Below are positions 1 through 64,000 of a DNA stretch of 64,000 nt, piece after piece. The DNA lies in NCBI GenBank assembly GCA_013359235.1, contig JABWCE010000005.1, forward strand, positions 62,001-126,000, read 5' to 3'. The DNA comes from Bacteroidota bacterium (GTDB lineage Bacteria; Bacteroidota; Bacteroidia; NS11-12g; UBA9320). Under the pieces are notes generated by a model, which was not told the origin of the DNA, did not search any database, and was given only the letters and a program-made list of their open reading frames with translations. Numbering within the stretch: the stretch's first letter is position 1; every line of letters begins with the position of its first letter. The position numbers and the translations under genes are program-made.

Positions 1-1
1 A

Positions 2-571
2 GGGGTAAAAGTGATATACACCCGCAAAACTGATAAATTTATAGAGCTTTATCAACGTGCTGCAATAGCAAACTCAAATAATGCTGATATTTTTATTTCT
101 ATACATTGCAATTACAATCCCAATCCTGTTTTTCATGGTTTTGAATCGTATATCATGGGAACACACAAAACAGTTGCAAATCTTGCAGTTTCAAAACGCG
201 AAAATGAATCAATACTTTTGGAGAAAGATTTTAACAGCAACTCTGAATATGAAGGTTTTGACCCCAACTCGCCTGAATCTGACATTATATTCTCGTTATA
301 TCAGAATGCTTTTATGGAACAAAGTGCAAAGCTGGCTTCGAGTTTACACGAATCAATCAAAAAAAACAGTGTAATTCATACCAAAGAAGTAAAACAAGCG
401 GGGTTTTTGGTATTATGGAAAACAGCTATGCCAAGCATGCTTGTAGAAACAGGTTTTTTGAGTAATTCAGAAGATTTGAATTTTTTAAATTCCGATGAAG
501 GAAGAAAAAAATTAGCCCATAGTATGATGCTTGGTTTCAAAAATTACAGAAATTGGTATTCAAAACTGTAA
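2..571 (+). CDS. N-acetylmuramoyl-L-alanine amidase, C-terminal part (5' end outside window)
   Basis: This is the C-terminal part of an Amidase_3 family zinc hydrolase that cleaves the bond between muramic acid and the stem peptide in the periplasm. The frame is open to the window edge and reads GVKVIYTRK, so the GTG at position 11 is an internal Val and not a start. Visible family signatures are YTRKTD, the ADIFISIHCN segment carrying a zinc-binding His, and MLVETGFLSN with the catalytic Glu. A 60-80 residue insertion between the His and Glu motifs is usual in Bacteroidota homologues. The stop is followed 25 bp later by the MCE protein gene, so the two are probably cotranscribed. Family assignment is firm; the N-terminal signal region cannot be seen. 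Confidence 0.9.
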   Translation, partial: GVKVIYTRKTDKFIELYQRAAIANSNNADIFISIHCNYNPNPVFHGFESYIMGTHKTVANLAVSKRENESILLEKDFNSNSEYEGFDPNSPESDIIFSLYQNAFMEQSAKLASSLHESIKKNSVIHTKEVKQAGFLVLWKTAMPSMLVETGFLSNSEDLNFLNSDEGRKKLAHSMMLGFKNYRNWYSKL

Positions 572-596
572 TTTTGCAATTAGAAAAATTTAATTT

Positions 597-1550
597 ATGA
601 AAATCAGCAACGAAACCAAAGTTGGTACTATTACTGCAATTTCTATTGCAATACTTATATTGGGTTATAATTTTCTAAAAGGCGAAAATCTTTTTACCGA
701 TTACAATAAGTATTATGCAAACTATGAAGAAATTGATGGTTTGTTTAAGTCTAATCCTGTATTGATAAACGGATACAAAGTAGGGCAGGTAAGTAATGTA
801 TCAATGAATCCGCGAACTTTAAAATTATTGGTAGAAGTAAAAGTTCCCAATAACATAAAAGTTCCCAAAAATTCAGTTATAAAAATAGTTAATACCGATA
901 TGGTTGGCTCAAAAGGAGTTTACATTATTATGGGCGATTCAAAAATAATTGCAAAAGGAAATGATACCCTGGATTCAGACAAAGACCCCGGCTTGGCAAA
1001 AACCGTAAGTAAACTTATAGCACCATTATCCGATAAAATAAATATTTTGATAAATGAGATAAACAATCAAATTTCTGGCGATCAAATTAAAAAAACTTTA
1101 CAGGGATTGAACAAAACCCTTCAAACTGTTGATATTGCTGTTGAAAATATTGATAAAATGCTTAAAAGTAAAGATTCTGGTTTAGATAAAATTGTTTCTG
1201 ATTTAGGCTCTGTAACAGGCGATTTAAAAAGCTCTACACCTAAGATTAATGGTATTCTAACAGATATTAAGCAAACTACCGAAGAACTGAACCGAATAAA
1301 ATTAGAAGCAACCATTAATGATTTAAAAACTGCAATTACAGAAATTACCAAAACTGTCGAAAACATTAATAAAGGACAAGGCAGCTTAGGCAAACTTGCT
1401 ACTAATGACGAATTGTATATAAAACTAAATTCTACAATTGAAAACTTTAACAAATTGGCAACAGATATTCAAAAATACCCTCGCAGATATACAGGAGTTA
1501 CCGAACGCCAACGGAAAAAAGGCGATGAACAAAAGAAAAAATCAAAATAA
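597..1550 (+). CDS. MlaD/MCE family lipid transport protein
   Basis: The protein has a short cytoplasmic start, one N-terminal transmembrane anchor (about residues 8-26) and an MCE domain (about residues 37-115, with LINGYKVGQVSNV and GSKGVYI). A long polar, partly coiled-coil periplasmic tail rich in T/N/K repeats of the form LxxLNKTLQTVDxAVENIDK follows. MCE/MlaD proteins form hexameric rings that carry lipids between inner and outer membranes, together with an MlaE permease and MlaF ATPase that are not in this window. At 317 residues it has the usual Bacteroidota length. It directly follows the amidase, an arrangement I regard as common in this phylum. The substrate is unknown. Confidence 0.85.
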   Translation: MKISNETKVGTITAISIAILILGYNFLKGENLFTDYNKYYANYEEIDGLFKSNPVLINGYKVGQVSNVSMNPRTLKLLVEVKVPNNIKVPKNSVIKIVNTDMVGSKGVYIIMGDSKIIAKGNDTLDSDKDPGLAKTVSKLIAPLSDKINILINEINNQISGDQIKKTLQGLNKTLQTVDIAVENIDKMLKSKDSGLDKIVSDLGSVTGDLKSSTPKINGILTDIKQTTEELNRIKLEATINDLKTAITEITKTVENINKGQGSLGKLATNDELYIKLNSTIENFNKLATDIQKYPRRYTGVTERQRKKGDEQKKKSK

Positions 1551-1676
1551 TTTTGTTTTAAAATATGATAAGAAATTAACCCAAACCTATTAATTTTATT
1601 AATACTTTGTTTATATCTTTTGGATTTTAAAAGTTTAGGGAATTTTAATTTCGTGTTTTAAATTTTTTTAAAAAAA

Positions 1677-3554
1677 GTGGCTCAGGAAATAAAATATGAT
1701 GAAGATAGTATAAAATCACTTGACTGGCGTGAACACATAAGGCTTAGGCCTGGAATGTACATTGGCAAACTTGGAAATGGTTCGGCTGCCGATGATGGAA
1801 TTTATGTACTGATAAAAGAAATAATTGATAATTGCATAGATGAGCATGTAATGGGCTTTGGCAAAACTATTGATATTAAAATTGAAGAAAATAAGGTTTC
1901 AATTAGAGATTTTGGTCGAGGAATTCCGCTCGGTAAGGTTGTAGAGTGTGTTTCAAAAATAAATACTGGTGGAAAGTACGATTCAAAAGCCTTTCAAAAA
2001 TCAGTAGGATTAAATGGTGTCGGTTCAAAAGCTGTAAATGCTCTTTCAGATTTTTTCAAAGTACAATCATTCAGAGATGGAAAGAGCAAAATTGCCGAAT
2101 TTGAAAAAGGAACATTGATAAATGAGCAAAATATTGACACTACAGAACCCAATGGGACATTGATAGAATATATAGCTGACGATAGTATTTTCAAGCATTT
2201 CAGATATATAAACGAATTTATTGAAAATCAAATTTGGAATTACGCATACCTCAATTCGGGCTTGGTAATAAATTTCAATAACAACAAATATTTCTCAAAA
2301 AATGGGTTATTAGATTTGCTAAAACGCAATTGCAATGAAGAAGAATTGCGTTATCCAATCGTACATTTAAAAGGTGAAGATATTGAAGTGGCTTTTTCGC
2401 ATGATAATCATTATGGCGAAGTTTATCACACCTTTGTAAACGGGCAAAATACAACACAGGGCGGAACGCATCTTTCGGCATTTAAGGAAGCTTTTGTAAA
2501 AACAGTTAGAGATTTTTACAAAAAAGATTTTGATTCAAGCGATATACGCTCTTCAATAAATGCTGCTTTAAGCATTCGCATACAAGAGCCGGTTTTCGAA
2601 TCGCAAACCAAAACAAAATTGGGAAGTAGCGATATGGCTCCCGGAGGACCAACAGTAAAAGGTTTTGTTTACGATTTTATAAAAAAACAATTTGATGATT
2701 ATTTACACAAAAATTCAAATGTAGCCGATGCATTGCTTAAAAAAATATTGCAAAGCGAAAAAGAGCGAAAAGAAATGGCAGGTATCAGAAAACTTGCCAA
2801 TGAAAGAGCAAAAAAAGCAAATATTCACAACAAAAAACTTAGAGATTGCCGTGTGCATTTTACCGATACTAATAATGACAACCGATACAATACTACGCTT
2901 TTTATTACCGAAGGCGATTCGGCAAGCGGAAGTATAACAAAATCTCGAAACGTTGATTATCAAGCTGTATTTAGCTTACGAGGAAAACCTTTGAATTGCT
3001 ATGGCCTTACAAAAAAAGTGGTTTATGAAAATGAAGAGTTCAATTTGCTCCAACATGCTTTAGATATTGAAGATTCATTAGAAAATTTGAGGTATAACAA
3101 TATTGTAATTGCCACTGATGCCGATGTTGACGGAATGCATATCAGATTACTACTAATGACATTTTTTCTCCAGTTTTTTCCCGACCTTGTAAGAAACGGG
3201 CATTTGTATATTTTAGATACACCTTTGTTTAGGGTAAGAAATAAACAAAAAACAATATATTGTTATAGCGAAACCGAAAAGCAAGCAGCTATCAAAAAAC
3301 TTAAAGATAAGGTTGAGATTACACGTTTCAAAGGACTTGGAGAAATAAGCCCTGATGAATTTGCAATGTTTATTGACGAAAATATAAGACTTGAACCTGT
3401 AATTTTGAATCAAGAACATTCAATAGAAAAAATTCTTGAATTTTACATGGGAAAAAATACCGCCGAAAGACAGGATTTTATTATTAGCAACCTTAAAGTA
3501 GAAGTTGATACAGAAAAAATTGAACATTCTTTAGAAGAAGAAGCATATCAATGA
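1677..3554 (+). CDS. parE: DNA topoisomerase IV subunit B
   Basis: This is the ATPase/TOPRIM subunit of a type IIA topoisomerase that decatenates chromosomes. In order it shows the GHKL ATPase ([26 protein letters not shown]), the transducer domain, and TOPRIM ([20 protein letters not shown]) with a short C-terminus. The length of 625 residues fits ParE and is short of gyrase B proteins with insertions. The only start in place is GTG at 1677, giving [11 protein letters not shown] 16-bp gap separates it from parC, so the pair forms one operon. Discrimination from gyrB rests on length and on adjacency to a ParC-type A subunit. The quality of the match leaves little doubt about the family. Confidence 0.93.
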
Positions 3555-3570
3555 AAAGCAAAATTGATTA

Positions 3571-6228
3571 ATGGATAACGAAAATTTAAACGATATAGAA
3601 AGCAATAGCGAAGAGCTTGAACACGATAATCTAAAAGTTATACCGCTTAGCGGAATGTACGAAAACTGGTTTGTGGAATACGCCTCTTATGTAATACTTG
3701 AAAGAGCCGTACCAGCACTTGAAGATGGACTTAAACCCGTTCAAAGACGAATATTGCACAGCCTTTGGGAACTTGAAGACGGACGTTATAACAAAGTTGC
3801 AAATGTTATAGGAAACACAATGAAATATCATCCTCATGGTGATGCTGCCATTGGAGATGCAATTATAAACCTTGGACAAAAAGAACTTTTGATTGATACA
3901 CAAGGAAACTGGGGTGATATAAGTACCGGCGATAGTGCAGCAGCACCCCGATACATTGAAGCCAGATTATCAAAATTTGCACTTCAGATAGTTTTTAACC
4001 CCAAAACCACCCTATGGCAGCGTAGCTATGATGGTCGCAACCGTGAACCTGTATTTTTGCCTGTAAAATTTCCTCTTGTATTAGCTCAGGGTGTTGAAGG
4101 TATTGCTGTGGGATTGAGTACAAAAATTCTGCCTCACAATTTTATTGAAATAATCGAAGCTTCAATTTCAATTCTTAATGGTAAAAAAACTAATATATTG
4201 CCCGATTTTCCTACTGGCGGGTATGCAGATTTTACAAACTATAATGAAGGAAAAAGAGGTGGTAGAATAAGAATAAGAGCCAAAATTGAGGAAAAAGACA
4301 AAAAAACACTTTTGATTAAAGAAATACCTTTTGGTACTACTACCGGAAACCTTATAGAATCTATAATTAAAGCAAATGATAAAAATAAAATAAAAATAAA
4401 AAAAGTAACTGATAATACAGCCCGCGAACTTGAAATAGAAATACAGCTTGCACAAGGAGTTTCTACCGATAAAACAATTGATGCTCTTTATGCTTTTACC
4501 GATTGCGAACTAAGCATTTCGCCCAATTCGTGTATAATATTCGAAGACAAACCATATTTTTGGGGAGTAAACGAAATACTCGAAAAATGCACATTCAATA
4601 CCGTTGAAATTTTAAAAAAAGAACTTGAAATAAACAGAGATGAACTTGAAGAAAAATGGCACTTTGGCAGCCTCGAAAAAATATTTATTGAAAACCGCAT
4701 TTACCATCAAATTGAAGAATGCGAAACATGGGAAGAAATAATAAATACAATAGACCTCGGGCTTGAACCATTCAAAAAATTACTAAAACGTGAAATTACT
4801 AAAGACGATATCGAAAAACTAACCGAAATAAAAATTAAAAGAATTTCAAAATTTGATTCTTTTAAAGCTGATGAATATTTAAAAAACATCGAAATAGAGT
4901 TAGACGAAGTAAATGCCCATCTCGCCAACCTTGTAAAATATGCAATAAGATTTTTTGAAGCCTTACTAAAGCAATTTGGAAAAGGAAGGGAACGAAAAAC
5001 CGAAATAAGAAAATTTGATAGTATTGAAGCCAATGTTGTTGCAGTGGCAAATCAAAAATTGTACGCCAACTTTGCTGAAGGATTTGTTGGGTTCGGGCTT
5101 AAAAAAGACAATTATATCTGCGATTGTTCTGACCTCGACGATGTAATTGCTATTAGAGATGACGGCAAATACAAAGTATGTAAAATATCCGAAAAAGCAT
5201 TTTTTGGCAAAAACCTTATTCATGTTGATGTTTTCAGAAAAAATGACGACCGTAAAGTGTATAATGCAATTTATTTCGATTCGAATACCAGAAAATATTT
5301 TTCAAAGAGATTTTCGATAACCGGCGTAACACGCGACAAAGAATACGATATTACACAAGGCAAACAAGGCTCAAAAATCATCTACCTTTCAGCTAATCCA
5401 AATGGCGAAGCCGAAATTGTAACAATACAGCTCAGCAATATGAGCAAAGCCCGCAATAAGATATTTGATTTCAATTTTGCCGAATTATCAATTAAAAACC
5501 GCAATAGTATTGGAAACACACTAACCAAATTTCAAATAAGAAAAGTAGTTTTAAAAGAAAAAGGAAGAAGCACAATTGGAGGAAGGTCAATTTATTTTGA
5601 ACCATCTATTGGCAGGCTAAATGCTGATGGTAGAGGTGATTTTCTTGGCAATTTTGACAACGAAGACAAAATACTTGTAATATACAACGAAGGAAGCTAT
5701 GAAATGACCGATTTTGAACTTACAAATCACTACGAAACCAAAGATATAATGCTTATTTGCAAATACAATCCTAAAATTGTTTTGACCGTTTTATATTACA
5801 TAGCAGCCGAAAAACAACATTACGTTAAGCGATTTAATATTGAAACCAGCACTATAGGCAAAAAATTTATGTTTATACAAGAAGGCAAAGGTAATTATCT
5901 CGCTTATGTAAGTGATAAACCTGAACCAATATTACTTTTAAAAACTGTCAACAAAAAAGGCGAAAAAGAAGAAAAAAATGTAAATTTATCAGAATTTATT
6001 GCTGTCAAAGGTTGGAAATCATTGGGCAACAAGCTTACAAACGATACATTAAAATCTTTTGAGGACATCACACCTCAAGTAATAGAAAATGATGAGACTA
6101 TTGAACCAGTTGACGAAATACCTTTTACAATAGAAATGGGCAATGGCGATGAAACAGACGAAAATAAAGATGTAAATTCAAAAGACGATGCAAAGCCCGA
6201 CAACCCCGTTCAGTTTAATTTGTTTTAA
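3571..6228 (+). CDS. parC: DNA topoisomerase IV subunit A
   Basis: This is the DNA breakage-reunion subunit that partners ParE. The N-terminal domain contains PVQRRILH and the QRDR segment HPHGDAAIGDA. The catalytic Tyr is Y128 in AAPRYIEARLS. The second half is a beta-pinwheel DNA-binding region with weak repeats, followed by an acidic tail (DETDENKDVNSKDDAKPD). Alanines occupy residues 92-93 where Ser is frequent in quinolone-sensitive enzymes; whether this matters for drug response cannot be told from sequence alone. At 885 residues it is typical for Bacteroidota ParC. A strong inverted repeat follows the gene. Confidence 0.93.
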   Translation: MDNENLNDIESNSEELEHDNLKVIPLSGMYENWFVEYASYVILERAVPALEDGLKPVQRRILHSLWELEDGRYNKVANVIGNTMKYHPHGDAAIGDAIINLGQKELLIDTQGNWGDISTGDSAAAPRYIEARLSKFALQIVFNPKTTLWQRSYDGRNREPVFLPVKFPLVLAQGVEGIAVGLSTKILPHNFIEIIEASISILNGKKTNILPDFPTGGYADFTNYNEGKRGGRIRIRAKIEEKDKKTLLIKEIPFGTTTGNLIESIIKANDKNKIKIKKVTDNTARELEIEIQLAQGVSTDKTIDALYAFTDCELSISPNSCIIFEDKPYFWGVNEILEKCTFNTVEILKKELEINRDELEEKWHFGSLEKIFIENRIYHQIEECETWEEIINTIDLGLEPFKKLLKREITKDDIEKLTEIKIKRISKFDSFKADEYLKNIEIELDEVNAHLANLVKYAIRFFEALLKQFGKGRERKTEIRKFDSIEANVVAVANQKLYANFAEGFVGFGLKKDNYICDCSDLDDVIAIRDDGKYKVCKISEKAFFGKNLIHVDVFRKNDDRKVYNAIYFDSNTRKYFSKRFSITGVTRDKEYDITQGKQGSKIIYLSANPNGEAEIVTIQLSNMSKARNKIFDFNFAELSIKNRNSIGNTLTKFQIRKVVLKEKGRSTIGGRSIYFEPSIGRLNADGRGDFLGNFDNEDKILVIYNEGSYEMTDFELTNHYETKDIMLICKYNPKIVLTVLYYIAAEKQHYVKRFNIETSTIGKKFMFIQEGKGNYLAYVSDKPEPILLLKTVNKKGEKEEKNVNLSEFIAVKGWKSLGNKLTNDTLKSFEDITPQVIENDETIEPVDEIPFTIEMGNGDETDENKDVNSKDDAKPDNPVQFNLF

Positions 6229-6247
6229 TTAGAAAATTTAACTTTTT

Positions 6248-6273
6248 AAAATTTCCATCTTTTTGGAAATTTT
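6248..6273 (+). terminator. Perfect hairpin after parC
   Basis: Ten-base arms AAAATTTCCA (6248-6257) and TGGAAATTTT (6264-6273) pair perfectly around a six-base loop, 20 bp after the parC stop. The second arm ends in T residues. It is AU-rich but long enough to act as a terminator or 3' stabiliser for the parE-parC message. Confidence 0.6.
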
Positions 6274-6423
6274 AGTATATGAAATTTCCAATTTATTTAG
6301 CTTTAATGATAAATAAAGATGATTATTATAATCTAAACTATCAGTATTTTCAATAGAAAAGAAGTTTTTTTACTCATAGAAAAAATTGCCAAAAAAATGG
6401 AAATTTTTGGAAACACAATTTCC
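6249..6423. repeat. Cluster of AAATTTCCA / TGGAAATTT nonamers
   Basis: The 311-bp gap after parC holds four copies of one nonamer. Two read AAATTTCCA (6249-6257, 6282-6290) and two read TGGAAATTT (6264-6272, 6398-6406). A further GGAAA-cacaa-TTTCC hairpin at 6409-6423 runs into a T tract (6424-6430). A second AT stem, TTTATTTA/TAAATAAA (6292-6299, 6310-6317), lies between them. No gene is apparent in the gap. The copies could be terminators, a protein-binding array, or a consequence of the low-complexity sequence. Confidence 0.45.
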
Positions 6424-6539
6424 TTTTTTTTAATTGATTTTATATAATAATTTGAAACTGCAATTGCATTTTATCGGACAGCCAATCCTTTAAAAATTAA
6501 ATTAACAGGCATAAATTAAAATAAAAAAAACAAAATAAA

Positions 6540-7262
6540 ATGAAAAAATTATCATTATTTCTATTCGCAGCCATTTTGGCTTTTCGTTCATTCGGTCAGT
6601 TTACGTATGATATATGCTACGACCCTACTTGTATTTATACATATCCCTTGCTTTCACCGCCGCCGGGTTATGTAATCAATCCATGTCTTCCTTCTCCGCC
6701 CCCAGTTCCCTATAACGCCCCAATTGAATGTATGAATGTAACAATCATAAATGAAACTGATTGTGAAATGGATTTTTGGTGGGAGTACGACCTTAGTAAT
6801 ACAGGAGGCAATTGTGGAGGTTCAGAAATAATTCCCGCTTACTGGTGGGAGCCATGGGAGGCCTACAGCCAATTATATGCTCCTTGTGTTCCGCAAGCTA
6901 AACCCAAATGGCCCCCAACTATGAATTATAATGCACATTTGATACCGGGTCAAGATGTTGCAAAAGGTCCATATACCCTGAAAGCCTATCAAATGAAATG
7001 GTCATGCGATGATTATGATACATGTATTTGCCCGAGCAAATTGCGCATGAGGCTTGGTGATGATACAATAAATATTACCGATCAATTATTGCCCGAAGCT
7101 CTTCCTTACGGGCTTCCTGTTGGTTCAGAATATATATTATCAGCCACTTGCAATGGTGGAACCGTTAAAATGGAAATTGTATCATCAACACCTCCAAGCA
7201 CCAATCCTCCGCCATGTGTTAATAAACCTGGGTTGGTAACTTTAAGATTTAAACATTATTAA
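6540..7262 (+). CDS. Secreted Cys/Pro-rich protein of unknown function
   Basis: A clear Sec signal peptide (KKLSLFLFAAILAFRSFGQ, cleavage probably after residue 20) is followed by a 220-residue exported protein that I do not recognise. It is rich in Cys (about a dozen, including a DTCIC segment), Pro (PPPG, PSPPPVP, TNPPPC) and Trp (FWWEY, YWWEPWE). Such composition suggests a disulphide-stabilised secreted or surface protein. There is no obvious T9SS sorting domain; the protein ends at LRFKHY. It sits alone between two hairpins, which implies its own transcript. The Cys/Trp pattern is unlike the neighbouring AT-driven, Lys/Asn-rich proteins. Confidence 0.7.
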   Translation: MKKLSLFLFAAILAFRSFGQFTYDICYDPTCIYTYPLLSPPPGYVINPCLPSPPPVPYNAPIECMNVTIINETDCEMDFWWEYDLSNTGGNCGGSEIIPAYWWEPWEAYSQLYAPCVPQAKPKWPPTMNYNAHLIPGQDVAKGPYTLKAYQMKWSCDDYDTCICPSKLRMRLGDDTINITDQLLPEALPYGLPVGSEYILSATCNGGTVKMEIVSSTPPSTNPPPCVNKPGLVTLRFKHY

Positions 7263-7278
7263 ATAAAATTATTATATT

Positions 7279-7308
7279 AAGGACAAATAATTTATTTTAT
7301 TTGTCCTT
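7279..7308. terminator. Bidirectional intrinsic terminator
   Basis: Twelve-base perfect arms AAGGACAAATAA (7279-7290) and TTATTTGTCCTT (7297-7308) enclose a six-base loop, 16 bp after the Cys-rich protein gene. The stem is strong for this AT-rich DNA. Confidence 0.8.
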
Positions 7309-7315
7309 AATGTTT

Positions 7316-7323
7316 TATATTTG
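7316..7323 (+). promoter_or_regulatory. Bacteroidota -7 box (TATATTTG)
   Basis: TATATTTG matches TAnnTTTG exactly, 28 bp before the ATG at 7351 and just after a terminator. It supports 7351, not the upstream TTG at 7321, as the start of the PKD/T9SS gene. Confidence 0.6.
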
Positions 7324-7350
7324 TTATACTACAATTTTTTAAAACACGAG

Positions 7351-9435
7351 ATGAAACAAAATCTTATTTTAATCATTTTAATAATCAGCTTTAATATTTC
7401 AAAAGCACAAAAAGAGGCTAATATATGGTATTTTGGAGATCATGTTGGGTTAGATTTTAATAACGAGCCTCCAACACCATTAACCGATTCTAAAATGTAT
7501 TCTCGGTTGAATGGCAGTGTAATTTCAGATTCAACAGGAAAATTATTATTATATACTGATGGTGATACTGTATGGAACAATGAACATAAAATAGTTGAAA
7601 ATGGCACAGGTTTATGTGTTTCTGGTAAATATGTATCGTCAGGAATACCAAAAGCAAGAGCAAGTATTATTGCAAAACAACCTTTGAGCAGCAGATATTA
7701 CTATATTTTCTGCGCAACTGGAGTTGTTGAGTATTTGAACGAAGGTGTGTTCTATTCAATAATAGATATAAAAGCCAATGGCGGCAAAGGAAAAGTAATA
7801 GTAAAACGCAAATTGATTGTAGATAAATCAGCCGGAAAAATAGCACTTGTAAAACACGCAAACAAAAAAGATATATGGGTTGCCATAGAAAAGGGTTTTT
7901 CTGACACTCTTTTTGTTTTTCTATTGACCGAAAAAGGTTTGAGCCCCACAGTTTTAAAACACAGGATATATATGAAAAATGAAGGTTCAGGACGTATTAA
8001 ATTTTCGCCCAACGGCAAATTGCTGGCTATGTCTAATTTAAATAATAAAACCTCAACATATCTTTATGATTTTGACAACAGAGCAGGGTCAATAAGCAAT
8101 GAGCGGAGAATTCATAATATTACTGCTGAATTAGAATTTTCTCCTAACAGCAAGTATTTATATTTGAGTCATGGGATTTATACATTACAATGCCCTGTTA
8201 AAAACATTACAAACAATTTTTTGCCCGATTCTAATTGTTATAAATTTGATATTAATATCAGATCCTCATTACAATTGGCACCAAACGGCAAGATTTATAA
8301 TGATCGTTCAGGCTTTGATAGCACATTGTCGGTTATAAATTATCCAAATTTAAAAGGTATAAAATGCAAGCCTGAAATACTGAGATTCAATTCCCATTAT
8401 AATTGGTATTTTTTAGGTTACCCTTCATTCATGTCTTCATACTTCAACACACCATCATTTACCTATAAAAGCCGTTGTATAAACGAGCCTACACACTTTA
8501 TACTATTAGACAGTAATGATAATGACTCTATAAAATGGATATTTGGAGATAGTACATCGGGTGCAGAAAATTTTTCGACAAAAGAGAGAGAAATAAGTCA
8601 TACATATAAAGCTTATGGGAGTTATACAGCAAGTTTGATAACATATTACAATAACAGGCCTGATACTACTTCGCAGATTATAACATTTAAAAATCCCGAA
8701 CCCGATTTTTCAACATCTGATGTATGTGAAAACGATAGTGTAAAATTTATAAATAAAACACCATCAAATACAGGTGAGATGAAATACAAATGGAAATTTG
8801 GAGACGGACAACAATCTTATGAAGATTCGCCGAAATATTATTACAAAACAGATGGAATATCAACAACATATAATGTAACATTAGTAGCATCAATGCCCGA
8901 TGGTTGTTTTGATTCTATAGTAAAACCAGTAACCGTAAATGCCAATCCTGTTTCAGATTTCAATTATAAAAACAATAGCAATACTGTAGAATTTAAAGCA
9001 GTGCAGGGGGTAAATACCACATATATATGGACATTTGGCAATGGCGACAGTGCAATATCAAAAGATGCAAGCTATACTTTTAACAAATCGGGAAAATATA
9101 CAGTATGTTTAAAAGCAATAAATGCAGCCGAATGTAGTACTAAAACGTGTAAAGACATAAATATAACAGTAGCAATACAAACGATAAACCCCAAACTCAA
9201 ATTTCAAATATTTCCCAATCCGGGCAAGGGACTTTTTGAGGTGCAGATGGGCAAAAATTCAGATGAAATAAATATTGAAATATTTAATTCAATAGGAAAA
9301 ATAGTATATTCAGAAAAACTCAATGCCCAAGCCAAATATACTTTTAAGCTCGACACTTCGCCCGGGATATATTTTGTAAGGGTAAACGATAATGGGAACT
9401 ATTACAGCCAAAAAATAGTACTAAACAAAGAATGA
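7351..9435 (+). CDS. PKD-domain surface protein with T9SS type A sorting domain
   Basis: The signal peptide (KQNLILIILIISFNISKAQ) is followed by the Bacteroidota motif ANIWYFGDHVGLDFN that opens a seven-bladed-propeller-like region (about residues 20-370). Two or three PKD-like modules follow (IKWIFGDSTSG, YKWKFGDGQQS, TYIWTFGNGDS). The C-terminal T9SS type A sorting domain has FQIFPNPGKGLFEV and ends GIYFVRVNDNGNYYSQKIVLNK. The protein is therefore exported by T9SS and anchored or released at the cell surface. Its function is probably adhesion or polymer binding, but no catalytic motif is visible. ATG 7351 was chosen because the promoter box at 7316-7323 would lie too close to 7321. Confidence 0.85.
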   Translation: MKQNLILIILIISFNISKAQKEANIWYFGDHVGLDFNNEPPTPLTDSKMYSRLNGSVISDSTGKLLLYTDGDTVWNNEHKIVENGTGLCVSGKYVSSGIPKARASIIAKQPLSSRYYYIFCATGVVEYLNEGVFYSIIDIKANGGKGKVIVKRKLIVDKSAGKIALVKHANKKDIWVAIEKGFSDTLFVFLLTEKGLSPTVLKHRIYMKNEGSGRIKFSPNGKLLAMSNLNNKTSTYLYDFDNRAGSISNERRIHNITAELEFSPNSKYLYLSHGIYTLQCPVKNITNNFLPDSNCYKFDINIRSSLQLAPNGKIYNDRSGFDSTLSVINYPNLKGIKCKPEILRFNSHYNWYFLGYPSFMSSYFNTPSFTYKSRCINEPTHFILLDSNDNDSIKWIFGDSTSGAENFSTKEREISHTYKAYGSYTASLITYYNNRPDTTSQIITFKNPEPDFSTSDVCENDSVKFINKTPSNTGEMKYKWKFGDGQQSYEDSPKYYYKTDGISTTYNVTLVASMPDGCFDSIVKPVTVNANPVSDFNYKNNSNTVEFKAVQGVNTTYIWTFGNGDSAISKDASYTFNKSGKYTVCLKAINAAECSTKTCKDINITVAIQTINPKLKFQIFPNPGKGLFEVQMGKNSDEINIEIFNSIGKIVYSEKLNAQAKYTFKLDTSPGIYFVRVNDNGNYYSQKIVLNKE

Positions 9436-9455
9436 GAAAATGATATAATTACTAT

Positions 9456-9602
9456 TTATAATGCAAATTTTCTGTTGTTTTCAATTCGCTTAAACAAATC
9501 GAATACAGTTGTTGAAGAATATTGATTGTCAGGCTTAGTGTTTCCGATGTTTTTTATAACGGCAGAAACATTAGATTTTATATTCTTTTTTTTCATAGTC
9601 AT
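9456..9602 (-). CDS. Possible small basic protein, 48 aa
   Basis: This is a short reading frame starting MTMKKKNIKSN and ending FKRIENNRKFAL, in the otherwise empty 335-bp gap between the T9SS cargo gene and the E2 gene. I do not recognise it. The Lys/Asn composition is that of translated AT-rich DNA, but the frame has a plausible ATG and no competing gene. The reading frame extends upstream to 9662 with a hydrophobic, less protein-like stretch, so the ATG at 9602 is preferred. The remainder of the gap shows no RNA gene or repeat that I can identify. Confidence 0.3.
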   Translation of the reverse strand: MTMKKKNIKSNVSAVIKNIGNTKPDNQYSSTTVFDLFKRIENNRKFAL

Positions 9603-9770
9603 ATACTTTTTAAATTTACAATTGCCACTTTTATTTGAAAAAGTGGATAAAAAGCAAAGCAAATATATTAATAATTTTATTTTTCCAACATTTTTGTTTA
9701 TATAATATCGTAAAAATTGCTTAAATATTTATTTTACAAACGTTTAATTTGATAATTGTGGAAAATTTTA

Positions 9771-11108
9771 TTAAATTTCGGTATTCAAGTCCCAGTTTTC
9801 TAAATAGTCGGCTACACGCTTCACAAAACTACCTCCCAAAGCACCATCAACTACACGATGGTCGTAACTGTGACTTAGATACATCATGTGCCGCACAGCA
9901 ATTACATCTCCATATTCTGTTTCGATAACAGCAGGTTTTTTTCTTATTGCACCTGTAGCCATTATAGCTACCTGAGGTTGATTAATTATAGGGGTACCGA
10001 GTACATTTCCAAATGTACCAACATTGGTAATGGTATAAGTTCCGTCTTGTATGTCTTCGGGCAATAGTTTACTGTTTCGGGCTTTGTTTGATAGATTGTT
10101 TACTTCTTTTGCTAATCCTAACAAACTTTTTGTATCGGCATTTTTTATAACCGGCACTATCAGATTACCACTTGGCAAAGCAGTAGCCATGCCAATATTA
10201 ATATTTTTCTTTTTGATTATTTTATCACCGTCAAGCGAAATGTTTATCATAGGAAAATCTTTTATTGCTTTAACAATTGCATAAATAAAAATAGGAGTGA
10301 AAGTAAAATTTTCGCCCTCGCGTTTATTAAAAGTATCTTTGATTTTATTTCGCCAGTTTACAATGTTTGTAACATCGGCTTCAACAAACGAAGTAACATG
10401 AGGTGAGGTGTGTTTGCTCATAACCATGTGTTCGGCAATGAGTTTACGCATACGATCCATTTCAATAATTTCATCTCCGCCTGAAAGTGTAATTTTAGGC
10501 TGTGGAGCGGTAACAGTTTTTGTCTCGTGAACTGATACAACAGGAGCGGGGTTAAAAGATTTTATTGATGATTTTTTTTCTTCTATATAAGCAAGAATAT
10601 CTCTTTTTGTAACACGGTTGTCGTTTCCTGTACCATTAATGTTTTCAAGTTCGCTTACTGAAACTCCTTCTTGTCTTGCAATATTTAATACAAGCGGTGA
10701 GTAAAATTTATTTGTTTCGCCCTTAACATGAGGCGTTTCGTCAATTTGAATTGGTGATAAAGGAATATCTTTTATTTCAGGTTCGGCATTAGTTTTAGAA
10801 TTACTTACATTTTCTAAATTATTTTCAATTTCAAGATTTGATTTTGAATTTTCGGTAGTTTCATTTACATCAGATACAATAATTGCAAGTGTTTTACCAA
10901 CTTCAACTACATCGCCATCATTAAACAGTTTTTTTGATAAAATTCCACTGAAAGGTGAAGGTATCTCGCTATCTACCTTATCGGTTGCAATTTCAAGCAC
11001 GGCTTCATCAAGATTAATTAAATCTCCTTCTTTTTTTAACCATCTGATGATTGTAGCTTCTGCAATACTTTCGCCCATTTTAGGCATTACAATTTGAAAT
11101 TCTGCCAT
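9771..11108 (-). CDS. Dihydrolipoamide acyltransferase (E2) of a 2-oxoacid dehydrogenase complex
   Basis: This is the core acyltransferase of a 2-oxoacid dehydrogenase complex. It has an N-terminal lipoyl domain with the lipoylated Lys in ATDKVDSEI (K44) and a Ser/Asn-rich linker. The E3/E1-binding domain is at about residues 137-172 (YSPLVLNIARQEGVS). The catalytic domain ends in the active-site motif HRVVDG (H417, D421). The single lipoyl domain and 445-residue length suit a branched-chain or pyruvate complex E2, with the branched-chain type more likely by general resemblance. No E1 or E3 gene is adjacent, which is frequent in this phylum. It appears monocistronic or cotranscribed behind prfB, 91 bp downstream of the prfB stop. 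Confidence 0.88.
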   Translation of the reverse strand: MAEFQIVMPKMGESIAEATIIRWLKKEGDLINLDEAVLEIATDKVDSEIPSPFSGILSKKLFNDGDVVEVGKTLAIIVSDVNETTENSKSNLEIENNLENVSNSKTNAEPEIKDIPLSPIQIDETPHVKGETNKFYSPLVLNIARQEGVSVSELENINGTGNDNRVTKRDILAYIEEKKSSIKSFNPAPVVSVHETKTVTAPQPKITLSGGDEIIEMDRMRKLIAEHMVMSKHTSPHVTSFVEADVTNIVNWRNKIKDTFNKREGENFTFTPIFIYAIVKAIKDFPMINISLDGDKIIKKKNINIGMATALPSGNLIVPVIKNADTKSLLGLAKEVNNLSNKARNSKLLPEDIQDGTYTITNVGTFGNVLGTPIINQPQVAIMATGAIRKKPAVIETEYGDVIAVRHMMYLSHSYDHRVVDGALGGSFVKRVADYLENWDLNTEI

Positions 11109-11199
11109 TGTATTCTAATTAAATTTTTATGCTGCAAAAATGCAAAAAATAAAGAAATATTCAGGAATTAAAAACACAAAGTAATTAAAAAAGTTTAGA

Positions 11200-12289
11200 T
11201 TATTTGGCTTTACCAAACTTTAGCAAAAAGGCTTTGAGAAAAGGAGTAAGGTTGCCATCGAGTACTCCGGAGGCATCACTGGTTTCGTAATCTGTTCTTA
11301 CATCTTTTACAAGTTTGTATGGATGAAGCACGTAATTTCTAATTTGCGAACCCCATTCTATCTTCATTTTGCCGGCTTCGGCTTCATCTCTTTTTTCGTT
11401 GCGTTTTCGTATCTCAAGTTCATAAAGTTGTGATTTAAGCATTTTCATTGCTTTGTCTTTATTGCCCAACTGCGAACGATCCTGCTGGCACTCAACTACA
11501 ATACCGGTAGGTAAATGTTTTAGTCTTACTGCAGTTTCTACTTTATTTACATTTTGTCCTCCTGCTCCGCTGCTACGGTAGGTTTGCCATTCAATTTCCG
11601 AAGGTTTTACTTCAATTTCAATTGTATCGTCAACAACAGGATAACTGTAAACCGATGCAAAAGATGTATGGCGGCGTGCATTGCTGTCAAAAGGTGATAT
11701 TCTTACAAGGCGATGAACTCCGCTTTCGCCTTTTAAAAATCCAAAAGCAAATTGTCCTTTTATTTCTATCGAGCAACTTTTTATTCCGGCTACATCGCCT
11801 GATTGTTCTTCGATAATAGAAGCAGAAAACCCGTTTTTTTCTGCCCACATTAAATACATTCTCACAATCATACTTGCCCAGTCGCAACTCTCGGTGCCGC
11901 CGGCTCCGGCATTTACCTGTATTATTGCATCAAGTTGGTCTTCTTCGCTGCTCATCATATTTTTAAATTCAAGCTCATCAATTTTTTGCAATAGATTTTG
12001 ATAAACATTTTCTATCTCTTCGTCGCTTGCTTCACCGGCCTCTCTAAATTCAATCAGTATTTCTAAATCGTTTATTCCATTATTAATTTCGTTCCATGCC
12101 TCAACCCATATTTTTTTTGAACGGATGTTTTTTAAGAATAATTCGGCTTTCTTTGGGTCGTCCCAAAAATCGGGGGCTAATGTTTGCTGTTCTTCATCTT
12201 GGATTAAAATTTCTTTTTGCTCCAAGTCAAAGATACCCCCTCAGGGCGTTAGATCTACCCTTTAATTCTGTAAATTGTTCAGTTGTCAT
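11200..12289 (-). CDS. prfB: Peptide chain release factor 2 with programmed +1 frameshift
   Basis: RF2 reads UGA and UAA stop codons and releases the peptide via GGQ ([13 protein letters not shown]). The reading frame is split. A 20-codon leader starts at ATG 12289 ([11 protein letters not shown]) and ends CTT TGA. Sliding forward one base continues as [10 protein letters not shown] to the stop at 11200, for about 362 residues. The slip site CTTTGAC (12232-12226) is preceded by the Shine-Dalgarno-like AGGGGG (12241-12236), the same arrangement as in Escherichia coli prfB. Low RF2 slows UGA reading and favours the slip, so the protein controls its own level. A seven-base gap follows the upstream gene, indicating cotranscription. 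Confidence 0.95.
12226..12241 (-). promoter_or_regulatory. prfB: Programmed ribosomal frameshift signal of prfB
   Basis: The element reads AGGGGG-TAT-CTT-TGA-C on the minus strand: an internal Shine-Dalgarno-like hexamer three bases before the CTT slip codon, the in-frame TGA and the context base C. It is the textbook RF2 autoregulatory element. It is striking here because Shine-Dalgarno sequences are almost absent elsewhere in the window. Confidence 0.93.
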
Positions 12290-12296
12290 CTTATAT

Positions 12297-12680
12297 TTAT
12301 TTTAATTCGAGTAAGAGTTTTTTCATCTCTTTTATTTCTTCGCGACTTTTTTCTCTTTCAGAACGCTGAACTAAGGTAAGCAAATAGTCGAGGTCGCTTA
12401 TTAAACCTTCTTCTTCCTCGCCTTCTTCGTTTTGGTCTGATGAAAAACCGATATTGAAATCTCCGTTTTCGTCAATGTGTTCGTAGGCAAGTCTTAGTAT
12501 TTTAATAACTGCCGGATCGCCTTCTTCTTTTGCCATTTCTCTTAATTCTTTTAAGTTTTTTGAAACCCACTCTGCATCGAATGATTTTTGAGACTTTGAC
12601 ATTATTTTATCCGCAAGTTCTATTGCTTTTTGACTTCTCATTATTTTTGTTTTGGCTTGCGAAATTAATACTTTCTTCAA
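12297..12680 (-). CDS. Conserved hypothetical acidic protein upstream of prfB
   Basis: This is a 127-residue soluble protein with helical, charged sequence and an acidic run (NEEGEEEEGLIS). It has no signal peptide or membrane segment. I do not recognise a domain. The frame starts MKKVLISQAKTKIM; a second Met at residue 14 (MRSQKAIELADK, 12641) is an equally plausible start. Its stop lies seven bases from the prfB ATG, so it is the first gene of that operon. It starts divergently from cinA, 49 bp away. Tight linkage to prfB suggests a translation or housekeeping role, but that is only guilt by association. Confidence 0.65.
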   Translation of the reverse strand: MKKVLISQAKTKIMRSQKAIELADKIMSKSQKSFDAEWVSKNLKELREMAKEEGDPAVIKILRLAYEHIDENGDFNIGFSSDQNEEGEEEEGLISDLDYLLTLVQRSEREKSREEIKEMKKLLLELK

Positions 12681-12729
12681 AAAAAAATTATTAAAAATTT
12701 AAAAACCTTTGTTTTCATTTGTACCTGAG

Positions 12730-13980
12730 ATGAAAATTACAGCCGAAATCATTACAATTGGTGATGAAATTCTTATTGGGCAGATAGTAAATACTAATGC
12801 AGTATGGCTCTCGCAACAATTAGTTAAAATTGGTGTTTGGGTTTCAAAAATTGCATCTGTTGGCGATAATAGCACACACATTTCGTATAGTTTAAAACAA
12901 GCTTTACTAAGCAATAATATTGTGATAATTACCGGAGGCTTAGGACCCACAAATGATGATATTACTAAAAAAACTCTTCAAGATTTTTTTAAAACAGGCT
13001 TAAAAAAAGTAGATGAGGTTGAAAATCATATCAAATCAACCTTCAAAAAAGTGAATGTGGAATTTTTGCCTGTTCACGAGCAGCAATCTTATATTCTAGG
13101 AAATAGTTCTTTGCTTTTTAACAATTACGGTACCGCACCCGGAATGTGGATTGATGAAAACGAAAAAACAGTAATAATCTTACCGGGTGTGCCAAAAGAA
13201 ATGAAAGGTATTATGAGCGATTTTGCTTTAGATAAAATAAAATTAAAATACAAATTACCTGAAATTATTAGCAAATCAATTGTTACCTACGGTATTCCGG
13301 AATCTACACTTGCAGAAATTTTAAAGGAAACGGAAAACCAATTGCCTGATAATATTAAACTAGCATATTTACCAAGTTTTTCAAGTGTAAAGCTAAGACT
13401 TACCTCTGTTTCTTATGATTTGAATTTTATAAATACCGTATTTGAAAATTGTTTTAAAGAAATATTGCAAAAAATTCCTACGGCAAACATTGCGGCAATA
13501 CAAGATTTAAAACAAGAAGAAATAATTGGGAAACTCTTATCAGACAAGGGCAAAACTTTATCTATTGCCGAAAGTTGCACTGGTGGTTATGTTTCTCACT
13601 TGATAACTTCTGTATCGGGCAGTTCTCAATATTTCAAAGGTTCTGTTACATCATACAGCAATTCGGCTAAAATTAATATACTTGAGGTGGAACAAAGTAC
13701 TATTGATAATTTTGGAGCTGTGAGTGAGCAATGTGTAAGGCAAATGGCTAAAGGTGTAAGAAAAAAATTTGATTCAGATTATGCTATAAGTACATCAGGA
13801 ATTGCAGGACCAACAGGCGAAACTCCCGATAAACCTATAGGAACGGTATGGATTGCAGTTTGCAACAGAGATAAATGTTTAACCAAAAAAATTAAATTAA
13901 AAGGTAACAGAGAAGATATAATAAAAAATTCGTCTTTTACTGCTCTTGAATTTTTAAGACAATTGATTATTTCAGAATAG
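12730..13980 (+). CDS. cinA: CinA family protein (nicotinamide nucleotide amidohydrolase type)
   Basis: This is a full-length two-domain CinA. The N-terminal MoCF/COG1058 domain has EIITIGDEILIGQ and TGGLGPTNDD and covers about residues 1-170. The C-terminal amidohydrolase domain has AESCTGG, GSVTSYSN and STSGIAGPTG (about residues 255-416). The C-terminal domain deamidates nicotinamide mononucleotide in characterised relatives, and the N-terminal domain acts as an ADP-ribose pyrophosphatase in some. ATG 12730 starts exactly at MKITAEIITIG; the longer frame from TTG 12709 adds seven residues that do not look like CinA. It is divergent from the prfB operon. Confidence 0.92.
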   Translation: MKITAEIITIGDEILIGQIVNTNAVWLSQQLVKIGVWVSKIASVGDNSTHISYSLKQALLSNNIVIITGGLGPTNDDITKKTLQDFFKTGLKKVDEVENHIKSTFKKVNVEFLPVHEQQSYILGNSSLLFNNYGTAPGMWIDENEKTVIILPGVPKEMKGIMSDFALDKIKLKYKLPEIISKSIVTYGIPESTLAEILKETENQLPDNIKLAYLPSFSSVKLRLTSVSYDLNFINTVFENCFKEILQKIPTANIAAIQDLKQEEIIGKLLSDKGKTLSIAESCTGGYVSHLITSVSGSSQYFKGSVTSYSNSAKINILEVEQSTIDNFGAVSEQCVRQMAKGVRKKFDSDYAISTSGIAGPTGETPDKPIGTVWIAVCNRDKCLTKKIKLKGNREDIIKNSSFTALEFLRQLIISE

Positions 13981-14043
13981 AAAAACTTTATTAATTAAAA
14001 ATTGTAATTTATAACAAATAAAAGAACAGAATTTAAAGATAAA

Positions 14044-14904
14044 ATGAGAAAGACATTGTTAGCTTTATTTATAATTTTTCAAACTGCACAGATATTTTCG
14101 CAGGAAAAAAGTAAAACTCCAAACTCAAAACCTTTAATTATTGGTACAATTGATGAGATTTACTCTAAGGAGTTATCAGAAAAAAGAGTTTTGAATATTT
14201 ATTTACCTCCGGACTATAATGAATCTGACACAACAAGATATTCTATAATTTATGTATTAGACGGCTCAATTGATGAAGATTTTTTTCATATTGCAGGCAT
14301 AGTACAATTCAATAATTTTCCATGGATAAGCCGCATTCCAAAGTCAATAGTTGTAGGTATAGTAAATGTTGACAGAAAAAGAGATTTTACGGGCAATACA
14401 AGTATTGACAGCGATAAAAAACTAATACCTACTTATGGTGGTTCAGCAAAATTTATATCTTTTATCGAAAATGAATTGCAACCCTACATTAATTCAAAAT
14501 ATAAAACAAATTCGTCAAATACAATAGTTGGACAATCGCTTGCAGGGCTATTAGCTACCGAAATTTTGTTTACCAAACCAAAACTTTTTGATAAGTACAT
14601 TATAGTTAGCCCGAGTTTATGGTGGAATGATGGAAAGCTTTTGAAAATGCAGGCTGAAATATTGAAAGACAATTTTGCAAATAATATTCAAATTTATATT
14701 GGAGTTGGTAAAGAAGGGCTTGCCCCATCTGTAAGCCATCATGTTATGGAAATAGATGCAAATTTGTTGGCAGACAAAATAAAACAATCAAAATCAAAAA
14801 ATGTAAAAGTATATTTTGATTACTTGCCAGACGAAGACCATGCTACTGTAACCCATCAAGCTGTTTTTAATGCTTTCAGACTACTGTATCCTGTGGAAAA
14901 TTGA
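14044..14904 (+). CDS. Secreted alpha/beta-hydrolase, putative esterase (IroE/Fes-like fold)
   Basis: After a signal peptide (about residues 1-20, ending IFSQ) comes an esterase-D-like alpha/beta hydrolase. The features are ILNIYLPPDY-type openings, YVLDGS, the nucleophile elbow GQSLAG with Ser165, and a late His in DEDHATV (H266). The family includes siderophore esterases and many uncharacterised periplasmic esterases; the substrate cannot be assigned. At 286 residues it is complete. It faces the paaC gene tail-to-tail with 11 bp between stops and no visible terminator. No iron-uptake genes lie nearby, so a siderophore role is not supported by context. Confidence 0.8.
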   Translation: MRKTLLALFIIFQTAQIFSQEKSKTPNSKPLIIGTIDEIYSKELSEKRVLNIYLPPDYNESDTTRYSIIYVLDGSIDEDFFHIAGIVQFNNFPWISRIPKSIVVGIVNVDRKRDFTGNTSIDSDKKLIPTYGGSAKFISFIENELQPYINSKYKTNSSNTIVGQSLAGLLATEILFTKPKLFDKYIIVSPSLWWNDGKLLKMQAEILKDNFANNIQIYIGVGKEGLAPSVSHHVMEIDANLLADKIKQSKSKNVKVYFDYLPDEDHATVTHQAVFNAFRLLYPVEN

Positions 14905-14915
14905 ATTTGTACGTT

Positions 14916-15668
14916 CTACCAATTACAATTGGGATATGACCTTTGCATGTACTGCAAATCAGTGAGAATTTTTCCAAGATTTTCGGTATGATAACCCGTT
15001 TTACCTCCTTTTTGGAACCACTCGGTTTTGGGTATTGATAAATTTGATAATTTAAAAATATTTTGAGTGTTTTCGAGCCATTTATGTTTAAGTTTTGAAG
15101 GATCAGGAGCAATTCCAAGTTTTATCATTTCTGTTTCGTAAGGTGTAATTTCAAACATTTCTCCGGTATAAATCCAAAGATTTTCAAGAGCATTTTCCAA
15201 CCTTTTCTTGCTTTCTTCGGTACCGTCACCAAGTCTCATTACCCATTCGCTGCTGAATTTGTAATGGTATTTTACTTCTTTTACTGCCTTAGATGCAATA
15301 GCAGCAATTTGATTATCGCTACATTCTGTCAAGCTCTGGTAAAGTAACAGACAATAATTATCGTACAAAAATTGTCTTAACATCGTTTGTGCCCAGTCGC
15401 CATTTGGTTGTTCTAAAATCAACAAATTTTTAAAATCTCTTTCGTTTCTGAAAAAAGCGTAATAATCTTCAGATTTACCTTTATTGTCAGATTTGGCTGC
15501 ATATTGATAAAAATATCTTGCTTGCCCCAAAATATCAAGAGTTATATTGGTTAAAGCTATGTCTTGTTCAAGAATAGGAGCGTGACCGCACCATTCGCCG
15601 AGCCTGTGCGAAAGAATAAGTGCATTATCGGCAAGGTGAAGCAGGTATTCAGTTTTAAAATTTTTCAA
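14916..15668 (-). CDS. paaC: Phenylacetyl-CoA 1,2-epoxidase subunit PaaC
   Basis: This is the structural, non-catalytic ferritin-fold subunit that pairs with PaaA in the aerobic phenylacetyl-CoA epoxidase. The N-terminus (YLLHLADNALILSHRLGEWCGHAP) and the later KYHYKFSSEWVMRLGDGTEES block are characteristic. At 250 residues it matches the family. It is the last gene of the minus-strand set and starts 13 bp after paaB. No paaD follows; the next gene is a convergent esterase. Identification is firm. Confidence 0.93.
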   Translation of the reverse strand: MKNFKTEYLLHLADNALILSHRLGEWCGHAPILEQDIALTNITLDILGQARYFYQYAAKSDNKGKSEDYYAFFRNERDFKNLLILEQPNGDWAQTMLRQFLYDNYCLLLYQSLTECSDNQIAAIASKAVKEVKYHYKFSSEWVMRLGDGTEESKKRLENALENLWIYTGEMFEITPYETEMIKLGIAPDPSKLKHKWLENTQNIFKLSNLSIPKTEWFQKGGKTGYHTENLGKILTDLQYMQRSYPNCNW

Positions 15669-15681
15669 GTTAATAATTTAA

Positions 15682-15981
15682 TTAAATATTTTTTACTTCG
15701 TTAGGTACATCGTAAAATGTTGGATGACGGTAAGGTTTGTCGGAAGCGGGATCAAAAAGCGAATCGATTTGGCCAGGATCTGAAGCAATAATATTTTTTG
15801 ATTCAACAACCCAAATACTTATTCCCTCTTGCCTTCGAGTATAAACATCACGGGCATTTTCTACTGCCATTTGAGCATCAGACGCTCTTAGACTTCCTAC
15901 GTGTTTATGACCTAAACCTCTTTTGCTGCGGACAAATACTTCCCAAAGGGGCCAGTTCTTTTTATTTTCAGAGTGTTTCAT
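15682..15981 (-). CDS. paaB: Phenylacetyl-CoA 1,2-epoxidase subunit PaaB
   Basis: This is the small bridging subunit of the epoxidase, 99 residues, with the hallmark [24 protein letters not shown] followed by [13 protein letters not shown] (first stretch given as the motif around residues 10-33). It helps assemble PaaAC heterodimers. The start overlaps the end of paaA by 14 bp, indicating translational coupling. It is complete and the assignment is very secure. Confidence 0.94.
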
Positions 15982-16924
15982 TTTTTATTTTTTTTAAAAT
16001 TTGTTTTTCAGCATAAGCTGTAGCTGCATCGCGAACCCATTTCCCATTTTCATACGCTTGGTTTCTAACCTTTATTCTGTCGCGGTTGCAGGGTCCGTTT
16101 CCATTTATAACTGAATAAAATTCGTTCCAGTCGGGCTCGCTAAAATCATAATGACCAGTTTTTTCATTAAATTTTAAATTTTTATCAGGTATTTTAATTC
16201 CAAGATATTCTGCCTGCGGAACAGTTGTATCTACAAAACGTTGACGAAGTTCGTCATTTGACAATCTTTTAATTTTCATCTGAACAGAATAAGCTGAGTG
16301 TACAGAATCCTTATCTTTGGGTCCAAACATCATTAATGAAGGATACCACCAGCGGTTTAGTGCATCTTGTGCCATTTCCTTTTGTTCTATAGTTCCTCTA
16401 CATAGTGTGAGCAATATGTCAAAACCCTGTCTTTGATGAAAACTTTCTTCTTTGCAAATACGAACCATAGCACGTGAATAAGGTCCATAAGAAGTTCGGC
16501 AAAGCATAACTTGATTCATTATAGCAGCCCCATCTACCAGCCAGCCAATTGCACCAATATCAGCCCAACTTAGTGTTGGGTAATTAAAAATACTCGAATA
16601 TTTTGCTTTTCCTGTGTGCAATTCTTCGATTAATTCTTCGCGGTCGGCACCAAGAGTTTCGGCAGCACTATAAAGATAAAGACCATGACCTGCTTCATCT
16701 TGTATTTTGGCAAGTAATGCAGCCTTTCGCCTTAAACTTGGTGCTCTGGTTATCCAGTTGCCTTCGGGCAGCATTCCCACCACTTCCGAATGTGCATGTT
16801 GCGAAATTTGTCTTATCATTGTGTGCCTGTACTTTTCGGGCATCCAGTCTTTTGGCTCTATTTTATCGTCTTTTTCAATTATTAAGTTGAAAATGTCTTC
16901 TTTGTCTTTTTCCATGTTTTTCAT
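15968..16924 (-). CDS. paaA: Phenylacetyl-CoA 1,2-epoxidase catalytic subunit PaaA
   Basis: This is the diiron catalytic subunit that inserts an oxygen atom into the phenyl ring of phenylacetyl-CoA. Diiron ligand motifs are visible: [15 protein letters not shown] and [32 protein letters not shown] is typical of the N-terminal part. At 318 residues it is full length. It overlaps paaE by four bases and paaB by 14. The reaction requires O2, so the organism is at least facultatively aerobic or oxygen-tolerant if the genes are used. Confidence 0.95.
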
Positions 16925-18027
16925 ACTTCGTCAAATGATATTTTAATTTTTTTTGAAACAGGATGCGATTGGCAAGTAAGTATAAATCCATTGTTAATTT
17001 CATCGGGTTCCAGACTGTAATTTACGTCCATTTTAACTTCACCTTCAAGTAGTTTTGCCCTGCATGTACAGCAAACTCCACCTTTGCAGGCAAAGGGCAG
17101 GTTGGCACCATTTTTTAGTGCAGCGTCAAGTATATTTTCATCACTTGTTTCTAAGTTGAAATTTAGTTCTGCACCATCGTTTATTATAGTAATATTACTT
17201 TTAATATTATCAGTAATTTTCGTAGCTTCAATATTTGTTTTTAAACCAATATTAGTAAATAATTCATGATGAATTTTAGATGAATCAATACCTAATGAAA
17301 GCAAACATTTTTTAACAGTTTCGGTCATTTTTATTGGACCGCAAATAAAAACTTCATCAATTTGGGCGGGGTCAAAAAAAGTTTTTGAAAATTTTAAACA
17401 TTTTTCAGAATCTAAATGACCTTTAAATAATGAACTACCAATAGTTTCGCGGCTCATTATATAATATATAGATAGTCTTGAAATATTTAGGTTTTTTAAT
17501 GCTTCTAATTCTTCCAGAAAAATTGTAGTTTCTGTTTTGCGATTACCGTAAAATAACGTAAAACTACTATCAGGCTCATCATGCAAAACTGATTTTATTA
17601 TTGAAATTATAGGAGTAATGCCACTTCCGGCAGAAAATGCAAGATAGTTTTTTGAATTTTTAGAATTTGTTTCAACATGAAATCTTCCATGCGGAGGCAT
17701 CAATTCTAATTCATCACCTTTTTTAAGTACTGAATTTGCAAAACTTGAAAAAGCTCCGTTTTCAATTTTTTTTACTGCAATACAAAATTCATTTTCGTTT
17801 GGGCTTGTGCATATTGAGTATGTGCGTCGTAGCTCTTTTCCATTTATCTCTTTTCTTATTATTATGTGTTGTCCTGCTTTGAACTGGAATGTAGATTTTA
17901 AATCGTTGGGAATATCAAAACATACCGAAACACAATCAGTAGTTTGGCGTTTGATGTTTTTAACTCTTAATTTATGAAATTCTTTTACTGACACTATTTT
18001 AAGTTTTTTACAAGCCCCACCAGTCAA
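16921..18027 (-). CDS. paaE: Phenylacetyl-CoA epoxidase reductase PaaE
   Basis: This reductase passes electrons from NADPH to PaaA. It has an FAD-binding domain ([12 protein letters not shown]), an NAD(P)-binding domain ([15 protein letters not shown]), and a C-terminal plant-type [2Fe-2S] ferredoxin with CKGGVCCTC and a later Cys. It is 368 residues from ATG 18027, a start that overlaps the upstream gene by 20 bp. Homology to characterised PaaE begins only near residue 12, so GTG 17994 is an alternative start. Placement of paaE first (E-A-B-C) differs from the enterobacterial A-B-C-D-E order. Confidence 0.93.
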
Positions 18028-18391
18028 AAAGTTTGCTAATCATAGTGTTTTCTTCTTTTACAACTTTTTCGTCGGCATTTATCAATTTCATAGCAAATTT
18101 TAAAAAATCAACCCTTTCATTCTCGGTTGATTCTTCATAAAAGTCTATTGCTTTTTTTTCGAAAAACAACATATAATCTTCATTTTTCAATGAACTGATT
18201 TCTTCAAGTGCATTTTCAAGATTACCGCCAATAGGGAAATTTTTGCGGATATAATTTACAATTACATTGCCCTCTTGAGGTGCAAAATCTCCATCGCCTT
18301 GCGATAGCATTGACAATAATTGATATCCTGATACATCTTTATTATTTTTTGCCATATCTGTAATAAATGTTTTTAAATTTGAGGCAAACAT
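18008..18391 (-). CDS. TerB-like small protein heading the paa operon
   Basis: This is a 127-residue helical protein with acidic/hydrophobic repeats and the ending FAMKLINADEKVVKEENTM, reminiscent of the TerB tellurite-resistance fold, where DEKVxxEE-type loops bind metal. The assignment is tentative. It overlaps paaE by 20 bp, so it belongs to the operon. A -7 box (TATGTTTG, 18392-18385 on this strand) covers the annotated ATG, so translation may instead begin at Met13 (18355, MAKNNKDVSG). Its role in phenylacetate metabolism is unknown. Confidence 0.6.
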   Translation of the reverse strand: MFASNLKTFITDMAKNNKDVSGYQLLSMLSQGDGDFAPQEGNVIVNYIRKNFPIGGNLENALEEISSLKNEDYMLFFEKKAIDFYEESTENERVDFLKFAMKLINADEKVVKEENTMISKLFDWWGL

Positions 18392-18392
18392 A
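18385..18392 (-). promoter_or_regulatory. Possible -7 box (TATGTTTG) for the paa operon
   Basis: The minus strand reads TATGTTTG, an exact TAnnTTTG match, in the 9-bp divergent gap and first codon of the TerB-like gene. If used, the first usable start is the ATG at 18355. No clear -33 TTTG is seen. Confidence 0.4.
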
Positions 18393-18400
18393 TAATTTTT

Positions 18401-19015
18401 ATGCTAAGGTTAAAAACCATAATATTTCTACTTTTGTTTTTATTTTCTTTTAAAAAAAACATTGCTCAAAATTTTAAATCAAAAGTATGTGGTGGTATTA
18501 ATTTTTCGCAGGTTGATGGTGATAAATACGCAGGTTATAATAAAATTGGTAGCAAAGTAGGGTTTACATTTTACAGGGAGTTTGAAAAAAACAAAAATTT
18601 AGGATTTGAATTAAATTACTCTTCAAAAGGTAGCAGAAAAAAGGTAACCGAAGAAGATCCAAGCATTTTTAAGCTCCGTATAAATTATATTTGTTTGCCT
18701 GTGTTTATTGATTTTAAAAATGTTTTGAAAGGTTATGAAAAAATTATTCTTAAAATTGGCATTTCGCCCAATATACTTATAAATTCAAAGACCGATTTTG
18801 GTTTTGGTTGGCAAAAAAACAATTTAAAACCAATGGAATTGAGTAGTATAGTTGGTATTTTGTATCAAATTAACTCAAAATCCGAGTTGGCTTTAATTCA
18901 TGAAAACAGTATTTTGAGTATAGGTAATAGTTATGCCGATGCACAATATTTTTTGTTATTTCATCGTGGTTTGTTCAATAGGCTTGTAAGTTTTGTTACT
19001 TATTATCGTTTTTAA
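18401..19015 (+). CDS. PorT-family outer membrane beta-barrel protein
   Basis: After a signal peptide (residues 1-23, ending NIAQ) the protein shows the PorT-type opening GGINFSQVDGDKYAGYNKIGSK (motif core GINFSQVDGD). Alternating amphipathic strands follow, including GFELNYSSKGSRKK, INYICLPVFIDFK and a C-terminal VTYYRF that ends in aromatic Phe as barrels do. At 204 residues it would make an eight-stranded barrel. PorT was linked to T9SS in Porphyromonas, but the family is broad. It converges on the PorG-fusion gene with four bases between the stops, a possibly meaningful neighbour. Confidence 0.75.
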   Translation: MLRLKTIIFLLLFLFSFKKNIAQNFKSKVCGGINFSQVDGDKYAGYNKIGSKVGFTFYREFEKNKNLGFELNYSSKGSRKKVTEEDPSIFKLRINYICLPVFIDFKNVLKGYEKIILKIGISPNILINSKTDFGFGWQKNNLKPMELSSIVGILYQINSKSELALIHENSILSIGNSYADAQYFLLFHRGLFNRLVSFVTYYRF

Positions 19016-19019
19016 TTTT

Positions 19020-21263
19020 TTATCTGAAAAATTTATGTGTCCAGGTTAAGCCCCAGTATCCGTAACCATCGTAATCTCCACTTGTTGAACGTTGTCCATT
19101 ATGGTCATTAGGGTTTGAAAGTTTAACGGCTATATCACCCAGTGATTGATTTGCTTTTTTCAAAGCTTCGGCATCGGGGTAATTTCCAGTACTTACATCA
19201 TCAAGATAATCTGTAAAAATTTTATTATATGTATATGACAGGCTAATTACATTTCTAATTCCCATGTGTTTTTTTACACTTACAGTAAAAGGAATACCTA
19301 CCATCCAATTTGCATAAGTGCCTTTGCCACCTGGTAAAGTTTGCCCTTCGGTTCCAATTGGTCTAAGTTTATACCATCTGCCGTTATATTGACCATAAGG
19401 AGTAAAATTATAAACATTTGCTCCAATAGCAATTGACGGTATATAAGATTTTATTGATTTGTATTTAATTAAATCCATTTCTGCCTGAGCATACAAATCA
19501 AAAATTTTAGTTTTGAATGACAAGCCTCTTGAATAACCTGTTCCTCTTTCTTTTCCAAGGGTTTTTGTGCGGTCGTCTGTACCTGAAACTTCTAAGTAAT
19601 TTGCACCAAAGTTCAATTGAAAACGCTCTGTAAGATGATATTTTAAACGAATGCCTATTGCAGGTTTAAAATTTTCGTAGGTTAATCCAACAGTTGTTGT
19701 AAACAAATCACCCCAGTATAATCCGTTGCCAAAAAATAAACCTGCTTCCCAAAACTTAGAAGTTTTTAGGGTATGGTTTACAGTGTCGTTCAAATCTTTT
19801 AATGAGTCTGCAGCCGTATAATGGTATATAAGTTTTGAAAGTTTGTCGTCAGGCAAATTGTTTTCAGATGAGCCTTTGGGTACTGTTTTAAATCTTTTGG
19901 TAAACAAGTCTTTTCGTGGTATTTTTCTAAGAAAGTTGGTAATTACCATCTCTATTTCATTATTTTTTAAAAATTGCTTTTTACCTATAAATAATGCAGG
20001 CACTTCCATACCATTTTCGTCAAAAAAACCATCAATATAAATATAACCGTTTTTTTCTCTACTAATAATATTATCATTTATTTCAATTTTTAATTTATTG
20101 TTTTCTTCATTCCACACAAGTTTGTGTTTTAGTTCTTTATTTACAAGGGTATCTTTATAAATATAAAAATATTGTACATCATAATTATCGCTGTTCTTTA
20201 CAGGCCTGTTAAAATCTAACTCAATGTTTGAAATTTTTGATTTTAATTCTTTAATATTAATTAATTCGTCTAATTCCTGGTCGTTTAATAGTATTTTATA
20301 AAAATGTCCGTTAATTGATTGATTTGGAGTTTCGTTAAGTTGATTGAAATATAGTGTGGGAGCCATAAAATTAGCAGAAACAAAATCGAAGGTGTTTTCT
20401 ATTTCCTTGTTTTCAGGGTTTCCGAAATAGTTATCTGATACATCAAGTTTTTCAGCATTACCCACTACACAAATATTTGTAAAGTCAACCGAAACTGAAT
20501 CTTCAAGAAATTGGTTTGAAAAATTATCAAAAATTGAATTATTTTCCAATACAGGAATTCGGGTATTATTACTCTGGTTGTAGTTGAAAAACAAAGGAGA
20601 AGTAAACATTCCGTTTCGGTCTCTACCAATGTATTCATTTCTAATTATAACATTGTTTTTAATAGATGTTTGAATAAAATCTGAAGCTATTTCGGAAATC
20701 AGTATAGAACCTGAATTGTTTGAAAATGTATTGTTTTCAATGCTGATTTTTACAGGTTTTGAAATGAGAATATTGTCAACTTCATTTATTTCAACGTTTG
20801 CTCCGTATAGTTCTGAAAATTTAAAAATACTGTTTTTAATTGATACGGATTCTCTAAGCCAGTTTTTTTGAACATGAAGTGGTTTGGAAAGAAACTTAAA
20901 ACTGCAATAATTAAAATTTATTGAAGATAAATCTGCACCACTTACTACAATGCCTTTCCCCGGAAAATCAGGATTTATACTCGTAAAATTGATAAGTTTG
21001 TTCTTTTTTCCCTCGAAAATCACACCTCCATTTACAATTATTTGTGCATTTCTACCGAAGAAAACATTTACTCCGTCTTTTATCATAAGTATTTTACCAC
21101 TTTTTACAGTTGAAATGCCATTTAACAAATAATTGCCCGAATCAAGTACGGTGTTTGATGTGATATTTTCGGGAAAAATTAAATATTTTTGGGAAAAAAC
21201 AGTTCTTGCAGTTATCAAATTTACCGCTGCAATTAAAAATATATAAAGAATTTTTCTTTTCAA
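19020..21263 (-). CDS. Beta-helix protein with C-terminal PorG-like outer membrane barrel
   Basis: Three regions are visible. A signal peptide ends at FSQ. A right-handed parallel beta-helix (about residues 30-290) carries repeated SIKNSIFKF, ISIENNTFSNN, TSIKNNVIIRN and VLENNSIFDN rungs. A middle region with Ig-like character follows, and then a C-terminal barrel (about 520-747). The barrel carries GLYWGDLFTTTVGLTYENF, RGLSFKTKIFDLYAQAE, YKLRPIGTEGQTLPGG and FTDYLDDVSTGNYPD. The last motifs match the DUF6089/PorG barrel of T9SS, which contacts the PorK-PorN ring. The gene begins two bases after the GldM-like gene, so the products are probably partners. A PorG fused to a beta-helix is not an arrangement I know. 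Function is unproven. Confidence 0.75.
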   Translation of the reverse strand: MKRKILYIFLIAAVNLITARTVFSQKYLIFPENITSNTVLDSGNYLLNGISTVKSGKILMIKDGVNVFFGRNAQIIVNGGVIFEGKKNKLINFTSINPDFPGKGIVVSGADLSSINFNYCSFKFLSKPLHVQKNWLRESVSIKNSIFKFSELYGANVEINEVDNILISKPVKISIENNTFSNNSGSILISEIASDFIQTSIKNNVIIRNEYIGRDRNGMFTSPLFFNYNQSNNTRIPVLENNSIFDNFSNQFLEDSVSVDFTNICVVGNAEKLDVSDNYFGNPENKEIENTFDFVSANFMAPTLYFNQLNETPNQSINGHFYKILLNDQELDELINIKELKSKISNIELDFNRPVKNSDNYDVQYFYIYKDTLVNKELKHKLVWNEENNKLKIEINDNIISREKNGYIYIDGFFDENGMEVPALFIGKKQFLKNNEIEMVITNFLRKIPRKDLFTKRFKTVPKGSSENNLPDDKLSKLIYHYTAADSLKDLNDTVNHTLKTSKFWEAGLFFGNGLYWGDLFTTTVGLTYENFKPAIGIRLKYHLTERFQLNFGANYLEVSGTDDRTKTLGKERGTGYSRGLSFKTKIFDLYAQAEMDLIKYKSIKSYIPSIAIGANVYNFTPYGQYNGRWYKLRPIGTEGQTLPGGKGTYANWMVGIPFTVSVKKHMGIRNVISLSYTYNKIFTDYLDDVSTGNYPDAEALKKANQSLGDIAVKLSNPNDHNGQRSTSGDYDGYGYWGLTWTHKFFR

Positions 21264-21265
21264 AC

Positions 21266-22957
21266 TTATTTTACTTTTATAGTTAAAGGTGAAATTTCGG
21301 TTTCGGTACCAAGTGACGATTTGGTTTTAATATTTGTAAAAATTAAAATATCACCGGCTTTTGAAGCTTTAATTATTTTGTAAATTGTACTATTGAATGA
21401 TGAACCAATATTTTTTAATGGTTTTAAAACTGCACTTTCGTTGTTATAAATTTTCATAAAATCAAATTCTGCAACGTAAACTTCTTCATTTACCAAATAT
21501 TCATCAGTTTTTAAATTTATTTTTTTAAATTCTTTCAAATCGTTTTCTGTTACTTCGTCGCCATTATATGTTTTATTTATAAAAGGTATAGGTTTTTGCA
21601 GTTCTCTTACGGTAAATTGTTGTTCGGCAACTTTTACTTTACCATAAGGCAAATTAGCAAAAATTTCAGCTTTTACAATCCCTTTTTTATTAACACGGGC
21701 ATAAAAAACATCGCCTCTTTTAAGAATTACACCATCGCTGATTGATGCAATAAGATTATCTTTTACATTGTATTCGGTTATTTTAATTTTAAGCGGATTG
21801 TCTATACCAATGTATAATGTAGGCAATTTTGTGTTTTGAATTATAGGTTCAATATCAATTACTCTGATTTCTTTTATTACTTTTTTTATACCATTATCAA
21901 AAGAGAATTTATAAGAACCTTTTTTTAATGGAAAATATATAAATTCTGAAGGTTTACTGTATGTAATAGTCTTGGTTTCGTAGTTTGAAAATATGTTTAC
22001 CAAAATGTTTTGAGATGATTTGTCATCAAAACCTATGAAAAATCTTATTGGCTTGCCAATAGGATGAATGCTGTCTGTCAAAGTTTCAATAAACATTGCT
22101 TTTGAAACTTGCGGTGGTTTTATTGTTGAATCTTTTTGAGGTGCGGGCACAGGTAAATTTTTATTTTGAACAGCAATAATTTCAAATTCTTTTTTAAATT
22201 TTTCATAAAACTTTGTTACATTTTGTTGCGAATTATTATTGGAATTTATGCTGTTACTTAAAATAGCTTGCGACAATTCCTGAGGCATAGCGTTGTTTTC
22301 AACGATTACCTGTTTAATTATTTTTTGAAGTGTTCTTATTTTAATTCTTTCAACTCTGCTTTCAAAATGTGAAAGATTAAGCAATGAAACATTTAAAGGT
22401 GTTTTGCTGAAGAAATATTTGCTTGATAAAATAAAATTTCCCGATGAGTTTCTTTCATAATCTTTAAGTGGCAAAAGTTCGTTCAAATAATCTAAGTCTT
22501 TATATGATATATAATCACTAATTTGGTCTTTAAAAACCTTTAAAATTTTAAATAATGAATCAGCCTTGTCTTCGTATATGAAAAAACGGTTTGAACTTAA
22601 CTCAGCTCTGCCTTTATTATAAAAACCGAATTTATTTGTTCCATCAATGCCTATTAGTTCTTTTTTATATCGGCTTATTGTACTTAATGGTACTTGGCTT
22701 ATTGATTCAATTTTAATAAACTTTTGCTTTGTCTCTTCAAAAACAGCAGGGTCATTTTTTAGGATTGTCAAAAAATAAATATTGTTGTTTGTGCTTAATA
22801 CATCAATTTCTTTGTTTAATTGTTCGAGGCTTTTATTTGAATGAAATGTAGAATCAACAAAATCTGAAGGTATTAAAATATATATAAATGCAAGAAATAT
22901 CAAATAAAGCAGGTTTATAACCCTTTGTCTAAGCCTTTTTGAATTACTTATAATCAT
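21266..22957 (-). CDS. GldM/PorM-like motor shaft protein (divergent)
   Basis: The N-terminus RLRQRVINLLYLIFLAF aligns with the conserved start of GldM (PRQKMIN.MYLV.. in Flavobacterium). It includes the Arg (R10) and Tyr (Y18) next to the single transmembrane helix (about residues 12-31). About 530 periplasmic residues follow as a series of small beta domains, as in GldM. In T9SS, GldM dimers pass through GldL pentamers, rotate with proton flow and reach the outer-membrane ring. The periplasmic part is very divergent (for example PIGKPIRFFIGFD and KKGIVKAEIF). It sits between the GldL-like gene and the PorG fusion, with 21-bp and 2-bp gaps. It is probably a paralogue with an alternative partner. 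Confidence 0.78.
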   Translation of the reverse strand: MIISNSKRLRQRVINLLYLIFLAFIYILIPSDFVDSTFHSNKSLEQLNKEIDVLSTNNNIYFLTILKNDPAVFEETKQKFIKIESISQVPLSTISRYKKELIGIDGTNKFGFYNKGRAELSSNRFFIYEDKADSLFKILKVFKDQISDYISYKDLDYLNELLPLKDYERNSSGNFILSSKYFFSKTPLNVSLLNLSHFESRVERIKIRTLQKIIKQVIVENNAMPQELSQAILSNSINSNNNSQQNVTKFYEKFKKEFEIIAVQNKNLPVPAPQKDSTIKPPQVSKAMFIETLTDSIHPIGKPIRFFIGFDDKSSQNILVNIFSNYETKTITYSKPSEFIYFPLKKGSYKFSFDNGIKKVIKEIRVIDIEPIIQNTKLPTLYIGIDNPLKIKITEYNVKDNLIASISDGVILKRGDVFYARVNKKGIVKAEIFANLPYGKVKVAEQQFTVRELQKPIPFINKTYNGDEVTENDLKEFKKINLKTDEYLVNEEVYVAEFDFMKIYNNESAVLKPLKNIGSSFNSTIYKIIKASKAGDILIFTNIKTKSSLGTETEISPLTIKVK

Positions 22958-22978
22958 AGTAGTATTATCTCTGAGATT

Positions 22979-23500
22979 TTAATCTTTTACGGCAAAATTG
23001 TCAAAATCTCGTAAACTATAATTTGCCCTTGCTATTTTATCTTTTAATGTGTTCAATTCCTTTTCGTATAACGAAGTTGTTTCGCTTATTACATCAAAGT
23101 TTTTATCTATTTTAGCAATTGATTCATTTAATTTTCTTGTTGCAGTATTTAAACTTACTACAGATGAATGAAGGGTTGTCAAAGATTCAATAATTTTTCT
23201 TATTTGCTGTTCTTGTGTTCCTTCAAGCAATTCAACATCAATGCTAATTGGTATTTCGTTTTTGTTTAATTGAGGGAAAACCTTATCCCATTCATATTCT
23301 TTTTTATTGTATTTCCAATCAAAAGCCGATATTAAGAAAATTATAGCTTCTGTTGTAAGCCCTATAATAAACAAGACATCTCCGAGATTCCAACCTAAAA
23401 ATTTGAACATTGCAGCAACTAGGATTATTGCAGCACCTAACCCATAAAAGAAATTGATAAAATCAAATTTTTTTTCAGTCGTGTTATTTATATTTTCCAT
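22979..23500 (-). CDS. GldL/PorL-like motor stator protein
   Basis: From ATG 23500 the 173-residue protein has two N-terminal transmembrane helices: FYGLGAAIILVAAMFKFLGW and GDVLFIIGLTTEAIIFLISAF. A cytoplasmic region starting KEYEWDKVFPQL follows, as in GldL. E51 in the second helix matches the protonatable Glu of Flavobacterium GldL that is needed for proton-driven rotation. The C-terminal half (STRKLNESIAKIDKNFDVI pattern) is coiled coil. A longer frame from 23557 adds 19 residues (YCILKNNYYFCM...) without resemblance to GldL and was rejected. It lies 34 bp after the FemAB-like gene. Confidence 0.85.
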   Translation of the reverse strand: MENINNTTEKKFDFINFFYGLGAAIILVAAMFKFLGWNLGDVLFIIGLTTEAIIFLISAFDWKYNKKEYEWDKVFPQLNKNEIPISIDVELLEGTQEQQIRKIIESLTTLHSSVVSLNTATRKLNESIAKIDKNFDVISETTSLYEKELNTLKDKIARANYSLRDFDNFAVKD

Positions 23501-23534
23501 GGTTTTTAAAAAAAACAACATACAAAAATAATAG

Positions 23535-24488
23535 TTATTTTTTAAAATGCAATACATTTTTTAAAAAAATTCTAAAAATAATAAATTTTTCTAAAAAATA
23601 GACATTTTTCGTAATTTGAAAATAAGATTTGTTAATTGGGGAAAACTTTTTGTAAAATAACTTTACATTAGTAATGTCAGATCCTTCAAAATCCAATTGC
23701 AGTGGGCTTGGGCAATATTTTTTTATAATTTCATTTATCATAAATTCTGTTGAGTTATTTTTTTTTCCATCGGGTGTAATTGCAGAGAATGGGTAGTAAA
23801 TTCTGTCTTTAAAAAAAAATATTACACATGCAGATAAGATTTTATCATTTTTAATTACTGAAAATATTTTTGCTTTTTTGTTATCAATCAAATGTTCTGT
23901 TACTTTTTTAAAAGCTATATATGTTTTATCATTAATAAAATGTAGGTTTTGCCAGGCATCTTTATAAATATTTATCAATTCATCTATTGATGTGTTTTCA
24001 TTTAATCTAATATTTGATTTCTCTGTTTTTTTTAGGTTACGTTTTAATTCGTTTGAATATTTTGAATAAATTTCAGTGTAGGTTGTATTGAGGTTTAATA
24101 CAAAATTTGTTTTTTTATTAAATTTAATTTTTTTAATGTTAAACACAGTATTTTCATGGTTTAGCGGATAAATGAAAGTTATAAATCTTTCGGTTAATTT
24201 CTTTAAAAAAAGTTGTAATATTTCTTTTTCAATTATATTGAATTTTGTAAAAACTCCTAATTGTTGGCAAAAATCAGGTCTATAAGTAAATTCAATGCCA
24301 AATTTTGATTTTATTGGAACAGGCATTATATAATCATAATCTCCAATTATTAGTGCATCCCATCTATTATGAGTAATATAATCAAGGTAAAAACTTAATG
24401 AATAAATGTTTCCCCAACTACATTCATTTATACATGCATCCCATTTATTACGATTAATTTCAATATTTTTTATCCAAATGGGATTCAT
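23535..24488 (-). CDS. GNAT/FemAB-like acyltransferase
   Basis: This 317-residue protein has a duplicated GNAT-like layout typical of FemAB/Acetyltransf_6 proteins: KYSNELKRNLKKTEKSNI (R-N-L-K-K substrate loop), then KIFSVIKNDKILSACVIFFFKDRIYYPFSA. The family transfers acyl groups from acyl-CoA or aminoacyl-tRNA to sugars or peptides; the actual substrate cannot be read. There is no signal peptide, so it is cytoplasmic. It lies between pruA (20-bp gap) and the GldL-like gene, so it may be the first gene of the GldLM-like set. Confidence 0.65.
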   Translation of the reverse strand: MNPIWIKNIEINRNKWDACINECSWGNIYSLSFYLDYITHNRWDALIIGDYDYIMPVPIKSKFGIEFTYRPDFCQQLGVFTKFNIIEKEILQLFLKKLTERFITFIYPLNHENTVFNIKKIKFNKKTNFVLNLNTTYTEIYSKYSNELKRNLKKTEKSNIRLNENTSIDELINIYKDAWQNLHFINDKTYIAFKKVTEHLIDNKKAKIFSVIKNDKILSACVIFFFKDRIYYPFSAITPDGKKNNSTEFMINEIIKKYCPSPLQLDFEGSDITNVKLFYKKFSPINKSYFQITKNVYFLEKFIIFRIFLKNVLHFKK

Positions 24489-24508
24489 TCAGATTATTTT
24501 TTATAATG

Positions 24509-26137
24509 TCAGGTGTTTAAAAACGGATATCTATAATCTTTTGGAGGCACAAAGTTTTCTTTTATTGTTCTCATACTTACCCAACGCAATAGATTTACTT
24601 TAGCTCCAGCCTTATCGTTAGTACCCGAACCTCTTGCTCCGCCAAATGGCTGTTGACCAACAACGGCACCCGTAGGTTTGTCATTAATATAAAAATTACC
24701 TGCCGAGTTTGATAGTTTTTGTGTAGCAATATTTATCGCATATCTGTCTTGCGCAATTATGCATCCTGTAAGTGCGTATTCCGAGGTATTATCAACAAGT
24801 TCGAGAGTGGTTTCAAATTCTTCGTCATTATAAACAAAAATTGTTAGAACTGGTCCAAAAAGTTCCTCGCACATAGTTTTATATTTAGGATCTGATACCA
24901 GTATAATAGTTGGCTCAATAAAATAACCTTTAGTTTTATTGTAATTTCCACCAGTTAATATTTCAACACTTTTATCATTTTTGGCATCATCAATATAGGA
25001 GGCAAGTTTGTTGAATGATTTTTCATCAATTACAGCATTTATAAAGTTTGAAAAATCTTCAGTAGGTCCCATTTTCATTGATTTGACTTCGGAAACGAGT
25101 TTATTTTTAATTTCGTTCCATAAACTCATGGGAATATAAGCTCTTGATGCTGCCGAGCATTTTTGCCCCTGATATTCAAAAGCACCTCTTGACAAAGCAG
25201 CGACTACGGTATCAACATCAGCAGATTTATGAACCATAACAAAGTCTTTTCCCCCGGTTTCGCCTACTATTCGGGGATAGCTTTTGTATTTTTCGATATT
25301 GTTTCCTATATCTTTCCATATTTGTCTGAAAATTTCTGTTGAACCTGTAAAATGAATTCCAGCAAAATCAGGATGTTTGAAAATAATATCTCCGGCTGTT
25401 GGTCCACTTACATAAATTAAATTGATAACTCCGGGAGGCAACCCTGCTTCTTCAAAAATTTCCATTAATATATTTGCTGAATAAATTTGAGTATTAGCAG
25501 GTTTCCAAACTACAGTATTGCCCATTAATGCTGCTGATGTTGGAAGATTTCCGCTAATTGCAGTAAAATTGAATGGAGTAAGAGCAAATACGAAACCTTC
25601 GAGTGGTCTGTATTCTATTCGGTTCCATATAGTTTTTGAATTTTCAGTTGGCTGTTCAGTGTATATTTCATACATATATTGTACATTGAAACGAAGGAAA
25701 TCAATCATTTCACAAGCAGCATCAATTTCTGCCTGATACACATTTTTGCTTTGACAAAGCATAGTAGCTGCATTTATTTTTGCTCTGTAAGGTCCGGCAA
25801 TTAAATCTGCTGCTTTAAGAAAAATGGCAGCACGTTGTTCCCAAGGTAATAAATTCCAATTTTTTTTGGCTTTCATTGCAGCATCTATTGCGGCAGTTAC
25901 ATGGGTTGCATCTCCTACTGAATATTCACCAAGTTTATGTGATAAATCATGTGGTGGACGCATAATTGCTCTTTTATCAGTATGAATTATTTCACCGTTT
26001 ATGTGCATACCTGCTACAATTTCTTTGCTGCGTAATTCATCAATGGTTTTTTTTAAATTTTCTCTTTCTTTGCTTCCGGGCATGTAATCTAAAACCGGTT
26101 CGTTTACTGCTTTTGGAACTCTGAATATACCTGACAT
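24509..26137 (-). CDS. pruA: 1-pyrroline-5-carboxylate (glutamate semialdehyde) dehydrogenase
   Basis: It oxidises L-glutamate 5-semialdehyde to glutamate with NAD+, the last step of proline (and arginine/ornithine) catabolism. It is an aldehyde dehydrogenase with catalytic Cys327 in YQGQKCSAASR and Glu293 in RIVGETGGKDF. FTGSTEIF and a C-terminal NFYINDKPTGAVVGQQPFGG block are also present. At 542 residues it is of the monofunctional eukaryotic/Bacteroidota type; no PutA proline dehydrogenase domain is present and no proline dehydrogenase gene is nearby. Transcription from a TAnnTTTG box at 26167-26160 is likely. Confidence 0.93.
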   Translation of the reverse strand: MSGIFRVPKAVNEPVLDYMPGSKERENLKKTIDELRSKEIVAGMHINGEIIHTDKRAIMRPPHDLSHKLGEYSVGDATHVTAAIDAAMKAKKNWNLLPWEQRAAIFLKAADLIAGPYRAKINAATMLCQSKNVYQAEIDAACEMIDFLRFNVQYMYEIYTEQPTENSKTIWNRIEYRPLEGFVFALTPFNFTAISGNLPTSAALMGNTVVWKPANTQIYSANILMEIFEEAGLPPGVINLIYVSGPTAGDIIFKHPDFAGIHFTGSTEIFRQIWKDIGNNIEKYKSYPRIVGETGGKDFVMVHKSADVDTVVAALSRGAFEYQGQKCSAASRAYIPMSLWNEIKNKLVSEVKSMKMGPTEDFSNFINAVIDEKSFNKLASYIDDAKNDKSVEILTGGNYNKTKGYFIEPTIILVSDPKYKTMCEELFGPVLTIFVYNDEEFETTLELVDNTSEYALTGCIIAQDRYAINIATQKLSNSAGNFYINDKPTGAVVGQQPFGGARGSGTNDKAGAKVNLLRWVSMRTIKENFVPPKDYRYPFLNT

Positions 26138-26159
26138 TTTATGTTGTTAAAATTTTCTG

Positions 26160-26167
26160 CAAATTTA
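26160..26167 (-). promoter_or_regulatory. Bacteroidota -7 box (TAAATTTG) for pruA
   Basis: The minus strand reads TAAATTTG, an exact TAnnTTTG match, 22 bp before the pruA ATG (26137). A divergent -7 box for the next gene lies 27 bp away, giving a back-to-back promoter pair. Confidence 0.55.
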
Positions 26168-26193
26168 GCCTCAATTAAATAAAAAACATTTTT

Positions 26194-26201
26194 TATATTT
26201 G
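26194..26201 (+). promoter_or_regulatory. Bacteroidota -7 box (TATATTTG) for the lipoprotein gene
   Basis: TATATTTG matches TAnnTTTG exactly. Its position means that the TTG at 26199 cannot be the start codon, pointing to the TTG at 26223. Confidence 0.5.
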
Positions 26202-26222
26202 TTTTTGAAAACACATTTAAAA

Positions 26223-26696
26223 TTGAAAATTATAAACATCACTATTATTGCTCTAACATTAATTCTGTCGGGTAATTCTTGTAAAAATTTCAGATCAAAT
26301 AGTTCAATTTTTACAGAGTTGGAAAAGGAAAGAAAAAAACATCTTATTCCACAAGACAGTGTTGTAAATTTAATAAAAATTGGTAAAACGATAGCATTTG
26401 AAAGTAGTTTGGTAAAAGGTATAAACCGCGATGAATATCCTGAACCTGAATACTGGAAAGAAATTGATTCTAATTTCTTTCAAAAAATTGAAACTAAAGA
26501 TTATAACGACCCACAAGAAGATGGTGGAAGCAGTTATTCACTCGAAATTTTCAAAGCTGTTAAAAAGGGAATTACTGAAATAAAATTTTATAAAAAAGAA
26601 ATAATTAATGCTAATGAAAATTCAGATGACACCATTGAAACAAACCAAAAAGACACAACAATTTTATATAATACTTATAAATTCAAAATTGAATAG
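26223..26696 (+). CDS. Putative lipoprotein, function unknown
   Basis: From TTG 26223 the protein begins with a hydrophobic signal (IINITIIALTLILSGNSC) whose Cys is a plausible, although not ideal, lipidation site. The mature part is about 138 charged residues (Lys/Glu/Asp-rich) without a recognised domain, containing EYPEPEYWKEIDSNFFQKIE. A longer frame from 26199 is excluded by the promoter box. It stands alone before the YitT gene. I cannot assign a function. Confidence 0.6.
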   Translation: MKIINITIIALTLILSGNSCKNFRSNSSIFTELEKERKKHLIPQDSVVNLIKIGKTIAFESSLVKGINRDEYPEPEYWKEIDSNFFQKIETKDYNDPQEDGGSSYSLEIFKAVKKGITEIKFYKKEIINANENSDDTIETNQKDTTILYNTYKFKIE

Positions 26697-26794
26697 ATAA
26701 TTGCACTTAGTGTTTAATTGACATTTTCTATTTCTTAAATTTAACCTGTTCCAGTTTTTAAATATAGACGTTTAACTGTCAATGATTTTCTTGG

Positions 26795-26802
26795 TATATT
26801 TG
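26795..26802 (+). promoter_or_regulatory. Bacteroidota -7 box (TATATTTG) for the YitT-family gene
   Basis: TATATTTG (TAnnTTTG) ends 18 bp before ATG 26821 and argues against a start at 26782, which lies upstream of the likely transcription start. Confidence 0.5.
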
Positions 26803-26820
26803 TACCTTATTAAAATAAGA

Positions 26821-27798
26821 ATGAATTCGTTTTTTAAGCAAATAATAATTCAAACTATTCTAAGACATAAATACAAAAGGTCAAGATTAAAGAAAAATTA
26901 TACAACTTACGAATTAGCCAAAGGATATAGAGAATTTGTAATTTCAAGTAAAAGTAATTTTAAAGATTTCTTATTAATCACCATTGGTATTTTTTCAGCT
27001 TCATTTGGCTTCAAAGGATTTTTACTTACAAATAAATTTATTGATGGCGGTGCAACCGGCATTTCTCTTTTGTTTACTGCTTTGACTAATATACCCCTCC
27101 AATATTTGATTATAAGTGTAAATATTCCTTTTATTTTATTAGGATATTTTGTAATGGGTAGAAATTTTGCAATTAAAACAATATTGGCAATTACAGGTCT
27201 TTCTATTTGCCTTGCTACCGTTAATTTTCCTAATGTTACAAATGACAATTTGTTAGTTGCTGTATTTGGAGGTTTTTTTCTCGGTGCAGGAATTGGATTT
27301 TCTATAAGGGGTGGAGCAGTTATTGATGGCACCGAAATTCTTGCTATTTTTCTTAGCCGTAAAATTGGAACTACAATTGGTGATATTATTATAATTATAA
27401 ACATAATTATATTTTCTGCAGCAGCCTATTTTTTGGGGATAGAAATTGCTTTATATTCTATGATTACTTATTTGGCAGCATCAAAAACTCTTGATTTTAT
27501 TGTAGAAGGTATTGAAGAATATATTGGTGTTACAATTGTTTCGTCGCATAACGAAGAAATAAGGCAAATGATAATAACTAATCTCGGACGCGGAGTAACA
27601 GTTTATAGCGGTAAACGCGGTTATGGAAAAAGAGGTGAAATTAAAGAAGTTGAAATTATTTACACCGTAATTACAAGGCTTGAATTAAATAAGTTGAATA
27701 CCGAGATTGAAAAAATTGATCCTAATGCATTTGTAGTAATGAATAGTGTAAAAGATACCAAAGGCGGAATGATAAAAAAACGCCCTTTAAAACATTAA
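26821..27798 (+). CDS. YitT family membrane protein (DUF161 and DUF2179)
   Basis: This is an inner-membrane protein with five to six transmembrane segments. It carries the YitT signatures GFLLTNKFIDGGATGISLL and GIGFSIRGGAVIDGTEILAI. A C-terminal cytoplasmic DUF2179 domain (GRGVTVYSGKRGYGKRGEIKEVEIIYTVI, core GRGVTVYSG) ends VMNSVKDTKGG. Homologues are numerous but largely uncharacterised; some may export small molecules. The ATG at 26821 follows the promoter box; the upstream ATG at 26782 would add 13 residues. A terminator hairpin overlaps its stop. Confidence 0.85.
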   Translation: MNSFFKQIIIQTILRHKYKRSRLKKNYTTYELAKGYREFVISSKSNFKDFLLITIGIFSASFGFKGFLLTNKFIDGGATGISLLFTALTNIPLQYLIISVNIPFILLGYFVMGRNFAIKTILAITGLSICLATVNFPNVTNDNLLVAVFGGFFLGAGIGFSIRGGAVIDGTEILAIFLSRKIGTTIGDIIIIINIIIFSAAAYFLGIEIALYSMITYLAASKTLDFIVEGIEEYIGVTIVSSHNEEIRQMIITNLGRGVTVYSGKRGYGKRGEIKEVEIIYTVITRLELNKLNTEIEKIDPNAFVVMNSVKDTKGGMIKKRPLKH

Positions 27799-27818
27799 AA
27801 TACCTTTTAAAGTATTTT
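27797..27818. terminator. Hairpin in the convergent gap after the YitT gene
   Basis: AAAATAC (27797-27803) pairs with GTATTTT (27812-27818), followed by further T/A. It sits between converging genes and could stop transcription from both sides. Confidence 0.5.
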
Positions 27819-27843
27819 TAAATCAAATGTTCATGCAGTTTTA

Positions 27844-29283
27844 TCACAAAACTTCAAATTTATAGGTAGAACATATATTTTTATTATTGTTAAATATTTT
27901 TAGGAAATAAATTCCGGGCTTTAAATTAAATGTAGAAATCTCAATTTTATTATAAAAATCAGATGAATTGAGTATTTTACCATAAGAGTCATAAATTATG
28001 ATTTTATCAGCATCTACTTGGTTTGGAGGCATTATAACTGTAATTTTTTCAATTGTAGGGTTTGGAAAAATTACAGCTCGGTTTTTATCAATTTCTTTTG
28101 CAGAAATCTGGCAAGGTGTGTATTCGAGAATTTTAATTCCTGCCCAGTTTGACGAAAAGGGAATTAATGAACACACATAAGAAAGATAAATTTGATTTTT
28201 GTACAAGCCAATACCCCAAGTTCCTATATCATTAGCTGTACCTCCGTAATAGTTACATGAGTCAGGATTTGAAATGTCTGAAACATCAAGCACTATCATA
28301 TCGGTTTTTCCAACCGATAAAAACAAGGTTTTACAACTTTTATTAAACTGAATTTCGTTGGCATGTACAGGGCTTGTAAACCAATTGCTCGATGGGCAAT
28401 TGTATGGGTTCCATTTTCCTGAAATTTTTATTTTTGAAGTATCTTTTATATTTAAAATTTCTAAACCACAATAATCTACTGCCACATACAGCAAAGTGTC
28501 ATCAAGTATCAAATTATTATAAGCTCTGGGTTTTCCATTGAGTGCAGGGTTTGAAAACCTTCCGGTTTCTTTTGGTTTTTGTTTATCTTTTACATTAATA
28601 AGTCTTATCCCGCCAGCATCGTAGCAAAGATACACAATATCATTTTTAACTTCCATACCACGTGCATTGTATAAATTGGGGTTTGGATTTGCAGTAGGAA
28701 AATTTATATCCGGAATAAATTGTGAAATAAACTTTATATCACTTTTATCAGTAATATCTAAAATAATAAGTCCGTTTTTCATCGCTCCCAAATAGGCATA
28801 ATTTCCTTCAGTTTTTACAATGCCCGAACCCCCGCCTGATGACGGCAATTGCCACCAATCTACTACTATTGCATTTTTGGGGCTGCTTACGTCAATTATT
28901 GCCATACCGGCGTTTTGCGATGAATTGAAATGGTTGCCAAGAGCAATGTAAAGATAATTTCCTGATTGTGACAAGTTCATTGGCTCTAAATTTCCAAATG
29001 ACGAAACAGGTATTTCTTTTGAAAGTGAAGGTGATGATAGATTGGTAATGTCGTAAATTCTAACTCCGGCTTCTTTATTTGCCACATAAAGATAGTTTAG
29101 TCCGTTGGCATCATGAATCATTGTCATAGGTAATACACTACATGTAGAAGAGATTTCTGCAACTTTGTTAATATTGAATTTGCTGCATTGCGAATAGATT
29201 TTATTGCAAAAAAATAAAATAAAAATTAATAAAGTGTTTTTAATAAAAAAAATCATGAGTTGTATATGATTTGAGTGCTTCAA
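27844..29283 (-). CDS. LVIVD-repeat secreted protein with T9SS sorting domain
   Basis: A signal peptide (best start at Met10, 29256: IFFIKNTLLIFILFFCNKIYSQ) is followed by LVIVD beta-propeller repeats. These have the form VRIYDITNLSSP, MAIIDVSSPKN, LIILDITDKSD, IRLINVKDKQKP, LEILNIKDTSK and MIVLDVSDISNP. The C-terminus is a T9SS type A domain (AVIFPNPTIEKITVI ... LKPGIYFLKIFNNN). LVIVD proteins are surface-exposed and of unknown function, probably adhesive or scaffold. With the 7351 protein this is the second T9SS cargo here, so the host must possess a working T9SS outside the window. Confidence 0.88.
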   Translation of the reverse strand: MKHSNHIQLMIFFIKNTLLIFILFFCNKIYSQCSKFNINKVAEISSTCSVLPMTMIHDANGLNYLYVANKEAGVRIYDITNLSSPSLSKEIPVSSFGNLEPMNLSQSGNYLYIALGNHFNSSQNAGMAIIDVSSPKNAIVVDWWQLPSSGGGSGIVKTEGNYAYLGAMKNGLIILDITDKSDIKFISQFIPDINFPTANPNPNLYNARGMEVKNDIVYLCYDAGGIRLINVKDKQKPKETGRFSNPALNGKPRAYNNLILDDTLLYVAVDYCGLEILNIKDTSKIKISGKWNPYNCPSSNWFTSPVHANEIQFNKSCKTLFLSVGKTDMIVLDVSDISNPDSCNYYGGTANDIGTWGIGLYKNQIYLSYVCSLIPFSSNWAGIKILEYTPCQISAKEIDKNRAVIFPNPTIEKITVIMPPNQVDADKIIIYDSYGKILNSSDFYNKIEISTFNLKPGIYFLKIFNNNKNICSTYKFEVL

Positions 29284-29511
29284 AAAATAAAATATATTTA
29301 ATCAAAGTTATAGTAAAATTATAACAAAATAAAATTGAATAAAAAAAAGTCACCTAATTATTAAATGATTAAATAACGTAAAAAAAAACGAAAATAAAAA
29401 ATGGCATTAGGCTTTTCCACGTTATACATAATGAGTAAAATATTTGAAAACCAGAAGATTTAGGGAAAATAGCTCATTGAAATCAACATATAATAAACAA
29501 TATATAAAAAC

Positions 29512-29520
29512 AGTGGATAA
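29512..29520 (-). other. DnaA-box-like nonamer upstream of dnaB
   Basis: The minus strand reads TTATCCACT, one mismatch from TTATCCACA. It lies in the 292-bp AT-rich gap between the LVIVD gene and dnaB. A second copy of the same nonamer occurs at 9642-9650. No cluster of boxes or origin architecture is present, so this is recorded only as a possible DnaA site. Nothing else recognisable lies in this gap. Confidence 0.25.
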
Positions 29521-29575
29521 CTGATAGAGGCAATAAATTAAATTTGAATTATATTAAAATTGTCGAACAAAATAA

Positions 29576-31084
29576 ATGGCTCTCGAACCAAAATTAAAAT
29601 ATAAAAAGCAAAAAAAAGACATAGAGGAAATTGTGTATGGAGGAAAACTTGCACCACAGGCTCGTGAACTCGAAGAAGCAGTGCTTGGAGCCATGATGCT
29701 CGAAAAAAATGCTGCCGAAAAGGTCATTGATATTTTGAAAGAAGAAACTTTTTATGAAGATTCGCACAAATACATATTTATTGCAATTGCCGAATTGTTT
29801 AACAGAGCAAAACCAATTGATATACTTACAGTAACTGATGAATTGAGAAAACATGGCACACTTGATTTAGCGGGGGGGGCATTTTACATTACAAAACTTA
29901 CAAATAAAGTTACTTCGGCTGCAAATATTGAATATCACACTCATATTCTTTTGCAAAAATACATTCAAAGGCAAATGATAAACATAGCCGGCGAAATAGG
30001 AAAAAAAGCTTTTGAAGACACTACTGATGCTTTTGAATTACTTGACGAAGCCGAAAAAAATTTATTTGCTATAAAAAATGATACAATGAAGAAGGGACAT
30101 GTGCCTTTGGGCGATATTCTTCATACTGCTATTAAAAATATTGAAATACTTAAAAACAACGAAAATCAATTTTCGGGTGTGCCTTCAGGGTTAAAAGAAC
30201 TTGATAAAATAACCGGAGGTTGGCAAAAATCAGATTTGATAATTATTGCAGGAAGACCTGGTATGGGTAAAACAGCTTTTGTAGTTTCTATTGCCCGCAA
30301 TGCTGCAATTGATTTTAAAAAGCCGGTTGCATTGTTTTCATTAGAGATGTCGTCTGTTCAGCTTGTTACAAGACTAATTTCGTCTGAAACTGAAATAAGT
30401 TCGGAAAAAATAAGAAGGGGTGATCTTGACGATTCGGAATGGGAGGTTTTGAGCAAAAAAACCGAAAAACTTGCCGAAGCTCCTATTTTTATTGATGATA
30501 CGCCTTCTTTATCAATTTTTGATTTTAAGGCAAAAGCTCGTCGTTTAAAATCTCAGCACAATATTGAACTTATTATTGTTGACTATTTGCAATTGATGAA
30601 AGGTGACGACAAAAACATTGGAAACCGCGAACAAGAAATAAGTTACATTTCACGAAGTTTAAAATCGCTTGCCAAAGAGTTAGACATTCCGGTTATTGCA
30701 TTAGCACAATTGAGTCGCAAGGCTGAAACAAGATCAGAAAATCGTCCTCAATTGTCAGACCTTAGAGAATCTGGTTCAATTGAGCAAGATGCAGATGTTG
30801 TAGGATTTATTTACCGTCCTGAATATTATCAGATTTTTCAAGACGAAAACTCAAACTCGCTTATTGGAATTGGCGAATTTATAATTCAAAAACACCGAAA
30901 CGGTCCAAATGATACAGTAAGATTAAAATATCAAGGTGAATTTACCAAATTTACAAATCTTGATGATAATTCTTTTCTTGATACTTTTAGTTTTAACGAT
31001 ATCACTTCTAATACAATCGTAAAAGAATCAAAACTTAACGATATGCCTTTCGGTACTGATTCTGATTTTGACCCCCCATTTTAA
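29576..31084 (+). CDS. dnaB: Replicative DNA helicase
   Basis: This is the hexameric fork helicase. An N-terminal primase-interaction domain (about residues 25-125) and a RecA-like domain with Walker [11 protein letters not shown], Walker [10 protein letters not shown] and the late [22 protein letters not shown] motif are all intact. At 502 residues it is the normal length, with a short acidic extension. An eight-G run (29872-29879) in the codons for Ala-Gly-Gly-Ala is exceptional in this AT-rich DNA. The stop overlaps that of the converging ABC gene by four bases. Confidence 0.95.
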
Positions 31085-31782
31085 GCAGAGGCGGTTTCTC
31101 TGATATTTTGCAACGTATCAATATGCCCGTCAATCATTCTGATTATTCTTTTGGCTCTTTTTGCCACATCTTCTTCGTGTGTTACCATAAGAATTGTATT
31201 GCCAAATGAATGTATTTTATCAAAAAGGTCTAAAATTTCTCCCGAACTTCTGCTGTCTAAATTTCCGGTGGGCTCGTCAGCCAATAAAATTGAAGGATTA
31301 TTTACCAAAGCCCTTGCTATTGCAACTCTTTGTCTTTGTCCCCCGGAGAGTTCATTAGGCTTGTGATTCATTCTGTTTTCCAAACCAACAGAAATAAGAG
31401 TTTCTTTAGCTCTATCGGTTCTTTCTTTTTTTGAAATTCCGGCATAAATAAGTGGTAACTCTACATTTTCTATTGCATTCATTCGTGGTAGTAAATTAAA
31501 GGTTTGAAAAACAAACCCGATTTCTTTATTTCTAATTTCGGCTAATTGGTTATCATTCAATTTTATTACATCTGTACCGTTAAGTATATAACTTCCTGAT
31601 GTAGGAGTATCAAGGCAACCGATAATGTTCATCAATGTAGATTTTCCGCTTCCTGAGGGTCCCATAAGTGCGGCAAATTCGCCTTTAAAAATTTCACAAC
31701 TCAAATTTTGAAGAGCATAGAGTTTTTGCTGTCCCATTACATATACCTTTTCAATATTGTTCAACAGGATTACTGAACTCAT
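31081..31782 (-). CDS. ABC transporter ATPase, LolD/MacB type
   Basis: This is a stand-alone ATPase subunit of 233 residues with Walker [11 protein letters not shown], the Q-loop [11 protein letters not shown], the signature [15 protein letters not shown] and Walker [13 protein letters not shown]. These features place it in the LolD/MacB/FtsE branch, which drives lipoprotein release or mechanotransmission. No permease gene is adjacent. It overlaps gatC by four bases (ATGA), so it is the last gene of the 34.1-31.1 kb minus-strand group. Confidence 0.9.
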
Positions 31783-32069
31783 TTTTTTATAAATTTTGGA
31801 ACTTTAAAGTAATCAGAATCCTTGTCTGGTGCATTTTTTAGTGCTTCTTCTTTACTTATTTCGTTTTTTATTTCATCCTCTCTAAGGTTGTTTTGGCAAT
31901 CGATCATGTATATCAAAGGCTCTACTCCATCAGTGTTTACTTCAGATAATTTATCAAAAAAATCAACTATTTTTTCTAAATCGGTTTTGATTTTTATCTT
32001 TTCATTTGCGTTAAATTCAAGCCGAGCCAGATTTGCAATTTCATCAATTTTTTTATCTGTAATTTTCAT
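31779..32069 (-). CDS. gatC: Asp/Glu-tRNA amidotransferase subunit C
   Basis: This is a 96-residue helical protein with the GatC signature IANLARLEF, then [22 protein letters not shown] and a C-terminal KVPKFIKK. GatC stabilises GatA-GatB, which converts Glu-tRNA(Gln) or Asp-tRNA(Asn) to the amide form. gatA and gatB are not in the window. It lies three bases from the plsC stop, so it is cotranscribed with lipid genes, as is common in Bacteroidota. Confidence 0.9.
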
Positions 32070-32072
32070 TAA

Positions 32073-32813
32073 TCAAAATTTTAAATATTTTTTCAATTCG
32101 GCATCAATTATACCAAAAACTTTACCTTTTAGTTCATCTTTTTGTTCAGGTTTTAGACCAATTGTGGGGATAGCACGATGAATTACCATTCTCATTTTAC
32201 CAGGTAAAAGACCATTTGAAAAACCACCTCCCGACATTCTTTTCCAATTGTCAATAATAGTTATGGGTACTATTGGAATTTGGTTTTCAATAGCCAATCT
32301 GAATGCTCCAGATTTAAAATTTGATAGATTTGGGTAATTTTTTTTTATACCTCCTTCGGGAAAAACAAGAATGCTTGCTCCGTTTTTTATTCTTTCGTCA
32401 GCAATTTTAAAGGCTTCATGAGATTTTTTAATACTTCTTCGATTTACAGGTATATCAATTGTTTTAAAAAAAATATTAAACCCAAATATTTTTGTCAATT
32501 CATCTTTTGCCATAAAATTAAAATAATTTGGTATAAGTAGGGTAGTAATAATAATATCGAGATACGAGAAATGATTAGGACAGAAAATATAAGTTTTGTT
32601 TATATCAGGTTTTTCTTCAAAAATAACTATTGGAAATAATCCACTGGGATATACTATACAATAACCCCAAAATTTTCGCAATTTGTGTGCAGCATTATAC
32701 CATTTTGGGTTTGATAATAATATATAAAATGGAATGTATAAAATGGCAAAAACAACTACAAAAAGAATAAAGAACCAAGCAGCCCATAAAATTCTTAATG
32801 TTTTGAATTTCAT
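32073..32813 (-). CDS. plsC: 1-acyl-sn-glycerol-3-phosphate acyltransferase
   Basis: This membrane-associated PlsC-type acyltransferase makes phosphatidic acid. It carries the catalytic HX4D motif in PNHFSYLDIII, the PVNRRS block, the substrate motif FPEGGIKKN and the late PIVPITIIDNWKRM. One or two transmembrane helices lie at the N-terminus (ILWAAWFFILFVVVFAILYI). At 246 residues it is complete. It follows an SRPBCC gene by 12 bp. Confidence 0.9.
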   Translation of the reverse strand: MKFKTLRILWAAWFFILFVVVFAILYIPFYILLSNPKWYNAAHKLRKFWGYCIVYPSGLFPIVIFEEKPDINKTYIFCPNHFSYLDIIITTLLIPNYFNFMAKDELTKIFGFNIFFKTIDIPVNRRSIKKSHEAFKIADERIKNGASILVFPEGGIKKNYPNLSNFKSGAFRLAIENQIPIVPITIIDNWKRMSGGGFSNGLLPGKMRMVIHRAIPTIGLKPEQKDELKGKVFGIIDAELKKYLKF

Positions 32814-32825
32814 TTTACAATTTTT

Positions 32826-33224
32826 TTAACAAAAGTGTTTTTTTAAGTGTTCTGCCATATAATCTGCAATGTTTTTAAGTGGTTTTTCGGCTACCATTTT
32901 CATAAACATATTAAGTTCGGCATTTATAACCACTTTTGCATTACATGCATTATTATCAGGTGTTATAAACCATTCAATATTCAAGTCAACAGGTGCTTTT
33001 GATACTGGTACAATTTTAATGTAGGAGTTGTGTTTAATTTCTGATTTTTTTAAGTGCAAACTACCAATTCCTTGAATTTTGAGTTTTGCTTCATCAAAAT
33101 TGCTCCACCAATCACTTACAGATTGAGGCATAATTAGCCTGTGATTGTTCAAATCGTTCAAAAAATTAAAGACCTCGTTTGAAGTAGAATTCACTTGAAC
33201 TTGATTGCTTTCAATATTTATCAT
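32826..33224 (-). CDS. SRPBCC (START-like) family protein
   Basis: This is a 132-residue small helix-grip protein. NQVQVNSTSNEVFNFLNDLNNH and GSLHLKKSEIKHNSYIKI match the polyketide-cyclase/dehydrase-like Bacteroidota family, and the C-terminal AEHLKKHFC is usual. Such proteins form hydrophobic pockets; the ligand is unknown. It starts five bases after the DUF4199 gene's stop and precedes plsC. Confidence 0.75.
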   Translation of the reverse strand: MINIESNQVQVNSTSNEVFNFLNDLNNHRLIMPQSVSDWWSNFDEAKLKIQGIGSLHLKKSEIKHNSYIKIVPVSKAPVDLNIEWFITPDNNACNAKVVINAELNMFMKMVAEKPLKNIADYMAEHLKKHFC

Positions 33225-33229
33225 TTTTT

Positions 33230-33739
33230 TTAATTTCGGCGATTATATACAAATGCAGTAACAAATACGGCAGTTATCATTCCTATTACAAATGATGTAA
33301 ACATATTAGGTAATAAAAAACCACCAGGTGTAAATTGTAAATGAATGTTTTCTAAAGCTTTTGGAATATTTACAGAAGTATCGTTTGAATTTTGAACATT
33401 TTTCACAAAAATATCTTGAGCTACTTTTTCAGCTTTCGAAAATATATGAGGAGATAAAATATAAATTAGCGAAAAACCAATAAAATTTACAATGCCATTA
33501 ATTAGAGACACCATAAAGCCTGTGAACATACTTCGCATAAATGTAATTTGGTTTCCTGCAACTTTTTTAGTGCCTATTATTGCAAAAATTACAGAAATGC
33601 AAAGTATTATAAACGAAAACGACCTGAATAAAAAATTGTTTTCACTTGTAATAAACAAATTGTTTTTATAAAAAAAGTAAAGATAAACCGAAGATATCAA
33701 TCCACTGAAAATACCAAATGCTAAATATATTTTTTTCAA
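33230..33739 (-). CDS. DUF4199-type four-helix membrane protein
   Basis: This is a 169-residue inner-membrane protein with four transmembrane segments (about residues 5-25, 36-56, 73-96, 144-165). The long loop KAEKVAQDIFVKNVQN and the layout are typical of DUF4199. Function is unknown. It is in an operon-like run with the SRPBCC, plsC, gatC and ABC genes. Confidence 0.7.
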   Translation of the reverse strand: MKKIYLAFGIFSGLISSVYLYFFYKNNLFITSENNFLFRSFSFIILCISVIFAIIGTKKVAGNQITFMRSMFTGFMVSLINGIVNFIGFSLIYILSPHIFSKAEKVAQDIFVKNVQNSNDTSVNIPKALENIHLQFTPGGFLLPNMFTSFVIGMITAVFVTAFVYNRRN

Positions 33740-33790
33740 AACCCTATTATTTTATAAGGTTGCAAATTTAAAGAAACAGAATGATTTTAC

Positions 33791-34099
33791 TTATTCTTGA
33801 TTGGAAGTATTTTCTACTCTATCATGACGAAACTCGTCAAAGTTATATTCAGGCATAAGGTCTGTTTTAACATAGTTTACGGTTTCCTGAAAGGCATCCA
33901 TAAACTTATTAAAATCTTCTTTATACAAAAAAATCTTATGTTTTACGTACATACCATCTTCAGGGCGTTTTTTGCTTTCGGTTATTGTAATGTAATAGTC
34001 GTTTCCTCTCGTAGCTTTAACGTCAAAAAAATAAGTTCTTTTACCAGCTTTAACTTTTTTTGAAAAAACTTCATTTCCTTCTCTTGTAGAGTCTTGCAT
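33791..34099 (-). CDS. PUR-alpha-like DUF3276 protein
   Basis: This is a small nucleic-acid-binding protein conserved across Bacteroidota. KVKAGKRTYFFDVKATRGNDYYITITESKK is nearly the family signature (core RTYFFDVKATRGNDYY), followed by HKIFLYKEDFNKFMDA. Borrelia and Bacteroides homologues bind DNA/RNA as PUR-domain dimers. ATG 34099 (MQDSTREGNEVF) was chosen; the longer frame from 34138 adds FFAQLFKIKKQI, unlike the family. The 51-bp gap suggests it may be independent of the DUF4199 group. Confidence 0.87.
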   Translation of the reverse strand: MQDSTREGNEVFSKKVKAGKRTYFFDVKATRGNDYYITITESKKRPEDGMYVKHKIFLYKEDFNKFMDAFQETVNYVKTDLMPEYNFDEFRHDRVENTSNQE

Positions 34100-34297
34100 A
34101 ATTTGCTTTTTGATTTTAAATAACTGTGCAAAAAACAAGATAAATTTGATTATCTCAATAACAATTATTGAAATATTTTGAATTTTATATGCAAAGCCTT
34201 GAAATTCAGAATATAATTATTTTAATTAAAACCTTGTTTCAAATAAAAATGAGCATTAAAGTTTACATCTTTAGTACAAAATATTAATAATATTTAT

Positions 34298-34309
34298 GCT
34301 TAATTAAGC
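34298..34309. promoter_or_regulatory. Perfect 12-bp palindrome upstream of the amino acid dehydrogenase
   Basis: GCTTAATTAAGC is a perfect palindrome 18 bp upstream of the -7 box at 34328-34335. A regulator binding here could overlap the -33 contact region. The function is inferred from position only. Confidence 0.3.
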
Positions 34310-34327
34310 TACATTAATAAAAAAGTT

Positions 34328-34335
34328 TACTTTTG
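34328..34335 (+). promoter_or_regulatory. Bacteroidota -7 box (TACTTTTG)
   Basis: TACTTTTG is an exact TAnnTTTG match ending 26 bp before ATG 34362. Confidence 0.55.
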
Positions 34336-34361
34336 CAACGAAAATAATTCAGAAACACTAC

Positions 34362-35462
34362 ATGATAGATGTAAAAGAGAAAACAATATTAAATGATGCC
34401 GGAATTTTTGATACCATGACTGAATTTGAACATGAACAAATTATGTTTTGCAGTGATAATGCTTCAGGTCTCAAAGCTATAATTGCAATTCATAATACAG
34501 TTTTAGGCCCCGGGTTAGGTGGTACCAGATTTTATAATTACAAATCTGAAAACGATGCAATAAAAGATGTATTGCGGCTTTCAAGAGGTATGACTTACAA
34601 AGCTTCAATTTCTGGCTTGAATTTAGGAGGGGCAAAAGCAATAATAATAGGTGACCCAAACAGAATTAAATCTGAAGCACTTTTTAGAAGATTTGGACGA
34701 TTTATTGATAACTTAGGTGGTAAATATATAACAGCCGAAGACGTAGGTACAACTACAAGTGATATGGAGTATATAAGTATGGAAACTCAACATGTAGTAG
34801 GCTTGCCCGAAATAAAAGGTGGCGGAGGGGATCCATCTCCGGTTACAGCTTATGGCGTGTATTTAGGAATGAAAGCTGCTGCAAAACACACCTACGGTAA
34901 TGATTCGCTAAATGGTAAAACCATTGCTGTGCAAGGTATTGGAAAAGTTGGCTATAATTTAATAGAACTTCTTCATAAAGAAGGAGCAAAAATATATGTG
35001 ACAGACATAAACGAAGATAATCTGAAAAAAGCTAATACAGATTTTAATGCAATTAGCGTAAACAACGAAGACATTTTTAGTCTTGATATTGATATTTTTG
35101 CACCATGTGCAATGGGAGCAGTGTTAAATTCAAACACAATAAATAAACTTAAATGCTCTATAGTTGCTGGTGCCGCCAACAATCAACTCGAAAACGAAGA
35201 TGAACATGGTTCGATGTTAAAAACAAAAGATATAGTTTATGTTCCCGATTTTTTAATAAATGCAGGTGGACTAATAAATGTTTATTCTGAAGTAAACGGC
35301 TACAACAAAAAAATTGCTTTTGCACAAACTGAGAAAATTTACTACACGGTACTTGATATTTTAAGTAAAGCAGAAAAGGAAAACACACACACTCAAAAAG
35401 CAGCAATTGCAATTGCCGAAAATAGAATTAAGCAAATAATGCAATTGAAATCTACTATTTGA
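34362..35462 (+). CDS. Leucine/Glu-family amino acid dehydrogenase
   Basis: This NAD-dependent oxidative deaminase has LGPGLGGTRFYNY with the dinucleotide-side Lys in TYKASISGLNLGGAKAII and the Rossmann motif VQGIGKVGYNL. GGLINVYSEVNGYN at the C-terminus is typical of leucine dehydrogenase. At 366 residues it fits leucine/valine dehydrogenases better than the longer glutamate enzymes. It would yield branched-chain 2-oxoacids for a 2-oxoacid dehydrogenase such as the E2 at 9.8 kb. Its stop TGA overlaps the ATG of the next gene by one base. Confidence 0.88.
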   Translation: MIDVKEKTILNDAGIFDTMTEFEHEQIMFCSDNASGLKAIIAIHNTVLGPGLGGTRFYNYKSENDAIKDVLRLSRGMTYKASISGLNLGGAKAIIIGDPNRIKSEALFRRFGRFIDNLGGKYITAEDVGTTTSDMEYISMETQHVVGLPEIKGGGGDPSPVTAYGVYLGMKAAAKHTYGNDSLNGKTIAVQGIGKVGYNLIELLHKEGAKIYVTDINEDNLKKANTDFNAISVNNEDIFSLDIDIFAPCAMGAVLNSNTINKLKCSIVAGAANNQLENEDEHGSMLKTKDIVYVPDFLINAGGLINVYSEVNGYNKKIAFAQTEKIYYTVLDILSKAEKENTHTQKAAIAIAENRIKQIMQLKSTI

Positions 35463-36079
35463 TGCTAATAAATAAAAGTGTAATCACATTTTTTCTATTT
35501 TTTTTAACTACTTTTTGCTACTCACAGCAGAAAAAAGTTAATAAATTCAGAATTTACCTTGGTGCAGGTGACCGAAATCCAATTTCAGATTATATTAGCT
35601 TAACCGATAAATCTTTTAATGGCGAAGTAAGCTGGCAATATCGTGCCGGACTTAGATTGGTAGATAATTATGAACTAAATTTTGCAACTTATTACAGAAA
35701 AATAATGCATTTGCAATCTGATATGAGTTATAATAAATTATCCGGTTATTCGGCTGCTTTTGGATACGAATTTAGAAAACCCAAAAGCAGGGTAGGATAT
35801 CCTTTAGCTTTAGAAGTAATGAAATTTACAAATAATTTAGATTCTAGTTTTTCTGATGGCAGAAAACCTTATACTGATAACTATTCATCAATGTCCTATG
35901 GCTTTAAAATTGGGTTAAGATATCATTTTTCAAGATTTGTTTTTATGGAAACCGAAGCTAATTTCATGTATGAAAAATTTAATTTAAAAACTGACTGGGG
36001 AAAGTTTCAGAGAACATTGTCAAGTAATAATTTAACAAGTTTTAAATTTTTGGGAATATCGCTAAATATCAGTATTTAG
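35462..36079 (+). CDS. Outer membrane beta-barrel-like protein, unknown
   Basis: ATG 35462 overlaps the stop of the dehydrogenase gene. A signal peptide (LINKSVITFFLFFLTTFCYS) is followed by about 180 residues of alternating strands: FRIYLGAGDRNP, YELNFATYYRKI, SMSYGFKIGLRYHF and the terminal FLGISLNISI. The size fits an eight-stranded barrel. I recognise no named family and the role is unknown. It is translationally coupled to the amino acid dehydrogenase, which may be incidental. Confidence 0.65.
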   Translation: MLINKSVITFFLFFLTTFCYSQQKKVNKFRIYLGAGDRNPISDYISLTDKSFNGEVSWQYRAGLRLVDNYELNFATYYRKIMHLQSDMSYNKLSGYSAAFGYEFRKPKSRVGYPLALEVMKFTNNLDSSFSDGRKPYTDNYSSMSYGFKIGLRYHFSRFVFMETEANFMYEKFNLKTDWGKFQRTLSSNNLTSFKFLGISLNISI

Positions 36080-36094
36080 TTATTTATTTGTAAA

Positions 36095-37549
36095 ATGTTT
36101 ATTAAAAAAATTTTCTATAAACAGAAATTTTACCTTATTTTAATTTCATTATTTTTTTTTGCTTTACTCGCTTTTTACTCTTTTGTTTCTGAAGGATGTG
36201 AAGGTGGAATGGATAGCTACAATCATTATTTAATTTCAAAATACACATGGAAATATCCTCATCTTCTACTTGATCAATGGGGAAAACCATTGTACAACCT
36301 AATTGCTTCTCCGTTTGCAAACATTGGGTTTATAGGTGTTAAATTATTTAACATACTACTTTGGATTGGAAGTGCTTGGCTCACGTGGCTCACATCTCGC
36401 AAATTAAACTTAAAGTATTCATGGATTGCTTTTTTAATTGTATTATTACCTCAAGTTTCATATCAAAATACAATTTCAGGACTCACAGAATATTTAAACG
36501 AATTTCTACTCATTTCATTTGTTTATTTTATTGCAATTAAAAAATGGAATATTGGTGCCGCAATTGCAGGTTTGCTGCCTTTTGCACGTAGCGAGGGTTT
36601 TGTAATTATGGCTGCTACGGCTTTTTACCTCGTTTTTATAGTAAAAGAATATAAAAGCCTTTTATGGTTTGTAGCAGGTTCGGTTTTTTTTAGCTTGCTT
36701 GGGTTAATTATTTATGGAGATATTTTATGGATTTTTACCAATAATCCTTATATTATAGCACAAGCAAAAGGAATGAATTTGTGCGGTAATGGTAGTTTAT
36801 TTCATTATGTAAAACTTTCAAGATTTATTTTTTCAATTGCCGGAGTAATACTTTTAGTAGCAGGCTCGGTAATTTCTTTTATATTGCTTTTCAAAGGCAA
36901 TAAAAATGACAAATTTCGGAACAATTTTATTTTTTGGCTTTGTTGCGGAATATTTTGGTTGTTTTTCGCTGTACATTCAATTATTTGGTGGAAAGGTATA
37001 ATGGGGAGTTGCGGCTACACAAGAGTTATGATTGTAATTACTCCTCTTGCTGCGCTTATTGGCAATTACTCAATAAGTTATTTAACAGAAACCTTTAGTA
37101 AACTCAAATATCACATTATAGTATTTACAATTGTACTTATGCTCATTTCAATCTCCCATTTATATCAGTTTTCGAAGAAAAATTTGCCCTATACACTATC
37201 TGACGAGCAAAAAGAATTTGTAAAAGTTGCTGACTGGCTTAAAACATACGATTACAAAGGCAGAATGATATATTTTTTATATCCATATCTGAATATTTTG
37301 GCAAATATTGACCCCTATGATAAAAAGCATTTTGAATTTTTATGGAGTTTTGATTTTAAATATTCTCCTTTAGGAAGTTTAATAATTTGGGATGCACATT
37401 TCGGTCCAAACGAATGCAAAATACCACTTGAAAAATTGATGAACAATTCAGATTTTGAATTAATTAAATCTTTTAAGCCAGAAAAACCATTCAAAACTCT
37501 TAATGAATATCCATTTGAAATTTATATTTTTAAAAGAGTTAAAATCTGA
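36095..37549 (+). CDS. Multi-pass membrane protein, possible GT-C glycosyltransferase
   Basis: This is a 484-residue protein with about 10 transmembrane segments starting at residues 12-30. The early loop FVSEGCEGGMDSYNHYLISKY puts an acidic pair in the first outer loop, as GT-C enzymes do. Internal LPFARSEGF and IIWWKGIMGSCGYTRVMI motifs resemble lipid-linked-sugar mannosyltransferases and arabinosyltransferases. The C-terminal 100 residues are soluble. The acceptor and donor are unknown. It lies 15 bp after the barrel gene, so it may share its transcript. Confidence 0.6.
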   Translation: MFIKKIFYKQKFYLILISLFFFALLAFYSFVSEGCEGGMDSYNHYLISKYTWKYPHLLLDQWGKPLYNLIASPFANIGFIGVKLFNILLWIGSAWLTWLTSRKLNLKYSWIAFLIVLLPQVSYQNTISGLTEYLNEFLLISFVYFIAIKKWNIGAAIAGLLPFARSEGFVIMAATAFYLVFIVKEYKSLLWFVAGSVFFSLLGLIIYGDILWIFTNNPYIIAQAKGMNLCGNGSLFHYVKLSRFIFSIAGVILLVAGSVISFILLFKGNKNDKFRNNFIFWLCCGIFWLFFAVHSIIWWKGIMGSCGYTRVMIVITPLAALIGNYSISYLTETFSKLKYHIIVFTIVLMLISISHLYQFSKKNLPYTLSDEQKEFVKVADWLKTYDYKGRMIYFLYPYLNILANIDPYDKKHFEFLWSFDFKYSPLGSLIIWDAHFGPNECKIPLEKLMNNSDFELIKSFKPEKPFKTLNEYPFEIYIFKRVKI

Positions 37550-37568
37550 ATTATTGCTTTTAAGATAT

Positions 37569-37576
37569 TATTTTTG
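37569..37576 (+). promoter_or_regulatory. Bacteroidota -7 box (TATTTTTG)
   Basis: TATTTTTG (TAnnTTTG) ends 33 bp before the nusB ATG at 37610. Confidence 0.5.
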
Positions 37577-37609
37577 CAGCCGTTTTTATAAAGAGATTCA
37601 AAAAATTTA

Positions 37610-38557
37610 ATGCTTAACAGAAGATTAATACGAATTAAGGTTTTACAGGGAGTTTACGCATATTATCAATCAGAAAATAAAAATCTAAGAGAATCAATTT
37701 TATTTATTGAAAAATCAATTAAAGGTATTGAAAAAACTTTTATTGATTTAATTCAATTTGTTTTTGAACTTTCACATTTTGCCGAAATAAAACACAACAA
37801 AACCGAAAAGTATCTGAAAACAAACAATGAATTGCCTTCGAAAATAAAATTACTATCAGAAAATTCATTTCTAAATTTCTTAAACACAAACAATAAAATA
37901 AAAGAAATTCTTAAAAAACCTTCGTATAATTGGTCGAGAGACGATGATTTTTTGTTATTAATCTTTAAAAAAATAACGGAAGAAGAATGGTTTAAAAATT
38001 TTGAAGAAAAATATACTAAAAATTTTGAAACAGATAGAAATATCATACTTGAACTTTATAGGTTTTTGATATTAAAATCTGAAGATTTTAATTCGAAATT
38101 AGAAGACATTACTATCCAGTGGCAAGACGAAAAAGTTCCATTGCTAAACTCTATTGAGAAATTAATTAATTCAGCCGAAAATAATTCAGGAAAACTCGAA
38201 ATTCCTTTGATTTCAAAAAACCTTGACGAAGACATTGATTTTGCACGGAAATTGTTTGAACTCACAATAAAAAATGCTGTTAAATTTGAGAAAATGATTG
38301 CCCAGCAAACCCCGGATTGGGATACCGAAAGAATAACGCGAATGGACATTTATATAATGGGAATGGCTTTAAACGAGTTTACTTCATTTGAAAATATTCC
38401 AGTTAAAGTAACTATAAATGAATATTTAGAACTTGCAAAAATTTACAGCACTCCTCAAAGCTCTAAATTCGTTAACGGAGTGTTGGACAAATTGCTGAAT
38501 ATTTTAAAAAAAGAAGGGATGATAATTAAAAAAGGAAGAGGTTTATTAGAAAATTGA
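37610..38557 (+). CDS. nusB: Transcription antitermination factor NusB (long Bacteroidota form)
   Basis: NusB joins NusE (S10) on boxA RNA in rRNA operons. LNRRLIRIKVLQGVYAYY opens the helical domain and DWDTERITRMDIYIMGMALNEF, IPVKVTINEYLELAKIYSTPQSSKFVNGVLDKL is the family's C-terminal core (about residues 230-300). At 315 residues it is longer than the ~140-residue proteobacterial protein, because a central insertion is normal in Bacteroidota. It appears to be the first gene of a set with DUF1573, yajC and coaE. Confidence 0.92.
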   Translation: MLNRRLIRIKVLQGVYAYYQSENKNLRESILFIEKSIKGIEKTFIDLIQFVFELSHFAEIKHNKTEKYLKTNNELPSKIKLLSENSFLNFLNTNNKIKEILKKPSYNWSRDDDFLLLIFKKITEEEWFKNFEEKYTKNFETDRNIILELYRFLILKSEDFNSKLEDITIQWQDEKVPLLNSIEKLINSAENNSGKLEIPLISKNLDEDIDFARKLFELTIKNAVKFEKMIAQQTPDWDTERITRMDIYIMGMALNEFTSFENIPVKVTINEYLELAKIYSTPQSSKFVNGVLDKLLNILKKEGMIIKKGRGLLEN

Positions 38558-38579
38558 AATTTACATATAACTTAAATAT

Positions 38580-38587
38580 TATTTTTG
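38580..38587 (+). promoter_or_regulatory. Bacteroidota -7 box (TATTTTTG)
   Basis: TATTTTTG (TAnnTTTG) ends 28 bp before the DUF1573 ATG at 38616, suggesting a second promoter after nusB. Confidence 0.5.
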
Positions 38588-38615
38588 AACCAAAAATTCT
38601 TTTAAACATTATTAA

Positions 38616-39068
38616 ATGAAAACAAACTGTAAATTATTGATTATTTTATTGATGGCAATAAATTTTGTTGCTTGCAACAACAACAAGAAAGAAGTTGATG
38701 CAAACATTATTGAAACACCTTCGTCTAACACCAAAGGTAATGGAGCCGAAATTACTTTTGATCACGACGAATGGGATTTTGGTACAATATCAGAAGGAGA
38801 AATTGTAGAACATACATACAATTTTAAAAATACAGGGAATAAAACATTGCTTATTTCTGATGTTCAGGCCACATGCGGATGTACGGTGCCTATTTGGCCC
38901 AGAGAGCCAATAAAACCAGGACAAGGTGGTTCTATCAAAGTTCAATTTAATAGTGCCAATAAACATGAAAGTGTAATGAAAGATGTTACAATTTTTTCAA
39001 ATGCTAAAGAAGTGAAAAAGAAAATTGTATTTAAGGCTTTTGTAACTTCAAAAACAGAAAACAAATAA
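38616..39068 (+). CDS. DUF1573 lipoprotein
   Basis: This is a 150-residue exported protein. A signal with lipobox-like VACNNN (Cys at about residue 20) precedes a DUF1573 domain: DHDEWDFGTISEGEIVEHTYNFKNTG, then ATCGCTVPIWPREPIKPGQGG and a final strand KIVFKAFVTSK. DUF1573 has an immunoglobulin-like ASH/MSP fold and is very abundant in Bacteroidota; function is unclear. It sits between nusB and yajC, an order I consider common in the phylum. Confidence 0.85.
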   Translation: MKTNCKLLIILLMAINFVACNNNKKEVDANIIETPSSNTKGNGAEITFDHDEWDFGTISEGEIVEHTYNFKNTGNKTLLISDVQATCGCTVPIWPREPIKPGQGGSIKVQFNSANKHESVMKDVTIFSNAKEVKKKIVFKAFVTSKTENK

Positions 39069-39084
39069 AACAAAATAATATAAA

Positions 39085-39381
39085 ATGCAAAATACAATTT
39101 TAGCAATCAACAGTGGTACAATGAATATGATAATGATATTATTGATGTTCGTTGTAATGTACTTTTTTATGATTCTTCCACAAATGAAGAAAGGCAAAGC
39201 ACAAAAGAAATTTTGGGGTGAACTGAAAAAAGGTGACCATATTGTAACATCGGGCGGTATTCATGGAAAAATTACAGAGTTGAAAGATACAACTGTGATT
39301 ATTGAAGTTGAAAGTGGTGTGAAAATTAAAATAGAAAAATCGTCAATTTCATTAGAATTGTCGCAGGCAGCACAAAAATAA
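39085..39381 (+). CDS. yajC: Preprotein translocase accessory subunit YajC
   Basis: This is a small membrane protein (98 residues) with one transmembrane helix (IMILLMFVVMYFFMILPQ) and the cytoplasmic motif QKKFWGELKKGDHIVTSGGIHGKI that defines YajC. It associates with SecDF-YidC and stimulates protein export. It is 16 bp from the DUF1573 gene and 19 bp before the coaE non-standard start. Confidence 0.93.
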   Translation: MQNTILAINSGTMNMIMILLMFVVMYFFMILPQMKKGKAQKKFWGELKKGDHIVTSGGIHGKITELKDTTVIIEVESGVKIKIEKSSISLELSQAAQK

Positions 39382-39400
39382 AAATTATATACACAACAAG

Positions 39401-40003
39401 ACGCTTAAAATAGGAATTACAGGTGGAATAGGTAGTGGAAAAACTACTATTTGCAAGATTTTTGAGCATTTTAATATCCCCGTTTATTACTCTGACCAAA
39501 AAGCAAAAAAACTTTTAAATTCAAATAAAGAAGTAATTAAAAACATAAAAGAATGTTTTGGTTGGGAATCATATAACGAAAAAGGAAATTTAGACAGAAA
39601 CTATCTGGCAAAAATAGTTTTCAATAACCAACAAAAACTCAATTTACTCAATTCTATTGTGCATCCGCCCTTGTTTGAAGATTACAGGAAATGGGTAATT
39701 GCCAATAAAAAATATCCTTACACTTTAAAAGAAGCAGCATTAATGTTTGAAACTTCAAGTTATAAAGAATTAGATAAAATTGTAGTTGTAACAGCTCCAA
39801 TAAATACAAGGATAAACCGAGTAGTTAAAAGAGATAATGTAAGAAAAGAAGATGTGCTTAAACGCATGGAAAACCAATTGAGCGATCGTGAAAAAATAGC
39901 CAAAGCCGATTATATAATAAAAAACGACGGAAAAAATTCATTAATTATTCAAGTATTAAAATTGCATAAAATGTTTTTGGAAATGGCAAAAAACAAAAAC
40001 TAA
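39401..40003 (+). CDS. coaE: Dephospho-CoA kinase with ACG in place of the start codon
   Basis: It performs the last step of coenzyme A synthesis, phosphorylating dephospho-CoA. The frame reads (T)LKIGITGGIGSGKTT with the P-loop GGIGSGKT, then YYSDQKAKKLL, DRNYLAKIVFNN, LNSIVHPPLFEDY, FETSSYKELDKIVVV and ADYIIKNDG, a full-length 200-residue CoaE. No ATG, GTG or TTG exists in frame between the stop at 39353 and the P-loop. The codon at the expected Met is ACG (39401), one base from ATG. Either ACG initiation occurs or the base is a sequence error. The next standard start (GTG 39659) would remove the kinase motif. Confidence 0.88.
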   Translation, partial: TLKIGITGGIGSGKTTICKIFEHFNIPVYYSDQKAKKLLNSNKEVIKNIKECFGWESYNEKGNLDRNYLAKIVFNNQQKLNLLNSIVHPPLFEDYRKWVIANKKYPYTLKEAALMFETSSYKELDKIVVVTAPINTRINRVVKRDNVRKEDVLKRMENQLSDREKIAKADYIIKNDGKNSLIIQVLKLHKMFLEMAKNKN

Positions 40004-40026
40004 ATATTTATTTTGTCAGAAAAAAA

Positions 40027-40533
40027 ATGAAAAACAACAGTACATTAATTCTCACTCATAGCCAGATAGAAAAGAAACTTGAGAGAATGGCTTGGGAAAT
40101 TTTCGAAAACAATTACAACGAAAAATGTATTATTCTAATAGGAATAGAAGATAAAGGTGTGATTATTTCAAAAGCAATTTCTGATTTTTTAAAAAATATT
40201 TCAAGTGCTGAAATTGTTTTAGGAACTATTGAAATAAATAAAAGTGATGTTTTTGATTCGCAAGCAAAATTAATATGCAATAAAAATTTAGAAAATCAAG
40301 TAGTAATTTTGATTGATGATGTGATAAACAGCGGCAAAACAATTCTTGCATGTATGATACCTATTGCACAATACAAACCGCGTAAAATTCAAACTGCAGT
40401 ACTTGCAAAAAGAAACCACAGAATGTTTCCTGTGAAGTGTAATATTTTTGGTATTTCGCTTGCAACAACACTTCAGGAACATATATGGTTTGAGATTGAC
40501 AATGACAACAAAATGAAAGTTTATTTAACATAA
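40027..40533 (+). CDS. Phosphoribosyltransferase (PyrR-like)
   Basis: This is a type I PRTase of 168 residues. The PRPP-binding motif is VVILIDDVINSGKTI and the preceding hood has LIGIEDKGVIIS. The C-terminal KVYLT ends early. PyrR in other bacteria regulates pyrimidine genes and carries uracil PRTase activity; this protein could serve either role. Context (coaE, lipoprotein, map) does not discriminate. Confidence 0.75.
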   Translation: MKNNSTLILTHSQIEKKLERMAWEIFENNYNEKCIILIGIEDKGVIISKAISDFLKNISSAEIVLGTIEINKSDVFDSQAKLICNKNLENQVVILIDDVINSGKTILACMIPIAQYKPRKIQTAVLAKRNHRMFPVKCNIFGISLATTLQEHIWFEIDNDNKMKVYLT

Positions 40534-40542
40534 ATTACAAAA

Positions 40543-40974
40543 ATGAGCAAAAAAACAATCTTACTTTTCTTAATTTTAATAACTTCATCAATCATATTGC
40601 AAAATTGCATGAATTGTGATGATTGCAATATTTCTGCCGCTCCAAAACAATTGAAAATAGTAAACAACAAAGGCGAAAATTTAGTTTTTGGCGATAAAAA
40701 GAAATACGACCCACTTGATATTGAAATTAAAAATAATTTAAACCAAGAAGTTGAATTTTTTACAAATACAACAGATGAAACAATAGATTTTACATTTTCT
40801 ACCAATGCCGATACTTATTACGTTTTTCTCACACCTTCAGAAAAAGAAACTATTACATTTACATATACAAAAGAAAAAAATGTTGATTGTTGCAATGATT
40901 TTGATGTAACAAAATCAACTTCACTAAATGGGGTATTGATTTCAAATTATGATTTGATAAATATTGTTAAATAA
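40543..40974 (+). CDS. Putative lipoprotein, unknown
   Basis: This is a 143-residue protein. A hydrophobic start (KTILLFLILITSSIILQNC) carries a Cys-rich beginning of the mature part (NCMNCDDC). A single small beta-rich domain (FTNTTDETIDFTFSTNADTYYVFLTP) follows. The first Cys (about residue 23) is a candidate lipid attachment site. I recognise no domain. It lies 9 bp after the PRTase gene and 16 bp before map. Confidence 0.6.
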   Translation: MSKKTILLFLILITSSIILQNCMNCDDCNISAAPKQLKIVNNKGENLVFGDKKKYDPLDIEIKNNLNQEVEFFTNTTDETIDFTFSTNADTYYVFLTPSEKETITFTYTKEKNVDCCNDFDVTKSTSLNGVLISNYDLINIVK

Positions 40975-40990
40975 AATTTGATATTGTAGA

Positions 40991-41755
40991 ATGGGTATAA
41001 GAATAAAAACAAAAGAACAAATTGAGGGAATAAGAAAAAGTTGCCAATTAGCTGCAAAAACTCTTAAATATCTTGAACAATATGTAATAGAAGGAAATAC
41101 AACCGATTTTATAAACCAAAAAGCACACGAATTTATTATTGAAAACAATGCCATTCCTGCACCTTTAAACTACAACAAATTTCCTAAATCTATTTGTACA
41201 TCGGTAAATGATGTAGTTTGCCATGGTGTTCCCAATAATTATATTTTAAAAAGTGGAGATATTTTAAATATTGATATTACTACTATATTAAACGGTTATT
41301 ATGGCGATACGTGCAGAATGTATGAAGTAGGCGAAATTAGTCGTGAATCAAAAAATCTGATTGAAACCACAAAAGAATGTTTAAAAATTGGCATAAAAGA
41401 ATGTTACCCAGGAAACTATTTTGGCAATATCGGTTATGAAATTAACAAGTATGCTGTGAAAAATAACTATAGCGTAGTTTATGAATTTTGTGGACATGGA
41501 GTAGGAGTAGCTTTTCATGAAGAACCCGAAGTTTGCCATATTGCTGAAAAAAACAGTGGCAAGAAAATGCGTGAAGGAATGATTTTTACAATTGAACCAA
41601 TGATAAATGAAGGAAAAGCCAGAACAAAAATAGATAGAAACGATGGCTGGACTGCTCGAACTATTGACGGAAAACTCTCAGCACAATTTGAGCATACAAT
41701 ACTTATTACATCAAATGGATGTGAACTTCTTACCGATTTATACGGTGATTTTTAA
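40991..41755 (+). CDS. map: Type I methionine aminopeptidase
   Basis: It removes the initiator Met from nascent proteins. The metal ligands are apparent: Asp in LNIDITTILNGYYGD, Asp in the same segment (YYGDTCRMY), His in CGHGVGVAFHEEPEV, Glu in FTIEPMI and Glu in QFEHTIL. The VCHGVP motif is intact. At 254 residues it is the short, one-domain form. It converges with the acyl-CoA dehydrogenase gene (10-bp gap between stops). Confidence 0.95.
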   Translation: MGIRIKTKEQIEGIRKSCQLAAKTLKYLEQYVIEGNTTDFINQKAHEFIIENNAIPAPLNYNKFPKSICTSVNDVVCHGVPNNYILKSGDILNIDITTILNGYYGDTCRMYEVGEISRESKNLIETTKECLKIGIKECYPGNYFGNIGYEINKYAVKNNYSVVYEFCGHGVGVAFHEEPEVCHIAEKNSGKKMREGMIFTIEPMINEGKARTKIDRNDGWTARTIDGKLSAQFEHTILITSNGCELLTDLYGDF

Positions 41756-41765
41756 GAAAAAACTA

Positions 41766-42908
41766 TTACTTTAAAATATTTCTGGCAATTACAAGTTTTT
41801 GAATTTCGCTTGTACCTTCGCCAATAGTGCATAGTTTGCTATCGCGATAAAATTTTTCAACCGGAAAATCTTTTGTATAACCGTAACCGCCAAAAATTTG
41901 AATTGCTTCTGTAGAGCAATGAACTGCCGTTTCTGAAGCATAATATTTAGCCATTGCAGAATGTTTTGTAACTTCTTGATGTGTATTTTTTAAATAAGAA
42001 GCATAATTGATTAATGATTCAGAAACTTCAATCTTTGTCGCCATATCTGCAAGCTTAAAACTAATACCCTGAAAATTGCAAATTGCTTGACCAAATTGTT
42101 CTCTTTCTTTAGAGTAATTTAGAGCTGCTTCGTAGGCACCTTTTGCAATGCCAAGAGCAAGTGCAGCAATTGATATTCTGCCTCCGTCAAGTATTTTCAT
42201 AGCTTGTACAAATCCTTCTCCTACATTTCCTAGAATATTGCTCTTATGAACTCTGCAATCTTCAAAAATTAATTCGGCTGTTTCGCTGGCTCTCATCCCA
42301 AGTTTATTTTCTTTTTTGCCACCTCTAAAACCGGGTGTTCCGCGTTCTACAACAAATGCTGTAATACCTTTTGAATCGAGTAATTCGCCAGTTCTAGCAA
42401 GAACTACAGCTATATTGCCTGAAATACCATGTGTAATCCAGTTTTTTGAACCATTAAGCACCCAAAAATCTCCATCTTGTTTAGCTACACAACGCATTCT
42501 CATTGCATCGCTTCCTGTATTTGCCTCTGTAAGACCCCAAGCCCCTAACCATTTGCCAGTAGCTAAATTTGGAATCCATTTTTCTTTTTGTTCTTCATTT
42601 GCAAAAGTTAAAATATGATTAGTACAAAGTGAATTATGTGCAGCAACGCTTAAACCTATTGCTCCACAAACCTTTGCTATTTCTACTACTGCAGTAACAT
42701 ATTCGAAATAACTTAATCCGGCTCCACCAAGCTTTTCGGGTACTAAAATTCCCATTAAACCCAATTCGCCCATTTTATTAAATAAATCAAGTGGTAATTT
42801 TTGATTTTCATCCCATTCCATTACAAATGGTCTTATATTTTTTTCTGCAAAATCTCTTACGGTTTCGCCAATTAATATTTGGTTTTCTGTTTTGTCAAAT
42901 GAAATCAT
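41766..42908 (-). CDS. Acyl-CoA dehydrogenase, short-chain type
   Basis: This FAD-linked acyl-CoA dehydrogenase of 380 residues has GLTEANTGSDAMRMR, the substrate-side WITHGISGNIAVVLARTG and FGGYGYTKDFPVEKFYRD. The catalytic Glu is E364 in TIGEGTSEIQ, the usual position for butyryl/short-chain enzymes. Family-wide motifs place it among short-chain/branched-chain ACADs. It is transcribed away from the HAD-ECH gene from a promoter at 42932-42925. No electron-transfer flavoprotein genes are near. Confidence 0.9.
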   Translation of the reverse strand: MISFDKTENQILIGETVRDFAEKNIRPFVMEWDENQKLPLDLFNKMGELGLMGILVPEKLGGAGLSYFEYVTAVVEIAKVCGAIGLSVAAHNSLCTNHILTFANEEQKEKWIPNLATGKWLGAWGLTEANTGSDAMRMRCVAKQDGDFWVLNGSKNWITHGISGNIAVVLARTGELLDSKGITAFVVERGTPGFRGGKKENKLGMRASETAELIFEDCRVHKSNILGNVGEGFVQAMKILDGGRISIAALALGIAKGAYEAALNYSKEREQFGQAICNFQGISFKLADMATKIEVSESLINYASYLKNTHQEVTKHSAMAKYYASETAVHCSTEAIQIFGGYGYTKDFPVEKFYRDSKLCTIGEGTSEIQKLVIARNILK

Positions 42909-42924
42909 TAATAAAATGTTTTTG

Positions 42925-42932
42925 CAAAAATA
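42925..42932 (-). promoter_or_regulatory. Bacteroidota -7 box (TATTTTTG) for the acyl-CoA dehydrogenase
   Basis: The minus strand reads TATTTTTG, 16 bp before the ATG at 42908. Confidence 0.5.
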
Positions 42933-43059
42933 ATCATGAGGTGTATAAAATTATAAATTTCAAAATCTTTATTTTATAAACATTTCGGTTTAATTTTATT
43001 AAATGCCTTTATTTTATTGATACATGACAATAATCATTAAAATATTTCTTATGTAAAAA

Positions 43060-43080
43060 TACTTTTGTTCGATAGAACAA
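43060..43080 (+). promoter_or_regulatory. -7 box overlapped by a TTGTTC-GATA-GAACAA palindrome
   Basis: TACTTTTG (43060-43067, TAnnTTTG) is overlapped by a perfect inverted repeat TTGTTC (43065-43070) / GAACAA (43075-43080) centred on GATA, ending 9 bp before the ATG at 43090. A repressor site at the transcription start is a good hypothesis; a hairpin in the 5' UTR is the alternative. Confidence 0.45.
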
Positions 43081-43089
43081 TTAATAAAA

Positions 43090-45105
43090 ATGTCGTATAA
43101 TTCATTCAATTTTAATATTTCAAAAATATCGGTTATTGGTGCAGGGCAAATAGGTCCTGATATTGCACTTCACTTTTCAAAAACACTGTCAGCCTTTGAT
43201 GTTACAGTAAATGTAATAGATATTTCACCACAGGCTTTAGAAAATGCAAAAGAAAAAGTTAATAAGAAAATACAAAAAGGTGTAGAAACCGGTGCTTTCA
43301 AACCACAATTAGCCGAAAAGATGAAATCATCTCTTATATTTTCAGACAACTATGAAAATATTAAAGGTTCGCAATTGATAATAGAAGCAGCAACAGAAGA
43401 CGAAAACATTAAAGATAAAATTTTCAGGCAAGTTGAAATACTTACTGATTCAGAGTGTATTTATTTGTCAAACTCATCGCACATGCAGCCCGAAGTAATT
43501 TTTAGAAATATAAAAAACCAACAGCGTTGTCTTGTGGCTCATTATTTTTTTCCTGCCGAAATAAATCCTGTTGTAGAAATAGTACCAAGCGAAAACACCG
43601 ATGAAAAACTTGTTGAAAATCTATTGAAATTTTATGAAAACATAGGAAAAGTGCCAATAAAAGTTAAAAGTTCTTATGGTTATGCAATTGATCCAATTTT
43701 TGAAGGAATATGCCAAACAGCTATCAGATGTCTTGAAAAAGGCATGGGTACTGTAAAAGAAATTGATACGGCAGCGGTAAAAGCACTGGGATTGGGAGTA
43801 GGACCTTTTACAGCATTAAATCTTACAGGAGGAAACCCAATTACTGCACATGGTTTAGACGAAATGGGCAACCTCGTAATGCCATGGTTTAAAACTCCCG
43901 AAATTTTAAAAGAAAAAGCTATAAACAAAGAAAAATGGGAAACTGCCCAAAGAGGCGAAATAATTGATATACCTGTTGAAAAAGAAGAAAAGTTAATAAA
44001 AGAATTTCAAAGTTCATATTTTGCATTAGCATCATTTATACTTGATTCGGGTATTGTAAATATTGATGATTTGAACATGGCTTGCGAATTGTCGTTAGTT
44101 ATAAAACCTCCGTTTTCATTTATGAACAGCATTGGAATCGGTTATGTTTACGACTGGGTAAAAAGCTATTGTTTCAACAATCCCGAATTCAAATTTCCTC
44201 AAATTTTAAACCAGGCAAATACTGAAGGCGGTTGGAAACTTTCAGATATTATTTACAAAGTAAAAAATGAAGTTTTAATAATCACCATCAGGAGGCCTAA
44301 AGTGCTTAATGCACTAAATCTTGAAGTACTTGATCAAATAAAAAATGTGCTTGAAAAAAACAAAGACAATAATAATGTAAAAGCGGTAGTAATAACTTCT
44401 TTTGGTGTAAAAGCCTTTGTATCGGGTGCCGATTTAAATATGCTTTCATCACTTAAGACTCCCGAAGAAGGATATAATAATTCTCACACATTTCAAGCAG
44501 TTTTAAATTACATTGAAAATTATTCAAAACCTGTGATTTGTGCATTAAATGGTTTTGCATTTGGAGGTGGAAACGAGCTTGCAATGGCTTGTACAGCCAG
44601 AATTGCTAAAAAAGGATTACCTGTGCTGATGTGTCAGCCCGAAGTTAATCTTGGTTTTATTCCTGGAGCAGGAGGCACCCAACGATTACCGCGTTTGATT
44701 GGAATTGCAAAAGCGGCAGAAATATTGAGAACCGCAAGAAATGTATCTTCAAAAGAGGCTTTAGAAATTGGTTATATTTATAAAGAAGCAGATAATTTAA
44801 TAGATGAATCAATTGATTTGGCATTAAAAATAGCAAATCGAGAAGTAGAAGTTGTAAAAATTGAAAAAAAACCATTTTACAATGGCGAAAAACCAGAAAA
44901 TATTGAAATAGGGCATTTGAGTAAAAAAATTGATGAAATAATTATAAAATCAATTTACGAAGGTTCAAAAATGACGCTTGAACAAGGACTTGATTTTGAA
45001 TCGAAAATGTTTGGCGAATGCTTGAATACCGAAGATATGAAAATAGGCTTAAACAACTTTAAAACAAACGGACCAAGAGCAAAAGCAAATTTTATAAATA
45101 AATAA
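43090..45105 (+). CDS. 3-hydroxyacyl-CoA dehydrogenase/enoyl-CoA hydratase fusion (FadN-type order)
   Basis: This 671-residue bifunctional beta-oxidation enzyme begins with the NAD domain ([13 protein letters not shown]17-G22), then the C-terminal dehydrogenase segments ([24 protein letters not shown]). A crotonase domain follows from about residue 385. The crotonase has [21 protein letters not shown] and [20 protein letters not shown], with both expected catalytic Glu residues. The dehydrogenase precedes the hydratase, as in Bacillus FadN and opposite to FadB. It could provide hydration and oxidation of an aryl-acrylyl-CoA for the catabolic operon downstream. It is the first gene after a divergent ACAD. 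Confidence 0.88.
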
Positions 45106-45144
45106 AGTATTAAATGAATTATAAAAATTTAATCACACAATATT

Positions 45145-46512
45145 ATGGAAAAAGTTAAAAAAACTTACTTATCTGAAAAGGACATTCCTCATCAGTGGTA
45201 CAACATTCAGGCAGACATGCCCACCCCGACATTACCTCCACTTCACCCCGGAACAATGCAACCTATCGGACCGCATGACCTGGCTCCATTGTTTCCAATG
45301 GAATTAATCAAACAAGAAGTTTCGCAAGATAGGTGGGTTGATATACCCGAAGAAGTAAGGGAAATTTACAAAATTTGGCGTCCTTCACCGCTTTACAGAG
45401 CTTATGGACTTGAAAAAATGCTTAACACAAATTGCAAAATTTATTACAAGTACGAAGGAAATAGTCCATCAGGCTCGCACAAACCCAATACTGCTGTTCC
45501 ACAAGCATATTACAACAAAATGGAAGGTGTAAAAAAAATAAGTACCGAAACAGGTGCAGGGCAATGGGGAAGTGCTTTGAGTTTTGCTTGTCAGCTTTTT
45601 GGTTTGGAATGTGAGGTTTATATGGTTAAAATTAGTTATAATCAAAAACCATATAGAAAACTTCTCATGAATACATGGGGGGCAACTGTAATAGCTTCTC
45701 CAAGCGATAGAACAAATGCAGGCAGAACTATTCTTGCCTCAAATCCCGATTCAAATGGTAGTCTCGGAATTGCAATATCTGAAGCAGTAGAAGTTGCAGC
45801 CACAAGCGATACTACAAAATATTCTCTCGGTAGTGTATTAAATCATGTTTTGATGCACCAAACTATTATAGGGCTTGAAGCCGAAAAACAATTTGAAATT
45901 GCAGGCGATTTTCCTGATATAGTTATTGCTCCATTTGGCGGAGGGTCTAATTTTGCCGGTATTTCATTTCCATTTTTAAGACATAAATTAACTTCAGGTA
46001 AAAATGTTAGATGTATTGCCAGCGAACCGGCATCTTGTCCAAAATTGACAAAAGGACAATTCAGATACGACTTTGGCGATACAGTAGGTATGACACCATT
46101 GCTGCCAATGTACACATTAGGCCATACTTTTATGCCGGCGCCAATTCATGCAGGAGGATTAAGATATCACGGAGCAGGAGCAATTGTAAGCCAGTTATTA
46201 AAAGATAAAATCATAGAAGCTCAAGCATATCAGCAAAAAGAATGCTTTGATGCAGGTGTGAAATTTGCAAAAGCTGAGGGTATTTTACCTGCACCCGAAG
46301 CTACACATGGAATTGCAAACGTGATTAGAGAAGTGAACAGAGCAAAAGAAGAAGGTGTATCAAAAACTATTTTGTTCAACCTATGTGGACATGGATATTT
46401 TGATATGAGTGCATATCAGGATTATTTTGAAGGAAAATTAGCAGATCATCATTTTACCGATGAAGAATTGTATGCTAATTTGAAAGAGTTAAATACACCA
46501 ATACCAAGTTAA
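45145..46512 (+). CDS. TrpB-like PLP enzyme (TrpB2 type)
   Basis: This is a full-length 455-residue tryptophan synthase beta-like protein. The PLP Lys is K113 in EGNSPSGSHKPNTA. STETGAGQWGSALSFAC is the expected catalytic-Glu region, and GGGSNFAGI and HAGGLRYHGAGA bind cofactor. TrpB2-type proteins make Trp from indole and serine but often act without TrpA. No TrpA is adjacent. It ends at a terminator in front of an operon that I read as tryptophan/indoleacetate breakdown, so an indole-related function is worth testing. It is 39 bp from the HAD-ECH gene. Confidence 0.85.
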   Translation: MEKVKKTYLSEKDIPHQWYNIQADMPTPTLPPLHPGTMQPIGPHDLAPLFPMELIKQEVSQDRWVDIPEEVREIYKIWRPSPLYRAYGLEKMLNTNCKIYYKYEGNSPSGSHKPNTAVPQAYYNKMEGVKKISTETGAGQWGSALSFACQLFGLECEVYMVKISYNQKPYRKLLMNTWGATVIASPSDRTNAGRTILASNPDSNGSLGIAISEAVEVAATSDTTKYSLGSVLNHVLMHQTIIGLEAEKQFEIAGDFPDIVIAPFGGGSNFAGISFPFLRHKLTSGKNVRCIASEPASCPKLTKGQFRYDFGDTVGMTPLLPMYTLGHTFMPAPIHAGGLRYHGAGAIVSQLLKDKIIEAQAYQQKECFDAGVKFAKAEGILPAPEATHGIANVIREVNRAKEEGVSKTILFNLCGHGYFDMSAYQDYFEGKLADHHFTDEELYANLKELNTPIPS

Positions 46513-46525
46513 AGAATAACAATAC

Positions 46526-46573
46526 ACAGCTCTTAATTTATTAATAATATTGATATTTTAAGAGCTGTTTTTT
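46526..46573 (+). terminator. Intrinsic terminator between the TrpB-like gene and hyuA
   Basis: Eleven-base perfect arms ACAGCTCTTAA (46526-46536) and TTAAGAGCTGT (46558-46568) are followed by a T run to 46573. The hyuA TTG start is 12 nt further on, and an in-frame TAA at 46577-46579 rules out an earlier start. Transcription of the next operon must read through it or begin inside it, so it may act as an attenuator. Confidence 0.85.
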
Positions 46574-46585
46574 AAATAATTTAAG

Positions 46586-48709
46586 TTGAAGAAATACAAA
46601 GTAGGAATTGATATTGGTGGCACATTCACAGATTTAATTGCTGTATCACACAATGGTGAAACTATTGTTCATAAAACGCTTTCTACACCATTAGACCCCT
46701 CAATTGGATTTTTAAACGGGCTTAATGAAATAGCCCAGATGAAAAATATCACTCTTCAAAAATTTATTGAATCAATTGATACAATTGTACATGGAACTAC
46801 TGTAGCTACAAATGCTTTGCTCACTTTAAAAGGTGCTAAAACTGCATTAATTACAACCAAAGGTTTCAGAGATGCTCTTGAAATGAGAAGAGGAATTAGA
46901 GAAGAACAATACAACAATCATTATAAAAATGTTGTTCCGCTTGTTCCCCGTCATTTAAGATTTACTTTAGATGAAAGAATTGATGCCGAAGGAAAAATTC
47001 TAAACAAGATAAATGAAGAAGAATTGCATAAAATTATCAAAAAATTAACTAAAGAACACATTGAATCTGTAGTTGTTTGCTTCATGAATTCATTCAAAAA
47101 CAATGAACATGAAAAAAAAGCTGTTTCGATACTTAAAAAACAACTTAAAAATACGTTTGTTGTTGGTTCTTTTGAGGTTTTGCCTTCTATTAGATTTTAC
47201 GAAAGAGTAAGTACAACCGCTGTAAGTGCTTTTGTTGGACCAATAGTTTCAAAATATTTAGACAATCTGAAACAAAAGCTAAATTCAGTTAATTTTAAAG
47301 GTACATTGTTAATTATGCAATCTAATGGAGGTGTTGTTTTGCCTGAGCATGTTATGAAAAATCCGGCAGTTACGGTGCTTTCTGGTCCTGCAGCCGCACC
47401 TACGGCCGGAGCGTTTTATTCTGAGATGTTAGGTTATAAAAACTGCATTACTGTAGATATGGGAGGAACAAGTTTTGATGCAGCACTGATAATAGACAAC
47501 CAGTGCGTTACAGGCACCGAAGGTTCTATTAACAGATACCGTATTGCTTTGCCTTCGCTTGATATTATTACAATAGGTGCAGGCGGAGGTAGCATTGGGT
47601 GGATAGATAACGGAGGTTTATTGCGAATGGGACCTCAAAGTGCAGGTTCGCTACCGGGACCTGTAAGCTACGACAGAGGTGGCGAACAACCTGCTTGTAC
47701 CGATGCAGATTTGATTTTGGGCTATCTTAATCCCGAATTTTTTGCAGGCGGGAAACTTAAACTAAACAAAACAAAAGCCGAAAATGCTATTAAAAACAAA
47801 CTCGCTTCAAAACTCGGTTTATCAGTAAATGAAACTGCTGCCGGAATGTTTAAAATTATAAATAGCAATATGGCACAGGGAGTTAGGCAAATTTCTGTAG
47901 AAAGAGGCTATGACCCAAGAGAATTTTTATTTATTGTTGCCGGCGGAGCAGGTTCTATACACTCTTCCGAAATTTGTAAAGAATTAGAAATTCCAATGTT
48001 TGTAGTGCCCAATGTTTCATCAATATTTTGTGCGGCAGGTATGTTGTTGGGAGATTTAAAACACGATTATCTTAAATCATATTATTCAACTTTCGACAAA
48101 ATTGACCCTAAAAAATTTATTACTCTTTTTAATGAAATGAAAAATGAAGGTTTTGATATTTTAATAGAAGAAGGAGTAGCCAAAGACCGAATTACATTTC
48201 ATCCTACCTTAGATATGCGTTATGTAGGACAATATCACGAAGTGCCCTTACCTGTTGAGTGGAAAGATGTTTTAGACTTTAATACCGAAAAAATATTCGA
48301 ATTATTTCACAATGAACATAACCGACAGTTTGGCTATTCACTAAAAGATGAAGGAACTGAAATGGAATTGATAAATATAAGGCTGAGAGTAATTGGAAAA
48401 ATTGAAAAACCAAATTTTCTATCGGCTGATGTAAAAAGTATTGAAGCTAAGAAAGCTGTAAAACACAATAGAGAAGTATATATTCCCGAAACCAACACTT
48501 TTAAAAAAGTACCTGTTTACGACGGTGATTTACCAATTTACGGCTGTTTGATAGAAGGACCTTGTATAATTGAAAAAATTACAACATCTGTTTTTGTAAG
48601 CAGCACTTATAATTGCTTAGTTGATAAATTAGGTTCGTTTATAATTTTTGATAAAAACAAGATAAATTCTCAAAGTATTATAAAAATGAACAATAAACGT
48701 TTAAATTGA
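46586..48709 (+). CDS. Hydantoinase/oxoprolinase family subunit A
   Basis: This is the ATP-binding subunit of a HyuAB-type amidohydrolase/carboxylase. The N-terminus is KVGIDIGGTFTDLI, with VHGTTVATNALL, MRRGIREEQYNNHY, ITVDMGGTSFDAALI and GAGGGSIGWIDNGGLLRMGPQSAG as family blocks. At 707 residues it fits HyuA or 5-oxoprolinase-A. Known relatives hydrolyse cyclic amides with ATP (N-methylhydantoin, 5-oxoproline), act in anaerobic indoleacetate breakdown on an oxindole ring, or carboxylate aryl ketones. The TTG at 46586 is the only start after an in-frame TAA. Its stop overlaps the possible TTG of hyuB. The substrate here is inferred as an oxindole. Confidence 0.88.
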   Translation: MKKYKVGIDIGGTFTDLIAVSHNGETIVHKTLSTPLDPSIGFLNGLNEIAQMKNITLQKFIESIDTIVHGTTVATNALLTLKGAKTALITTKGFRDALEMRRGIREEQYNNHYKNVVPLVPRHLRFTLDERIDAEGKILNKINEEELHKIIKKLTKEHIESVVVCFMNSFKNNEHEKKAVSILKKQLKNTFVVGSFEVLPSIRFYERVSTTAVSAFVGPIVSKYLDNLKQKLNSVNFKGTLLIMQSNGGVVLPEHVMKNPAVTVLSGPAAAPTAGAFYSEMLGYKNCITVDMGGTSFDAALIIDNQCVTGTEGSINRYRIALPSLDIITIGAGGGSIGWIDNGGLLRMGPQSAGSLPGPVSYDRGGEQPACTDADLILGYLNPEFFAGGKLKLNKTKAENAIKNKLASKLGLSVNETAAGMFKIINSNMAQGVRQISVERGYDPREFLFIVAGGAGSIHSSEICKELEIPMFVVPNVSSIFCAAGMLLGDLKHDYLKSYYSTFDKIDPKKFITLFNEMKNEGFDILIEEGVAKDRITFHPTLDMRYVGQYHEVPLPVEWKDVLDFNTEKIFELFHNEHNRQFGYSLKDEGTEMELINIRLRVIGKIEKPNFLSADVKSIEAKKAVKHNREVYIPETNTFKKVPVYDGDLPIYGCLIEGPCIIEKITTSVFVSSTYNCLVDKLGSFIIFDKNKINSQSIIKMNNKRLN

Positions 48710-48714
48710 AGATT

Positions 48715-50391
48715 ATGAAGAAAGAAGTTGACAAAATTTTGGTTTCTATTTTTCAAAGAGCTTTTAAGTCAATAACAGACGAAATGAGCATATCGCTTAC
48801 AAAAACAACACGCTCACCAATACTTTGCGAAGCAAAAGATTTTGTAACCGGGCTATATGATGCAAAAGGCCTGATGCTTGAGCAAACCGAAAATTTACCA
48901 ATACTTTCTTTTTCGCTTGGTCCTGTCTGTAAAGAAATTTTAAAGCAATACGGAAGCGAAATTTATCAAGGTGATGTAATAATCCATAATGATGTGTTTA
49001 GTATGGGTAACCAAAATAATGATGTTGCAATATTTAAACCAATATTTTTTGAAAACACACTTGTAGGCTGGGCTGCAGCCAAAGGTCATCAAGCTGATAT
49101 TGGCGGAGCTGTACAGGGAGGGTACAATCCTAATGCAACCGAAGTTTGGCAAGAAGCATTGAGAATACCTGCTGTAAAACTTTACGAAAAAGGAAAACTT
49201 AGAAAAGATGTTTGGAACTTGATTTTTGCAAACATTCGTCTTCAAATGGTTCAGGAAGATATAAAAGCACAAATAGGAGCTTGTACACTTGGCGAAAGAA
49301 GACTTGAAGCTTTTGTATCAAAATATGGTTTAAACACTTTTGAATTGCACAAACAAGCATTATTTGATTCAACCGAAAAAATGATGCGTGCCGAAATAAA
49401 ATCTATACCTGATGGAATTTATGAAGGAAGCAGTATGGTTTATTATGATGGTAAAAACAAAGGCAGTAAATTTCCAATTAAAGCTAAAATTACAGTAAAA
49501 AATGAAGATATAACATTTGATTTTTCTAAATCATCACCTCAAACAAAAGGTTTTGTAAATGGAATTTATACTTCTACTTGTTCTGCAATTACTTTAACTT
49601 TTCTTCAAATGGTAAATCCCAACATACCGCACAATGAAGGTATGATAAAACCACTAAATTACATTGTACCGCAAGGCACAATTTTAAATGCCTCTTATCC
49701 GGCAGCAACAACATTTGGAAACCACCTTTGCCCTCAAGTAGCTGATGCTATTTTCAAAGCCTTAGGTCCGGCTGTGCCCGATAGGATAACAGCAGGATGG
49801 AATCATCTGTTATGTTCACTTTTTACAGGAAATCATCCTAAAACGGGTAAAAAATACGTTGATATTTGTTTTTTGGGATTAAAAGGAGGTAGTGGAGCTA
49901 TGAAAGGTGACGATGGATACGACCATATAGGCATGATTGACGCATCAGGTGGTGTACTTGACCAGGATTACGAAATGTACGAACAACAAACGCCTCATTT
50001 AATATTAAAACACGAGTTGCTTAAAGATTCGGGTGGTGCAGGAAAATGGAGAGGAGGGCTTGGTACAATTACCGAAATTTTGCTCAGAGGTGATGATACA
50101 ACAATGGTTGTTTTTGGTGATGGTGATGTAGAAGCAAACTATGGCTTATTTGGAGGGAAAGGAAGCGTATTAAACAAAATTGAATTAAAATTTAAAAACG
50201 GTAAAAAACAAATTCCTATGAGCAAAGATATAGTTGCAGGAATAGGAGAAGGTACAATTTACAGACAAATAGCAGGAGGAGGCGGTGGTTACGGAAAACC
50301 CGAAGAAAGAGATAGAGATAAAGTTAAAAATGACTTAAAAAATGAATATATTTCGAAAAAGGCAGCAAAAGAAATTTACAAATTAAAATGA
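48715..50391 (+). CDS. Hydantoinase/oxoprolinase family subunit B
   Basis: This is the partner of the preceding gene. It has ILSFSLGPVCKEILKQYG-type openings, VIHNDVFSMGNQNNDV, AAKGHQADIGGAVQGGYNPNATEVWQEALRIP, and a C-terminal GAGKWRGGLGTITEILLRG and GIGEGTIYRQIAGGGGGYGKPEERD. These mark HyuB/oxoprolinase-B. At 558 residues it is complete. ATG 48715 was chosen; a TTG at 48706 overlaps the upstream stop and would add three residues. The stop overlaps the ridA ATG by four bases. With subunit A it most likely opens a lactam or hydantoin ring with ATP. Confidence 0.9.
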   Translation: MKKEVDKILVSIFQRAFKSITDEMSISLTKTTRSPILCEAKDFVTGLYDAKGLMLEQTENLPILSFSLGPVCKEILKQYGSEIYQGDVIIHNDVFSMGNQNNDVAIFKPIFFENTLVGWAAAKGHQADIGGAVQGGYNPNATEVWQEALRIPAVKLYEKGKLRKDVWNLIFANIRLQMVQEDIKAQIGACTLGERRLEAFVSKYGLNTFELHKQALFDSTEKMMRAEIKSIPDGIYEGSSMVYYDGKNKGSKFPIKAKITVKNEDITFDFSKSSPQTKGFVNGIYTSTCSAITLTFLQMVNPNIPHNEGMIKPLNYIVPQGTILNASYPAATTFGNHLCPQVADAIFKALGPAVPDRITAGWNHLLCSLFTGNHPKTGKKYVDICFLGLKGGSGAMKGDDGYDHIGMIDASGGVLDQDYEMYEQQTPHLILKHELLKDSGGAGKWRGGLGTITEILLRGDDTTMVVFGDGDVEANYGLFGGKGSVLNKIELKFKNGKKQIPMSKDIVAGIGEGTIYRQIAGGGGGYGKPEERDRDKVKNDLKNEYISKKAAKEIYKLK

Positions 50392-50783
50392 AGCATGAAA
50401 TTATATTACCCGATGGTTGGGTTATGCCCAAAGGCTACTCAAACGGAATACTTGCAAAAGAAGGCAGGGTACTGTTTATGGCCGGACAAGTAGGTTGGAA
50501 CTCTGAAGAAAAATTTGCAAGTGAAAACCTTGTCCCGCAATTTGAGCAAGCATTAAAAAATATAAAAGCAATAGTAGAAAAAGCCGGTGGCAACATTACC
50601 GACATTTGTAAAATGACATGTTTTTGTAAAGACAGAGAGCAGTATCTGGCTTCGCGTAAAGAACTTGGAAAAATTTGGAAAGAAATTATGGGCTATCATT
50701 ATCCATGTATGAGTATGATTTTTGTTGTTGATTTGCTTGACCACCCTGCATTGATTGAAATAGAAGCTATGGCAGTAATTTGA
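50388..50783 (+). CDS. RidA family deaminase
   Basis: This is a 131-residue YjgF/YER057c/UK114 protein. VLFMAGQVGWN and ALKNIKAIVEKAGG match the family. RidA proteins hydrolyse reactive enamines/imines to ketones and ammonia. The C-terminus PALIEIEAMAVI retains the Glu of the family. Inside the operon it could quench imine intermediates from amino acid or aminoaryl chemistry. The start overlaps the hyuB stop and the next ACAD gene is seven bases on. Confidence 0.87.
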   Translation: MKHEIILPDGWVMPKGYSNGILAKEGRVLFMAGQVGWNSEEKFASENLVPQFEQALKNIKAIVEKAGGNITDICKMTCFCKDREQYLASRKELGKIWKEIMGYHYPCMSMIFVVDLLDHPALIEIEAMAVI

Positions 50784-50790
50784 AAAAAAA

Positions 50791-51921
50791 ATGAATTTTG
50801 AACTCACTGACATACAAAAAGAAATACAGCAAACATTTCGCAATTTTTCTGATAATAGAATAAAGCCACAAGCAATGGAAATTGACATTAATAAGTCATT
50901 TCCACATCAACTATTCAAAGAAATTGGTGATTTGGGATTTTTTGGAATGAGGTACCCCGAAGAAGTTGGCGGAACAGGACTTGACATAGTTTCATATTCA
51001 CTTGCTGTTATTGAATTATCAAGAGGTTCGCTTTCTGTTGCTGCGGCTTGTACAATGCAATCGCTAATGGGGACTTATTTTCTATACCGTTTTGGAAACG
51101 ACGAAATAATAAAAAACTATTTTTCCGAAGCTATCAAAGGCAATAAAATTGGAGGTATTTGCATGACAGAACCCAATGCCGGTAGCGATTTGATGAATAT
51201 AAAAACTACTGCAAAAGTATTGGAAGATGGTTTTTTATTAAATGGTCAAAAAACTTGGGTAACGTCTGCCCCTGTTGCTGATTTTTTTACAGTTCTTGCC
51301 CGAACTGATAATCACGAACAACTTTCAATATTTTTTGTTCCCACTGATTTGCAAGGAGTTTTAATAGGTAAAAGTATTGAAAAAATGGGAGTTAGAGCAT
51401 CAATTACCAGCGAAGTTGGCTTTAACGATGTTTTTTTACCAAAAAATTATTTACTTGGTAATATTGGCGAAGGTACTAAATGCCTTAAAGAAATACTTGC
51501 AGAAATAAGAATAATGACTGCAGCACTTGCTATTGGTGTAGCTGTTGCAGCCTATGAAGAAGCACTTGAATATGCAAAAACCAGAGTACAGTTTGGAAAA
51601 CCAATTGGCAAATTTCAAGCAGTGCAAATGAAAATAGCTGATATGGCTGTGCAAATTGAAATGGCAAAAAAATACCTGATGTATGCTGCATATTTGAGTG
51701 ATAATAATTTACCACGCCAAAAAGAAGCTATGATTGCAAAACTCTATTGCTCCGAAATGTCAGTAAATGTATGCGATGAAGCTTCGAGAGTACTTGCATC
51801 TTATGGTTATGCTGTTGAATACAATATTGAGCGATACCTCAGAGATTCAAGGTTTACATTGATTGGAGGAGGTACATCAGAAATTTTAAAAATAAATATT
51901 GCAAAAGAGCTTGGATTATGA
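50791..51921 (+). CDS. Acyl-CoA dehydrogenase with relocated catalytic base
   Basis: This 376-residue ACAD has CMTEPNAGSDLM, TWVTSAPVADFFTVLARTD and GKFQAVQMKIADMA. The Glu usually found before GTSE is replaced by Gly (LIGGGTSEI, G360). The sequence LAEIR at residues 236-240 supplies a Glu (E238) at the position used by isovaleryl- and long-chain enzymes. That is typical of ACADs for 2- or 3-branched acyl-CoAs. It fits an aryl-malonyl or aryl-succinyl CoA ester. It lies between ridA and the HMGCS-like gene, with four-base overlap of the latter. Confidence 0.9.
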   Translation: MNFELTDIQKEIQQTFRNFSDNRIKPQAMEIDINKSFPHQLFKEIGDLGFFGMRYPEEVGGTGLDIVSYSLAVIELSRGSLSVAAACTMQSLMGTYFLYRFGNDEIIKNYFSEAIKGNKIGGICMTEPNAGSDLMNIKTTAKVLEDGFLLNGQKTWVTSAPVADFFTVLARTDNHEQLSIFFVPTDLQGVLIGKSIEKMGVRASITSEVGFNDVFLPKNYLLGNIGEGTKCLKEILAEIRIMTAALAIGVAVAAYEEALEYAKTRVQFGKPIGKFQAVQMKIADMAVQIEMAKKYLMYAAYLSDNNLPRQKEAMIAKLYCSEMSVNVCDEASRVLASYGYAVEYNIERYLRDSRFTLIGGGTSEILKINIAKELGL

Positions 51922-53294
51922 GTTTTATAAAATCATACGGAGTTTCATTACCACATTTCAGAGTTGATGATTCTGTCTTAAACATCAATGGCAATAAAAG
52001 CTTTTCCAAAGCTGTATGCTTTTCTGATGAAGATATTATAACTCTTGCTTTTCAAGCTGCAAAAGAATGTATAAATGGAGATGAAAATAAAATTGATGCA
52101 ATATTTTTTGCAACCACATCGCCTGTTTTCAAAAACAGATATCATGCAACTTTTATTGCAGATTTGCTCGGTTTGAAAAATATTAATTTTTCACTCGATT
52201 TTATTGGTACCGACAGAAGCGGTACTGATGCAATTTTAGTGGCACATCAATTAGTTAATTCCGGTAAAAACTCTAATATTTTAATTATTGCTACAGATGT
52301 TCGTTATTCATCAATTGGCGAAGAAATATCAACTAATTTCGGACATGGGGCTTGTGCAATTACTGTTTCTGATGAAAAAGGAATAGCCGAAATAAAAGAT
52401 ACTTTTCATGTAAGTTCGTTTATAGCAGAAGAATTTACATATAAAAACAACGAAGTAAAATACGACCCAAGATACATAAGGGATGAAGGTTTTAAAAAAA
52501 ATATGATTGCTGTATCAGCCAAAGTTCAAAAATATATTGGCGAAACAGAAAAAAATATTTTAAACTCAAAATACTTTAAAATGGCAATTCCTGTATTTGC
52601 AAAATCAGGGTTTAATGAAAATCAATTTTCGGTTGATGCAATTTCGCCAAGTATTGGAAACACAGGCGTTGCAAGTGCATTTTTTCGGCTAATAAGCGAA
52701 ATAGAAAACCAAACTAAAAATATTTTACTCATAGATTATTCAAATGGTTCTAATGTGCTTTATATAAATTTAAAAGACTTCACAAATAAAACCATATTAA
52801 AGAGAAAACTCGAAAATTTTGAAAAAATCAAGACTTATCAAGATTTTCTTAAGCTTCGCAAATCAGGAAATTTTAATTCGGCAAAATACAAGTCAGTTGA
52901 TATATTTAGTTCCGAAATGATGAATAATAGGGAGAAAGATTCATTTATAAGGCTTGAAGGGACGAAGTGCAATGCTTGCCAAACAATTTATTTAATAAAA
53001 ACACAACGTTGCAAAAAATGCAAATCTGAAAACTTTATTAAAACTAAGATTTCAGAAAATGGTAAAGTTTATACATTTACCAGCGAACATTATTTTCCTG
53101 CTACTTTTCCTCCTGTAACAATGATAGTAGCAAACATGAAAAACGGAGGCAGAATTACATTACAGCAAACTGATTGCATGTACCCCGAAGATAACAAAAT
53201 AGAAATTGGAAGCGAAGTGAAGTTGGTATTGAGAAAAATGACAGAGTTCGATTCAAACCCTGATTATTTCTTAAAAGCAATAGTAAAAAAATGA
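51918..53294 (+). CDS. HMG-CoA-synthase-like domain fused to zinc-ribbon/OB-fold
   Basis: This is a 458-residue fusion. The first 330 residues follow the HMG-CoA synthase/KAS III fold: SYGVSLPHFRVDDSVL, ATTSPVFKNRYHATFIADLLGL, FGHGACAITVS, SPSIGNTGVASAFF. The C-terminus is a DUF35 module with zinc-ribbon Cys 351, 354, 365, 368, then an OB fold. Where the nucleophile Cys is expected (DFIGTDRSGTDAI, residues 94-105) there is none. The His of the usual HQP segment is also absent, while the Asn of GNTG (N248) remains. It may therefore be a scaffold for the adjacent thiolase, like HMGCS/DUF35/thiolase complexes in archaea. It overlaps both neighbours by four bases. Confidence 0.8.
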   Translation: MSFIKSYGVSLPHFRVDDSVLNINGNKSFSKAVCFSDEDIITLAFQAAKECINGDENKIDAIFFATTSPVFKNRYHATFIADLLGLKNINFSLDFIGTDRSGTDAILVAHQLVNSGKNSNILIIATDVRYSSIGEEISTNFGHGACAITVSDEKGIAEIKDTFHVSSFIAEEFTYKNNEVKYDPRYIRDEGFKKNMIAVSAKVQKYIGETEKNILNSKYFKMAIPVFAKSGFNENQFSVDAISPSIGNTGVASAFFRLISEIENQTKNILLIDYSNGSNVLYINLKDFTNKTILKRKLENFEKIKTYQDFLKLRKSGNFNSAKYKSVDIFSSEMMNNREKDSFIRLEGTKCNACQTIYLIKTQRCKKCKSENFIKTKISENGKVYTFTSEHYFPATFPPVTMIVANMKNGGRITLQQTDCMYPEDNKIEIGSEVKLVLRKMTEFDSNPDYFLKAIVKK

Positions 53295-54472
53295 AAGACA
53301 TTGCAATAATAGGTATCGGAGTTACAAAATTTGGTGAGTTATTTCACAAAAGTTACGATGATTTAGTTCGCGATGCTGCAATGCAGGCAATTGCTGATGC
53401 AAAAATTGATATTGATGAAATTGGTGCAGCATGGCTTTCAACTGCATTTCCCGAAATAGGAGTTTTTAAAGGAAGAAGTGGAATGGATTTATGTGAACCA
53501 CTTACAATGTACAACATTCCTGTTACAAGAGTCTCAAATTTTTGCGCATCAGGAGCCGATGCTGTTAGAAATGCTGTAAACTCACTAAGAGCTGGCGAAT
53601 GCGATGTTGCAATGGCTCTTGGAGTAGAAAAATTACGCGACAGGCAGCCTCAAGATAGCATTGTTAAAATGATGGTAGAATATGGTCATCCATTTTTGCA
53701 AAAAGGTTTTACTGCCGCAGGTACTTTCTCTGTATATGCCAAAAGAATGATGTATGAGTATGGATTAAAACAAGATGATATTGCCGGTATTTCTGTAAAA
53801 AATCATTTTCATGGTTCATTAAATGAAAACGCACATCACCGTAAGGCTTGCAGTTTGCAGGAAGTTATGAATTCGCCAGTAGTAGCCGATCCGCTAACAG
53901 TTATGGATAGTTGCCCCACAACCGATGGAGCAGCTTGTGTAATTATGGTAAGGGCTGATGATGTTGACAAAAGCAAACAAAATCCAATTTTTATAAAAGG
54001 TATAGGATTATCAATTTCAACAGGTTGGGATTTGCCATTTTTTGACACAAATCATGATTTTTTGTCTTTTGAAGCTACAAGAGTTGCAGCAGCAAAAGCT
54101 TATAAACAAGCAGGTATTACAAATCCGATTGAAGAAATTGATTTGATTGAATTGCACGATTGCTTTTCAATTGTAGAATTAATTACTTACGAAGACTTGG
54201 GTTTGTGCAAACAAGGCGAATCAAAATATTTAATTAGAGGCAAAGACACTCAATTGGGCGGGAAAATACCGGTAAATGTGAGTGGAGGTTTATTGTCATG
54301 CGGACATCCTGTGGGAGCAACAGGAATTAGAATGGTTACCGAAGTAGTATCCCATTTGAGAAACAAAGCAGGACAAAGGCAAGTGCAAGGTGCAAAAAGA
54401 GGGCTTACACATAATATTGGTGGTCCAGGTGCAATAGCTTCGGTCATAGTTTTAAGTAATGAAAATTATTAA
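53291..54472 (+). CDS. Thiolase (SCP-x/lipid-transfer type)
   Basis: This 393-residue thiolase has nucleophile Cys85 in RVSNFCASGADAV, HDCFSIVELI, SGGLLSCGHPVGATG and NIGGPGAIASVIV. The arrangement is of the SCP-x/acetoacetyl-thiolase type that works with DUF35 partners, which fits the preceding HMGCS-like/OB-fold protein. It would cleave a 3-oxoacyl-CoA with CoA. In the reading proposed here the substrate is aminobenzoylacetyl-CoA. The gene overlaps the previous one by four bases and is followed 10 bp later by the B12-binding gene. Confidence 0.88.
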   Translation: MKDIAIIGIGVTKFGELFHKSYDDLVRDAAMQAIADAKIDIDEIGAAWLSTAFPEIGVFKGRSGMDLCEPLTMYNIPVTRVSNFCASGADAVRNAVNSLRAGECDVAMALGVEKLRDRQPQDSIVKMMVEYGHPFLQKGFTAAGTFSVYAKRMMYEYGLKQDDIAGISVKNHFHGSLNENAHHRKACSLQEVMNSPVVADPLTVMDSCPTTDGAACVIMVRADDVDKSKQNPIFIKGIGLSISTGWDLPFFDTNHDFLSFEATRVAAAKAYKQAGITNPIEEIDLIELHDCFSIVELITYEDLGLCKQGESKYLIRGKDTQLGGKIPVNVSGGLLSCGHPVGATGIRMVTEVVSHLRNKAGQRQVQGAKRGLTHNIGGPGAIASVIVLSNENY

Positions 54473-54482
54473 TTGATATAAA

Positions 54483-54857
54483 ATGAAAGTATTGTTGAGC
54501 AAACCCGGGTTAGACGGGCACGATGTAGGAGTGAAAGTATTGGCACATGGATTAAAAGAAGCAGGCTTCGAAGTTTTTTATACAGGGCTAAGAAAAAGTG
54601 TTGAAGAAATTGCTGAAATGGCAGTGAAAGTTAATGCAGATATAATCGGACTTTCAATACTCTCGGGCACACACCTAATTATTGCCGAAAAAATGAACGA
54701 TGAAATAAAAAAGCGAAAACTTAATATTCCATGGGTTGTGGGTGGAAATATACCGGCAAAAGATATTGCAAGTCTTATAAAAAAAGGAGCTTCAAATGCT
54801 TTTGTTACAGGTACAAAAGTTAACGAAGTAATTGAATATTTTAAAAAATTGAAATAA
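54483..54857 (+). CDS. Cobalamin-binding subunit of an acyl-CoA mutase
   Basis: This 124-residue B12-binding protein has the base-off, His-on motif DGHDVG (D11, H13, G16), then GLSILSGTHLII and GGNIPAKD. It is the free-standing small subunit of a methylmalonyl-CoA-type mutase. The mutase large subunit follows four bases later. The split into separate large and small proteins is as in isobutyryl-, hydroxyisobutyryl- and ethylmalonyl-type mutases, and as in the anaerobic indoleacetate route. Confidence 0.92.
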   Translation: MKVLLSKPGLDGHDVGVKVLAHGLKEAGFEVFYTGLRKSVEEIAEMAVKVNADIIGLSILSGTHLIIAEKMNDEIKKRKLNIPWVVGGNIPAKDIASLIKKGASNAFVTGTKVNEVIEYFKKLK

Positions 54858-54861
54858 AAAA

Positions 54862-56481
54862 ATGGCAAGTACAAAGGGTAAAACGGCAATTGAATTAAAT
54901 GTAAAACCTGTATATTTAGAATCAGGTTTTGAAGTTAATCCGGTTTATACATCTGAAGATCTAAATATCGGTAATTTGCAAAACGAAATGCCTGGCGAGT
55001 ATCCGTTTACTAGAGGAATACACCCCACTATGTATAGAAACAAACCTTTTACTATAAGACAATACGCAGGTTTTGCTTCGCCCGAAGAAACAAACGAAAG
55101 ATTTCATTTTCTTATAAAAAACGGACAAACCGGGCTAAACGTAGCTTTTGATTTACCTACACAATGCGGCTTAGACTCTGACGACCCAAAAGCATTTGGT
55201 GAGGTAGGTAGAGTGGGTATGTCTATTGATACTTTAGACGATTTTGAAATTGCATTTAAAAATATTGACCTCGATAAAATTACAGTTTCACTCACAATAA
55301 ACGGTACTGCAATTATACTTATAGCTATGTACATTGCTATGGCAGAAAAAAGAGGTTTTGATATTTCTACTCTTAGGGGTACAGCACAAAACGATATATT
55401 AAAAGAATTTATAGGAAGAGGCACTTGGATATTTCCAGTTGATACGTCAGTAAAACTTGTAGTAGATACTATAGAGTATTGTGCCAAGCACGTTCCAAAA
55501 TACAGCCCTGTGAGTGTATGCGGATATCATATTCGCGAAAGTGGTGCTAATCCTGTTCAAGAAATGGCTTATGCCTTTTGCATAGCAAAAGCTTATACTG
55601 ACGGGGCACTTAAACGCGGAATTACAATTGACGATTTTGCTTCTCGTTTATCTTTCAATTTTGATATTTATGGAAATTTGTTTGAGCAAATAGCAAAATT
55701 CAGAGGTGGAAGAAGGCTTTGGGCTAAAATTATTAGAGAAGAATACGGAGCCAAAAAAGATTCATCATGTTGGCTAAGAATGATTGCCGGCGGCGGCGGT
55801 GGCGGGCTTACAAAAGAACAACCTGAAAATAATATAATCAGAAGTGCTTATTACGCATTGATTAGTGCATTATCGGGTACACAAACAATGGCTTTGTGCA
55901 GTTATGACGAAGCATATACTATTCCTACAGAACATTCAGCAGAAATTTCGTTAAGAACAATGCAAATAATGATACACGAAATGGGAATATGCGATACAGT
56001 TGACCCTCTCGGAGGTTCTTATTACGTTGAAGCAATGACAGATCGCTTTGAAAAAGAAATAAAAGAAGAGATGAAAACTGTAGAAAAATGGGATGGTATT
56101 GTAAATGCAGTGGCAAATGGAAAAATTCAGGAATCTGTCGCAAAACAAGCCTATGAAAGAGAAATGGGTATGCAAAAAGGTGTAATACCTAAAGTTGGAG
56201 TTAATATTTTTACAAGAAAAGAAGATGTAAGAGAAGTTGAATTTCATCCATATAATCAAAAGGCTGCTGATGAGCAGATAGAAAAGCTTAAAAAAATTAA
56301 AAACAGCAGAAACCAATCAAAAGTTGACGAATGTCTTGAAAACATTAAGAGAGATGCAAAAGCAGATAAAAATTTGATGTATTCAATTGTTGTGGCAGTA
56401 AAAGAGTATTGTACTGTTGGCGAAATTGTTAAAGCTTTAAAAGAAGTTTACGGAGAATTTAAAGAACCCATATTTTTTTAA
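54862..56481 (+). CDS. Acyl-CoA mutase large subunit, divergent
   Basis: This 539-residue TIM-barrel subunit has PTMYRNKPFTIRQYAGF, SVCGYHIRESGANP (H223) and DPLGGSYYVEAMTD. It lacks a B12 domain. The methylmalonyl-CoA mutase string ATHRGYDSD is here PTQCGLDSDD, like isobutyryl-type mutases. Six consecutive Gly (G310-G315) replace a conserved His/Gln-containing stretch in the substrate pocket. The carbon-skeleton substrate is therefore not methylmalonyl-CoA; (2-aminophenyl)succinyl-CoA is my favoured guess. The stop overlaps the CoA-transferase ATG by one base. Confidence 0.88.
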   Translation: MASTKGKTAIELNVKPVYLESGFEVNPVYTSEDLNIGNLQNEMPGEYPFTRGIHPTMYRNKPFTIRQYAGFASPEETNERFHFLIKNGQTGLNVAFDLPTQCGLDSDDPKAFGEVGRVGMSIDTLDDFEIAFKNIDLDKITVSLTINGTAIILIAMYIAMAEKRGFDISTLRGTAQNDILKEFIGRGTWIFPVDTSVKLVVDTIEYCAKHVPKYSPVSVCGYHIRESGANPVQEMAYAFCIAKAYTDGALKRGITIDDFASRLSFNFDIYGNLFEQIAKFRGGRRLWAKIIREEYGAKKDSSCWLRMIAGGGGGGLTKEQPENNIIRSAYYALISALSGTQTMALCSYDEAYTIPTEHSAEISLRTMQIMIHEMGICDTVDPLGGSYYVEAMTDRFEKEIKEEMKTVEKWDGIVNAVANGKIQESVAKQAYEREMGMQKGVIPKVGVNIFTRKEDVREVEFHPYNQKAADEQIEKLKKIKNSRNQSKVDECLENIKRDAKADKNLMYSIVVAVKEYCTVGEIVKALKEVYGEFKEPIFF

Positions 56482-57686
56482 TGGAAAAAAAACTTACCAT
56501 ATTCAGTCTCGAGCAGGCTTTGGCATTACCCTTTGCTACACAGCGTATGGTGCATTTGGGCTGGAGAGTAATAAGAATTGAATCACCCCCCGATAAAGTA
56601 GGAGGTAATCCAGGCGATCCTAACAGGTATATTGGGGCAGATTTAGGATATAATGATTTACATTCTTACTATATTGCTCCAAATTTGGGTAAAGAAGCAA
56701 TAACAATAAATCTGAAAACATTAGAAGGGCAGAACTTGCTTTTAGATTTGATAAAGGAACTAAAGGTTGATGTTTTTTTATGCAATACCATGCCCAAAAG
56801 GTACAAACAATTGGGGATAGACTACGAAACTTTGAAAAAAGCAAATCCTGAAATTATTTGGTGTTCAATTTCGGCAATGGGACCTGAGTACCCCGAAGCA
56901 GCAGGCTATGACCCTGCATTGCAAGCATTGATGGGTTTTACATATTTAACAGGCGAAACAAATGGCAATCCTGTACCATGCGGTATTCCTATAATTGATT
57001 TGAAATCGGGAGATGAAGCATTTACACAAGTTTTATTAGCTTTATATGAGAAACAAAAAACCGGCAAAGGCAAAGAAATTTTTATTTCTATGGCTCAATG
57101 TGCAGCAAGTTGGTTAATTACAGCATTGCCTCAACTTAGTTTTGTAAAATCTGATAGCGAACTTTTTAAACGAAGTGGTAATGAACACCGCAGTTTTATA
57201 CCATGCAATGTTTATCCTACAATTGACTCAATGGTTTATTTAGCTATAGGAAACGATAGCCAATGGGCTAAATTTTGTAAACTAAATGGTTTTGAGAGTT
57301 TGTATAAAAAATCAAGAATTACAAACGAAGGGCGAATGAATGAAAAAGATATTATTTATATAGAAATTGGAGAAATTTCAAAAAAATACTCAACCGAAGA
57401 ATTTGTTGCATTATGCAAAAGTATTAATTTATCAGTGGCTCCAGTAAATTCTATCAAAGATGTTTCATCATTAAGTTTTATATCAAATGAAATGTTAAAA
57501 TCTACAATGCCTGGCGGTGCTGAAGTAAAGTTGTTTCCGCCGGCAGTTGAAACTGAATTTTTAAAAAATAATGAAAATAGATTGAAGTGTGCTCCCAGGC
57601 TTGGAGAACACAATAATAAAATTTTGAGTGAAGCAAATTTTAAAACAAATGAAATAGAACAAATGAAGGCAAATTTTATAATTTGA
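56481..57686 (+). CDS. Class III CoA-transferase (CaiB/BaiF)
   Basis: This 401-residue family III CoA-transferase contains VIRIESPPDKVGGNPGD, GKEAITINLKTLEGQ, SAMGPEYPEAAGYDPALQAL and IPIIDLKSGDEAF. The active-site Asp is D173 by alignment to formyl-CoA transferase. It moves CoA between carboxylic acids. In the anaerobic indoleacetate pathway a class III enzyme activates a phenylsuccinate-type acid with an arylacetyl-CoA donor. Here the flanking genes make that reading attractive. It sits between the mutase and the oxidoreductase fusion. Confidence 0.88.
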   Translation: MEKKLTIFSLEQALALPFATQRMVHLGWRVIRIESPPDKVGGNPGDPNRYIGADLGYNDLHSYYIAPNLGKEAITINLKTLEGQNLLLDLIKELKVDVFLCNTMPKRYKQLGIDYETLKKANPEIIWCSISAMGPEYPEAAGYDPALQALMGFTYLTGETNGNPVPCGIPIIDLKSGDEAFTQVLLALYEKQKTGKGKEIFISMAQCAASWLITALPQLSFVKSDSELFKRSGNEHRSFIPCNVYPTIDSMVYLAIGNDSQWAKFCKLNGFESLYKKSRITNEGRMNEKDIIYIEIGEISKKYSTEEFVALCKSINLSVAPVNSIKDVSSLSFISNEMLKSTMPGGAEVKLFPPAVETEFLKNNENRLKCAPRLGEHNNKILSEANFKTNEIEQMKANFII

Positions 57687-57692
57687 TATAAT

Positions 57693-60600
57693 ATGTTAAA
57701 TAGAACAATAAATATTATCTCTTCGTATCCCAACCAATTAAAAACTTGTGTTATGGGAAACGAAGCGATAGTAAGGGCTGCAGTTGAAGCCGGAGTAAAC
57801 GGAGTGTTTTCGTACCCGGGCACACCATCAACAGAAATTTCTGAAATTTTTGATCATATTTACAATTTTCAGCACAAGGCAGAATATCAAATGCAATATC
57901 CCGAAATAACTACTAACAAGATTTATTTCGAATACAGCATCAATGAAAAAATAGCTATGGAAAAGGCTATTGCCTATTCAATAGGAAACAAAAGTGCAAT
58001 GTGTGTTATGAAAAATGTAGGAATGAATGTAGCTAGCGACCCACTCATGTCTGTAACATATCAAACCATTGGCGGACCATTAGTTGTTATAGTTTGTGAT
58101 GACCCCGGTTGTCACTCAAGTTCAAACGAACAAGATTCGAGATACTGGGGACCTATGGCAAATGTACCGGTTTTTAACCCATCTACTCCTTCCGAAGCTT
58201 ATAAAATGGTAAAACAAGCTTTCGAATTGTCAGAATTGATAAAACTACCGGTAATAGTGCGTACCACGACAAGAGTTTCGCATACTCGGTCAACTGTTCA
58301 TTATGGCGAAATAAATGAAAAAAACAGAAATGCTAATTTTGAAAGATTACCCGAACATATTAATATACCGGCAAGAACTGCAACAGCACACACAAGACTA
58401 TTGAATAAATTAAACTCAGATGTAATTAATAAACTTTTTAGAAAAAATATTGTAGAACATTTTAATTGCAAAACAGCTAAAATAGCCATTGTTACAAGCG
58501 GTGTGGCTACTTCTTATGCTCAAGAAATAATTTCTGACTTAAAATTAGAAAACGATGTTTGTCTTTTTGAAATTGGCTTAATATTTCCATTTCCCGAAAA
58601 AGAAATTGTTGAAATTTTAAAAGACAAATTCACAAAATTATTGATACTTGAAGAGCTTGATCCATTTATCGAAAACCAGCTTAGGAACATTATTCAAAAA
58701 AATAATCTTAAAATTAATGTAAAAGGCAAAGGTTTTTCTACAATTTTACCGACAGGTGAATTTTCGCTTGAAATAATTTCGAAAGCAATAATTGAATTTG
58801 CAGAAATCAAAAGTCATGAAAATGAAAATTTGCCAATTGAAAATTATAATGATTTTTTAAATCAACTTCCCCCTCGTCCTCCGGCTCTTTGTTCAGGATG
58901 CCCTCACAGAGCAACTTTTTACCTTTTGAAACTTGCAATACCCCGTGAACAAAGCGAACTTATAATGTGCGGTGATATTGGATGTTTTGGACTTGGTGCT
59001 CTGCCGCCATTAAAAATGATGGATACAATAAATCACATGGGCATGAGTATTTCTATGGCACAAGGTCTTTATGAATCATTTCACGATTCTGATAAAGATA
59101 AAAAGGTTGTAGCATTGCTCGGTGATGGAACATTTTTTCATTCAGGGCTTACATCGCTTGTTAATGCAGTTTACACAAGGGCAAATATACTTGTAATTAT
59201 TTTTGACAATCGCACAATTGGAATGACCGGACAACAAGATAATCCGGGTTCTTCACATATACCCAAATACAAAGAGATTGATATTCCGCCTGTTTTAAAA
59301 GGTTTAGGAATAGAAGTAGTTGAAGTAATAAACCCTTACAACATTCGCGAAAGCTACGAAAAAGTTGAAAAAGCAATAAATCACAAGGGAGTATCGGTTA
59401 TTGTATCAAAAGCACCATGTATTTATTTGCCAGAATTCAAAGTTGGAGTAAACACAAAAAGAGTAATAAAAGTTGACCCTGAAAAATGTAATACTTGTGC
59501 CAATCACGATGATGTCTCAATAACTTGCTCCAGATGTTATACTCCTAAAAATAATCTTTCCAGAGCAAAATCTAAAATAATGGCAAAAAACCATATTCAA
59601 GGCGAGGCACAGCTTTGCCCTGCAAATATTTGCAATCATGGTTTTTTCAATTCAATATTAGAAGGAAGCTACAAAGAAGCCGTTGAAATTGTAAGAGATA
59701 AAATGTTGTTTGCACGTACTTGCGGAGATGTTTGCCATCGCCCATGCGAACTGTTTTCTGAAAAAAATAATTTTATACCTATAAAACTGCTCAAAAAATC
59801 AGTTTCGGCAATTGATGATAACTTTTACGATTTTACAGAGCCAATTAAAAGAGCAAAAAATGCTCAATCAAAAAATAAATGTGTTGCAATTATAGGTGCC
59901 GGACCGGCAGGATTAAGTGCAGCTTATGATTTGGTACAGCAAGGATATAAAATTTCAATTTTCGAAAAAGATAATAAAGTTGGAGGTATGATAACATCGG
60001 CTATTCCGAGTTTTAGGATGGATAAAAAAGGATTTGAATACGAAGCCATGCAACTTGAAAAAATGGGAGTAGAGTTTATTTTTAACACTAAAATTGGAGT
60101 TGATATAAGTTTTGAAAACATTGCCGAAAATTTTGATTCAACAATCATTTCAACAGGGCTACCTATTGCTAAAAAGTTAGATTTGGTAGAAGATTTTATT
60201 CCTGAAAGAAACAGGTTGTCAAATTTAGATTTTCTTAAAAATTTTAATGAAGGTACATGTCAATTAAAACCAAATTCGTCAATATTGGTAATAGGAGGCG
60301 GAAATAGTGCAATAGATGCTGCACGTGCTGCAAAAAAGCTCGATCCGCAAAACAAAGTTGTAATCACTTGTATTGAAACCGAAAAAAATATGCCTGCATT
60401 TGCCGAAGAAATTAACCATGCAATACTTGAGGGGATAGAAATAATAAATTGCAGTTATGTAAATAATATTGAAAAACTGAGCAACGACAGATTAAAAATA
60501 TCATTATTTAATTTTGATAATAAAGATAAGTTTAATCAAGATTTTATATGTGATTACGTTATAACAGCAATAGGCCAAATAGGCGATAGCACAGTAGATT

Positions 60601-61094
60601 TCGGCACTTCAATTAAAGTTGACGAGAATGGTAAAATTATTAATAATAATACTAAAACAAAAATCAAAAATGTGTTTGTAGCGGGTGATATATGTCAGGG
60701 AAACAATATGAGCCTTATTGGAGCAATAGCTTCAGGCAAAAAAGCAGCGGTAGAAGTAAGAAAATTACTCGAAAATTACACTTTTGATTACGAAGGTAAT
60801 TTAGCATTAAAAAGGTTAAACAATACCAATATACCTGAGTTTAGAACAAATAATGAAATTGTGGGCATAGATAAAACCCAGCTTGAAAATTACGACCTTT
60901 TTCAATCTTGTCAAAAATGCAATCATTGTATTGATAATTTTGGTTGCCCTGCAATGGTAAAAGTTAATGGAAAGGTGCAAATTGATTTAACAAGATGTAC
61001 ATTATGCGGCTTGTGCATAGATGTATGTCCTAATAATGCTATAAGTTGGGTCACTGAAATAGAAAATGAAAGTAGTAAGCAAATTTTGATTTGA
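57693..61094 (+). CDS. Indolepyruvate oxidoreductase alpha subunit with inserted GltD-like flavoprotein
   Basis: This 1133-residue protein begins as IorA: PGTPSTEISEIF, the core with CPHRATFY and TPP motif LLGDGTFFHSG (G477-G479). After residue 600 comes a dihydropyrimidine-dehydrogenase/GltD-like unit with Cys-rich lead (RTCGDVCHRPCE), FAD motif IGAGPAG (735-740) and NAD(P) motif GGGNSA (868-873). The C-terminal 2x[4Fe-4S] ferredoxin of IorA resumes with Cys 1073, 1076, 1079, 1085 and 1102, 1105, 1108, 1112. IorA enzymes convert aryl pyruvates to arylacetyl-CoA and reduce ferredoxin. The insertion suggests a built-in transfer to NAD(P). Domain order is direct reading; the physiology is inference. 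Confidence 0.9.
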   Translation: MLNRTINIISSYPNQLKTCVMGNEAIVRAAVEAGVNGVFSYPGTPSTEISEIFDHIYNFQHKAEYQMQYPEITTNKIYFEYSINEKIAMEKAIAYSIGNKSAMCVMKNVGMNVASDPLMSVTYQTIGGPLVVIVCDDPGCHSSSNEQDSRYWGPMANVPVFNPSTPSEAYKMVKQAFELSELIKLPVIVRTTTRVSHTRSTVHYGEINEKNRNANFERLPEHINIPARTATAHTRLLNKLNSDVINKLFRKNIVEHFNCKTAKIAIVTSGVATSYAQEIISDLKLENDVCLFEIGLIFPFPEKEIVEILKDKFTKLLILEELDPFIENQLRNIIQKNNLKINVKGKGFSTILPTGEFSLEIISKAIIEFAEIKSHENENLPIENYNDFLNQLPPRPPALCSGCPHRATFYLLKLAIPREQSELIMCGDIGCFGLGALPPLKMMDTINHMGMSISMAQGLYESFHDSDKDKKVVALLGDGTFFHSGLTSLVNAVYTRANILVIIFDNRTIGMTGQQDNPGSSHIPKYKEIDIPPVLKGLGIEVVEVINPYNIRESYEKVEKAINHKGVSVIVSKAPCIYLPEFKVGVNTKRVIKVDPEKCNTCANHDDVSITCSRCYTPKNNLSRAKSKIMAKNHIQGEAQLCPANICNHGFFNSILEGSYKEAVEIVRDKMLFARTCGDVCHRPCELFSEKNNFIPIKLLKKSVSAIDDNFYDFTEPIKRAKNAQSKNKCVAIIGAGPAGLSAAYDLVQQGYKISIFEKDNKVGGMITSAIPSFRMDKKGFEYEAMQLEKMGVEFIFNTKIGVDISFENIAENFDSTIISTGLPIAKKLDLVEDFIPERNRLSNLDFLKNFNEGTCQLKPNSSILVIGGGNSAIDAARAAKKLDPQNKVVITCIETEKNMPAFAEEINHAILEGIEIINCSYVNNIEKLSNDRLKISLFNFDNKDKFNQDFICDYVITAIGQIGDSTVDFGTSIKVDENGKIINNNTKTKIKNVFVAGDICQGNNMSLIGAIASGKKAAVEVRKLLENYTFDYEGNLALKRLNNTNIPEFRTNNEIVGIDKTQLENYDLFQSCQKCNHCIDNFGCPAMVKVNGKVQIDLTRCTLCGLCIDVCPNNAISWVTEIENESSKQILI

Positions 61095-61693
61095 TGCAGA
61101 AAAACAAAAAGTTATTAATAGCCGGTGTTGGAGGTCAGGGAATAGTGTATCTTACAAACATAATTGCCGAGGCAGCGTTAATTTCTGAAATTGATGTAAG
61201 CATAAGTGAAATACACGGGTTATCGCAAAGAGGAGGTATAGTTACAGCAGGTATAGGTTTTGGGAAAAATTGCACAGGATTTATCAAAAATGCAGGAGTA
61301 GATTTTTTAATTGGACTTGAACCTTTAGAAACTCAAAGATGCTTGCAGTATTTACACAAGAAAAGTTGCGTAGTTTTCGGGAATTATAGAATAATGCCTT
61401 ATTCAGTAAATGCTCAAATGGCTGAATACCCTGATGTTTTAAAATTTTCAGAGTATTTGAAAAAAAATTGCAAAAAGGTATATTTTATTGAAAAATTTCC
61501 GGAAACAATCGAAGCTGTTAATTACAATATATACTTGCTTGGTATAGCAACTTTACAACCTGATTTTCCCCTAAAAGCCGAAAAAATTGAAATAGCTATT
61601 AAAAACTTAATCGAAGGAAAAAGAAAAGAAAAAACATTAGATATTTTCAGAATGAGTATAGATAATTTTGTAGAAAAATCAAAAAGTATTTAA
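61094..61693 (+). CDS. iorB: Indolepyruvate oxidoreductase beta subunit
   Basis: ATG 61094 overlaps the stop of the preceding gene by one base, in the classic iorA-iorB coupling. AGVGGQGIVYLTNIIAEAA and EIHGLSQRGGIVTAGIGFG are the gamma/beta-type 2-oxoacid:acceptor oxidoreductase motifs. At 199 residues it is the usual size. It pairs with the fused alpha subunit to decarboxylate indolepyruvate or another aryl pyruvate to the acyl-CoA. Substrate preference is not readable from sequence. Confidence 0.92.
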   Translation: MQKNKKLLIAGVGGQGIVYLTNIIAEAALISEIDVSISEIHGLSQRGGIVTAGIGFGKNCTGFIKNAGVDFLIGLEPLETQRCLQYLHKKSCVVFGNYRIMPYSVNAQMAEYPDVLKFSEYLKKNCKKVYFIEKFPETIEAVNYNIYLLGIATLQPDFPLKAEKIEIAIKNLIEGKRKEKTLDIFRMSIDNFVEKSKSI

Positions 61694-61712
61694 TTTTATT
61701 TTATAAAAATAA

Positions 61713-62234
61713 ATGGTAAAAATAAAAGGAACAAATAAATATAAAATATCTTTTTTGCTCAACCAAACTAAGGTTGAAGTTATAGTTAAGGCTTCGGCAA
61801 TATTGCTTGACGTGCTTCGAGAAGATTTGAATTTGACAGGAACTAAACCCGGATGCAACGAAGGTGAATGCGGAGCTTGTACAGTTTTGATAAATGGTGC
61901 AGCAGTAAATTCATGCCTTTATCTTGCAGTAAATGCCGATGGCAAAGAAATTACAACTATCGAAGGTTTGGTAAACAACGAAAGTGAACTTGACCCTATT
62001 CAAAATACATTAATAGAAAATGGTGCAGTTCAGTGTGGTTTTTGTACTTCGGGAATGGTAATGTCTATAAAATCACTGCAAAACTATTATATAAGCAAAA
62101 ATAAAAGTGCAAAGACAAAAATTGCACCAACCAATCAAGAAATTAAAAAATGGCTCGAAGGTAATCTTTGCCGTTGTACAGGATATGTTAAAATAATTGA
62201 AGCTGCTGAAAAATTGCTTACAGAAAAAGTTTAA
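61713..62234 (+). CDS. [2Fe-2S] subunit of a molybdenum hydroxylase
   Basis: This 173-residue CoxS-type subunit binds two [2Fe-2S] clusters: plant-type Cys 48, 53, 56, 68 (GCNEGECGACTV) and C-terminal Cys 108, 111, 153, 155 (QCGFC; LCRCTG). Xanthine-dehydrogenase-family enzymes hydroxylate heterocycles or aldehydes with water. Its place after iorB and before the Moco subunit argues for an indole/oxindole-type hydroxylase. A FAD-binding CoxM subunit is not between them and would have to be downstream of the window. Confidence 0.93.
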   Translation: MVKIKGTNKYKISFLLNQTKVEVIVKASAILLDVLREDLNLTGTKPGCNEGECGACTVLINGAAVNSCLYLAVNADGKEITTIEGLVNNESELDPIQNTLIENGAVQCGFCTSGMVMSIKSLQNYYISKNKSAKTKIAPTNQEIKKWLEGNLCRCTGYVKIIEAAEKLLTEKV

Positions 62235-62238
62235 TAAA

Positions 62239-64000
62239 ATGGGGGAACTAAATAAATTGAAGGTTATTGGGACACCTGTCCCGAAGCACGACGGGAAAAT
62301 TAGAGCAAGTGGAAAAGCTGTTTATGGACATGATATAAAACTGAAAGATATGCTCTATGGTGCAATTTTGCGAACAGAACATCCATGTGCAACTATTGAA
62401 AAAATTGACATTTCTAAGGCTTTAAAACTAAAAGGCGTTGAATGTATAATTACAGCAAAAGATATTGATGTAAATAATATTGGTTATAAACGCGATCATC
62501 CTATACTTAAAAGTAATGAAGTAAACTGTGAACGTGATGAAATAGCTGCTGTTGCTGCCCAAACAAAAGAAATTGCTATTAAAGCATTGCAATTAATTAA
62601 AGTAAAGTACAAAGTAAAAAAAGGAATTTTTGACCCTTTTGAGGCTCTTGATTTAAATTCACCCAAAATTAACAGTTTTAATTCGGGCAAATTTGATAAC
62701 AAAAATATTGCTGAGGTGTTCAAATATTCACATGGCAATATCGAAGAAGAAAAAAGCAAAAGCAAAGTGCATATTAAGCGAAGATTTACTTTGCCTCGTG
62801 TTACACATGCCTGCCTTGGCACAAGCAATATTTCCGCACAATATGATAAAATTAGTGGAAAATTATTGCTTTACAGTTCAACCCAAGTGCCGTTTTTGTA
62901 CCAAAGAGATATGGCTCATGCTTTAAAAATGAACCCTTCTGATATAAGAGTTATTCAACCTGTAATTGGTGGAGGTTTTGGCAGTAAACTCGATATGTAT
63001 CCATTTGAACCAATTTGTGCTTTGCTTTCTATAAAAACAGGCAAACCGGTTCAAATTATCTACTCAAGAAAAGAAGAATTTTTAGCATCGCCTACAAGAC
63101 AGCCAATGATAATTGACATATCATGCGGAGCTGATAAAAATGGAAGCTTTACTTACCGTGATATTAAAATTATTAAAGACAATGGTGCATATACATCGTG
63201 GGGAGCAACTACACCTTTTGTTATTATGCAGGCATTTTCATCGTTGTATAAAGTTGCAGCCTGCAATTTTGAAGCTACTGCTGTTTACACAAACAATGTT
63301 TTTGCAGGTTCTTTCAGAGGGTATGGTAATCCTCAAGCCACATTTGCACTTGAACGCATGATTGATTTGTTGGCTGATGAGCTAAAAATGAGCAAATCTG
63401 AAATAAGATTAAAAAATGCAAATTTTAAAGGCGAAATTACAGGACAAGGCTTGCATTACGATACCTGTGGCCACAAAGAATGCCTTGAAACAGTTATCAA
63501 TAAGAGCAATTTTAATAAATCTACAAAAAAATCAAAAGAAGGCAGATATAAAAAGGGAATTGGTCTTGCCTCAATGCTGCATGTGGGCGGAGGTGCTAAA
63601 ATTTATCGTTCAGATGGCTGCGGTACAACAGTAAAAATAGATCCTTATGGATATTGCACCGTAATTTCAGGTTCAAACGAAATAGGGCAGGGGTCAGAAA
63701 CAGTTTTAGCTATGATAGCCTCCGAAGAACTTGGCATTAGTCTTGAAAAAATTAAAATTATTAATACCGATACAGATATAAAACCATGGGATGTTGGAGT
63801 TCATGCTTCGCGAACAAGCTTTGTTGCTGGCAATTCGTTGCTTGGTGCTATAAATTTACTAAAAATCAAATTAAATAAAAAGGCAAAAGAACTTCTTGAT
63901 TCAAAGAATGATGATTTTAATTATGAAAATGGATGTATTATTGATAATACTGAAGATAAATCAATAAATTTAGATAAAGTTGTTAGAGAAATGCACTTCT
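62239..64000 (+). CDS. Molybdopterin subunit of a molybdenum hydroxylase (3' end outside window)
   Basis: ATG 62239 begins MGELNKLKVIGTPVPKHDGK and the frame is open to the edge, about 587 codons. It shows family features: RASGKAVYGHDI, GGGFGSK (244-250), the AGSFRGYGNPQATFALERM block with Moco-contacting Arg, and NEIGQGSETVLAMIA. It belongs to the xanthine dehydrogenase/CoxL/aldehyde oxidoreductase superfamily; which substrate it hydroxylates is unknown. It starts four bases after the [2Fe-2S] subunit stop. The C-terminus with the catalytic Glu motif lies beyond the window. Confidence 0.92.
   Translation, partial: MGELNKLKVIGTPVPKHDGKIRASGKAVYGHDIKLKDMLYGAILRTEHPCATIEKIDISKALKLKGVECIITAKDIDVNNIGYKRDHPILKSNEVNCERDEIAAVAAQTKEIAIKALQLIKVKYKVKKGIFDPFEALDLNSPKINSFNSGKFDNKNIAEVFKYSHGNIEEEKSKSKVHIKRRFTLPRVTHACLGTSNISAQYDKISGKLLLYSSTQVPFLYQRDMAHALKMNPSDIRVIQPVIGGGFGSKLDMYPFEPICALLSIKTGKPVQIIYSRKEEFLASPTRQPMIIDISCGADKNGSFTYRDIKIIKDNGAYTSWGATTPFVIMQAFSSLYKVAACNFEATAVYTNNVFAGSFRGYGNPQATFALERMIDLLADELKMSKSEIRLKNANFKGEITGQGLHYDTCGHKECLETVINKSNFNKSTKKSKEGRYKKGIGLASMLHVGGGAKIYRSDGCGTTVKIDPYGYCTVISGSNEIGQGSETVLAMIASEELGISLEKIKIINTDTDIKPWDVGVHASRTSFVAGNSLLGAINLLKIKLNKKAKELLDSKNDDFNYENGCIIDNTEDKSINLDKVVREMHF

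Follow-up and report, generated by a model that had tools for sequence, protein, structure and literature searches.

The window, the whole 64-kb stretch of DNA that was analysed, carries on its reverse strand three closely spaced genes, which encode a GldL-like protein (GldL2), a GldM-like protein (GldM2) and a fusion of a beta-helix with a PorG-like barrel (Table 1). The likely start of GldL2 is the ATG at 23500, and the longest open reading frame extends to 23557. The GldL2 and GldM2 genes are separated by 21 bases, and the fusion gene follows after a gap of 2 bases, just as the first-pass annotation of this DNA had read it. That annotation had also claimed that GldK and GldN are missing at the locus, and indeed we found neither of them, nor PorP, across the 64 kb of the window, by a search whose positive control worked. 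The set recurs in dozens of genomes, so the arrangement of the locus is not due to chance.

Table 1. Features of the three-gene locus and its upstream neighbour, in window coordinates.
Feature	Position	Strand	Description
GldL2	22979..23500	-	Inner-membrane motor subunit, pentamer-type; two TM helices, E51 and K33 kept, short cytoplasmic tail
GldM2	21266..22957	-	Axle/shaft; R10 and Y18 in a single N-terminal TM helix, followed by helical D1 and three beta domains
Beta-helix-PorG fusion	19020..21263	-	Signal peptide, beta-helix (predicted periplasmic), Ig-like linker, then an OM barrel of eight strands that lacks the cysteine tail
Right-handed beta-helix domain of fusion, residues about 25-311	20331..21191	-	Z 19.2 to PL6 alginate lyases
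Beta-rich (Ig-like) linker of fusion, residues about 321-427	19983..20303	-	Strands in predicted model
PorG/OmpA-like 8-strand barrel of fusion, residues about 499-746	19026..19769	-	Foldseek, Z and PorG model
pruA-like P5C dehydrogenase, upstream neighbour of the trio, outside the machine	24509..26137	-	Adjoins the trio in 9/10 relatives

In the family, the pruA-like gene adjoins an AsmA-like gene even in genomes that have no trio, which marks the latter as an ancestral neighbour, and on this ground we rejected the AsmA/YhdP-like gene, which also flanks the trio in several relatives, as a lipid-transport link. Its product is a protein of about 890 residues with a charged coiled-coil tail (beside pruA at L046:4303-6945, L048:3213-5930, L052:12772-15465 and L054:9980-12661); the gene is absent from the window genome and its genus. 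A FemAB/GNAT-like acetyltransferase gene at 23535-24488, between pruA and GldL2, is present only in the window genome and one relative (G001). The same relative has, beside its trio, the run of phenylacetate-degradation-like genes found on the reverse strand at 14916-18027 of the window, and it alone conserves the OMP_b-brl_2 outer-membrane barrel gene that lies directly downstream of the fusion (18401-19015, forward strand).

GldL2 and GldM2 are paralogues of the ordinary GldLM of the genome. The window genome (G000) carries two GldL and two GldM, and its contig 25 (C25) holds a complete gldK-gldL-gldM-gldN locus together with a PorP-like gene, which makes the GldLM of the trio a paralogue. 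The first-pass annotation had expected a normal T9SS elsewhere in the host, and also a distinct GldLM pair, linked to a beta-helix-PorG fusion and without K and N at its own locus; both expectations held. It had also allowed that the only GldLM copy of the genome might lie here, and the second GldLM, within the complete contig 25 locus, shows that it does not. Elsewhere, two canonical-like GldM reading frames (L042 and L044) share one short contig (G022:C112).

GldL2 matched Pfam GldL_N at 1.1e-21 and passed the cut-off of NCBIfam GldL (TIGR03513; 78.1 bits, cut-off 68.3). It lacks the conserved final part of the cytoplasmic tail (model positions 190-247): its matches stop by about position 163, while many canonical GldL cover this segment. 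Its TM2 glutamate is E51, numbered from the likely ATG, as had been annotated. GldL E49, the TM2 glutamate of F. johnsoniae, is essential, and secretion is lowered by GldL Y13A, GldL K27A and GldM Y17A (PMC9127263; PMC8986121).

By its sequence, GldM2 is a divergent member of the GldM family. It scored over the cut-off of Pfam GldM_3rd (3.6e-6) and, at 86.7 bits, below the cut-off of 180 of NCBIfam GldM (TIGR03517). It shares 22% identity with the genome's canonical GldM, to which it aligned over the full length in a profile comparison with 99.7% probability. Its R10 and Y18, picked out in the first-pass annotation, align gap-free to Arg9 and Tyr17 of that protein, and we take Arg9 of GldM to have a functional role. 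An AlphaFold2 model of GldM2 (mean pLDDT 74) reproduces the GldM arrangement of a TM helix, a helical D1 and beta domains D2-D4. Its best PDB matches in Foldseek were PorM and GldM (E 1.4e-19), with Z scores to these of 20.8 for D1 and 15.4 for D3-D4; the possibility that structure prediction might give no GldLM fold was thus not borne out. Only 3 of the 11 canonical-invariant D4 residues are kept. The loss in D4 is not specific, however, since every periplasmic domain has lost such residues at a similar rate.

The fusion matched the PorG model (NCBIfam NF052316) at 6.7e-18 over residues 505-746, with 65.2 bits, below the cut-off of 130. Its barrel was modelled with eight strands and is OmpA-like (Foldseek 3e-7, Z 16.4 to OmpA), and the match of its predicted beta-helix to PL6 alginate lyases covers 238 residues with an rmsd of 3.7. 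A barrel with eight strands has both ends facing the periplasm, which suggests that the beta-helix is periplasmic as well. Of the PorG-like barrel with a surface or periplasmic beta-helix that had been annotated, the barrel and the periplasmic placement thus stand, while the surface placement does not fit the eight-strand model. We also rejected a reading of the fusion as a Type V autotransporter, since its eight strands match OmpA and not a 12-strand C-terminal translocator barrel. A role of the beta-helix as an enzyme is disfavoured: R137 is the sole invariant charged residue in the helix, and so few invariant charged residues do not point to an active site.

The fusion shares with the PorG of the T9SS the barrel domain and the SEGQ/TEGQ and TDYLDD motifs, and differs from it in having an N-terminal beta-helix and Ig-like part of about 500 residues and in missing the cysteine tail for GldK (PMC12635249). 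PorG of F. johnsoniae is disulfide-bonded to GldK through the PorG C-tail, and disulfide-independent interactions of PorG have also been noted (PMC12635249). A C-tail cysteine was not found in any of the 16 fusions examined; one has a cysteine in the last barrel strand and another is a frame lacking a barrel end of its own. The window genome's own PorG, on contig 36, does have the tail cysteine. Without such a tail, the fusion is unlikely to attach to GldK in the known manner, and it may itself receive the tip of GldM2. Two copies of the fusion gene are split into two frames by a frameshift or an assembly error (L200:10785-12933 and L050:9991-12196). Other PorG-related genes were also noted: an adjacent pair of OmpA-like proteins with calcium-repeat-like linkers that weakly match the PorG model (L055:6414-7844 and 4643-6217), and tandem PorG genes that each encode a near-C-terminal cysteine (Cys268 and Cys297; L056:6319-8165).

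Full-length GldM2 was present in 11 of the 108 genomes of the order, all from the window's family, and in nine of these the beta-helix-PorG gene directly follows it. The search of Bacteroidota genomes for the same trio that had been proposed at the outset recovered it within the family, together with a sister operon in the order and in GTDB. In the remaining two genomes (G009 and G010) GldL2-GldM2 has no adjacent fusion, so the partner either is not strictly obligatory or lies elsewhere. Wider spread in the phylum was not seen among 395 sampled genomes, a sample that leans to well-assembled genomes and may miss MAG lineages: 91 had a GldL match, only the window genome had two GldL, and GldM2a, a subunit of the sister form, was not found, a negative that by itself carries little weight.

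The sister form came to light through an additional GldL in the order's other family. It is an operon of five genes, encoding a protein that we call X, GldL2, two different GldM subunits (GldM2a and GldM2b) and a beta-helix-PorG fusion. The first-pass interpretation was thus supported in part, and this operon is what it had missed. GldM2a was found in 13 of the 108 genomes of the order, with some copies cut by contig ends, and none of the 108 has both forms together. A scan of GTDB genomes yielded the five-gene operon at 26 loci, with GldM2a down to 29% identity, and wherever a copy was not truncated by its contig the genes stood in the same order. The 26 named two-GldM records are all MAGs. 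GldK, GldN and PorP were not found in the stretches around 22 operons, and a canonical GldL was present elsewhere in all 12 two-GldM genomes tested. One operon copy lies on an 8.9-kb contig of a genome from the other family (G025) and is possibly mis-binned; another genome (G046) has two different operon copies (L123 and L124), or is a mixed bin.

Protein X has a signal peptide, a periplasmic coiled coil and a C-terminal membrane helix, and belongs to a small family that gave only weak coiled-coil matches to curated models. It was present in 10/10 two-GldM genomes tested and in 0/8 one-GldM genomes. GldM2a and GldM2b are 24-28% identical overall and 31-40% identical over the first 60 residues, and their genes lie 1 base apart or overlap in the operons measured. 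A C-x-C motif and a third cysteine, nearly invariant in GldM2b at residues of about 307-333 (11 of the 12 examined, with L187, L202 and L210 among the copies), are absent from GldM2a and GldM2; they could form a disulfide in the shaft.

We asked how GldL2 relates to ordinary GldL by building a tree with 12 canonical sequences, of which seven came from the window's order. GldL2 was split from all 12 with 100/100 support, and within it the one-GldM and two-GldM forms were one group each (94/86 and 85/92, respectively). Since GldL2 is separated even from canonical GldL of the same order, the second motor did not arise as a recent copy. The motor glutamate is nevertheless kept throughout both forms and is invariant in 16 aligned GldL2 members.

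We consider it probable that the trio encodes a second, paralogous GldLM-type motor with an outer-membrane partner of its own, driven by protons and acting on an outer-membrane-anchored periplasmic beta-helix rather than on the GldKN track. In such a motor, GldL2 pentamers in the inner membrane would pass protons through the TM2 glutamate and thereby turn (or tilt) the GldM2 axle. The GldM2 shaft would span the periplasm, so that its D4 tip could transmit force to the periplasmic beta-helix, which a PorG-type barrel of its own would anchor in the outer membrane; this would replace the GldKN track and leave the motor independent of it. GldL2 and GldM2 might instead form an alternative stator that drives the ordinary GldKN track under other conditions or for other cargo, in the manner of dual flagellar stators, with the fusion as an extra force-transmitting outer-membrane partner. 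The homology of the third gene to PorG would fit such a stator, as would the preservation of the GldM fold as far as D4, the canonical T9SS of the window genome, whose GldKN could be shared, and the canonical GldL of the two-GldM genomes. However, the fusion is missing the cysteine tail that binds GldK, the operon never lies near GldK or GldN, and GldL2 is an ancient separate clade that lacks the tail segment matched by many canonical GldL at the C terminus, and we therefore regard a shared track as rather unlikely.

The two GldM subunits of the sister form differ in the charge of their predicted TM helix. We counted positions from the conserved TM tyrosine, such that -8 is the equivalent of Arg9 and -5 lies three residues further on (+3); the flanking TM motif aligned gap-free, so the register of the comparison is safe. 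Arginine was found at -8 in 16/16 canonical GldM, which have methionine at -5, in 11/11 GldM2 and in 23/23 GldM2b, all 23 of the latter with leucine at -5. GldM2a had arginine at -8 in 0/26 (serine, isoleucine, asparagine or threonine in its place) and lysine or arginine at -5 in 26/26. Because GldM2b has the Arg9 equivalent, whereas the charge of GldM2a lies deeper by one helical turn, the axle would have two differently built faces. The sister-form axle is, on this comparison, most likely a GldM2a/GldM2b heterodimer, and one axle made from two different proteins with charges one helical turn apart would be the simplest reading. Protein X may keep the GldL ring of such a motor in place.

The same residues could also be taken to mean that GldM2a and GldM2b form separate homodimeric motors that share one GldL, one of them being an inactive or regulatory stator: the Arg9 equivalent is missing in GldM2a, and each protein has its own TM helix and shaft. 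This seems unlikely to us, as in all intact copies the two genes adjoin each other in the same order, overlapping or only a short gap apart, and the invariant lysine or arginine at +3 in GldM2a indicates a region under selection and not one that has decayed. More tentatively, and with somewhat less than even confidence, we propose for the heterodimer a K/N-independent trans-envelope motor of five GldL2, one GldM2a and one GldM2b, with charged residues at two depths of its axle, that would drive an outer-membrane-anchored periplasmic beta-helix and would be new beside the T9SS, Tol, Ton, Mot and Agl systems.

TolQRA-Pal and ExbBD-TonB also have an inner-membrane proton motor that acts on an outer-membrane partner. 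By analogy of layout, with a proton motor beside an outer-membrane-anchored periplasmic domain, GldL2-GldM2 could pull on the outer membrane through the fusion for envelope maintenance, constriction or import/export, while the beta-helix would bind either a glycan or a partner in the periplasm, with no rotary work on a track. The modelled resemblance of the beta-helix to glycan-binding lyases and tailspikes is consistent with such an energiser. However, R137 stands alone as an invariant charged residue of the beta-helix, and the long, multi-domain GldM shaft is unlike TolR and ExbD; here it stands in for TolA or TonB, next to a dedicated outer-membrane barrel with a beta-helix. Overall, we judge an energiser of this kind improbable. 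Finally, a split or relocated ordinary T9SS, with the trio as the genome's GldLM and with K and N elsewhere, is scarcely credible and was rejected: GldL2 does score over the GldL cut-off, but the genome has two GldL, two GldM and the complete gldK-L-M-N locus on contig 25.

Compared with canonical GldLM, the proposed second motor retains the GldL_N fold with the TM2 glutamate and the lysine, the L-M gene order and the GldM fold, with equivalents of Arg9 and Tyr17 in GldM2 and GldM2b. It differs in the separate GldL2 clade without the tail end, in GldM2 scoring below the family cut-off, in the lack of K and N from the trio and the operon, and in the two different GldM subunits of the sister form. 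The AglR-AglQ-AglS gliding motor of Myxococcus, likened here by its description, is similarly encoded as a single ring subunit plus two distinct axle subunits, but AglQ and AglS are MotB homologues, whereas here both axle subunits are GldM-like (review PMC9389320). Whether AglQ/S is a heterodimer or a homodimer is not known (review PMC9389320). A literature search found no account of AglQ/AglS heterodimers, and no earlier account of a second GldLM motor was found in the literature searched, in which journal coverage was partial. To our knowledge, the only role known for GldLM is to drive the T9SS and gliding.

A sister lineage of this motor that is tied to another outer-membrane receiver suggests that the force-receiving end has been replaced. 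The two-GldM form would offer a natural test of 5:2 motors, in which one can ask if the axle helices are equivalent and if one arginine per axle is enough, neither of which a homodimeric GldM can show. As for the anchor that the GldL ring has been missing, protein X is a candidate. If these proposals are true, the two operons would represent a trans-envelope machine of a new type, and nature would have provided an experiment on the turning of such motors.
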